Shown here piece by piece: positions 1 through 38,364 of a stretch of 38,364 nucleotides of DNA (position 1 is its first letter; each line of letters starts with the position of its first letter). The position numbers and the translations under genes were made by a program. A model generated the notes under the pieces. That model was not told where the DNA came from, did not search any database, and saw only the letters and a list, made by a program, of their open reading frames with translations. The DNA lies in assembly GCA_002790095.1 (NCBI GenBank), contig PFUL01000026.1:1-38364 (forward strand). The letters run 5' to 3'. This DNA is from Elusimicrobia bacterium CG_4_9_14_3_um_filter_62_55 (GTDB lineage: Bacteria; Elusimicrobiota; Elusimicrobia; UBA1565).

Positions 1-131
1 TGAAGGGATTTAGAGACCGTTGCTTTTGATCGCTCAGCCATCCCAACCGCGGGTTTATTTTACAAAATGTCGCCGGCCATTGACTGGCTGCGGCTTCAGC
101 CCTCGCGGAGCCCGTCAACGCTCCCCGACAT

Positions 132-158
132 TTGCAATTCCGGAAAATGTGATAGAAT
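132..158 (+). promoter_or_regulatory. Promoter of the tRNA/histone-fold unit
   Basis: TTGCAA at 132-137 and TAGAAT at 153-158 are separated by 15 bp. The -10 hexamer is preceded by TGA (150-152), giving an extended -10. Transcription would begin near 165, just before the tRNA's first base at 168. The spacer is short, so the extended -10 probably does most of the work. The call is by consensus only. Confidence 0.5.
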
Positions 159-167
159 GGCCCAGCC

Positions 168-240
168 GGCGGGGTAGCTCAGGGGTTAGAGCGGGCGTTT
201 CATAAGCGCTAGGTCGGCGGTTCAATTCCGCCCCCCGCCA
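168..240 (+). tRNA. tRNA with anticodon CAT (elongator Met or Ile2)
   Basis: The cloverleaf can be folded by eye. The acceptor stem GGCGGGG (168-174) pairs with CCCCGCC (233-239), with A240 as discriminator. The D stem is GCTC/GAGC (177-180 and 189-192). The anticodon arm is 194-210 with loop TTCATAA and anticodon CAT at 201-203. The T arm GGCGG/CCGCC (216-232) has loop TTCAATT. No CCA is encoded. The first acceptor pair is a normal G-C, so it is not an initiator tRNA, which has a mismatch there. Elongator methionine is most likely. An isoleucine tRNA with a lysidine-modified C34 cannot be excluded. Confidence 0.93.
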
Positions 241-288
241 TTCGGATTTACGCCGTCACATCCATTCAGAGTTAGGAGACAACACGTT

Positions 289-468
289 ATGGCCGAAACC
301 TTGGTCGTCGTCAGCAAAGTCAAATCGATGGTGAAGGATCAGGGCCTGCGCACCGGCGGGGACTTCCTGGACGCGCTCTCCGCGCGCATTAATCAGATCG
401 TTTCGGCCGCGTGCGAAAAGGTCAAGACCGAAGGCAAGCGCAAGACCCTCGGCGCCGAAGACCTCTAG
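289..468 (+). CDS. Bacterial histone-fold protein, 59 aa
   Basis: A 59-residue protein starting at ATG 289 with AGGAG (274-278) at good spacing. It begins MAETLVVVSKVKSMVKDQG and ends RKTLGAEDL. The layout fits a single histone fold: short helix 1 (about residues 9-18), long helix 2 (about 25-49), then the RKT loop and the acidic ED start of helix 3, as in archaeal and Bdellovibrio-type bacterial histones. From memory of that family, the opening AExLVVxSKVK and the RKT element are its best conserved parts. It should bind DNA as a dimer in the nucleoid. Helix 3 is cut very short. It lies 49 bp behind a tRNA, is probably co-transcribed with it, and ends in a terminator-like hairpin. An RpoZ or ribosomal identity was considered and does not fit. 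Confidence 0.8.
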   Translation: MAETLVVVSKVKSMVKDQGLRTGGDFLDALSARINQIVSAACEKVKTEGKRKTLGAEDL

Positions 469-480
469 GCCGTTCTCGGG

Positions 481-515
481 CCCGCCCCCGAGGCCCGCCG
501 CGCGGGGGCGGGTTT
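481..515 (+). terminator. Hairpin terminator after the histone-fold gene
   Basis: CCCGCCCCCG (481-490) and CGGGGGCGGG (503-512) form a perfect 10-bp GC stem with a 12-nt loop, followed by a short TTTA and then a T-containing stretch. It lies 12 bp after the stop codon. The U tract is weak, so termination may be partial. Confidence 0.55.
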
Positions 516-538
516 AGCTCGATTTAGGCTTGGTTTTC

Positions 539-567
539 TTGGGCCTTCGCGCATTATTTTGTAGAAT
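539..567 (+). promoter_or_regulatory. Promoter of the methyltransferase-nuo operon
   Basis: TTGGGC (539-544), a 17-bp spacer and TAGAAT (562-567) give a good sigma-70-type promoter. The expected start near 574 leaves only about 5 nt before ATG 579. No Shine-Dalgarno sequence is visible there and there is no other in-frame start after the stop at 525-527. The mRNA is therefore likely leaderless or nearly so. Confidence 0.55.
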
Positions 568-578
568 CGCTCCACGCT

Positions 579-1604
579 ATGGTTACCTTTAAGTCGTTCA
601 TGGAATCGTCGCTCTACGACCCCCATAGCGGTTTCTATTCCCGCCGCACCCCCACCGAAGATTTCTACACCGCGCCGGAACTGCACTTTGCCTTCGCCTT
701 CGTCCTCGCCAAGCGCATCGTCGCCGGCTTGGAACGTATCCGAGCGGTCCGCCCCACGGCGCCGCTGTTCGTTGTGGAAATGGGATCCGGCGACGGCAGC
801 CTGGCCCGCCAGGTCCTGACGGCTATTAAGGAAGAGCATCCTGTTTGGTTTGAACGCATCCGCTACGTGCTCGTGGAGCGGGTCGAAAATCTGATGCTGG
901 ACTCCATCCTTTCCCTGCAATCCGTCGCGCCGGGCGGGAAACTGCTCGGCTACAGCCGCCTCGAGGACATGCAGCCGGTCTGCGGCGTCTTCTTTTCCAA
1001 CGAACTCGTCGACGCCTTCCCGGTGCACCTGCTGCAAAAGTCCCGCGGGCAGGTCCGCGAGGTCTACGTGAAGCCGCGCAAGCACGGACGCGGTTGTGTG
1101 CGCACGCTCGGAATGCTCTCTTCGCGCGCGCTGGTGCACGAGGCCCGGGCGGTCGCCGAGAATCTTCACGAAGGCGCCCTCCACGCCGTCAACCTCGAGG
1201 CCCGCGAGTGGATCCGCCGCGTCGCCGTCCGGATGAAGGTCGGCGAACTCCTCACCGTCGACTACGGGAAAAAACTCGTCCCCGGCGCGCCGAACCCTCC
1301 CCGCACCTTCTATCGCCACACCCTCGGCTGTGACCCGACGGCGCGTCCGGGCCGCGAGGACATCACCGCGGGAGTCGATTTCGCCGACCTCGCGCGCGCG
1401 GGAACCGCCGCGGGCCTCTCGGAACGGGAATACTCCTCTTTTTCCAAGTTTCTCATCGACGGGGGCATTCTCGATCGCCTCCCCGTCGGTCAGGACCTCG
1501 CCGCGTTCACCGAACGCGCCCGGGTTAAGACGCTGTTCCATCCGGACGGGATGGGGGAATCGTTTAAAGTGCTCGTTCAAGAGAAGGGGTTCACACGCCT
1601 ATGA
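579..1604 (+). CDS. MidA/NDUFAF7-family SAM-dependent methyltransferase
   Basis: A 341-residue class I methyltransferase of the MidA (COG1565) family. Visible marks are the family N-terminus FMxxSLYDPxxGFY (residues 7-20), DFYTAPELH (28-36), the SAM-binding loop ExGxGDG at 67-73, a SNELVDAFPVHLL segment, and LTVDYGKK later. Its mitochondrial relative NDUFAF7 is a complex I assembly factor that dimethylates an arginine of NDUFS2, the NuoD homologue. Here the gene overlaps nuoA by 4 nt (ATGA), so it is the first gene of the complex I operon. A complex I maturation role is inferred from family plus position. The substrate in bacteria is not shown by sequence. ATG 579 is the only plausible start. 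Confidence 0.85.
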   Translation: MVTFKSFMESSLYDPHSGFYSRRTPTEDFYTAPELHFAFAFVLAKRIVAGLERIRAVRPTAPLFVVEMGSGDGSLARQVLTAIKEEHPVWFERIRYVLVERVENLMLDSILSLQSVAPGGKLLGYSRLEDMQPVCGVFFSNELVDAFPVHLLQKSRGQVREVYVKPRKHGRGCVRTLGMLSSRALVHEARAVAENLHEGALHAVNLEAREWIRRVAVRMKVGELLTVDYGKKLVPGAPNPPRTFYRHTLGCDPTARPGREDITAGVDFADLARAGTAAGLSEREYSSFSKFLIDGGILDRLPVGQDLAAFTERARVKTLFHPDGMGESFKVLVQEKGFTRL

Positions 1605-1984
1605 TGCTCGATTACGTGACGCTCTACGCGTTCCTCGTGGTGGCGATCGGTTTTTCCGCCGTCACCTTGATCGCGTCCCATCTGCTGCGCCCTAAAGTCC
1701 CCGACGCCGTGAAGGATTCCACCTATGAGTGCGGCATCCCGGCGATCGGAACCACCGAGGTGAAAACGAACATCCGGTTCTACGTGTTCGCGCTTCTCTT
1801 CGTGATTTTCGACGTGGAAACCCTCTTCGTCTATCCCTGGGCCGTCACGGTCAAGGAAATCGGCGCGGTCGCGCTCGTGGAAATGTTCGTCTTCCTGACG
1901 ATCCTGTTCCTCGGTCTCATGTACGCCTGGGCGAAAGGCGCGCTCGAGTGGGACATCCCGACGCCGTTTTCGGAGAGGAGTTAA
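1601..1984 (+). CDS. nuoA: NADH-quinone oxidoreductase subunit A
   Basis: A 127-residue membrane subunit of complex I, close to the usual length, with three hydrophobic segments (about 5-28, 62-82, 90-110). The conserved acidic motif [12 protein letters not shown] is present; in the family it lies at the quinone-site junction with NuoH and NuoJ. A YECG motif precedes it. The start ATG overlaps the methyltransferase stop, which indicates translational coupling. nuoB follows after 2 nt. Confidence 0.96.
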
Positions 1985-1986
1985 CG

Positions 1987-2535
1987 ATGGGTGTTATTTT
2001 AGACAAGCTGCCCGGCGTCGCCGGCGTCCTTCCCGGAGGAGCCGGAGTCCTCGCCCGCGTCGACGACCTGATCAACTGGAGCCGGAAGTCTTCGTTGTGG
2101 CCGATGACCTTCGGACTCGCCTGCTGCGCCATCGAGATGATGGGCGCGTACGCGAACCGCTTCGACTTCGACCGCATGGGCGTCATTCCCCGGCCGAGCC
2201 CCCGCCAAGCCGATCTGATCATCATCGCGGGAACCGTCGTCAAAAAGATGGCGGATCCGATCATCCAGGTCTACAAGCAGATGCCGGAACCGAAGTTCGT
2301 CATCTCCTACGGTTCCTGCTCGAACTGCGGCGGCCCCTACTACGACTCCTACTCGGTCGTGAAGGGCGTCGATAAAATCATTCCCGTCGACGTCTACGTG
2401 GCCGGATGCCCGCCGCGCCCCGAAGCGCTGCAATTCGGGCTGATGCAGCTGCAGAAGAAAATCGAATCGATGAAAATCGCGAAGACTCAGGGCGCTTCCC
2501 CGCTGCAGGAGAAGGGCGCCCGGGATTTGGGTTGA
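1987..2535 (+). CDS. nuoB: NADH-quinone oxidoreductase subunit B
   Basis: A 182-residue connecting subunit holding the terminal N2 4Fe-4S cluster that passes electrons to quinone. The expected ligands are present: adjacent Cys46-Cys47 ([10 protein letters not shown]), Cys111 (YGSCSNCGG) and Cys141 (AGCPPRPEA). An additional Cys114 lies in the third-ligand loop. The reading frame is open further upstream, but ATG 1987, 2 nt after the nuoA stop, matches the family start. The stretch [13 protein letters not shown] is a family signature. Confidence 0.96.
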
Positions 2536-2540
2536 ACGCC

Positions 2541-3152
2541 ATGACGACCACGACCTTGGACCGCGAAGCCCTCCAGGCGAAGTTCGCGGAAAAATTTCCG
2601 GAGGCCGAGACGATCGGCGCCCCCGCAGAAGGCTCCGCCCCGACGGAGCTCAAAGGCTATTTGACCGTGCGCTTCCCCGATGGAGAGCGGCTGCTCGCCG
2701 CCTTGCGCTGGCTCAAAGAGGATTTGGGCTTCGCCTACCTCGACATGATCTCCGCGGTGGACTGGAAGGGCCCGGTGGACATCGACGGGTACATCCGCGA
2801 TCCCAATCCGAACGTGTTTCTTCCCGACGGCGCCACCCCTCAGGTCCAGCTTCCCGTCGCCAACAAAACCGTCGCCTACCGTGACGCCGTGGAATTGGTC
2901 TACCTCCTCTCGCATCTGGACGCGAAGATCAAGGTTTGCCTCAAACTCGACGTGCCGCGCGACGGAGGCTCGGCCCCGAGCGCCATCGGCGTGTTCAAAT
3001 CCGCCGACTGGCAGGAACGGGAAATCTTCGACCTCTTCGGGGTCGCCTTCCTGAACCACCCCAACCTGTCGAAAATCCTGACGCCGGATTTCCTGAAGGG
3101 ACATCCGCTGCGCAAAGACTACAAACACCAGAAGGACCGATTCGATGACTGA
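2541..3152 (+). CDS. nuoC: NADH-quinone oxidoreductase subunit C
   Basis: A 203-residue hydrophilic subunit of the connecting arm (30-kDa family). The signature runs from about residue 154: [14 protein letters not shown], then [12 protein letters not shown] and GHPLRKDY. NuoC and NuoD are separate proteins here, not fused as in E. coli. The middle contains a longer hydrophilic stretch (residues about 74-106) than I expect for the family. The frame is open upstream, but ATG 2541 is 5 nt after the nuoB stop. Its end overlaps nuoD by 8 nt. Confidence 0.95.
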
Positions 3153-4275
3153 AACCGCCGCGGACAATAAACCCAAGCTCAAGTCGGATCAGATGTTCAT
3201 CAACCTCGGGCCGCAGCACCCGAGCACCCACGGCGTTCTGCGCATCGGATTGACGATCGAAGGGGAAATCATCGTCAACGCCGTCCCCGACGTCGGCTAT
3301 CTGCACCGCGGGACGGAGAAGCTCGCCGAGATCCGAGGCTACCACCATTGCGTGGTCCTCTCCGACCGCTGGGACTATCTGAACGCCATGGGCAACAACA
3401 TGGTCTTCTGCATGGCCGCCGAGAAGCTCATGGGCGTCGAGGTTCCCGAGCGCGCGCAGCAGCTTCGCGTTTTGATGCTCGAGCTCAACCGCATCGCGAG
3501 CCACTTGCTGTTCTTCGGCACCTACGGCATCGACATCGGCGCCTTCACCGCGTTCCTTCACGCCTTCCGTGAACGCGAGATGGTTCTCGATCTTTTTGAG
3601 ATGGTCTGCGGCGCCCGCATGACCTACAACTACATCCGCCTCGGCGGCGTCATGAAGGAGCTTCCCAAAGAGTGGCTCGACCGCTGCCGGGAGTTCGTTC
3701 CCTTCTTTAAGAAACGCCTCGCGGAGTACGACGACCTGCTGTCCTTCAACCCGATCTTCCTCGATCGCACGAAGACCGTCGGCGCGGTAGGGGGGAAGGA
3801 AGCCCTCGCGTGGGGATGGTCCGGCCCGAATCTCCGCGCGTCGGGCGTTCCCTACGACATGCGCAAATTCCAGCCGTATTCCTCCTACGAAAAATTCGAT
3901 TTCGAGATTCCCGTCGGCAAGGACGGCTCCTGCTGGGACCGCTACTACTGCCGCGTGCGGGAAATGCACGAGTCGCTCAAAATCGTCGAACAGGTGCTCG
4001 GCGGACTCCCGGAAGGTCCGATCCTCGGAAAAGGCGTCGCGAAAGTTCCGAAGGCGCCTCCCGGAGAAACCTACGCCGCGATCGAAGGCGCTCGCGGCGA
4101 TCTCGGGATTCACTTGGTCTCGGACGGAAACATGTCCCCGTATCGTCTGCACGTCAAAGCCCCGAGCTTTATCAATCTTCAGATCCTCCAGGAGATGCTC
4201 GTCGGACAGAAAATTTCGGACGTCGTCGCGATTCTCGGATCGATCGACATCGTTCTCGGAGAGGTGGACCGCTGA
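3145..4275 (+). CDS. nuoD: NADH-quinone oxidoreductase subunit D
   Basis: A 376-residue 49-kDa-type subunit forming the quinone-reaction chamber with NuoB. It opens with the family block [14 protein letters not shown] (residues 20-33) followed by HRGTEKL (54-60) and ends DIVLGEVDR, as family members do. Arg55 in HRGTEKL is the counterpart of the NDUFS2 arginine that NDUFAF7 dimethylates, and such a methyltransferase gene starts this operon. NuoD is complete at the C-terminus. It overlaps nuoC by 8 nt. The next gene is nuoH, not nuoE. Confidence 0.97.
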
Positions 4276-4286
4276 CCGCCTTTTTT
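4263..4286 (+). terminator. Weak terminator-like hairpin across the nuoD stop
   Basis: GGTGG (4263-4267) can pair with CCGCC (4276-4280), including one G-U pair, around an 8-nt loop, directly followed by TTTTTT (4281-4286). The short stem suggests attenuation, not full termination. It lies exactly where nuoEFG would normally be. Confidence 0.35.
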
Positions 4287-4293
4287 GTATGAT
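4265..4293 (+). promoter_or_regulatory. Possible internal promoter before nuoH
   Basis: TGGACC (4265-4270), a 17-bp spacer and TATGAT (4288-4293) would start transcription near 4300, about 20 nt before nuoH. It overlaps the terminator-like hairpin, so the membrane-arm genes nuoH-N may be partly independent of nuoA-D. The -35 matches consensus at only four of six positions. Confidence 0.35.
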
Positions 4294-4319
4294 CCGCCTA
4301 CACCTTTTGACATCTCACC

Positions 4320-5741
4320 ATGACCGATAAGCCTTCCGAATCCGATAAGCCGGACGAAGCTAAGAAGGAAGAAGCGCCCGCCGCCAAGCCGGCGCCCGCC
4401 AAGCCGCCTGCGAAGCCTCCGGTCAAGGAACTTCCGAAACCCGTCTTCAACGAGCACCCGACCCACCCCGCGTATCAAGGACGCGCCTCGCGTCTTTTAC
4501 ACGCGAACCGGATGGCGCCCAATCGCGTCTGGGAGGACAAGTGGCGGCTGCCGCGCTACCGAAACGGCGCGATCATGCTCGCGGGCATTCTCGGGGGCTT
4601 GACCGTCGGCGCCGTCCTCATCGACCGTTTCGGGATGACGGTCTGGATGAAGCTCTGGAACACTTTGTTCGCCGTCCTCGGCCGCGTCGCGGCCGCGGCG
4701 GGGGCTTCCGCGGATTCCGTCGCCGCGGCAAAGGCGTTCGCCGAGACCTCTCCGTGGATTTGGTCCCCGTTGAAGGTGATTCTCGTCCTGCACGTGATTT
4801 TGGTCGCTCCGATCTTCCTCGTTTGGTGGGAGCGCAAGATCTCCGCTCACATGCAGTCCCGCTTCGGGCCGATGTACGTCGGCTGGTTTCACGGGGTTCT
4901 GCAGACCGTCGCGGACGGGATCAAGCTCCTCCTTAAGGAGAACATCCAGCCCGCCTCGGCGGATTCGTGGGTGCACCGCCTCGCGCCCGCCGTCGTCTGC
5001 TTCCCCGCGATTCTCGCCTTCGCGCCGGTCTCCTTCGGCGGCGACCTCATCGCGGCGGACATCGACGTCTCCGTGGTTTACATCTTCGCGATGGCGGGGA
5101 TCTCGGTGGTCGGCATCATGATGGCCGGCTGGGGCTCGGGCAACAAGTACTCGTTGCTCGGCGGCCTCCGCTCCGCGGCCCAACTCGTCAGCTACGAACT
5201 GCCCCGCGGCTTCGCGATCATGCCCGTGATCATGTTCGCGGGTTCGCTCAGCCTGGTCCGCATCGCCGACGCCCAAAGCGGCACCTGGTTCGGCTTCGTG
5301 CCGCGCTGGTTTATTTTCTACCCGGTCGTCGGGCAGTTGTCGTTTCTGATTTTCCTGATCGCGTCGGTCGCGGAAACCAACCGCACCCCGTTCGACATCC
5401 CCGAAGCCGAATCGGAACTCGTGGCGGGGTTTCACACCGAGTACTCGGGGATGCGCTTCTCTTTGTTTTTCCTGGCGGAATACGCCTATATGCTTTTGGC
5501 CTGCCTGCTCATGTCCGCGTTCTTCTTCGGCGGAGGAAACCCGCCGCTGCCGGGGCTTGATTTCGTGCCGGGCTGGTATTGGTTCCTGGGGAAGACGATG
5601 GCGCTGGTCTTCCTCTTTATGTGGTTCCGTTGGACCTTCCCGCGCTTGCGCGTCGACCGGGTGATGGACCTCTGCTGGAAGTTCCTGCTCCCGTGGTCCT
5701 TCGCCAACATCGCCTTCGCGGGGTTGTACCTCCTCTTCTAA
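4320..5741 (+). CDS. nuoH: NADH-quinone oxidoreductase subunit H, N-terminally extended
   Basis: A 473-residue membrane subunit lining the quinone tunnel, well above the usual 320-350. The canonical part begins near residue 150 with the first family helix and WWERKISAHMQSRFGP, then ADGIKLLLKE, SYELPRG and AETNRTPFDIPEAESELVAGFHTEYSG. Ahead of it are about 55 Lys/Pro/Ala/Glu-rich residues, a basic segment, one extra hydrophobic helix (about 85-105) and an Ala-rich stretch. The extension is in frame from ATG 4320, the first start after a 44-bp gap. A later start would leave the extra helix without a leader. Its stop overlaps nuoI by 1 nt. Confidence 0.95.
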   Translation: MTDKPSESDKPDEAKKEEAPAAKPAPAKPPAKPPVKELPKPVFNEHPTHPAYQGRASRLLHANRMAPNRVWEDKWRLPRYRNGAIMLAGILGGLTVGAVLIDRFGMTVWMKLWNTLFAVLGRVAAAAGASADSVAAAKAFAETSPWIWSPLKVILVLHVILVAPIFLVWWERKISAHMQSRFGPMYVGWFHGVLQTVADGIKLLLKENIQPASADSWVHRLAPAVVCFPAILAFAPVSFGGDLIAADIDVSVVYIFAMAGISVVGIMMAGWGSGNKYSLLGGLRSAAQLVSYELPRGFAIMPVIMFAGSLSLVRIADAQSGTWFGFVPRWFIFYPVVGQLSFLIFLIASVAETNRTPFDIPEAESELVAGFHTEYSGMRFSLFFLAEYAYMLLACLLMSAFFFGGGNPPLPGLDFVPGWYWFLGKTMALVFLFMWFRWTFPRLRVDRVMDLCWKFLLPWSFANIAFAGLYLLF

Positions 5742-6256
5742 TGGGAAACTACTTCTCCACGATCTTCGGCGCCTTCACCGCGATCCTCAAAGGGATGTCG
5801 GTGACGTTCAAGACGATGCTCAAACCCGCGACGACGGTGCAGTACCCGACCGAGAAGCTCGTGCCCTACGAGGGCTACCGCGGCGCGCTGCTCTTCGACG
5901 CGGACACCTGCATCTCCTGCAACCTCTGCGTGAAGGCCTGCCCGTCGTTTTGCATCCAGCTCGAGAACGCGACCAACGAGGCCGGCAAGAAGATCGCGAA
6001 GGTCAAGTGGTACACGATCGATTTCGGCAAGTGCAACTTCTGCCGCCTTTGCGAAGAGTCCTGCCCGACCAAGCCGAAATCCGTCTGGCATTCCCTCGAC
6101 TACGAGATCACCTTCTTCAAGCGCGACGAAATGGTCCGCTGCTGGCAGAAGGGCTTCGAATTTATCGGCAAATACTTCGACCGCGAGGCGAAGGAATTCA
6201 AAAAACCGGAAGGGCAGGTCCAGATTCAGACCACCCAACAGCGCTGCCAATACTGA
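5741..6256 (+). CDS. nuoI: NADH-quinone oxidoreductase subunit I
   Basis: A 171-residue ferredoxin-like subunit carrying two 4Fe-4S clusters (N6a/N6b) that feed cluster N2 in NuoB. Both motifs are complete: CxxCxxCxxxCP at residues 57-68 and again at 98-109. Electrons would reach it from NuoG or, if that is missing, from another donor. ATG 5741 overlaps the nuoH TAA by one base. Upstream in-frame codons lie inside nuoH and are not used. Confidence 0.96.
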   Translation: MGNYFSTIFGAFTAILKGMSVTFKTMLKPATTVQYPTEKLVPYEGYRGALLFDADTCISCNLCVKACPSFCIQLENATNEAGKKIAKVKWYTIDFGKCNFCRLCEESCPTKPKSVWHSLDYEITFFKRDEMVRCWQKGFEFIGKYFDREAKEFKKPEGQVQIQTTQQRCQY

Positions 6257-6759
6257 TGGAACAGATCGTCTTTTATTCCCTGTCGGCCGTCACCCTCATC
6301 GCGGCGCTCGGCGTCGTGACGATGCGAAACGTCCTCCACTCGGCGCTGATGCTCGGCGTCGCGCTGATGGGGGTCGCGGGACTCTTCGCCGCTCTCGGCG
6401 CGGACTTCCTGTTCGCCGGTCAGATCGTCATCTACGTGACCGGCGTCGCGGTGCTCGTGCTCTTCGTCGTCATGCTCGCCGGGCGCGAAAGCGACCTGCA
6501 CGCGCGGCAAACCAACGAGAAATGGCCCCTCGCCGTCGCGATCTGCGCGGTCATCTTCTTCGGATTTTGGCGCTGCATCGCGCCCTACGCGGGGACCCCG
6601 ACGCGCACCCAGCCCGAGCCCAGCACGCGGGCGATCGGGAAACTGCTTCTGAGCGATTACGCGCTGCCGTTTGAACTCATCTCGCTGATTCTCATCGCGG
6701 CGATGATCGGCGCGATTTTGTTCTCGCGCGGGGGAAGCGCGGCGGAGGACGCGCCGTGA
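6256..6759 (+). CDS. nuoJ: NADH-quinone oxidoreductase subunit J
   Basis: A 167-residue membrane subunit with five hydrophobic segments. FAGQIVIYVTGVAVLVLFVVML (about residues 53-74) is the conserved third helix, including the pi-bulge region that links the quinone site to the proton channels. The last helix is ELISLILIAAMIGAILF. The start ATG shares a base with the nuoI TGA and the end overlaps nuoK by 4 nt. Confidence 0.95.
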   Translation: MEQIVFYSLSAVTLIAALGVVTMRNVLHSALMLGVALMGVAGLFAALGADFLFAGQIVIYVTGVAVLVLFVVMLAGRESDLHARQTNEKWPLAVAICAVIFFGFWRCIAPYAGTPTRTQPEPSTRAIGKLLLSDYALPFELISLILIAAMIGAILFSRGGSAAEDAP

Positions 6760-7061
6760 GCCTCTCCCACTACCTCGTCGTCAGCGCGGCCTTGTTTTTG
6801 ATCGGTCTCTTCGGCGCCCTCACGCGCCGGAACACGATCGGAATCCTGATGAGCATCGAACTCATTTTCAACGCGGCGAACCTGAACCTCGTCGCCTTCA
6901 ACCGGTACCTGCACTTCGACGCGCTGCACGGAAACGTCATCACCTTGTTCGTGATGGGCATCGCGGCGGCCGAAGCGGTCGTCGGCCTCGCCTTGCTCAT
7001 GGCCATCTACCGGAATCTCAACACGATCTACGCGGAAGACTTCAACCTTCTGAAGGGCTGA
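6756..7061 (+). CDS. nuoK: NADH-quinone oxidoreductase subunit K
   Basis: A 101-residue, three-helix MrpC-like subunit of standard length. The two membrane glutamates used in proton transfer are present: Glu35 in MSIELIFNAANLN and Glu73 in AAAEAVVGLALL. The start is GTG at 6756, overlapping the nuoJ stop (GTGA). nuoL begins one base after its TGA. Confidence 0.96.
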   Translation: MSLSHYLVVSAALFLIGLFGALTRRNTIGILMSIELIFNAANLNLVAFNRYLHFDALHGNVITLFVMGIAAAEAVVGLALLMAIYRNLNTIYAEDFNLLKG

Positions 7062-7062
7062 T

Positions 7063-9033
7063 ATGCTCGAACACGTCTACTGGATCCCGCTCATCCCGCT
7101 TTTCACCTCGGTCGTCATTTTGTTCGGGGGGAAGGAAGGCAAGGACTCCAAGATGCCGTACCTGGGCATCGCGGCGATGGCGTGGTGCTTTCTGCAGTCT
7201 TCGGTCATATTCTTTCAAACCCTGACGGGGCGCATCCCGCTGCTCGAAGGCAAGGAATACTTCCTCTACGAGCGCATTCCGTGGCTGTCGTGGGGCCCGA
7301 ACCTCAAGGTCCACCTCGGCGTCCTGATAGACGGTCCGGCCGCGACCTTGCTGTTCGTGGTGACTCTCGTCAGCCTGCTGGTTCAGATCTACTCGCTCGG
7401 CTACATGTACGACGACAAGCGCAAGAAGCGCTACTACGCCTTCCTCTCGTTTTTCACCGCCGCGATGCTGGGGCTGGTCGTCTCCTCAAGCCTCCTGATC
7501 CTCTTCGCCGCCTGGGAACTCGTCGGAGTCTCCTCGTACCTGCTGATCGGCTTCTGGTTCGAGAAGCCCGGTCCCGCGTACGCCGCGAAGAAGGCCTTCA
7601 TCACCACGAAACTCGGCGACTGCGGATTCTATTTCGGCCTGCTGCTGCTGTTCTCCTACACCGGGACTTTCGATCTCGTCATGCTCAAAAGCCATGTCGC
7701 CCAAGGGCTGCTGCCGCTGGAAGCCGCGACCGCGATCGGCATCGGGTTTTTAATCGGCGCCATCGGAAAGTCCGCGCAGATGCCGCTGTTTATCTGGCTG
7801 CCCGACGCGATGGAAGGCCCGACTCCCGTGTCGGCGTTGATCCACGCGGCGACGATGGTCGTCGCCGGAATCTATCTCGTCGCCCGCGTCTATTTCATCT
7901 ATACCTCCGCTCCGCTGGCGCTGGGCGCGGTGGCCTGGGTCGGTCTCTTCACCGCGTTTCTCGCCGCGACCATGGCCGTCACGGCCTACGACATCAAGAA
8001 GGTGCTCGCCTATTCGACCATCAGCCAGTTGGGCTACATGATGCTCGGCTTGGGCGTTTACGGCTACACTTCGGCTCTGTTTCATCTGACGACCCACGCC
8101 TTCTTCAAGGCCCTCTTGTTTCTCGGCGCGGGCTCGGTGATTCACTCGGTGCACACCAACGACATGCGCGAGATGGGGGGACTCATCAAACGCATGCCCG
8201 CGACCGCGACCACGATGGGGATCGCGACGTTGACCATCGCCGGGATGCCGCTGCTCTCGGGCTGGTGGTCGAAAGAGGCCGTTTTGCACGCCGCCTACTC
8301 GCACAACTGGGGCATGTGGCTTTTGGGAGTCCTCACCGCCGGGCTCACCTCGTTCTACATGTGCCGCCTCTTCTTCCTCACCTTCATCGGGGAGCCCCGC
8401 GACCCCCACAAGCATCAGCACGCGCACGAGTCCCCGGCGACCATGACCGGCCCGCTGTGGGTGCTGGCGATGCTTTCGCTGTTCGCCGGGGGGCTTCTCC
8501 ATTACAACGGCCTCTTCGAGCACCTCGTTCATTTCGAAGTCGTCGGCCACGGCGAACACGCGGGCGGATCTCACGCCCCCGCCTTCCTTCTGCCCGGAGC
8601 CGCGATTTTCGTGTTCCTCTTGGGCCTCGGCTTCGCCTACAGGCTTTACGCCGGTTCCTTGAAGACCGCGCAGGGGCTTCGCGACCGCTTCGAGTGGGCC
8701 GCCGACACCCTCGAGCGCCGCTACTATTTCGACGATTTTTTCCTATGGCTCGTTTCGCTGTCGGACAAGCTCGCCGCCGCCTGCTTCTGGATCGATTCCC
8801 GCGTCGTGGACGCGATCTTCGTGGACGGGTGGGCGCTCGTCGTCCGCGCCGTCGCGGCCGCAAGCGACTTCTTCGACGATTACTTCGTCGACGGGGCGGT
8901 GGACGGGATGGGGACGCTGACGCAGGACGCCGGATGGGGTCTGCGCAAGCTGGTGCGCGGCCAGGTCCAGGAATACTTGCTTTACGTCTCGTTGGCGGTC
9001 GCCGTCTTCGCGACGTTTTTGATCTCGAGGTAG
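7063..9033 (+). CDS. nuoL: NADH-quinone oxidoreductase subunit L
   Basis: A 656-residue antiporter-like proton pump of the distal membrane arm, slightly above family length. The conserved Glu is in FAAWELVGVSSYLLIGFW and the channel Lys in GKSAQMPLFIWLPDAMEGPTP. A second Lys lies in AYDIKKVLAYSTISQLGYMM. The C-terminal third contains a His-rich loop (HKHQHAHE) and a long amphipathic helix before the last membrane helix, as expected for the lateral HL helix. Confidence 0.96.
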   Translation: MLEHVYWIPLIPLFTSVVILFGGKEGKDSKMPYLGIAAMAWCFLQSSVIFFQTLTGRIPLLEGKEYFLYERIPWLSWGPNLKVHLGVLIDGPAATLLFVVTLVSLLVQIYSLGYMYDDKRKKRYYAFLSFFTAAMLGLVVSSSLLILFAAWELVGVSSYLLIGFWFEKPGPAYAAKKAFITTKLGDCGFYFGLLLLFSYTGTFDLVMLKSHVAQGLLPLEAATAIGIGFLIGAIGKSAQMPLFIWLPDAMEGPTPVSALIHAATMVVAGIYLVARVYFIYTSAPLALGAVAWVGLFTAFLAATMAVTAYDIKKVLAYSTISQLGYMMLGLGVYGYTSALFHLTTHAFFKALLFLGAGSVIHSVHTNDMREMGGLIKRMPATATTMGIATLTIAGMPLLSGWWSKEAVLHAAYSHNWGMWLLGVLTAGLTSFYMCRLFFLTFIGEPRDPHKHQHAHESPATMTGPLWVLAMLSLFAGGLLHYNGLFEHLVHFEVVGHGEHAGGSHAPAFLLPGAAIFVFLLGLGFAYRLYAGSLKTAQGLRDRFEWAADTLERRYYFDDFFLWLVSLSDKLAAACFWIDSRVVDAIFVDGWALVVRAVAAASDFFDDYFVDGAVDGMGTLTQDAGWGLRKLVRGQVQEYLLYVSLAVAVFATFLISR

Positions 9034-9042
9034 AAACCGAAT

Positions 9043-10539
9043 ATGGAACTCCTATCCACCATCACCTTCCTGCCCCTTCTGGGGGGACTCGTCATCCTCT
9101 GCGTGCCGAAAGAGAAAGTCGGCTTGATCCGCGGCCTCGCGATCTTCACGACCGCCGCGACCTTCGCGGCCTCGCTCTTTCTGCTCGGAGGATTCGATCC
9201 GAATCTTGTCGGAGAATCGATCCCGAAGCTGCAGTATGTCGAACAGCTCAACTGGATTCCCTCGCTCGGCGTCCACTACTTCATGGGCGTGGACGGTCTC
9301 TCGGTCCCCATCATCTTGCTCACGACACTGCTCTCCTTTCTCGCCGCGATCTATTCGATCGGCATCGAGACCCGCGTCAAGGAATTCTTCTTCTGGTATC
9401 TCCTCCTCGAAGTCGGAATGATCGGCGTCTTCTGCGCGATGGACCTGTTTTTGTTCTACCTGTTCTGGGAACTCACCCTCGTCCCGATGTACTTCCTGAT
9501 CGGCGTGTGGGGCGGTCCTAAGAAGGAATTCGCGGCGATCAAGTTCTTCCTGTTCACTTTGTTCGGCAGCGTTTTCATGCTGCTCGGAATCCTCGCCCTC
9601 TACTTCGCCTCGACCCCGCACACCTTCAACATGCTCGAACTTATGCAGGCGAACGGGTCCTGGTCGCGGAGCTTCCAGATCGTCGTCTTCATCGCCTTCT
9701 ACCTCGGTCTCGCCGTGAAGATTCCGGCGTTTCCGTTTCACACCTGGCTGCCCCTCGCGCATGTCGAGGCCCCGACCCCCGTTTCGGTGATCCTGGCCGG
9801 CGTCCTTCTGAAAATGGGCGTCTACGGATTGATCCGCATCTCGTACTCCATTCTGCCGGCCGGATACGAGTGGTTCCTTCCGTACCTGATCATCATCGCG
9901 TTCATCAACATCGTCTACGGCGCTCTCTGCGCGATGGCGCAGACCGACATGAAGAAGATGGTCGCCTACTCCTCGGTGAACCACATGGGCTACTGTCTGC
10001 TCGGCCTGGCCGCGGTCTCCACGACCGGCTTCAACGGGGCGATCTTCCAGATGATCACCCACGGCATCATCACCGGCGCGCTGTTTCTGCTGGTCGGCGT
10101 GCTCTACGACCGGGCTCATACGCGCGACATCACCGCTTTCGGAGGACTCGGCGCCAAGCTGCCGGTCTACTCCGGGATCATGGCCCTCACCTGCTTCGCC
10201 TCCCTCGGCCTGCCGGGCCTCGCGGGATTTGTGGGGGAATTCATGTGCTTCCTCGGCGCCTTCGCCTACTGGAAATTCTGGACCACCCTTTCGGTGGCCG
10301 GCATTCTCATCACGGCAGCCTTCTTCCTGCGCATGATGCAGAAGGTGTTCCTCGGCCCCTTCAACGAAAAATGGAAGGACCTCCCCGAGATCAACCTGCG
10401 CGAACTCATCGCCGTCGGGCCGCTCGCGGTGCTTACCGTGCTCTTCGGCGTCTGGCCGCAGTTGATTCTCGGTCTGACCGATCCGACCGTCAAGATGATC
10501 TCGAACATGTACGAGCACATGTTCCAACTCGTGCGCTGA
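9043..10539 (+). CDS. nuoM: NADH-quinone oxidoreductase subunit M
   Basis: A 498-residue antiporter-like proton pump of normal length, with about 14 hydrophobic segments. The key Glu is in LFWELTLVPMYFLIGVWGG, the channel Lys in LAVKIPAFPFHTWLPLAHVE, and the second Lys in AQTDMKKMVAYSSVNHMGY. It starts 9 nt after the nuoL stop with GAGG a short way upstream. nuoN begins one base after its stop. Confidence 0.96.
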   Translation: MELLSTITFLPLLGGLVILCVPKEKVGLIRGLAIFTTAATFAASLFLLGGFDPNLVGESIPKLQYVEQLNWIPSLGVHYFMGVDGLSVPIILLTTLLSFLAAIYSIGIETRVKEFFFWYLLLEVGMIGVFCAMDLFLFYLFWELTLVPMYFLIGVWGGPKKEFAAIKFFLFTLFGSVFMLLGILALYFASTPHTFNMLELMQANGSWSRSFQIVVFIAFYLGLAVKIPAFPFHTWLPLAHVEAPTPVSVILAGVLLKMGVYGLIRISYSILPAGYEWFLPYLIIIAFINIVYGALCAMAQTDMKKMVAYSSVNHMGYCLLGLAAVSTTGFNGAIFQMITHGIITGALFLLVGVLYDRAHTRDITAFGGLGAKLPVYSGIMALTCFASLGLPGLAGFVGEFMCFLGAFAYWKFWTTLSVAGILITAAFFLRMMQKVFLGPFNEKWKDLPEINLRELIAVGPLAVLTVLFGVWPQLILGLTDPTVKMISNMYEHMFQLVR

Positions 10540-10540
10540 C

Positions 10541-12028
10541 ATGCTGAACCTCCACCTCCTCTATCCCGAAATCGGCCTCGCGGTCTTTGCTTTGGTGCTC
10601 TTGACGGCGGACCTGTTTTTTAAAGGGGGAAAGGGGAAATTCCTGTATTTCCTCGGCGTCTTTTCGGCCTGTCTGACCTTGGGCATCCTCGGCCTCGCCT
10701 ACTCCTCCCCGGAGACCTACCAGGGCTTGGGCACGATGTGGACCGTCGATCCGCTCGCGTTGTTCTTCAAGGTTCTGATCCTCGCGACCGTCATTTTGGT
10801 CCTGCTCCTGAGCGTGGAATACAAGCCAGAGGCGGCGCACGGCCATCTGGGGAGTTTTTCCGCGTTGGTGCTTCTGTCGGCCGTGGGGATGATGCTTTTG
10901 GTTTCGGCGGTGGACCTGCTTTTGATCTTCCTCGCGCTGGAGCTCGTCTCGATCAGTTCCTTCATCCTCGTCGGCTACGAGCGCAAGGATCTGCGCTCCT
11001 CGGAAGGGGCGATGAAGTACTTCATCATCGGGGCCTTCTCCTCGGCGCTGATGGTGTACGGCATCTCGCTGTTCTACGGTTCGATGGGCACGACCCGGCT
11101 CACCGAGATCTACCCGCTGTTCGCGCAGCGCAGCTCCGCGATGTTCATTCTCGGCTGCCTGCTCATTCTCGTCGGCTTCGGCTTTAAAATCTCCATGGCG
11201 CCGTTTCACCTTTGGGTGGCGGACGCCTACGAAGGCGCCCCGACCCCCGTCACCGCCTTCTTGTCCGTCGCCCCGAAAATCGCCGGAATGGCGGTACTGC
11301 TGCGGGTGTTCACGCATTTCGTTCCGCTCGCCTCTCTCGATCTCTCGCATGTGCTTTGCTTCTTGGCGATGCTGACGATGACCGTCGGCAACTGCACCGC
11401 GATTTTCCAGACGAACGTGAAGCGCCTCTTGGCCTATTCCTCCATCGCGCAGGCCGGGTACATGCTCATCGGCTTCGTCACCGGCGGAATCCTCGGCCGG
11501 GAAGGCGTCCTGCTTTACTCTCTCGTCTATCTCTTCATGAACCTCGGCATCTTCGCCGTCGTCATCCACCTCGGAAACGAGGACGGCTACGAACTCGACG
11601 CCTTCGACGGACTGGCGAAGCGCGACCTCGCTCTTGCGCTCTTGAGCACCTTCTTCCTGCTCTCGCTCGCGGGAATCCCGCCGCTGGCGGGCTTCATCGC
11701 GAAGTTCCGCCTCTTCCAATCCGCCATCCAGGGCGGCTGGTACTGGCTCGCGGTCGTCGGCGTGCTCAACAGCGTCATCTCGGTCTATTACTACATGAGC
11801 ATCGCCCATCACATGTTCTTCCGCGAACCGCGCCGCGCCGAACCCGCGCGCCGCGGCTGGATCGTGACGGGCACCGTCGCGCTCGCCACCGCGGCGATCT
11901 TCCTCTTCGGCCTCTACCCGGAGCCGGCGCTCTCGACGGTCCGTCTTTCCGCCGAGATTCTGCCCGCGCGCGCCGCGGGCGCGGCGCGCGCCGCGGCCCC
12001 TTCAACGGGACCCGCGCTCCTACCGTAA
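10541..12028 (+). CDS. nuoN: NADH-quinone oxidoreductase subunit N
   Basis: A 495-residue antiporter-like pump next to NuoK in the membrane arm. It carries the family Glu (FLALELVSISSFILVGYE), the channel Lys (GFKISMAPFHLWVADAYEGAPTP) and TNVKRLLAYSSIAQAGYML. The last about 25 residues are Ala/Arg/Pro-rich and encoded by a very GC-rich stretch that also forms a perfect 11-bp hairpin (11966-11991, loop GGGC). This is the last recognisable complex I gene. Confidence 0.96.
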   Translation: MLNLHLLYPEIGLAVFALVLLTADLFFKGGKGKFLYFLGVFSACLTLGILGLAYSSPETYQGLGTMWTVDPLALFFKVLILATVILVLLLSVEYKPEAAHGHLGSFSALVLLSAVGMMLLVSAVDLLLIFLALELVSISSFILVGYERKDLRSSEGAMKYFIIGAFSSALMVYGISLFYGSMGTTRLTEIYPLFAQRSSAMFILGCLLILVGFGFKISMAPFHLWVADAYEGAPTPVTAFLSVAPKIAGMAVLLRVFTHFVPLASLDLSHVLCFLAMLTMTVGNCTAIFQTNVKRLLAYSSIAQAGYMLIGFVTGGILGREGVLLYSLVYLFMNLGIFAVVIHLGNEDGYELDAFDGLAKRDLALALLSTFFLLSLAGIPPLAGFIAKFRLFQSAIQGGWYWLAVVGVLNSVISVYYYMSIAHHMFFREPRRAEPARRGWIVTGTVALATAAIFLFGLYPEPALSTVRLSAEILPARAAGAARAAAPSTGPALLP

Positions 12029-12040
12029 CCTCGGTTTCCC

Positions 12041-12049
12041 TGCTACCCT
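12041..12049 (+). promoter_or_regulatory. Extended -10 site before the 12056 gene
   Basis: TGC (12041-12043) followed by TACCCT (12044-12049) lies six bases before GTG 12056. There is no convincing -35 and no clear SD at usual spacing. It fits the extended -10 plus leaderless start pattern seen at 13423 and 31680. It is weak on its own. Confidence 0.3.
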
Positions 12050-12055
12050 AACGGA

Positions 12056-13363
12056 GTGCGGTCTTTCTTCGCCGTTTTTCTCTGCGTTTCTCTCGCCGCC
12101 GAGGCGCGGGCCGATCTCTCGTTCGTGCAAATCGTTCAGGCGCAAAGCGACCGCGGCCAGGACGGCCTGTTCGGGAAGGCCTGGATTGAGATCCGGGGAC
12201 GGAAGATGCGCGTCGTGTCCGGCTACGCGCGCAAGGTCATGGCGGGAAACCGGACGATCGGCCCCCGCCGCCTCGTCCAGATCCTCGACCTCCCGCAGCG
12301 CGAACGGACGGTGCTCGATCCCGACCGTCTCCGCTACGCGCCGGCGGCGATCGACACGCTCGATTACGGGAACCGTCTCGTCGGGGTCTTGGATAAAGGA
12401 AAGCCCCTTTGGCGCGTTGTGCGCACGGAGGCGCGCATCGAAAAACGCCAGGGCTCCAAACAGCTGCTCGGGACGATTTGCGCGCACTACCATCTGCACG
12501 CCAAGCTGACCCTCCAGGACGAAAACGGCCGCGTCGAGACCGCGCGGATGGACCAGCATGTCTGGGCCGCCCCGATTTCGGGAACGCTCGGGAAGCCCCT
12601 GATGGCGCTGATCGCGTTCGAAAACGACTACCGCAAGAGCTCGGGGAGTCCTCTGTCTCCGCTCGACTACGAACGCTATCAAGTCAAGGAGGCCGCGGCG
12701 TATCTGCGGGTGCACGAGGACGACCTGCGCGTCGCGGTCGAACAGATCCGGGACCGCTACCGGGAGATGCCGAACTATCCCGTCGCGTCTTCGGTCAGTT
12801 GGTGGCCCTCCGTTTCGGAAGCTCCGATCCCCGATATTCCCCGACCCCAGCCTGCTCCCGCTCCGGCACCGCCGGAGGCCGCGCCGCCGCAGGTCCCGGA
12901 ACGGACCGGGGATTCCACCCAACTCGTCGCGCCGCGCAAGGCTGCGGCGCCCAAACCCCAATTCATCCGGATCGATTGGCGCCGGACCGAACGAAGCATC
13001 AATTCGATGATCCGCAAAAGTCGATTTCCGTTCGGACAGCTCAAAGCACGCGATCGGGGCGGCCTGCAGAAGGTCTCCCAGCCGGTCGACGAACGGTTTT
13101 TGTCCGTCGAAAGCGCGAAGCCGAGGGAGGTGTATCCCGATTTCGAAGGGGAATTGCGCTCCATTTTGCAGACCCTCGTCGAGGCGCAGGACGACGCCGT
13201 GCGCCGAGCGGCGGACGCGGAGCGGCGGCGCCGCCGGGAAGCCGTTCAATCGCCGTTTTACGAGATTTACACCGAACTCCACGGCCTGGAAGCCGAAACC
13301 ACCTTGCCGGACTCGGACTTCGAAATCCCCCGCGACTACCGAGCCTCTCGGGCCCCCGAATAG
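12056..13363 (+). CDS. Exported protein of unknown function, DUF4412-like N-terminal half
   Basis: A 435-residue protein with a signal peptide (about residues 1-19, ending AEARA) starting at GTG 12056. Residues about 35-180 look like a DUF4412/LolA-type beta domain: GKAWIEIRGRKMRVV, a line about a fixed value in the middle, then a Cys-containing strand (GTICAHYHLH) and WAAPIS. I recognise the pattern but not a named family with certainty. A Pro/Ala linker (about 255-285) leads to a basic, helical C-terminal part rich in Arg and Glu. The protein probably acts outside the cytoplasmic membrane. Its function is unknown. Confidence 0.75.
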   Translation: MRSFFAVFLCVSLAAEARADLSFVQIVQAQSDRGQDGLFGKAWIEIRGRKMRVVSGYARKVMAGNRTIGPRRLVQILDLPQRERTVLDPDRLRYAPAAIDTLDYGNRLVGVLDKGKPLWRVVRTEARIEKRQGSKQLLGTICAHYHLHAKLTLQDENGRVETARMDQHVWAAPISGTLGKPLMALIAFENDYRKSSGSPLSPLDYERYQVKEAAAYLRVHEDDLRVAVEQIRDRYREMPNYPVASSVSWWPSVSEAPIPDIPRPQPAPAPAPPEAAPPQVPERTGDSTQLVAPRKAAAPKPQFIRIDWRRTERSINSMIRKSRFPFGQLKARDRGGLQKVSQPVDERFLSVESAKPREVYPDFEGELRSILQTLVEAQDDAVRRAADAERRRRREAVQSPFYEIYTELHGLEAETTLPDSDFEIPRDYRASRAPE

Positions 13364-13385
13364 GGGGTCGAAGGGCCTATTTTTT
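13351..13385 (+). terminator. Possible terminator at the end of the 12056 gene
   Basis: GGCCCCC (13351-13357) pairs with GGGGGTC (13363-13369), with one G-U pair, around the stop codon. A T6 run follows at 13380-13385. The gap between stem and T-run makes this a weak call, but a strong -10 for the next gene follows 25 bp later. Confidence 0.35.
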
Positions 13386-13407
13386 CAGAGGAATTTTAGA
13401 GAGGCTT

Positions 13408-13416
13408 TGGTATAAT
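13408..13416 (+). promoter_or_regulatory. Extended -10 promoter of the 13423 operon
   Basis: TGG followed by a perfect TATAAT (13411-13416) lies six bases before ATG 13423. Transcription should start at or beside the A of the ATG, giving a leaderless mRNA. I see no good -35, as is common for extended -10 promoters. Confidence 0.6.
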
Positions 13417-13422
13417 GAGGGT

Positions 13423-14007
13423 ATGAACGCCGCCCTCCTCGTTTCCGCCGCCGCCTGTTTGCTCGCTAGTTCCGCATTCGCCTTAACTCCGGCACACTCC
13501 CCCACTTTGCAGTTGCTCCGCCAGGAAGCCTCCCGCGACGTCGCCTTGGCCGCGGCGGGCGAGCGCGCGATGACGAAAGACAACGCCGGCGCGGCGTTCG
13601 ACGGCAGTCTTGAAGTTCCCTTTCACGTGATCACGCTCAAGCCGATCGGATTCGTCGAAGTGCCCGGCGCCGGAGAGGGAAAGGACGTTCCGCTCACGAA
13701 GCCGGTCGAGAAGGACGCGCCCGATAAAGACGGCGACCCCTCCTACCACTTCGTCGGCCGCCGCATCCCCAATTTAAACGTCGTCACCTACACGCCGGTC
13801 GCCGACAAACCAGGGGAAGACGGTTCCACCGACGCCCCGAAAAAGGGCGGCGATTGGCGCTCCTGGGCGCCGAAGCTGATGCTCGCCGGCGGCCTCGCCG
13901 CGACGGTCGGCGGGATCTTCTTTCCTCCGCTCTTATTCCTCGGCGGGCTTTTGCTGGGCGCCTGGGGTATGCTAAAACTAATCAGCGCCAAGACCGGCGG
14001 AGATTAA
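13423..14007 (+). CDS. Exported or membrane-anchored protein of unknown function
   Basis: A 194-residue protein I do not recognise. A signal peptide (about 1-21, ending SSAFA) is followed by a hydrophilic Lys/Asp/Pro-rich middle part with a predicted beta segment (HVITLKPIGFVEVPG). The end has two hydrophobic helices in a row (about 150-185, with GGLAATVGGIFFPPLLFLGG). The frame is open far upstream inside the previous gene, but ATG 13423 directly behind TATAAT and in front of the signal peptide is the sensible start. It overlaps the next gene by one base. Confidence 0.75.
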   Translation: MNAALLVSAAACLLASSAFALTPAHSPTLQLLRQEASRDVALAAAGERAMTKDNAGAAFDGSLEVPFHVITLKPIGFVEVPGAGEGKDVPLTKPVEKDAPDKDGDPSYHFVGRRIPNLNVVTYTPVADKPGEDGSTDAPKKGGDWRSWAPKLMLAGGLAATVGGIFFPPLLFLGGLLLGAWGMLKLISAKTGGD

Positions 14008-14504
14008 TGCCCCCAGAAACGGACAACCTTAAACTCGAGGAAATTTTTCAAGCGGATCAAAAGGACCGCGAGAAGGTTTACGAGTCGCAAGACGCCGTCG
14101 ACGCCCTGCGCAAGGCCGACAAGGCCCGCCGCCAGAACGTCAGCATGATGATGGAGCTCGGCGAGATCAAAACGAAAAACGACCTCTATCACGCCGCCGT
14201 CATCTTCCAGCACGGCGACGAACCTCAGGATTTTTTGACGGCCCACCGTTTGGCCACGCTCGCGGCGATCCACGGCCACCGGACCTCGCGCTGGCTTCTG
14301 GCCGCCTCGCTCGACCGCTATCTCATGAGCCTCAACCAGGGGCAGGTGTACGGGACGCAGTTCGAGTTCAACCCGACCGAGAAGCGGTATCAGTTGAAGC
14401 TCCCCGTGCTGGAGCATACCTTGCTCTCGTTCGAGAAAGAGATGCTTGGAATCCCGTCGGTCAACGACCGCCTCAATCAACTGAACCGGCAAATCAAGTC
14501 GTGA
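14007..14504 (+). CDS. DUF6624-like protein
   Basis: A 165-residue soluble protein without signal peptide. It has the pattern I associate with DUF6624: DQxxR near the start (residues 17-21), a helical block with FQHGDEPQDFL, another with LLAASLDRYLMS, then GQVYGTQFEFN. The function of that family is unknown to me. Start ATG 14007 overlaps the previous TAA and has GGAG about 6 nt upstream. It is the only clearly cytoplasmic member of an otherwise exported gene set, and it overlaps the next gene by 4 nt (GTGA). Confidence 0.75.
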   Translation: MPPETDNLKLEEIFQADQKDREKVYESQDAVDALRKADKARRQNVSMMMELGEIKTKNDLYHAAVIFQHGDEPQDFLTAHRLATLAAIHGHRTSRWLLAASLDRYLMSLNQGQVYGTQFEFNPTEKRYQLKLPVLEHTLLSFEKEMLGIPSVNDRLNQLNRQIKS

Positions 14505-15256
14505 CGGGCCGGGCGGTCGCGCTCGCGCTCGCCGTCGGGTGCGGTTTCGGCTCGTCCGCGCGCGCCGCCCGCCCGTCCGAATCCGCGTTGATCTCCCGCG
14601 CGCACGCCGACGTGCGCTCCGCGCTGACCTCCATTCACCTGCTGACGACCTCCATCCAGGGCCACTTGAAAACCCTGGAATGGGACTTCAACGGGTGGGG
14701 CCGCGCGCGGGGGAAAGACGCCGCCGCCTCCGATTTCGATTCCTGGTCGAAAGCCGTCGCCCTGTTTAGGCGTTCCGCGGAGGCGATCAGCGCGCTCACC
14801 GATCCGCTCGACAAAACCAAGAAGCGCCTGGAAAACTCCCCCGAGGTGCAGGCCGCCGCGGAGGGCGTTCCCGATTCCATCGCCGGAAAAATCGCCGACA
14901 TTCGCAGGCTTCGCGCGCAGTACGACGCGGACGCCAACCGCCAAGCGCTCGGCCGCGCGCGCGGCGCCGTCGCGAAAATCGTCGCCGCCCGCGGGCCGCT
15001 GCGAACCGACGAACGCCAAACCCGCGTCCTGACCGACGCCCGCGGACTGCTCGCCGCCGCAAGCGCCGTCACCGCGCGCACGCGCCGCTCGCTGGGAGCG
15101 CCGTCGGACGCGACGAGCGCCTTGGACCGGGCGGGACGCGACCGGGTCGCCGCCCGTCTTAGCGCCGTCGACGAGGACGCCGAGGCGCTGAAAACCGAGA
15201 TCTCCCGCTTGGAACTCTTTTTCGGACTCAACAATCTTCTGGAGGAATCCCCATGA
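14501..15256 (+). CDS. Exported helical protein of unknown function
   Basis: A 251-residue protein starting at GTG 14501 inside the previous stop. A signal peptide (about 1-22, ending SSARA) precedes an almost wholly alpha-helical, Ala/Arg/Asp-rich body with repeated heptad-like spacing, suggestive of long helices or coiled coil. I see no catalytic motif and no Cys in the mature part. Its neighbour 15253 has the same general make-up. The end overlaps that gene by 4 nt (ATGA). Confidence 0.7.
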   Translation: MTGRAVALALAVGCGFGSSARAARPSESALISRAHADVRSALTSIHLLTTSIQGHLKTLEWDFNGWGRARGKDAAASDFDSWSKAVALFRRSAEAISALTDPLDKTKKRLENSPEVQAAAEGVPDSIAGKIADIRRLRAQYDADANRQALGRARGAVAKIVAARGPLRTDERQTRVLTDARGLLAAASAVTARTRRSLGAPSDATSALDRAGRDRVAARLSAVDEDAEALKTEISRLELFFGLNNLLEESP

Positions 15257-16026
15257 GACCGGCCATCGCCGTCCTGCTGTCCTCTCTGCTCGCGTCCGGA
15301 GCGTACGCCGCCAAATCCAACACGCCCGACCAAATCACCGATCCCGATCTTCTCAAGGAAATGCGCGACGCGAGGGAATCCAATCTTTCCAACGCGATGG
15401 CCCGCAGCCGGGACGACGCGTCGGAAAGCGCCCGGCATCTCGCGTCCTTGATGATGGCGGGGGAGGCGGGCGTCCGGGCCGCGGTCCAGGACTTGAAGGG
15501 AATGGTCACAAGCGCCGTGAAGCCCGGCTCGCTCGAAGAGGACGCCGACGACCTGCACCTTTGCGCGCAGATGCTCGCCCAAAAGCAGCGCGCGTTTCGA
15601 AACGCCGCGAGGGGACTCTCGCTGACGCTTCCCAAAGCCGACCCCCAAGCCCTGATCCCGCTGCGCGCGTCCTACCCGAGCCGGGACCGGTCCCGGGATC
15701 TGCAAAAATCCTCGCGCATGCTCGAAAAGGCGCGGGAGAAAACCGGAAAAATCGAATTGGAAAAGTCTCAACGCCGTCTCGCGGAAGCGGCCCGCAGCTT
15801 CTACGGGGAAATGAAAAACGCGGCCGAGATTTTGAGCCGCGTCTTCGGACGGGTGTCGAACATGCGCCGGTCCAGACCGGAATTCGCGGTCGCCGAAAAG
15901 CGCATCGAGGTCTACGCCGCCCGTGCGAAAAGGGATTCCGAGGACCTGGAAATCGAATCCAAGATGATGGAAAACGCCCTCATGATGACGCAGCACGACG
16001 AGAAAGCCTTTGACCAAGGATTCTAA
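15253..16026 (+). CDS. Exported helical protein of unknown function
   Basis: A 257-residue protein with a signal peptide (about 1-19, ending GAYA) and GGAGGA about 7 nt before ATG 15253. The mature part is helical and highly charged, with many Arg/Glu/Lys, Met-rich patches (ASLMMAG, SKMMENALMMTQ) and a single Cys. There are no recognisable domains. It sits in a coupled operon of exported proteins, and its last 17 nt overlap the next reading frame. Confidence 0.7.
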   Translation: MRPAIAVLLSSLLASGAYAAKSNTPDQITDPDLLKEMRDARESNLSNAMARSRDDASESARHLASLMMAGEAGVRAAVQDLKGMVTSAVKPGSLEEDADDLHLCAQMLAQKQRAFRNAARGLSLTLPKADPQALIPLRASYPSRDRSRDLQKSSRMLEKAREKTGKIELEKSQRRLAEAARSFYGEMKNAAEILSRVFGRVSNMRRSRPEFAVAEKRIEVYAARAKRDSEDLEIESKMMENALMMTQHDEKAFDQGF

Positions 16027-17359
16027 CGCCCCGGCCTTCATCGGCCTCGGGGCCTTAGGCGGCTTCTCCGGCGCCGTGCTGGGCCACGTGCTGATCGTCG
16101 CCGCCTTCAAGCTGACCGGCGACGCGTCGGTCTGGTTCAAGGGGCCGCACGGCCCGCCGTTCTTCAGCCTTTTGGTCGCGACCGCGCTCTTCTACGCCGC
16201 GCTGGCCGCCGCGCTCGCGCCCGGCGGCTCCCGCGCGCGCGCCGCGGCGATCGCCGGGGGAATTTCCGCCTTGATCATTTACCTCCCCATGGCCGTCGCG
16301 ACGCGGGTGTTCGCGTGGGGAGAGGGCCCCGCGGATCCGCCGACGCTGAAATGGTTCTATCTCGTCCTGAGCGTCTACGCCGCCGCCTCGCTGGCGGGAA
16401 CCGCCGCCGTCGGCCTCTCGGTGCGCCGCCGCCGCGCGGTCTTCGCCGCGCTGACCGGCCTGGCCGCCGCCTATGGGCTCAACCTTCTGATGCGCCGCTT
16501 CATCCCGGACGCGCCCCCGCACGGCTGGCTCCCGACGCTCGGCTCTCTGGTCGACGGAACGCTCACCGGTCTGGCCGTCGCCGCCGCCCTCGCCTATTTT
16601 CCCGAACCCAAAGCCGTCCGTGAACTCGATGGAGGAACCTCGATGAAACATACCGTCTGCGCCGCTCTCTTGCTCGCCTGGGCCGTCCCGGCCCACGCAC
16701 TCGGCGGCTTCTCGCTTCCCGCGATCCAGCCGCTTCGCCTTTTGGCGCCGGTGGGCCTCCGCCCGGCCGAGGTGAAGGTCCCGATGCTCAAGACCCTCGA
16801 TACCTTCCGACTGACGCGAACCGTTCTCCCGTTGGGGGACAAACAGTATCACCTCGCGATCCAGACCACCCGCTCCGAAGAGTGGGCGATCTCCCTTCTC
16901 GAAGTCGGCGTCAAAAACCCGCACGAGTTCGAAGCCGCGAATCTGCTCTCGGTGCTCGCGAAGCATCCGTGGAAGCGCGCCTTCGGCGGACGGGACTACA
17001 CCGTGACCTTCGACGAGGCCGGCGAGGCCCTGGTCTTCGCCGCCGACGACAGCCCGCTGGGCGTGATCCGCGTTCCGCTTCGGGGCCTTCGCCTCGCGGT
17101 GTTCGACGCCGCCGTCTTGATGCCCGCGCTCGGCCCGGATTGGCGGATGGTGTTCCAGGTGGACTTGTTTCGCGGCGCCGGGATGCGCTCCTTCTCTTTT
17201 CTAAAAGCGCAAAACGGGGACGTCGCCTTCCACCGGGTCGGCGCCGAAGGCGTGGACCGGACCCGCAAGGTGACGCGCAGCGTTGACGGCATCCAACTCG
17301 CGCTGAGCATCGACGACGCCGGGAACCTCGTCGTCGAGCGCCTCGCGGACGCCCCTTAG
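16010..17359 (+). CDS. Membrane protein continuous in frame with an exported protein
   Basis: One open frame of 449 codons begins at TTG 16010. Residues 1-205 contain about six hydrophobic helices (for example GLGALGGFSGAVLGHVLIV near the start), rather like a small DUF-type integral membrane protein. After ELDGGTS a second signal peptide appears at codon 212. The C-terminal 238 residues look like a separate exported beta-rich protein. There is no stop between them. Either this is a single multi-domain membrane protein or two proteins are made from one frame. The TTG start overlaps the previous gene by 17 nt and is not strongly supported. Confidence 0.6.
   Translation: MTKDSNAPAFIGLGALGGFSGAVLGHVLIVAAFKLTGDASVWFKGPHGPPFFSLLVATALFYAALAAALAPGGSRARAAAIAGGISALIIYLPMAVATRVFAWGEGPADPPTLKWFYLVLSVYAAASLAGTAAVGLSVRRRRAVFAALTGLAAAYGLNLLMRRFIPDAPPHGWLPTLGSLVDGTLTGLAVAAALAYFPEPKAVRELDGGTSMKHTVCAALLLAWAVPAHALGGFSLPAIQPLRLLAPVGLRPAEVKVPMLKTLDTFRLTRTVLPLGDKQYHLAIQTTRSEEWAISLLEVGVKNPHEFEAANLLSVLAKHPWKRAFGGRDYTVTFDEAGEALVFAADDSPLGVIRVPLRGLRLAVFDAAVLMPALGPDWRMVFQVDLFRGAGMRSFSFLKAQNGDVAFHRVGAEGVDRTRKVTRSVDGIQLALSIDDAGNLVVERLADAP
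16643..17359 (+). CDS. Exported protein from an internal start within the 16010 frame
   Basis: ATG 16643 is preceded by GGAGGA (16631-16636) at ideal spacing and opens a typical signal peptide (MKHTVCAALLLAWAVPAHA). The 238-residue product is of unknown function. Its mature part is beta-rich and ends with a strand pattern DGIQLALSIDDAGNLVVERL. The internal SD and signal peptide argue that this protein is made on its own, whether or not the longer frame is also translated. Confidence 0.6.
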   Translation: MKHTVCAALLLAWAVPAHALGGFSLPAIQPLRLLAPVGLRPAEVKVPMLKTLDTFRLTRTVLPLGDKQYHLAIQTTRSEEWAISLLEVGVKNPHEFEAANLLSVLAKHPWKRAFGGRDYTVTFDEAGEALVFAADDSPLGVIRVPLRGLRLAVFDAAVLMPALGPDWRMVFQVDLFRGAGMRSFSFLKAQNGDVAFHRVGAEGVDRTRKVTRSVDGIQLALSIDDAGNLVVERLADAP

Positions 17360-17365
17360 AAGCGC

Positions 17366-17371
17366 TACAGT
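17366..17371 (+). promoter_or_regulatory. Possible -10 element before the sigma factor gene
   Basis: TACAGT lies seven bases before GTG 17379, which has no SD. It lacks the TGn extension and a -35 box, so it could be chance. It could also be an alternative-sigma promoter used for autoregulation. Confidence 0.25.
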
Positions 17372-17378
17372 CTACGGC

Positions 17379-17843
17379 GTGACGGAACTAGACCCCGACG
17401 TCCTGATCGCCGTCTGCCGCCGGCGGCCGCAAGCGCTGGCGGAACTGGTCGCGCGGTTTCAGGCGCCGCTGTACGCGTTTCTGTCCTTTCTCTGCGGGCC
17501 GGAAGCCGCCCCCGGGTTGTTCGTCGAGACCTGGCGTGCGGTTTTCCGGCGCGCCGGAAACTACGCGGGCCGCGCCCAGGCGGCCCGCTGGATCTTCTCC
17601 ATCGCGCGCGAACGCGCCGCCGGAAAAGCCCGCCCGGCCGCTCCCGCCGCGGGCGAAACCCTCGGCGATGCCATCGAAGCGCTCGCCCCCGATTGCCGGG
17701 AAATCTACCTGCTGCGCGAGTGCGGCCAACTCCAATACGCGGAGATCGCCGAAACCTTGAGGATCCCGCTCGAATCCGCGCTGGAGCGCATGGGCGCCGC
17801 TCTCGACGCCCTCCGGCCCCGCCTGGAGGATTCCGTTGGCTGA
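17379..17843 (+). CDS. ECF-type RNA polymerase sigma factor
   Basis: A 154-residue two-domain sigma factor. Sigma-2 spans about residues 17-80: FQAPLYAFLSFLCG, then FVETWRAVFRRAGNY and ARWIFSIARERAA. Sigma-4 spans about 98-150, with a helix-turn-helix in QLQYAEIAETLRIPLESALERM. The usual acidic DVFQETF region is shifted to GLFVETW. The domains are joined by a short Ala/Pro linker. It starts at GTG 17379 and overlaps the anti-sigma gene by 8 nt, the normal arrangement for an ECF pair. Its targets are not visible but may include the exported-protein operon in front of it. Confidence 0.85.
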   Translation: MTELDPDVLIAVCRRRPQALAELVARFQAPLYAFLSFLCGPEAAPGLFVETWRAVFRRAGNYAGRAQAARWIFSIARERAAGKARPAAPAAGETLGDAIEALAPDCREIYLLRECGQLQYAEIAETLRIPLESALERMGAALDALRPRLEDSVG

Positions 17844-18675
17844 GGCTTCCTGCGCGCGGGTGCTGCTGTATCACTCCGGGGAAATGGAGCTCCAGGAAAC
17901 CGCTTCCTTCGAGTCCCATCTGCCCGACTGCCCCGCCTGCCGCGACCGCGTTTCCCTCGCGCGCAAAAGCAAACGCGCCGTCGGCAAATTGCCGGGCGGC
18001 GCGCCGCCCGCCTTGCTTAAGACCACCGTCGAACAGGTGCTCGATTCCGGAGACGGCGGCGGCGCCTTCGGAAGATTCGTCGCCGTCGCAGTGATCGCCG
18101 CCGCGCTCTGGTGGGGCTATCAGAACTACGAGCGCTTCCTGCCGCCTCCGCCTGAGGACACGCAAACCTCGTCCGCGCAGGCCCGCCCGGCCAAGCGGCT
18201 GAGCATGCCCAAATCCGACGGGCGCCCGGTCCGAGTCAGCCGCCCGCTCGCGCGCGGCCGCTCGCGAAGCGCAGAGCGCTCCCTTTCCGACGCCCTCCCC
18301 ATGCCCGCGCGCCCCCTCCAGTGCGACTCGCGCCAGTCCATCCTCGCGTTCAAGCGCTACGCCTGGATGCGCTACGGCGCAGGACAGCCCCACATGGTTT
18401 ATTCGGCCGACCGCTACGCCTCCTGCGTCTGCGGAGCCGCCGCCCAAAACGCCGGACGCCCTGCCGCGCCGCCCGAGAGCTCCTCCCCGCTTCCCGAGCC
18501 CTCCTGCCCCGACTTCGCCGCCGGCGCCGTCTCCCAGGAGCGCTACGACCGCTTCATGCGAGGGCTGCTCAGCGCCGCCAAGGAGTATCACGCCCGCCTG
18601 CCGCTCAGCCGCGAGCAGGCCCTCAAACTCGCGCAATGCCTGTGCGGCGCCATGCCCAGCGTCGAAGGGGAGTAA
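17836..18675 (+). CDS. Membrane zinc-finger anti-sigma factor with Cys-rich sensor part
   Basis: A 279-residue protein starting at TTG 17836 with a strong GGAGGA (17825-17830). The cytoplasmic zinc motif HxxxCxxC is His28, Cys32 and Cys35. One membrane helix follows (about 81-95). The outer part begins with a Pro/Arg/Ser-rich linker and then two similar blocks, each opening with a Cys and closing with a CxCGA motif (SCVCGA and QCLCGA). The partner is surely the overlapping sigma factor. The paired CxC motifs could sense redox or metal, but that is a guess. Its TAA shares a base with rlmH. Confidence 0.8.
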   Translation: MAEASCARVLLYHSGEMELQETASFESHLPDCPACRDRVSLARKSKRAVGKLPGGAPPALLKTTVEQVLDSGDGGGAFGRFVAVAVIAAALWWGYQNYERFLPPPPEDTQTSSAQARPAKRLSMPKSDGRPVRVSRPLARGRSRSAERSLSDALPMPARPLQCDSRQSILAFKRYAWMRYGAGQPHMVYSADRYASCVCGAAAQNAGRPAAPPESSSPLPEPSCPDFAAGAVSQERYDRFMRGLLSAAKEYHARLPLSREQALKLAQCLCGAMPSVEGE

Positions 18676-19106
18676 TGGCGCTGACCGTCGCCATGCGTCT
18701 CGAATGGCTCAAGCCCGGAGCCCCCGCGCGCAAAGCCTTCCGGTTGCCCGGCGCGGGCGAGCTGTACCGTGAGTACGCGTCCCGCATCGCCCGCTATTGC
18801 GCGTTCGAGACCACCGGAAGCCCCGCCGAGGACGGGATCGTCTGGACCTGCGACCCGCGCGGAAAGACCCTGTCCTCCGAGGCCCTCGCCGAGCGCCTGC
18901 GCGGCGCCCGGGACGGCGGGGCGAAGTCCCTCTCGATTCGCGTCGGCGGTCCCGACGGACTCGCCCAAGGGGGCATCCTCCCCGCGCTCTGCTGGTCCTT
19001 CGGCCCCATGACGATGCCCCACGAACTCGCCGCCGTCGTCGCCGCGGAGCAGTTGTACCGGGCGTGGACCATCCTCGGCGGCGAACCGTATCACTTAGGC
19101 CATTAG
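18675..19106 (+). CDS. rlmH: 23S rRNA pseudouridine-1915 N3-methyltransferase
   Basis: A 143-residue SPOUT methyltransferase, about ten residues shorter than E. coli RlmH. It methylates the modified U1915 of 23S rRNA in helix 69. The SAM-binding knot is visible: the VGGPDGL loop, SFGPMTMPHELAAVVAAEQ and YRAWTILGGEPYH. The usual basic residue after PYH is replaced (PYHLGH). The reading frame is open upstream, but ATG 18675 is coupled to the anti-sigma stop. It is the last gene before the converging inverted-repeat region. Confidence 0.9.
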   Translation: MALTVAMRLEWLKPGAPARKAFRLPGAGELYREYASRIARYCAFETTGSPAEDGIVWTCDPRGKTLSSEALAERLRGARDGGAKSLSIRVGGPDGLAQGGILPALCWSFGPMTMPHELAAVVAAEQLYRAWTILGGEPYHLGH

Positions 19107-19156
19107 CCGAGAGAGACAGTTCGCCCCTCGCGTAATCCATGCGCAGACCCAATATG

Positions 19157-19327
19157 AACGGAACGTTTACGCGCTTCGGGCGCGTGGCTCGAAGATTTGC
19201 TTCGCAAATCTCCGAGCTCCAACGGAAACGGCTCGGCGCTCCCGCGCGAACGCGCCTCCACGCTAAAAATTGAATCCCGAAGGGATTCAACGACAATGTT
19301 AAAGGCGCGTGATGCGCGGGAGCGGCG
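19157..19327. repeat. Left arm of a long inverted repeat (multi-hairpin element)
   Basis: This arm is the imperfect reverse complement of 19601-19793. From outside inward it holds a UUCG-type hairpin (ACGCGC/GCGCGT, 19169-19185), a hairpin with outer stem GCTCG/CGAGC and inner stem AGATTTGC/GCAAATCT (19187-19217), a GAATCCC/GGGATTC hairpin (about 19272-19288), and an inner tail identical to the other arm over about 29 bp. No convincing protein is encoded. It lies downstream of rlmH. Confidence 0.85.
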
Positions 19328-19600
19328 GTATCAGCGCCGTCATCCGTCGAGCTCGGGCGTTTTTGGCTTCGAGCCTGCGACTCATCCTCGAAACTTCACA
19401 ACCCGACCGAAAACAACTCCTGCAGAGGGTGCAGGCATCTAAAGTTCCCACCGTTTAGACCCGCGCCCTCAACGGGGCGCAATCATGCCGAAGGAAATCG
19501 GATTTTCGAGGAAACCCATATAAAATATATATTTTTTACATATCGCGAGATATGTAAAAAGCGTTTTAATTTTCAGAACTTTTCAAAATATTCGATTTTG
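19328..19600. other. Gene-free core between the two inverted-repeat arms
   Basis: About 270 bp without a credible reading frame. The first half is GC-rich and includes a degenerate third copy of the GAGCTC...GAGCC hairpin (about 19347-19376) and a GCGCCC/GGGCGC hairpin near 19463. The second half is strikingly AT-rich (19517-19600) in an otherwise high-GC window and contains the central GNRA-loop hairpin. No transposase and no clear target-site duplication were found. Confidence 0.6.
19533..19560. terminator. Central 12-bp hairpin with GCGA loop and T/A tails
   Basis: TTTTTACATATC (19533-19544) pairs perfectly with GATATGTAAAAA (19549-19560) around a GCGA loop. A T-run leads in and an A-run leads out, so on either strand it looks like a factor-independent terminator with an AU-rich stem. 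It could also be a cruciform or protein-binding palindrome. Confidence 0.5.
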
Positions 19601-19793
19601 CGCCGCTCCCGCGCATCACGCGCCTTTAACCCTGCCGTTGAATCCCTCCGGGATTTACTTTTCAGCGTGGAGGCGCGTTCGCCCGGGAGGGCCATGCCGT
19701 TTCAGCGCCGTTGCCGCTGCCTTTCGAGCTCGCGCGTTTTTTGCGAAGCAAAAAACCGCGAGCCACGCGCCCAAGGCGCGTAAACGTGCCGTT
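19601..19793. repeat. Right arm of a long inverted repeat (multi-hairpin element)
   Basis: Mirror copy of 19157-19327, about 20 bp longer. The main hairpin (19728-19763) has outer stem GCTCGCG/CGCGAGC and inner stem GTTTTTTGC/GCAAAAAAC with a GAA loop. The stem bases differ from the left arm (GTTTTTTGC against GATTTGC), yet pairing is kept on both sides. The inner 29 bp and the block near 19665-19683 are nearly identical to the left arm. It lies just downstream of the minus-strand operon end at 19808. Confidence 0.85.
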
Positions 19794-19807
19794 TTTTAGA
19801 CCCGCCG

Positions 19808-20197
19808 TTACCCGAACAACTTTCCAAGAAACGACTTCCGCTCCTCCAGCTTCATCTCCGCCCGCGTCATCAGCGAAAAGTCGCTGGAGAAGCCCCCGGT
19901 CCCCGGCGCCAGCACGCGCGAGCCGTCCTCCATCTTCTCCCACGGCGCGCCCATCGCGTCCGCGAGTCTTCGGGCTTCGGCCGACTCGTCGGCGGCGTCC
20001 GAATTCCCGTTCGCGAACTGAATCCTCACTTCTGCGTCCCAATACTCGGGACCGCGCGCCGATTCGCGGTGCGCTTCGGGCGTCACCAAAACGCCTCGCG
20101 ACACGCGGCTTTGCAGGGCTTCGACGATCATCCTGTTGAAGGTCGCCGCTTCAGACGCCTCCTTCGCGAAATAGGTGTATTTCAAGTGAATGGCCAT
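19808..20197 (-). CDS. Small protein of unknown function, last gene of the rimP-ribF operon
   Basis: A 129-residue soluble protein that I do not recognise. It starts at ATG 20197, sharing a base with the ribF TGA, so it is translated from the same message. The N-terminal part reads MAIHLKYTYFAKEASEA with alternating strand/helix character, the middle is acidic, and the end is a basic helix (MKLEERKSFLGKLFG). There are no Cys residues, signal peptide or membrane helix. The inverted-repeat region follows 15 bp after its stop. Confidence 0.75.
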   Translation of the reverse strand: MAIHLKYTYFAKEASEAATFNRMIVEALQSRVSRGVLVTPEAHRESARGPEYWDAEVRIQFANGNSDAADESAEARRLADAMGAPWEKMEDGSRVLAPGTGGFSSDFSLMTRAEMKLEERKSFLGKLFG

Positions 20198-21096
20198 CAG
20201 GCGCTCCTCCCTCGCATCGCTTGGATATCCCTTCCGATCTGCCGCTTCAGCGCTTCGAGGGAAGCGAATTTTCTCTCGCCCCGAAGCCGCCGGATAAATT
20301 CGAGTTTCAGGCGCGCGCCGTAAAGATCGCCGGAGAAGCCGGGGACATGCACCTCGACGACGAGACGGCGTCCGCGTCGGTTCACCGTCGGGCGCAGGCC
20401 CACGTTGCAGACCGCGTCGCGCGGTCCGCGCAGCGGCCCGCCCGCAACGCGGACGAGGAACACCCCGGGAGGGGTCAGAACCTCCGCCGGGAGGCGCAAA
20501 TTCGCCGTCGGAAAGCCGAGCTTCCGTCCCAGCCCGCGGCCGCGCGCGGCCGTTCCGGTCAGCGCGTAGGGCCGTCCCAGCATCCGCGCCGCGCGCTCGG
20601 CGTCGCCCTTGGCCAAAAGAGACCGGATGCCAGACGAGGAGATCTTCTTTCCGCCCACGCGCACCAGCGGCAAAACGCTCAAGTGCATGCCGCGCGCCGC
20701 GGTCTCTCGCTGCAGGTACGGGAGATCCCCCTTGCGCCCCTTGCCGAAGGCGAAGTCCTTGCCGACGAGAATGCCGCCCGCCTTCCAGCGCTTGATCACG
20801 TAGTCCTCGAAAAACCGCTCGTGCGGCATCTCGGCCCAACGCGAACCGAAGCGCAGCACCTCGACGCGGTCCACCCCGAGTCCGTGGAGGAAGGCCCGCC
20901 GCTCGGGTCCGGTGGTGAGCAGCGGAACCTTTAGGGAGGGCCGAAAAAAGAAACGCGGAGGGGAAACGAAGAACACGACGCGCGAGCGCATCTTCAAGGC
21001 GCGGGCGCGGTTCATGGCCCAGCGGATCAGCTTCTGATGCCCGAGATGCACCCCGTCGAAGGTTCCGATCGTGACGAGGTATTTCTTCTCAGGCAT
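20197..21096 (-). CDS. ribF: Bifunctional riboflavin kinase/FAD synthetase
   Basis: A 299-residue cytoplasmic enzyme making FMN and FAD. The N-terminal adenylyltransferase has GTFDGVHLGHQ (about residues 11-21), KDFAFGKGRKGD and the ISSSGIRSLL motif. The C-terminal flavokinase has GRGLGRKLGFPTANL and GVFLVRVAG, with the catalytic-region NVGLRPTV. The frame extends further upstream, but ATG 21096 fits the family start and overlaps truB by 8 nt. Confidence 0.93.
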   Translation of the reverse strand: MPEKKYLVTIGTFDGVHLGHQKLIRWAMNRARALKMRSRVVFFVSPPRFFFRPSLKVPLLTTGPERRAFLHGLGVDRVEVLRFGSRWAEMPHERFFEDYVIKRWKAGGILVGKDFAFGKGRKGDLPYLQRETAARGMHLSVLPLVRVGGKKISSSGIRSLLAKGDAERAARMLGRPYALTGTAARGRGLGRKLGFPTANLRLPAEVLTPPGVFLVRVAGGPLRGPRDAVCNVGLRPTVNRRGRRLVVEVHVPGFSGDLYGARLKLEFIRRLRGERKFASLEALKRQIGRDIQAMRGRSA

Positions 21097-21817
21097 CGAT
21101 CGCAAGCAGACGCTCGGCGAGAAAGCGCGTCGCCTCATCCCCGCAGGAGAATTCCTTCACGCGGTCGACGCCCACGGCGTCTTCGACTCGGTACTCGCCG
21201 ATCGATTCGCGGCGCAGCGCGCTGAGCGTGCCGCCGCATCCGAGTTCCCGGCCGATCAGAGACGCCAAGGACCGGACATAGGTGCCGCTGCCGCAGCGAA
21301 CGCGGAAGGAAACCTCAGGGGGCGTCCAGTCGGTGAGCGTCCAGGAGTCGATCCGGGAGACGCGCCTCTTTTCGGGAACCGCGAGGCCGCCCCGGGCGTA
21401 TTTATACAGCGCCTTCCCGTTGTGCTTGACCGCGGAAAACTTCGGCACGGGCATCTCGACCTCGCCGAGGAATCGGTTAAACAGGGCCTGCAGCCCCTCG
21501 CGGCTGAGCGCGGGCACCGGGGCTTCCCGAAGCACCGCCCCTTCCAAATCCTCAGTCTCGGTCTCCACGCCCAGACGAGCGGTTCCCGCGTACACCTTCG
21601 GGAGCTTCAACAACGCGTTCGCCTGACGGGTCGCGCGCCCGATGAGGAGGATCAAAAGGCCGGTGGCCGTCGGATCGAGCGTGCCTGCGTGACCGACCTT
21701 GGTTTTCTTGGGGAGCAGACGCCGCGTGACGGCGACCGCGTCATGAGAGGTAAAGCCCGCCGGCTTGTCGACGAGAAGCAGTCCGGAAAGAGGGACCGCC
21801 GGGGCGGCTTGCGTCAT
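21089..21817 (-). CDS. truB: tRNA pseudouridine-55 synthase
   Basis: A 242-residue pseudouridine synthase acting on U55 of the tRNA T loop. The catalytic motif HAGTLDPTATGLL contains Asp48. The N-terminal signature LLLVDKPAGFTSHDAV and the later CGSGTYVRSLASLIGRELG are present. It overlaps rbfA by 4 nt at its start and ribF by 8 nt at its end. Confidence 0.94.
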   Translation of the reverse strand: MTQAAPAVPLSGLLLVDKPAGFTSHDAVAVTRRLLPKKTKVGHAGTLDPTATGLLILLIGRATRQANALLKLPKVYAGTARLGVETETEDLEGAVLREAPVPALSREGLQALFNRFLGEVEMPVPKFSAVKHNGKALYKYARGGLAVPEKRRVSRIDSWTLTDWTPPEVSFRVRCGSGTYVRSLASLIGRELGCGGTLSALRRESIGEYRVEDAVGVDRVKEFSCGDEATRFLAERLLAIDA

Positions 21818-22251
21818 CGCCCGCGCTTGCGCCGTTTTTTCCCTTCCCGGGAGGCGATCGAACCGAGCATCTTTTCCTCCAGTTCGGGAGCGGGGCGCGG
21901 GGTGTGCTCGCCGCGATTTAAGTCGTCGATCAGGCGCTCGATCCGGTTCGCCCGGGACGGGGTGTCGTCGAACACGAACACGAAATGAGGCACCGTCCGC
22001 AGGCGCAGGCGGGCGCGGATCGTCTGGCGCAGAAAGGCGGAGGAACGCTCCAGCGCCCGTTCGGTTTTCTTGAGGTCCTCGGGGGTTCCGAGTACCGAAA
22101 AGTACACCCGCGCGGTCTTTTTATCCTTCGCCAATTCGAGGTCCGTGATCGTCAAGAACCCCGAAAGTCCGGGGTCCTTCACGTCGCGCAGAGCCGAGGT
22201 GAGCTCCTGCAGGAAAAGCTCCCGCAGGCGGATGCCGCGATTGGAGGCCAT
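21814..22251 (-). CDS. rbfA: Ribosome-binding factor A
   Basis: A 145-residue KH-fold protein needed for 16S rRNA 5'-end maturation and 30S assembly. The pattern LRDVKDPGLSGFLTITDLELAKDKKTARVYFSV is typical (about residues 23-53), as is RLRTVPHFVFVFDDT. A basic tail (KKRRKRGR) extends the C-terminus. It follows infB after 9 nt and is coupled to truB, the usual order. Confidence 0.92.
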   Translation of the reverse strand: MASNRGIRLRELFLQELTSALRDVKDPGLSGFLTITDLELAKDKKTARVYFSVLGTPEDLKKTERALERSSAFLRQTIRARLRLRTVPHFVFVFDDTPSRANRIERLIDDLNRGEHTPRPAPELEEKMLGSIASREGKKRRKRGR

Positions 22252-22260
22252 CGGATCCTA

Positions 22261-24810
22261 TTACGAGGCGGCCTCGAGCCGCCGCATGCGCTTCTCTTCG
22301 ACGAAGACCTCGAGGATGTCGCCTTCCTTCCAGCCCTTAAACGCCGGAATCTCGATGCCGCACTCCATGCCGCGCTCGACTTCCTTCACGTCGTCCTTAA
22401 AGCGCTTGAGCGTCTCGAGCTTGCCCTCGCCGACCGCCTCGCCGCCGCGGAAGATCTTCACCTTCGCGCCGCGCACGACCTTGCCCTCGAGCACGTAGGA
22501 GCCCGCGACCTGGCTGCCGCGGATCCTGAAAACCTGCCGCACCTCGACCTTTCCGACCGAGACGTCGACGATCTCGGGTTCCAGCAGTCCTTCGAGCGCC
22601 GCCTTCACGTCCGCGACGAGGTCATAGATGACGTCGTAGCTCCGAATTTCCACGGCGCTCGACTCCGCGAGGTCCTTCGCGCGCGAGTCGGCCTTCACGT
22701 GGAAGGTCAGCACGACCGCGTTGGACGCCGCGGCGAGCAGGATGTCGCTTTCGTTCACGTTGCCCAGACCCGCGTGGATCACGCGGACCTGAATCTCGTT
22801 GTTGGACATCTTCTCGATGGAATCCTTGAGTACCTCGATCGAGCCCTGCACGTCGGCCTTGAGGATGAGGCCGAGTTCCTTCGCGTGCGTGGAGTGGACG
22901 TTGAGCAAAGACACGTGCTTCTTGTGAGCGAGCGCCTCTTCGCGCTGGATCCGGTTTCGCTTCTCGATGATGTCGCGCGCCATGCGCTCGTTCTCAACGA
23001 CGGTAAAGGTATCGCCCGCGTGGGGGGTGAGGCCGGTGAGGCCCAGGACCTCGACCGGAGTCGCCGGGCCCGCTTCCTTCAGCCGCTCGCCGTGTTCGTC
23101 GAGCAAGGCCTTCACCTTTCCGCCGCCGAGACCCATCACGAACGAGTCGCCGACGCGGACGGTTCCCTTTTGAACCAGAACGGTGGCCACCGCGCCGCGC
23201 TTCTTGTCCATCTGCGCTTCGACGACGACGCCGACGCCGGGACGATTGGGGTTGGCCTTGAGCTCGAGCATTTCGGCCTGAAGGGCCATCGTCTCGAGCA
23301 GCTTGTCGATGTTCAATTTCTTCTTCGCCGAAATGTCGATGTAGATCGTGTCGCCGCCCCACTCTTCGGGGTTGAGCCCGCGCTGGGCGAGTTCCTGACG
23401 GATCTTTTGCGGGTTCGCGGTCGGGAGGTCGATCTTGTTGACCGCCACGATAATCGGGACGCGCGCTTCCTTCGCGTGGTCCATCGCCTCGAGGGTCTGC
23501 GGCATCACGCCGTCGGCCGCGGAAACCACGAGCACCACTAGGTCGGTGATCTTCGCGCCGCGCGAACGCATCGCGGTGAAGGCCTCGTGACCCGGGGTAT
23601 CCAGAAACACGATCTCTCCGCGCTTGGTGCGGACCTTGTACGCGCCGATGTGCTGGGTGATCCCGCCCGACTCGCCGGCGACGACGTTCGCCTCGCGGAT
23701 CGCGTCGAGCAGGCTGGTCTTTCCGTGATCGACGTGGCCCATCACCGTCACAACGGGCGAGCGCGGCATGAGATCCTCGGGTTTCTCCGTCACCTCGACG
23801 TCGGTCATCCCCGCGATTTCCTCTTCCATGTGCAGTGCCTTCACGGTCAGATCGAATCCAAACTCGCTGGCGATCAAGGTGGCGGTTTCTCCGTCGATGC
23901 GCTGGTTGATGGTCATGAACGTGCCCATCGACATAAGCTTCTTGATGACTTCCGTGTGCTGCACCGACATCTTCTCGGCGAGTTCGCGCACGGTGACCAA
24001 GGTCGTCACCTCGAGCGGCCGCAATTCGCCTTCGGCCGCCTCCGCGCCGGGGGCGGAGGATTCCCCGTCGGCCTGGCCGCCGCTCTGCAGCGCCACGCGC
24101 TCCGCGCGGCGGCGCGCCCGGCGTCCGGGACCTTTATGCTTCTTGGGGGGACCGCCGCCCGGGCGGTTCAAGGAGGGCGGCCGCTGCGCGGAGGGAGGCA
24201 TCGAATAGGTGGCCTTCGGCGACGCCGAAGGCATCTGATAGGTCGCCTTCGGCGTTTCCGTCGGGGCGTCGGGCGCCGCGGCGGAGCTTTCAGCCGCGGG
24301 CTGCGCCGGAGCCGCTTCGGCTGGAGCGGGCGGCGAGGCGGGCTCGGTCTTCGCGACCGGGGCCGGCGGGGCCGATGGCGCTTCGGGCGCCGGGGCCGCT
24401 TCGGGCGCGCTAGACGACGCCAAAGAAGTCTCCACCCCGGGAATATCCGCCGCCGGGGATTTCAACACGGGCGCGGGAGTCGCCGGTTTCTTTTCTTCGA
24501 CCTTGGGACGAGGGAGAGAGGCGCCGGGGGCCAAACGCGCCACGACGGGCGTTCCCGTCGTCGTGCGGCGTTTGGGAGCGCGGAAACGGGAGAACGCGTC
24601 AACCAAACCAGCGCTGGTCGGGGCGATCGAGCCCTCTTCCTTCTCCGTTCGCGTGTCGGCTTTCGCCGTCTTGACCGAGGTTCCCCCGACCGCTTTCTTG
24701 GCCGCCTTCCTTTTCGTCGCCTTCTTCGCGGTCGTTTTTTCCGCCGATTCCAGATTGGCTTTCTTGGCGGCTTTCTTGGTGACTTTCTTGGTTGTCTTTT
24801 TAGCGGTCAT
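22261..24810 (-). CDS. infB: Translation initiation factor IF-2
   Basis: An 849-residue GTPase that places initiator tRNA on the 30S subunit. G1 is GHVDHGKT (about residues 358-365), G3 is DTPGHEAF, G4 is NKID, and two beta-barrel domains plus the C-terminal tRNA-binding domain follow. The first about 45 residues are a Lys/Ala/Thr-rich stretch like histone H1 tails, followed by about 170 Pro/Ala-rich residues with a short repeat ([16 protein letters not shown]). A TTG two codons earlier is possible, but ATG 24810 has AGGA at proper spacing. Confidence 0.95.
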
Positions 24811-24858
24811 CTTCAAATCCTCGGGTCGCGTCTGATGCGTCTGCGTCGATAAAACGGC

Positions 24859-26181
<1,323 letters not shown>

Positions 26182-26190
26182 GATATCCTC

Positions 26191-26649
26191 TTAGACCTCA
26201 AGCTCGGGGTCGAGACGGGCTTCCTCCACGGCCGCCAGCGGCAGGCGGATCGTGGACCCCCCGTTCTCGAGCAGCAGCCCGTCGTTCTCCATGCCTTGGA
26301 GATAGCCCTGAAACCTGCGTCGGCCGTCGACGGCCGTCTTCAGGCGCACCTTCACGCGCTGCCCCGAAAATCGTTTAAAATCCTTCGCTTTCTTCAAAAT
26401 CCGATCCACTCCCGGCGAGGACACCTCGAGACAGTACGAGTGCGTCATCATGTCGGTCGCGTCCAGAATCGACCCGACCTTCTCCGAAATCCGCTGACAA
26501 TCGTCGAGGGTCACCCCTCCGTGCTTGTCGACGAAGAAGCGCAAAATCCAGCGTCCGCCCTCCTGGAGGTATTTCATATCGACGAGTTCGTACGCGTCCT
26601 GAGCGAGGGCGTTCTCGACGGTTTCTTCAATCAATCGCAGATCCGGCAT
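26191..26649 (-). CDS. rimP: Ribosome maturation factor RimP
   Basis: A 152-residue 30S assembly factor, usual length. The N-terminal domain has IEETVENALAQDAYELVDMKYLQEGG and the central signature SYCLEVSSPGVDRIL (about 76-90), then an SH3-like C-terminal domain with FQGYLQGMENDGLLLENGG. It is the first gene of the rimP-nusA-infB-rbfA-truB-ribF unit. No SD is seen before ATG 26649. A GGGGTCAGACCC palindrome ends only a few bases upstream. Confidence 0.93.
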   Translation of the reverse strand: MPDLRLIEETVENALAQDAYELVDMKYLQEGGRWILRFFVDKHGGVTLDDCQRISEKVGSILDATDMMTHSYCLEVSSPGVDRILKKAKDFKRFSGQRVKVRLKTAVDGRRRFQGYLQGMENDGLLLENGGSTIRLPLAAVEEARLDPELEV

Positions 26650-26651
26650 TT

Positions 26652-26676
26652 TGTACTGGGGTCAGACCCTCGTAAA
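26652..26676. repeat. GGGGTCAGACCC palindromic repeat, copy 1
   Basis: TACTGGGGTCAGACCC with flanking GTAC/GTAA arms is the near reverse complement of the copy at 31640-31664. It lies between the terminator of the upstream accessory genes and the rimP start codon. It resembles REP-like extragenic palindromes; that comparison is from memory. Confidence 0.7.
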
Positions 26677-26706
26677 AAAAAGAGCGGCGTACAACGGCCG
26701 CCGCTC
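26674..26706 (-). terminator. Factor-independent terminator on the minus strand
   Basis: On the minus strand GAGCGGCG (26706-26699) pairs with CGCCGCTC (26689-26682), a perfect 8-bp stem with a 9-nt loop, followed by eight T (26681-26674). It ends transcription of the accessory gene at 26769 just before rimP. Confidence 0.85.
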
Positions 26707-26768
26707 CGACGGAATTTCTGTTTAAATTATAGCAATCCCGGAGTCAGGCGGTCAAGCGAGAACGCCCG

Positions 26769-27392
26769 CTACCAGGAGCGGTTATGGACGCAGTCATTCG
26801 GCCAACACGGGTTCGTTTTCGGCGGATCTGGTTGGCGCGACGGGGGTTCGGGGGGCGGTGCGTAGACTCCGGGAGGGGCGGGATGGTAGCGCCGAACTTC
26901 CATCGCGAGGTTCGCCCGCGAGTAATTCTCGTGCAAAGCCGCTCTCTCCATCATCAAATTGAAGGTCCCCCGTTCGCATGCGCTTCGAAAGGAGAAGCGT
27001 TTGTAGGCATTCTTGTCCTCGACAATCCCCTGAACGAAGCGCCAAGTTTCCTGAAAGTCCGTTTCCGTAAGATCCGCGGGACTTTGGCACGCGGTGCGTG
27101 CGAGCCGAGCGATTTCCCCATACCGGCTCTTAACAGGAACCGCACGGACAACGGGAGCGGCTGGCATTGGAAGGGGGCGAACGGCGGCAACGGCACCTGG
27201 AGATGGAGCCGCACCCCACCGGTCAATGTTCACTACATTGGGACGATCACTGCGGGCGACATCCGCATTCGCAGCTTTCTCCGCCTCCCGGCGCCGGAGT
27301 GAATCCTCCCTTTCCGAGCGGATCTGCACCAACAGATCTTGCGTCTGCTGGACCGTCGCTTTCGCGAAATCGCTCTCTCCGGATTCCTTCAA
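26769..27392 (-). CDS. C-terminal piece of a frame-broken exported protein
   Basis: 207 codons from a possible TTG start. The frame continues open upstream to the stop at 27456-27458 and reads like coding sequence there (KEFEGQLPESGIGDSL), so the true protein probably begins further up. I do not recognise it. It contains a helical, charged first part (QQTQDLLVQIRSERED), a Pro/Val/Ala linker, a helical domain with two Cys (TACQSPADL, SACERGTF) and a Pro-rich C-terminal tail with two more Cys. The pieces at 27389 and 27669 look like its earlier parts in another and in the same frame. A strong terminator follows. Confidence 0.55.
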   Translation of the reverse strand: MKESGESDFAKATVQQTQDLLVQIRSEREDSLRRREAEKAANADVARSDRPNVVNIDRWGAAPSPGAVAAVRPLPMPAAPVVRAVPVKSRYGEIARLARTACQSPADLTETDFQETWRFVQGIVEDKNAYKRFSFRSACERGTFNLMMERAALHENYSRANLAMEVRRYHPAPPGVYAPPPEPPSRQPDPPKTNPCWPNDCVHNRSW

Positions 27393-27688
27393 GATCTCCA
27401 GATCGCTGAGAGAATCGCCGATGCCCGACTCCGGGAGTTGCCCTTCGAACTCCTTTCATCGATACCGGGACGGGAGTTCCGTTTCCCCCAACGCTTCCGG
27501 GAGACGCCGTTGCCGGAGGGAGAAGGATCCGGCGTGATAGGTTCCAATCCGTACGCCTCTATCGTCAGACGAATGATCCCGTTATATTTGAGGTTGACTT
27601 TTGCTCTCTCAACGCGTTCCGCCCGCTTCTCAAGCTCTAAATTCTCATAGCGCTCAATGCAGCCCGAATCAAAATTTCGATAAAACAA
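27389..27688 (-). pseudogene. Middle piece of the frame-broken protein
   Basis: This frame reads like coding sequence for its first about 60 codons (GCIERYENLELEKRAERVERAKVNL is split by no stop) and then turns Arg/Ser-rich, like an out-of-frame shadow. The likely parent gene shifts into this frame near 27680 and out again near 27460. A TPDPSPSG run resembles the translation of a known kind of dispersed GC-rich repeat. It is unlikely to be an independent gene. Confidence 0.4.
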
Positions 27689-27944
27689 ATTGCGTCAGCC
27701 GATTCGAACCGCATTCCCTCCCGATCGCTCCTTGCGTTTTCGCGGTCCGCTGAGCAGCTTTCAAATACCCGGTCAGCGCGGATTCCGCTCCGGAGATTTC
27801 CTTCTTGATGATCGCCCTCGCGGATTGGGATGCGCGTCGAGGCGTTGGTAGAAAATCCCAATCTACCGGCACGTCGGTCCACAAAGCCGCCGCGTAGGAA
27901 GCCGTCAGCAATACCGATAGAGCCACCTTCATTCGCCGCGTCAT
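27669..27944 (-). CDS. N-terminal piece of the frame-broken exported protein
   Basis: 91 codons. ATG 27944 overlaps the stop of the upstream gene (ATGA), and the product begins with a signal peptide (MTRRMKVALSVLLTASYAAA). The mature part is helical and basic (ARAIIKKEISGAESALTGYLKAAQ). It stops at 27669 soon after a T-rich stretch where the frame appears to be lost. Either it is a real short exported protein or the start of one about 390-residue gene continuing to 26769. Confidence 0.5.
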   Translation of the reverse strand: MTRRMKVALSVLLTASYAAALWTDVPVDWDFLPTPRRASQSARAIIKKEISGAESALTGYLKAAQRTAKTQGAIGRECGSNRLTQFVLSKF

Positions 27945-28867
27945 CGTACGACCTCGAATTCGCGAACATCCGATTCGGATGATATCGAGAGTTCGACGCC
28001 GTCGCGCCAGAGGACTCCGCGTGAACGGAGAATATTCCCCGCAATAATGTCCGCGGGGAAGGGAAGGTCGCGATGCCAGGATTTAGGTTGCTCCGCGTAA
28101 ACTACCCCGGAATAGACGGCTTGAATCTTGTAGCGGCCGGGACGCGGGAGGACGAACCCATCGAGCACGCGGTACCCCGGATAGGGACCGGCCAAGCGGA
28201 CTCCCAAAAGCCCCTTCGAGATCCGTTCTCTCTTAACCGCCTCGAGTTTGCGTCGGAGTTCGGCATACTTGCGACCGGGAAGCTCCTCTTCCAGGGGCGG
28301 CCAATCATGATCGTTATCCTGATGGGGAGAGTAGATTTCGGGATTCCCCAAGATTTCTTCGCCCGGCGCAAGCCTATACGGGAGAGCACCGGAGACATCG
28401 ACCGTACTCAGGTCTTTGAGTTTGGGATTCGCCTCGAGGTCGTAGGCATACGCCTCGATAGAACCCGCGTACGGCAACGGAGAACTTGAAGATAAAATCG
28501 GCTTGCCGTCAGGGCCCCAAACCCGGTACTCGATCTTGGGTCCTCCATACGCATTCCGACCCTCTCGAAACGGAAGAGCGTCCACTGTTAGGATGCTGCA
28601 ACTTTCATTCTTGAGGGTCAGTTGATGCCAAAGGGTGTACCGGGAAAGTGCGGGAGGCGTCGCGTCCGCCAAATCCAATTCCAGCTTGAGGGGCGAACAA
28701 CTTGGGCGGATCGGCTCGCCATATCTTCGCGTCGGATCGACGCCGAGGTCCCCGCACGGGAGTTCGCAGGTCGTCGCGGCATGAGCGGCGACAAAGAAAT
28801 AAAAGGCTCCATAGACGATCCCGCCGCAGAAAAGCAGAATCCCAAATATCTTCAGTGTTCTTCTCAT
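27941..28867 (-). CDS. Membrane-anchored or exported protein of unknown function
   Basis: A 308-residue protein from ATG 28867. A GTG 39 bp earlier is also in frame, but only the later start places the hydrophobic segment (LKIFGILLFCGGIVYGAFYFFVAA) at the N-terminus. The outer part has a Cys pair close to the membrane (CELPCGD), two further Cys, and a beta-rich body with Pro/Tyr-rich turns (RLAGPYPGYRVLDGFVLPRPGRYKIQAVY) that resembles an immunoglobulin-like or surface domain. I cannot name a family. No SD is visible. It is coupled to the following exported gene by an ATGA overlap. Confidence 0.7.
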   Translation of the reverse strand: MRRTLKIFGILLFCGGIVYGAFYFFVAAHAATTCELPCGDLGVDPTRRYGEPIRPSCSPLKLELDLADATPPALSRYTLWHQLTLKNESCSILTVDALPFREGRNAYGGPKIEYRVWGPDGKPILSSSSPLPYAGSIEAYAYDLEANPKLKDLSTVDVSGALPYRLAPGEEILGNPEIYSPHQDNDHDWPPLEEELPGRKYAELRRKLEAVKRERISKGLLGVRLAGPYPGYRVLDGFVLPRPGRYKIQAVYSGVVYAEQPKSWHRDLPFPADIIAGNILRSRGVLWRDGVELSISSESDVREFEVVR

Positions 28868-29073
28868 TTTGTCGAACCCAAAACTAAACGAGCCTCGATG
28901 ATGCACGGCTTCCCGAAGGCTCCCCTGGGTGTCGTCCGATTAAGGTCGGAGACCGTGAATCCTCGCCGGCCGATCCCGGCGATTACACGGGTAGGAGATA
29001 GTGTAGTGCGGATCCAAGAACGCGAAAGGGGAATTCGGCCTACGCAGAACCGGGACTGTTGGTCCGCAGTTGA

Positions 29074-30822
29074 CTAATTTTCGAGAACGGCCTTCAATCG
29101 CTCGAAAGCCTCGCTTAGGGGCCACAGTTCGGTCTCCTTGGACGCCCGCCGTTTGAACTCCACGGAACCGGCCGCGACGGTTTTCTTGCTCACCACCACC
29201 CGAAACGGAATCCCGATCAGGTCGATGTCCTTGAACTTGACCCCGGGGCGTTCGTCCCGGTCGTCGTACAGGGCGTCGATGCCGGCGGCCAGGCAGGCGT
29301 CGTAGAGCTTGTCGGCCTCGGCCTTCACCGCCGGGTCATCGGCGTCCAGGCACAGGACGGCCGCCGTAAAAGGCGCGATCTCCTTGGGCCAGATAATGCC
29401 CCAGTCGTCGTGCCCCTGCTCGATCGCGGCGGCCACCACCCGGGAAACGCCGATTCCGTAGCAGCCCATCACCATCGTCCGGGACTGCTGATGGGCGTCG
29501 AGATACTCGGCCTTCAGCTTCTCGCTGTACTTCGTTCCGAGTTTGAAGACATGCCCGACCTCGATGCCCTTGGTGAACTTCGTGTTCGTACCGGAACAGC
29601 GCGGGCACGGGTCGTCTTCGCGCGTCATCCGCAGGTCGCAGACGGCTTCGGGCGCGAAATCGCGTCCCATGTTGATGCCCTTCAGATGAAAATCCTTCTT
29701 GTTCGCGCCGGAGGCGGCGTTGACGAGCCCCTCGACCGAATAATCTGCGAGGATGCGCACGTCCTCCATTGTCCCTTCGCGCGTCTTGTAGCGGGGGAGT
29801 CCGACCGGTCCGGCGAAGCCCACCGCGCAGCCGGCGATGATCTCGTACTCTTCCTCGCTCGCGCGATGCATCTCCACGCCGCCTAAAACGCCCGCCAATT
29901 TCGCCTCGTTGAGTTCGTGGTCGCCGCGCACCAGCGCCATCACCGGCTTGCCGCCGGCCATGTAGAGCTGCGTTTTGAGAAAGCGCTTCTTGTTCATCTT
30001 CATGAACTTCGCGACGTCCTCGACGCTGGTCTTCCCGGGCGTCTCGACTTCCTCCAGCTCGCCGGGCGCGAATTCCGATTTCTCAGGCGGGTTGGCCTGG
30101 GTCTCCGCGCGCTCGATGTTCGCCGCGTAGCCGCAGTCCGCGCAGGCGACGATCGTCTCCTCGCCGGTATCCGCGTGCACCATGAACTCGTGCGAGAACG
30201 ATCCGCCGATCGCGCCCGATTGCGCTTCGACCGCCGAGAACTTAAGCCCGAAGCGCTCGAAGATGCGCGTATACGCCGCTTTCATCACCTCGTAGTACTT
30301 CGACGCGTCCTCGTCGTCGGCGTGAAACGAGTACGCATCCTTCATCAAAAACTCGCGCGCGCGCATCACGCCGAAGCGCGGACGGATCTCGTCTCGGAAC
30401 TTAAGCCCGATCTGGTAGAGGCAGAGCGGCAATTGGCGCCAGGAACGGACCTCGCGGCGCACGAGATCGGTGATCACTTCCTCGGCCGTCGGCGCGAAGC
30501 AGAACTCCGCGTCCTTGCGGTCCTTGATGCGCAGCAATTCCTTGCCGTACACCGGCCAGCGCCCCGTCTCCATCCAAAGCTCTTTGGGCTGAATCACCGG
30601 CAGCGACACTTCCTGCGCCCCGGCGCGGTCCATCTCCTCGCGCACCACCTTCTCGACCTTGCGCAGCGCCCGCAGCCCCATCGGGAGCCAATCGTAGATG
30701 CCGGAACTTACCTTGCGGATCATCCCCGCCCGCTGCATCAACTGCGCGGACGCATTGTCGGCGTCCGAAGGCGCCTGTCGCAACGTCGGAAGCAAATAGG
30801 AACTCAATCTCATAATCGCCAT
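29074..30822 (-). CDS. proS: Prolyl-tRNA synthetase
   Basis: A 582-residue class II synthetase charging tRNA-Pro, bacterial type. Motif 2 region RFGVMRAREFLMKDAYSFH and motif 3 GCYGIGVSRVVAAAIEQ are intact. Between them lies the editing insertion domain (about 240-390, with FLKTQLYMAGGKPVMALVRGDHELNE), and the C-terminal anticodon-binding domain ends the protein. A second ATG at 30813 (MRLSSYLLPTL) matches the usual family start better than ATG 30822. Neither has an SD. The gene is isolated from rseP by accessory genes. Confidence 0.95.
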   Translation of the reverse strand: MAIMRLSSYLLPTLRQAPSDADNASAQLMQRAGMIRKVSSGIYDWLPMGLRALRKVEKVVREEMDRAGAQEVSLPVIQPKELWMETGRWPVYGKELLRIKDRKDAEFCFAPTAEEVITDLVRREVRSWRQLPLCLYQIGLKFRDEIRPRFGVMRAREFLMKDAYSFHADDEDASKYYEVMKAAYTRIFERFGLKFSAVEAQSGAIGGSFSHEFMVHADTGEETIVACADCGYAANIERAETQANPPEKSEFAPGELEEVETPGKTSVEDVAKFMKMNKKRFLKTQLYMAGGKPVMALVRGDHELNEAKLAGVLGGVEMHRASEEEYEIIAGCAVGFAGPVGLPRYKTREGTMEDVRILADYSVEGLVNAASGANKKDFHLKGINMGRDFAPEAVCDLRMTREDDPCPRCSGTNTKFTKGIEVGHVFKLGTKYSEKLKAEYLDAHQQSRTMVMGCYGIGVSRVVAAAIEQGHDDWGIIWPKEIAPFTAAVLCLDADDPAVKAEADKLYDACLAAGIDALYDDRDERPGVKFKDIDLIGIPFRVVVSKKTVAAGSVEFKRRASKETELWPLSEAFERLKAVLEN

Positions 30823-30883
30823 TTTACTACATAGCGACTTGGTCCCAGGTTTTTAAGTTTTTGGGTTTTTCAAGCGCTGATCG

Positions 30884-31507
30884 CTATTTCTGATCGCGCA
30901 AGGCACCGAAGCCGGTCTTCACTTTCAGCTTCTTAGCGGGCTTCTTTTCGGCCTGCCCGCTTTTCTGCATGGCTTTGTTGAATTGCTGCTTGGCCTTCTT
31001 CTTCTTGCTTTTGCAATTCTTCGAATTCAGTCCGCTGCAGTCCACTTCCGGAGCTCGGCAAACATGCTTGCATGACTTTTCAGACCACACCAGGCTGCCC
31101 GGGCAGGTGGATTTCGCCGACTCGGTCGCGGCCGGCGGATTCTTGCAGGAGAAATCGACGTCCCCGGCCACTTCGTGCGGACTATTCCCGTCGTCCTTCT
31201 TTTTTTTGGCCTTCTTGGGCTTCTTCGGCTTCGGAGGCTTCTTCTCGAGAACCTTTCCCTTCTTGTCGCTGCAGACATGCTTGCACTGCTTCGCGTCCCA
31301 CGAGAGCTTCCCTTTGCAGTTGGATTTCGCCTGGTGGTCGGCCGCCGGCTCCTTGCAGGTCCCGTCCGGAGAATCGCCCGGATCGAAGTCGACATGGGAG
31401 GCTTCGACGCCGCCGCCGATTTCGGGGATCCACCCGTCCGGCGCGGCGCTCAGGCATGCGGGAGCGGCCAGAATCGCGGCGATGAGAATCGAGTGGACTG
31501 CGTTCAT
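30884..31507 (-). CDS. Exported Cys/Lys-rich repeat protein of unknown function
   Basis: A 207-residue protein from ATG 31507 with GGAGG (31513-31517) upstream. The frame is open earlier, but the signal peptide (about 1-22, ending CLSAA) starts here. It has two copies of a four-cysteine module, C-x12/13-C-x10-C-x3-C, at Cys51-64-75-79 and Cys121-135-146-150, each ending in CKHVC with a W five residues before the third Cys. A Lys/Pro-rich linker separates them. A short Cys157/Cys165 remnant and a long basic tail follow. It is probably disulfide-bonded outside the cell membrane. I know no family with this spacing. Confidence 0.75.
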   Translation of the reverse strand: MNAVHSILIAAILAAPACLSAAPDGWIPEIGGGVEASHVDFDPGDSPDGTCKEPAADHQAKSNCKGKLSWDAKQCKHVCSDKKGKVLEKKPPKPKKPKKAKKKKDDGNSPHEVAGDVDFSCKNPPAATESAKSTCPGSLVWSEKSCKHVCRAPEVDCSGLNSKNCKSKKKKAKQQFNKAMQKSGQAEKKPAKKLKVKTGFGALRDQK

Positions 31508-31639
31508 CGGGGCCTCCGTCCGACGGTCCAGCATAGCCCCTGTTTCGTCCGTTTTCCACTGCATTTTTTCTGAATTCAAAGAAAGCATTAATTTAGTGGT
31601 ATTTTTTGTCCTCCGCCTCGGCACTTCAGCCGGCCTTAT

Positions 31640-31664
31640 TTTACCGGGGTCTGACCCCAGTAAA
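31640..31664. repeat. GGGGTCTGACCCC palindromic repeat, copy 2
   Basis: TTTAC-C-GGGGTC-T-GACCCC-A-GTAAA is a 25-bp palindrome with one mismatched pair. Its reverse complement matches copy 1 at 26652-26676 at all but about three positions. It lies between the divergent genes at 31507 and 31680, and its right end runs into the -10 site of the latter. Confidence 0.75.
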
Positions 31665-31673
31665 TGATATCCT
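31665..31673 (+). promoter_or_regulatory. Extended -10 site before the 31680 gene
   Basis: TGA followed by TATCCT (31668-31673) lies six bases before ATG 31680, with no SD. It has the same geometry as at 12056, 13423 and uppS, suggesting a leaderless mRNA. The preceding palindrome is in the right place to act as an operator. Confidence 0.4.
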
Positions 31674-31679
31674 GGCGCG

Positions 31680-32207
31680 ATGAAACGGTTTTTCGCGGCG
31701 ATCGCCTTGTTCGCCGCCTGCGCCGAGCCGCAGATTCGCTATCCGATCGGAGAACCGGCCTCGAATTGTCAAAAGGGGACTCCTAAGGCCATTCTCAGCA
31801 AGGCCAATCCCGACATCCTGCAAACCTATTTCAAGCCGATGACTAAAAGCCGGTCGCGCGAAGTGGCGCATCTGCGCGGACGCGTGAAGCTCAGCGTGTT
31901 TCAACTGCGCTGCGAACGGGTGGAAACCGTCTTCATCTTTGAATTGCCGCGGCGCCCGCGGCGCCTCGACCACACGCCGTCCTGGTATCAGCGCGCGGCG
32001 CTGCTGCTGGAGGCGATCTCGGATTCCAGTCCCGCGCGGGACGGGCTGCAGGAGATGGCGCAACGACTACGAAGGGCCGCCAAGGCCGCTCCCGCGTTCG
32101 GCGCGCCGCTGGAGATGGGAGAGTTTCAAACCCTCTCCCTCCGGGTCGGGGAAAACCTGAAAGGAACCCGGACGCTCGTCGAAATCCGGTATACGCTCAA
32201 GGTCTGA
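31680..32207 (+). CDS. Putative lipoprotein or exported protein of unknown function
   Basis: A 175-residue protein whose N-terminus (MKRFFAAIALFAACAEP) is a signal peptide with Cys14 placed like a lipidation site, though the lipobox is imperfect. The mature part has a beta segment (VKLSVFQLRCERVETVFIFELPR), a helical stretch and a second beta segment (LVEIRYTLKV), like a small domain of unknown type. It is the only plus-strand gene in this stretch apart from the toxin-antitoxin pair. It converges on rseP, leaving 114 bp between stops without a visible gene. Confidence 0.65.
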   Translation: MKRFFAAIALFAACAEPQIRYPIGEPASNCQKGTPKAILSKANPDILQTYFKPMTKSRSREVAHLRGRVKLSVFQLRCERVETVFIFELPRRPRRLDHTPSWYQRAALLLEAISDSSPARDGLQEMAQRLRRAAKAAPAFGAPLEMGEFQTLSLRVGENLKGTRTLVEIRYTLKV

Positions 32208-32321
32208 AACCCGGATTCGCTTGCGCCCGATGCGGCGGGTGATCCAGCGGAATCGTCGAGGGCGGTCCTGTCGTCCCATACCCGCCATACGAACGACATG
32301 CCGAAAAAGTTCCCGATCGGA

Positions 32322-33410
32322 CTAGCGGGCCGCTTGTTCGGCGACGGGCTTTTCGGCGGCGGCCTTCTTCGCGCGGCGGGCGTCCCGGATGCGCATCACG
32401 TCGTTGAAGGTCGCGAAGATGAGAAGCGAAAGCAAAAACACCAGCCCGACCGAGTTGGCCGCGCCGACGATCTGAGTCGTCAGTTTCCGGCGGCTGATCC
32501 CTTCCCACAGGTAAAGGATTCCGTGTCCTCCGTCGAGCAGCGGGATCGGCAGGATATTGAAGAAGCCGATGGCGACTGAAATCAGCCCGATCAAAAACAC
32601 CAAATCCTCGAGACCGGAATGCGCCGCCCTGGAAACCATCTGCACGATGCCCACCGGTCCGGCGAGATCGGGACGTTCGCGCTTGTAGATCTTCTGGGCC
32701 AACTGCTCGACGGTGTAGGCGGTCCAGTACCAGCACTGATGCAGCGCCTCCAGAATCGATCCGCCGAAGCCGACGCGTTGATAGTCGATCACCGGCACGA
32801 TGCCGATCAAGCCGCGTCCCGAGGCGGAATCCAGACGCGGGGTCAACGTCACCGCCTTCATCTCGCCCGCGCGCGCGTATTGAATGTTCACCGGCACGCC
32901 GGGGTGTTTGTGGATGTACTGGGCCAAATCCTCCCAGAGGGTGATCTCCAAATCGTCGGCCTTCACGATCCGGTCGCCCTTCTGCAGGCCGGCCGTCACG
33001 GCGGGGAAATCGGGGGCGAAATCGCCGAGCACCGGTTCGGTCGAGGGCTCCGGCATGCCGCGGAAGAATACGACGAGAAAGAACATGACGAAGGCGAGGA
33101 TGTAGTTCATCGCCGGACCGGCGGCGACGATCGCCAGGCGCTCCCAGGGGGAGCGCGAGAAATACTCATCGGGATCGCCCGTCGCGTCATCGAGAGATTC
33201 GCCCGCGGGCTTCACGAAGCCGCCCAAGGGGATCGCGCAGATCGAATACCGCGTGTCGCCGCGCGTGAAGCCGATCAGTTCCGGGCCGAAGCCGAACGCG
33301 AAGCGCTCGACGCGAACGCCGAGCTTAACGCAGACGAGGAAGTGCCCGAATTCGTGCAGGAAGATCACGAGTCCGAAAGTAAGGAGAACGGCAAACGCGC
33401 TCAGGATCAT
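32322..33410 (-). CDS. rseP: RseP-type site-2 intramembrane zinc metalloprotease
   Basis: A 362-residue membrane protease. The zinc site HEFGH is at residues 19-23 in the first helix, one PDZ domain follows (about 120-200, GLQKGDRIVKADD), and the second ligand motif NILPIPLLDGGH is near residue 300. E. coli RseP has two PDZ domains; this shorter form has one, as in many other bacteria. It cuts membrane-bound anti-sigma factors and leftover signal peptides, so the anti-sigma protein at 17836 is a possible substrate. ATG 33410 overlaps the dxr stop (ATGA). An earlier in-frame start lies inside dxr. Confidence 0.93.
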   Translation of the reverse strand: MILSAFAVLLTFGLVIFLHEFGHFLVCVKLGVRVERFAFGFGPELIGFTRGDTRYSICAIPLGGFVKPAGESLDDATGDPDEYFSRSPWERLAIVAAGPAMNYILAFVMFFLVVFFRGMPEPSTEPVLGDFAPDFPAVTAGLQKGDRIVKADDLEITLWEDLAQYIHKHPGVPVNIQYARAGEMKAVTLTPRLDSASGRGLIGIVPVIDYQRVGFGGSILEALHQCWYWTAYTVEQLAQKIYKRERPDLAGPVGIVQMVSRAAHSGLEDLVFLIGLISVAIGFFNILPIPLLDGGHGILYLWEGISRRKLTTQIVGAANSVGLVFLLSLLIFATFNDVMRIRDARRAKKAAAEKPVAEQAAR

Positions 33411-34600
33411 GCGGCCGCCTTTAAGGTTCCGGCGATCTCGGACGCTTTCGTGCGCGCCCATTGGTCGATCTCGACGATCTCACCGAAGGTCGGGAGAGAG
33501 CCGCCGGCGCTATAAGCCTTCATCGTCTCTTCGATCACGCGTGGGATGTCGGTAAAGCGGATTTTTCCGGCCAGGAACTCGTCGACGCCGATCTCGTCGG
33601 CGGCGTTGAGCACCGCGGGCATGCCGCCGCCGGTGCGTGCGGCCTCCATCGCCAGGGCCAGGCACTGAAAGCGCTGGAAATCGGGCTTCGCAAAGGTCAG
33701 CTTCTCGGTCGCGAACAAATCGAGGCTCTCAATCACGCTCTTCGTGCGCTCGGGCCAGGTCATCGCGTACTGAATCGGCAGCGCCATGTCGGGTGCGGAC
33801 AACTGCGCGATCATCGAACCGTCGTGAAATTCCACCGCGCCGTGGATGATCGACTGATGGTGGATCACGATCTCGAGCTGGCGCAATTCGAGCCCAAACA
33901 GGTTCTTGATCTCGATGGCCTCGAAGCCCTTGTTCATCAAGGACGCGCTGTCGACGGTGATCTTGCGCCCCATCTTCCAGGTCGGATGGTTCAGCGCCTC
34001 TTCCGGCGTAACGGAGTCGAGCGAACCCTTCCGCTTATAGAAGGGGCCGCCTGAAGCCGTGAGGATCACGCGCTTGGCCGTCTTCGCGTAGCCGCGCAGG
34101 CCGCCCTTGGGAATCGTGCGGCTGCCGAAGGCCTGAAAAATCGCCGAGGGTTCGGAATCCACGGGAAGGATCATCCCGCCCCAGCGGTCCGCCTCGTTCA
34201 TGAACTGCTCGCCCGCCATCACCATCGGCTCTTTGTTGGCCAAGGCGACCGTCTTGCCGGCCTTCAGCGCGGCCAACAACGGCGCGAAGCCGATGCCGCC
34301 GACCAAGGAGGTAAGCACCAAATCGACGTCCGCATGCGCGGCCATCTCGCAAAGCCCCTCGATGCCGGGTTCGAGCAGGCGGGCGCCTTTGATTTTGCCT
34401 TTAACGCGCTTGGCGGCCATCGGATCGAAGACGGCGACCATCGCGGGGGAAAACTCCTTGGCCTGAAGCTCCAATTCGCGGACATTCGAATTGACGGCGA
34501 GGCCCACCACCCTGAACGCGTCGGGCATCTCGCGCACCACGCGCAGGGCGTTCTGGCCGATCGAGCCGGTGGACCCGAGGATGACTATGTTCTGAGGCAT
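33407..34600 (-). CDS. dxr: 1-deoxy-D-xylulose 5-phosphate reductoisomerase
   Basis: A 397-residue enzyme of the MEP isoprenoid pathway, making methylerythritol phosphate with NADPH. The nucleotide loop GSTGSIGQ (9-16) is intact, the metal ligands Asp148 and Glu150 are present, and so are HPTW, DSASLMNKG and the later Glu. Three usually invariant places differ: DSEH reads DSEP (Pro151), NKES reads NKEP (Pro125), and HPQS reads HHQS. The gene otherwise looks healthy and full length. Extended -10 TGC-TACAAT lies 9 nt before its ATG. Its stop overlaps rseP. Confidence 0.94.
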   Translation of the reverse strand: MPQNIVILGSTGSIGQNALRVVREMPDAFRVVGLAVNSNVRELELQAKEFSPAMVAVFDPMAAKRVKGKIKGARLLEPGIEGLCEMAAHADVDLVLTSLVGGIGFAPLLAALKAGKTVALANKEPMVMAGEQFMNEADRWGGMILPVDSEPSAIFQAFGSRTIPKGGLRGYAKTAKRVILTASGGPFYKRKGSLDSVTPEEALNHPTWKMGRKITVDSASLMNKGFEAIEIKNLFGLELRQLEIVIHHQSIIHGAVEFHDGSMIAQLSAPDMALPIQYAMTWPERTKSVIESLDLFATEKLTFAKPDFQRFQCLALAMEAARTGGGMPAVLNAADEIGVDEFLAGKIRFTDIPRVIEETMKAYSAGGSLPTFGEIVEIDQWARTKASEIAGTLKAAA

Positions 34601-34609
34601 CGAATTCTC

Positions 34610-34618
34610 ATTGTAGCA
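34610..34618 (-). promoter_or_regulatory. Extended -10 promoter before dxr
   Basis: On the minus strand TGC (34618-34616) precedes TACAAT (34615-34610), nine bases before the dxr ATG at 34600. It lies in the 24-bp gap after cdsA. Transcription would start about 2-3 nt before the ATG, giving an almost leaderless dxr-rseP message. Confidence 0.5.
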
Positions 34619-34624
34619 TTTCGA

Positions 34625-35437
34625 TCAGGACGCCGAAGTAAACAGCAGCAGGTAGTACACCGCGGGGGCCAAGAGCAAAAACGCGTCCATGCGGTCGAAG
34701 ATCCCGCCGTGCCCCGGCAGCAAAGACGCCGAGTCCTTCACGCCGGCCGCGCGCTTGATCAAGGACTGCGACAAATCGGAGGCCTGCCCGCCGATGCCGA
34801 TGAGCAAAGAGAGCCCGACGGCGAGCGGCACGGGAAGCTGCGCGCCCATGAAGGTTTTTCGCGCGATGAACACCGCGGCGAACGCGCCCAGCACGCCGCC
34901 GACGAGGCCTTCCCAGCTTTTCTTCGGGCTGATCACCGGCGCGAGCCGCCGTTTGCCGATCGCCATCCCGGTGAAGTACGCCGCGCTGTCCGAGGTCCAC
35001 ACCGCGGCGAACAAGAGAAAAGTCCACGCGCGTCCGTCGGGGCGCAGTTCGCGCAGCAGCGCCAAATGCCCGAGCGTCCAGCCGACGAACATCGCGCCGA
35101 ACACCGTGAGCGCGGCCCGGTCGAGCGAATGCTCCTTGCGCAGCAGTTCGCGCAGCATCGCCGCGAACACCACCGCCGTGATCGTCATCGGCACCAGCGC
35201 GTCCGCGCGCGGCAAGGTCCCGCCCAGCGCCGCCGCGGCCGCCACCGCGCCGCCGCCCAGCACCACGAGTACGCGCTGCACGCCCCTGCCGCCCAGCCAC
35301 AGCACCGTCGCGTACTCGTGCAGCGCCAGCATCGTCATGCCGACGATCAGCGCGCCGAAGGGCACGCCGCCCAGATAAATCACGAACAGTAAAAACGGAA
35401 TGCCGACCAGCGCGGTCAGGACTCGGGGGAGAAGCAC
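34625..35437 (-). CDS. cdsA: Phosphatidate cytidylyltransferase
   Basis: A 270-residue membrane enzyme making CDP-diacylglycerol for phospholipid synthesis. It has about eight hydrophobic segments and the family signature near the C-terminus: SLIKRAAGVKDSASLLPGHGG followed by IFDRMDAF. The start is GTG 35437, sharing its first base with the uppS TAG stop. The family order uppS-cdsA-dxr-rseP is kept. Confidence 0.93.
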   Translation of the reverse strand: MLLPRVLTALVGIPFLLFVIYLGGVPFGALIVGMTMLALHEYATVLWLGGRGVQRVLVVLGGGAVAAAAALGGTLPRADALVPMTITAVVFAAMLRELLRKEHSLDRAALTVFGAMFVGWTLGHLALLRELRPDGRAWTFLLFAAVWTSDSAAYFTGMAIGKRRLAPVISPKKSWEGLVGGVLGAFAAVFIARKTFMGAQLPVPLAVGLSLLIGIGGQASDLSQSLIKRAAGVKDSASLLPGHGGIFDRMDAFLLLAPAVYYLLLFTSAS

Positions 35438-36141
35438 TAGAGGCCTCCGAAGCGCCGGCTGCGCCCTTGGAACTGGGCGATCGCTTCATGCAGGTGGGTC
35501 TTGCGGAAGTCCGGCCAGTTCGTCTGCGTGACGACGAGCTCCGCGTAGGCGATCTGCCAGAGCAGAAAATTGGAGATGCGCATCTCGCCGGAGGTGCGGA
35601 TCAAAAGATCGGGATCGGGCAGGCCCGCCGTGTAGAGACGCCCGGAAATCTCCTCTTCGGAAACCTCCTTCACTCCGTCGCGGAGCAAGCCGTTCACCGC
35701 GTCGACGATCTCGGCGCGCGAGCCGTAGTTCAGCGCGAGATTGAGCACCAGGCCGGTGTTCTTGTCGAGAAACGCCATGGACTCGTCGAGCTGCGCGCGC
35801 ACGCTTTCCGGCAGCCCCTGAAGCCGCCCGGAGGCCCGGAGGCGGACGTTGTTCTTGTCGAGTTCCGGAGTCTCTTCCTTGAGCGCCCACGCGAGCAGGT
35901 CCATCAAGGTGTCCACTTCCTCTTTTGGGCGCAGCCAGTTCTCCGTCGAGAACGAGTACAGCGTCAGCGCCTCGATGCCGAGTTCGCCGCAGCTGCGCAC
36001 CGCCTCGCGCACCGAATCCACGCCGGCCTTATGGCCGGCCGCGCGCGGCAGTCCGCGGGCTTTCGCCCAGCGGCCGTTGCCGTCCATGATGATCGCCACA
36101 TGGCGGGGGAGGCGCTTTAAATCGAGTTCGGGGAGCGGCAC
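35437..36141 (-). CDS. uppS: Undecaprenyl diphosphate synthase
   Basis: A 234-residue cis-prenyltransferase making the C55 carrier lipid for peptidoglycan and surface polymers. The catalytic Asp20 lies in IIMDGNGRWAKARGLPRAAGH. Further signatures are LTLYSFSTENWLRP, LALNYGSRAEI and RTSGEMRISNFLLWQIAYAEL. The start is GTG 36141, seven bases after TAGAAT and without an SD. It is separated from frr, its usual upstream partner, by the toxin-antitoxin genes. Confidence 0.95.
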   Translation of the reverse strand: MPLPELDLKRLPRHVAIIMDGNGRWAKARGLPRAAGHKAGVDSVREAVRSCGELGIEALTLYSFSTENWLRPKEEVDTLMDLLAWALKEETPELDKNNVRLRASGRLQGLPESVRAQLDESMAFLDKNTGLVLNLALNYGSRAEIVDAVNGLLRDGVKEVSEEEISGRLYTAGLPDPDLLIRTSGEMRISNFLLWQIAYAELVVTQTNWPDFRKTHLHEAIAQFQGRSRRFGGL

Positions 36142-36148
36142 CGGAGTT

Positions 36149-36157
36149 ATTCTATCA
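36149..36157 (-). promoter_or_regulatory. Extended -10 promoter before uppS
   Basis: On the minus strand TGA (36157-36155) precedes TAGAAT (36154-36149), seven bases before GTG 36141. The expected transcription start is at the start codon. It would restore expression of uppS-cdsA after the insertion of the toxin-antitoxin pair. Confidence 0.55.
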
Positions 36158-36279
36158 AACCCGCGGCTCAGGGTTTTTCCGAGAATGCGTTTTACGGAGT
36201 CGGAATCGGGAACTCTTGGGTCTCCCCGATCGTACGAGCAGGCAGGGGGGGTTGTGATCTATGACTTTTAAGTTACACT

Positions 36280-36612
36280 ATGGACGATAAGATATTCTCA
36301 CTTTGGCGCTACCGTACCCGGAACGGGCGAGTTCCCGTGTCGGAGTGGATCGAAGCCTTGGACGCCGCGTCGGCCGCGCGCATCTTGGTGTACCTGGAAA
36401 GGCTGCGCTTCGGTCGGGCCGGAGGGCTGCGATCCGTTGGAAGGGGCGTCTGGGAGCTTAAGATCGATGTCGGTCCGGGCTATCGCGTTTACTTTTCCCA
36501 GGTTGGAAAAAGATTGCTTCTGCTGCTCTGCGGCGGCGACAAAGGCTCACAGCGCCGAGACGTCCGCCTCGCCAAGCGCTATCGAGAGGATTATCTGGAG
36601 CGAATGACATGA
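36280..36612 (+). CDS. RelE/HigB-like addiction-module toxin
   Basis: A 110-residue protein of the RelE/ParE superfamily branch often named addiction module killer protein. The pattern is VSEWIEALDAASAARILVYLERL (helical start), VGRGVWELKIDVGPGYRVYFSQ and LLLLCGGDKGSQRRDVRLAKRY. In the family such toxins cleave mRNA at the ribosome; catalytic residues are not certain here. It is coupled to the antitoxin gene by an ATGA overlap, toxin first. TACACT directly abuts the ATG and is too close to be its own -10. Confidence 0.88.
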   Translation: MDDKIFSLWRYRTRNGRVPVSEWIEALDAASAARILVYLERLRFGRAGGLRSVGRGVWELKIDVGPGYRVYFSQVGKRLLLLLCGGDKGSQRRDVRLAKRYREDYLERMT

Positions 36613-36920
36613 ACAAACGAAATCCGGCCGCCTCGCACGAGGCCGAGATGATCAAGGACTTCCGCAGCCGCCCCCGGCGCGCGGCCGCCTACCTAAACGC
36701 CGCGCTCGAAATCGCCTGCGAGCAAAACGACCCTTCGCTTCTGCTCAGCGCTTTAGCGACGGTCGCCCGGGCGCGCGGCATGAGCAAGGTCGCGCGGGAC
36801 GCGACTCTCCAGCGAGAAAGCCTGCACCGCATGCTCTCCAAGAAGGGAAACCCCCAATGGCGCAGCCTGTTTCGGGTGCTGCGCGCGCTCGACCTGCGGC
36901 CCAGGATCGACGCCGCTTAG
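36609..36920 (+). CDS. HigA-like helix-turn-helix antitoxin
   Basis: A 103-residue DNA-binding antitoxin of the addiction module antidote family. The helix-turn-helix spans about residues 45-95: LATVARARGMSKVARDATL, RESLHRMLSKKGNPQW and LFRVLRALDLRP. The N-terminus would bind the toxin. GGAG stands upstream of ATG 36609. Its TAG stop overlaps the frr TAA on the other strand, so the two genes converge with interlocked stops. It probably represses its own promoter. Confidence 0.88.
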   Translation: MNKRNPAASHEAEMIKDFRSRPRRAAAYLNAALEIACEQNDPSLLLSALATVARARGMSKVARDATLQRESLHRMLSKKGNPQWRSLFRVLRALDLRPRIDAA

Positions 36921-37468
36921 ACCGTCGTCACTTCCTTCTGCTTCTCTTCGATCAAGGCGTCCACGTCGGCGACGAACTTGTCGGTGAGCTTCTGGATGGC
37001 GCCTTCGAAGGCCTTCACCTGGTCTTCGGGGAGATTCTCGGCCTTGGCGCGCTTCTTGATCGCGTCCATGGCGTCCTTGCGGTCCGAGCGGATCGACACG
37101 CGGTACTCCTCGCCGATCTTGCCGACCTGCTTGGAGAGATCCTTGCGGCGCTCCTCGGTCATGGTGGGGAAATTGAGACGGATCACCTTGCCGTCGTTCT
37201 GGGTGGGGACGCCGAGGTCGCTCTTTTGCAGGGCCTTATCGAGCGGGTCCAAGGCGTTCGCGTCCCAGGGGCGCAGTTCCAGCGTCCGGGGTTCGGGCAC
37301 GGAGACCGCCGCGACCTGCTTGATCGGCACCATCGATCCGTAGTACTCGACCTTGATGTGATCGACCATCGCGGGGTTCGCCCGCCCGGTCCGCACGCCC
37401 GACAAATCGTCTTTCAGCTTCGCGATCCGTTCCTGCATCGACGCTTCGGCTTTGTCCTTTTCTGACAT
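36917..37468 (-). CDS. frr: Ribosome recycling factor
   Basis: A 183-residue factor that, with EF-G, splits the post-termination ribosome. Length and sequence are standard: GVRTGRANPAMVDHIKVEYYG (about 24-44), PEPRTLELRPWD, GKVIRLNFPTMTEERRKDL and a long C-terminal three-helix part. It follows pyrH after 22 nt with GGGAGAG upstream of its ATG. The normal next gene, uppS, is 775 bp away. Confidence 0.96.
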   Translation of the reverse strand: MSEKDKAEASMQERIAKLKDDLSGVRTGRANPAMVDHIKVEYYGSMVPIKQVAAVSVPEPRTLELRPWDANALDPLDKALQKSDLGVPTQNDGKVIRLNFPTMTEERRKDLSKQVGKIGEEYRVSIRSDRKDAMDAIKKRAKAENLPEDQVKAFEGAIQKLTDKFVADVDALIEEKQKEVTTV

Positions 37469-37490
37469 CGTTGTCTCTCCCTGAGCAAGC

Positions 37491-38218
<728 letters not shown>

Positions 38219-38222
<4 letters not shown>

Positions 38223-38364
38223 TCTCCGCCGAGGGTGTACCGGGCGAAGCGCTTGATTTCGATCGAGCCCCCGGCGGCCTTCGCGGCCTCGCCGATGATG
38301 GTTTTCAGAGGCGTCTTGTTGTCGCGCATCGACACCTGCTCGCTCAGGCAGTAGGCCTGGAAGA
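38219..38364 (-). CDS. tsf: Elongation factor Ts, C-terminal end (runs off the window)
   Basis: The last about 47 residues of EF-Ts, the nucleotide exchange factor for EF-Tu. It reads AYCLSEQVSMRDNKTPLK, then TIIGEAAKAAGG and IEIKRFARYTLGGE at the stop, matching the family C-terminus, in which a LEQP-type segment leads to FxRYxxGE. The gene is cut by the window edge and its TGA overlaps the pyrH start. Confidence 0.85.

Follow-up and report, generated by a model that had tools for sequence, protein, structure and literature searches.

The feature in the window probably consists of two copies, inverted relative to each other, of a lineage-specific, REPIN-like, non-autonomous mobile palindromic repeat; this composite is interrupted by an AT-rich repeat and inserted in a convergent spacer of about 12 bp. 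Here, the window is the whole stretch of 38,364 nucleotides that was analysed, a single contig (G000:C153) of a 4.31 Mb draft genome. The repeat is multicopy and has fixed ends, its site is empty in a sister genome, its distribution is restricted to one family, its second hairpin carries double changes, and its copies often lie near the 3' ends of genes. A paired, non-autonomous mobile repeat was one of several readings offered by the original prediction, and it is the one that is supported by the dispersed, multicopy units with fixed ends, the empty ortholog, the restriction to one lineage and the nesting of units that are described below.

The inverted arms and their insertion site

The element occupies the meeting point of two operons, as was first proposed: rlmH, on the forward strand, converges on a small ORF on the reverse strand that stands behind ribF, truB, rbfA, infB and nusA (Table 1). 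The small ORF matches no Pfam family. When the window was compared by BLAST with its own reverse strand, the arms (19157–19327 against 19793–19601) aligned with 78% identity over 193 columns (E 3e-40). Their lengths of 171 bp (left) and 193 bp (right) agree with the long inverted repeat, with arms of about 170 and 190 bp, that had been anticipated. The arms are unique in the window, which holds no other inverted repeat of comparable size or strength, and within 2 kb the sole further inverted match is the small hairpin of the core.

From the outside in, each arm comprises ACGG, hairpin 1 (TTTACGCGCyTCGGGCGCGTGG), hairpin 2 and a long stem, h3, which is tipped with a small palindrome. The hairpins are therefore met in the order h1, h2, h3 from either side, so that both operons face the same series, as had been noted. 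These small hairpins are real, in that the folding energy of both arms lies far below that of shuffled sequences (z −6.2 and −4.5). The stem bases of hairpin 2 differ between the arms, being AGATTTGC/GCAAATCT in one and GTTTTTTGC/GCAAAAAAC in the other, and pairing is kept in both, which is the behaviour that had been attributed to the main hairpin. The element contains no transposase, again as predicted.

The AT-rich core is a separate repeat whose palindrome has the form TTTTTACATATC-NNNN-GATATGTAAAAA with a variable loop (window 19495–19601; L182–L185 and L189–L192), and its copies elsewhere often lack the hairpin arms. The core was thought to carry a 12-bp GNRA hairpin; the hairpin is present (19533–19560), but the GNRA loop is not a conserved feature, the loop being GCGC, TTGA or TCAA in other genomic copies. 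Because the GNRA loop is not conserved among its repeats, the core behaves as a DNA palindrome. The segment between the left arm and the core (19368–19494), which is assigned to no repeat, includes a further hairpin, CCTGCACCCTCTGCAGG, on the minus strand.

The closest named relative is the Elusimicrobia MAG NORP122, whose NusA is 90% identical. In that genome the site is empty, with the stops of the orthologous small ORF and of rlmH only 12 bp apart (L063 10234/10247). L065, which is more distant, likewise has a minimal spacer, ribF running directly into rlmH. Comparison of these sequences indicates that about 690 bases were gained between the converging operons at a site where the spacer formerly measured about 12 bp. 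Both flanking proteins keep their C-terminal residues (YHLGH and LFG), which implies that the element entered the spacer, or expanded within it, and harmed neither gene. This empty-site evidence consists of one readable site; at two further sites for which empty orthologs were sought (neighbours of pyruvate kinase and adenosine deaminase), synteny has been lost.

Table 1. Features of the insertion region, in window coordinates
Feature	Position	Strand	Remarks
rlmH, final gene of left operon	18675..19106	+	PF02590, SPOUT methyltransferase RlmH
Intergenic insertion region, two converging genes either side	19107..19807	.	700 bp, against 12 bp in sister genome NORP122
Left arm: one unit, comprising a left-type end, the long stem h3 and a palindromic centre; degraded right-type end to ~19385	19157..19327	+	Aligned from first base with L002, L003, L004, L006
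Left terminus, ACGG and hairpin 1 (ACGCGC-TTCGG-GCGCGT)	19158..19187	+	
Left hairpin 2, with variable stem and a single conserved A.C mismatch	19187..19217	+	
Long stem h3 of left arm, inner hairpin TTGAATCCCGAAGGGATTCAA	19236..19327	+	Folding
AT-rich core, a separate repeat around palindrome 19533–19560	19495..19601	.	About 10 copies in genome
Right arm: inverted second unit, right-type end; h3 flipped relative to L174	19601..19793	-	
Long stem h3 of right unit	19601..19694	-	Folding
Right hairpin 2, stem differing from the left, with a single bulged base	19728..19763	-	
Right terminus, ACGG and hairpin 1	19763..19792	-	
Small conserved ORF, final gene of nusA-infB-rbfA-truB-ribF operon	19808..20197	-	Ortholog L063 9860-10234

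The repeat family and the pairing of hairpin 2

When the left arm was used as a BLAST query, about 20 strong places were found in its own genome. Four of the copies (L002, L003, L004 and L006) are complete units of ~260 bp, with ACGG at both termini and unique sequence beyond; overall, complete units are gene-less palindromes of about 230–360 bp. The left and right ends of these four show the same difference in hairpin 2 in each copy, and since the two ends differ consistently in complete units, the window copy is not one unit. Judged from its sequence, it is a nested composite, in which two inverted units surround the second, AT-rich repeat.

The end module of the family is ACGG-N4-TTTACGCGCyTCGGGCGCGTGG, which includes the near-invariant hairpin 1, followed by hairpin 2. 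A covariance model of this two-hairpin end (R1) was built from an alignment of 59 ends and matched 35 places in the window's genome at E <= 0.01. Copies of the family often lie near 3' ends, and many copies there had been named in the original prediction as support for a mobile or a 3'-end element. At least 35 matches each were found in G002 and in G007, which belong to another genus of the same family, together with five in G005, three in G001 and one each in G004 and G006. These counts come from 147 genomes sampled from the class, in which matches outside the family were weak and scattered. Collections of plasmids, phages and viral contigs returned no match to the element, and no Rfam family reached its gathering score. 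Among the ACGG-bounded units of the window's genome, no young pair with identical sequences was seen.

The two hairpins of the module behave differently. Hairpin 1 is nearly invariant across genomes. In the 69 distinct stems of hairpin 2, 966 of 987 pairs are Watson-Crick (98%), with 6 G-T and 10 A-C, and double changes occur in 10 of the 11 modelled pairs. The number of double-change cells was 175, versus 64.4 +/- 8.4 in shuffled alignments, and every slid version gave a far lower count. If a structure is kept as RNA, G-U pairs should be tolerated far more readily than A-C. As G-T is as rare as A-C here, the maintained object is most simply DNA and not RNA, and the near absence of G-U in 69 stems provides a simple way to tell DNA-level from RNA-level maintenance, a long-standing ambiguity. 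Selection on RNA or single-stranded DNA structure had been suggested for the main hairpin: the pairing is indeed kept by double changes, but the scarcity of G-U pairs speaks against the RNA part of the suggestion, and templated correction without selection offers an alternative. Most simply, then, hairpin 2 is kept either as a hairpin on single-stranded DNA whose shape a protein would read or by templated correction of the palindrome, two routes that the data do not separate.

The second of these routes amounts to a rival explanation, namely that the pairing of hairpin 2 is unselected and that one arm of the stem is copied onto the other by template switches that occur at quasi-palindromes when the DNA is replicated. 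We consider this a possibility to be taken seriously, if a doubtful one. Templated correction would produce just such an outcome, with 98% Watson-Crick pairs and intermediates of both kinds (G-T and A-C) that are equally rare. The invariance of hairpin 1 and the order of the two hairpins, which is kept across genera, speak against it, as correction alone need not produce either. Moreover, template switching competes as an explanation of the covariation only and leaves the mobile-repeat reading untouched.

Candidate mobilisers and position near genes

Under the mobile-repeat reading, the ends would be recognised as hairpins on single-stranded DNA by a trans-acting transposase, most likely an HUH/Y1 enzyme, and copies would survive mainly beside stop codons because the genome is compact there. 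Genomes of the family carry several Y1 genes (PF01797), and nine Y1 (HUH) genes (L147, L150, L153, L154, L157, L159, L162, L169 and L172) have terminal inverted repeats of 28–80 bp on either side. The ACGG-hairpin module itself was absent from within ~1.5 kb of the Y1 gene at all 30 Y1 loci inspected in 7 genomes, and a RAYT acting in cis was rejected for this reason. Some units do stand inside Y1 terminal repeats: in G002, both flanks of unit L200 match the L169 Y1 gene's terminal repeat over 30/30 bp and units L202, L207 and L215 carry that of Y1 gene L151, and in G007, unit L256 matches the repeat of a Y1 gene from G005 at 86%. For units of the window's own genome, the flanks gave no match to Y1 terminal repeats. 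The nesting of units, which often lie inside other inverted-repeat elements, fits either preferential insertion at the centres of palindromes or hitch-hiking and does not by itself identify the mobiliser. The nesting and the Y1-terminal-repeat link of some copies make mobilisation testable. The Y1 terminal repeats also hold short tandem repeats such as TTGTTGACTTGTTGAC, and L275 contains one of these repeats as an isolated palindromic dimer.

Outer ends of other kinds flank some units. These are TCCAwGTTyCC, which is accompanied by a 9-bp duplication, and GTAACTGCTC, a seven-copy end in G002 that has the hairpin module just inside. As several outer ends flank units, several transposases could be involved. 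A different rival holds that a classical cut-and-paste transposase with TCCAwGTTyCC outer ends moves the repeat, and that ACGG units are copies that have lost these ends. In its favour, such ends flank units in L179, L193, L195–L198, L210 and L213–L214, and the duplication GGGATTTCC is found in L240, with an 8/9 match in L222. We nonetheless think it unlikely, as 96 of 126 unit ends are without a recognised outer end, the outer ends that do occur are several and unrelated, and units without TCCAwGTTyCC ends share exact ACGG boundaries. In the 43 two-ended units, no consistent target-site duplication was seen and no register rose above chance. An autonomous element with ACGG-hairpin ends was likewise not found in these assemblies, which are drafts that break at such repeats.

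Other mobile elements were noted around the units. A second class of short inverted-repeat elements has the ends TCCAwGTTyCCnnAGTTT (L240 2140-2508; L222; 21 sites in G000) and is often nested with hairpin units. At the ends of G002 contigs C13, C19, C33, C35, C41, C58 and C6 (L269–L275), a recently multiplied element has the identical end GTAACTGCTCAGGTCGCC, with the hairpin module ~45 bp inside; the body of this element is absent from the draft. In L207 (about 2130-3080; G002:C14), an IS110-family transposase gene (PF01548, probably frameshifted) lies within a unit, which it splits between GATCTGGAG and CAATGAACGGC, immediately interior to hairpin 2; elements of the IS110/IS1111 type target palindromic repeats. 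IS66 was considered as a carrier and set aside, there being no IS66 gene in the G002 draft and no module with the IS66 genes of G000.

Gene calls around the copies were made with a codon-usage gene finder. The copies are intergenic, and many are no more than 20 bp from a stop codon; where a unit has no outer ends, the distance from the stop to hairpin 1 is mostly 7–30 nt, and start codons are usually >60 nt away. Convergent spacers hold 26 of 59 copies, compared with 18 of the 149 spacers that served as background (odds ratio 5.7, p 1e-6); this background is a modest sample drawn from the same stretches as the copies. The other 33 copies lie in tandem or divergent spacers. Terminator-like sites in the arms number 4, against 2.0 +/- 1.8 expected in shuffles, and the main hairpins yield no clean stem followed by a T-tract. 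A Rho-independent bidirectional terminator was rejected, as a GC-rich stem followed by a T-tract is not present on both strands.

These observations bear on a bidirectional 3'-end element, in which transcripts from either operon would end in, or be protected by, the hairpin series and the repeats would be kept for that purpose. The location that had been proposed for such an element is upheld by the enrichment at 3' ends and in convergent spacers, but a terminator is not, since about half of the copies are tandem or divergent and no convincing intrinsic terminator is present. The 44% of copies between convergent genes, ends that often lie 7–30 nt after stop codons and the identical hairpin order from both sides all fit this rival. 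Against these stand the 33 of 59 copies between tandem or divergent genes, terminator-like sites at the level of expectation, the near absence of G-U pairs and the lack of the repeat in most relatives. In addition, ordinary REPs of other phyla occupy the same position, <20 bp from gene 3' ends (PMC3733652), so that such a position need not mean a terminator. We regard maintenance for a 3'-end function as unlikely. A role in termination is unsupported, and if transcript ends are affected at all, this would have arisen as a by-product or through later co-option. Finally, a structural chromosome site (a nucleoid or replication-termination landmark), to which strong palindromes between converging operons had lent some appeal, is highly improbable given tens of dispersed copies, an empty ortholog and absence from most relatives.

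Comparison with known systems

Integron attC sites have variable sequence, a conserved hairpin structure on the single strand and a position near stop codons, and their core boxes are RYYYAAC...GTTRRRY. The variable-sequence, shape-conserved hairpin next to stop codons is a point of likeness. The family was not assigned to attC sites, as no core boxes were seen on inspection, there is no cassette array and the unit is symmetrical and two-ended. A bolder proposal, which we put forward tentatively and regard as rather unlikely, is that Elusimicrobiota carry self-nesting ("Russian doll") palindromic mobile repeats, new ones inserting in the centres of older ones, with hairpin 1 fixed for recognition and hairpin 2, drifting but strictly Watson-Crick, read by shape on single-stranded DNA only, as an analogue of attC sites.

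Bacterial MITEs (ERIC, NEMIS, RUP and others) are also short, gene-less inverted-repeat elements with strong secondary structure beside genes. They differ from the present units, which have structured ends and not simple terminal repeats of 15–30 bp, and which lack a constant target duplication, 9 bp being seen only in the TCCAwGTTyCC elements (L240, L222). As stated above, the outer ends TCCAwGTTyCC and GTAACTGCTC exist without an autonomous partner with ACGG-hairpin ends in the draft assemblies.

In the TIRYT layout, Y1 genes are flanked by terminal repeats, and there are families of long, partly self-complementary and often paired inverted repeats (PMC3733652). Y1 genes with long terminal inverted repeats are present here (the nine listed above), and some units lie inside identical repeats. 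Unlike TIR-dimers, the hairpin module flanks no Y1 gene examined and is not itself the terminal repeat of one; matches to such repeats are confined to the outer flanks of certain units in G002 and G007, with none at the window copy.

REPINs of the GI type consist of 16-mers 71 bp apart (PMC3116915, PMC3733652). The present family resembles REPs and REPINs in its paired, inverted hairpins, extragenic and non-coding nature, copy number in the tens and position within ~20 bp of 3' ends. It is unlike them in its size of 230–360 bp and in having two hairpins per arm and a long central stem. The GTAG (or CGTC) tag is absent, the terminus being ACGG-N4-TTTA and the inner side TGG, and the repeat does not flank a RAYT/Y1 gene in the 30 Y1 loci (~1.5 kb each). 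Extragenic palindromes are usually described from Proteobacteria; here, a countable family is found in an almost uncultured phylum, and its anatomy is unusual in placing one sequence-invariant hairpin beside one that is conserved in shape only. The repeats form a new family, unusual in the anatomy of its ends, of an already known kind of element, namely palindromic repeats of the REPIN, TIR-dimer or MITE-like type.
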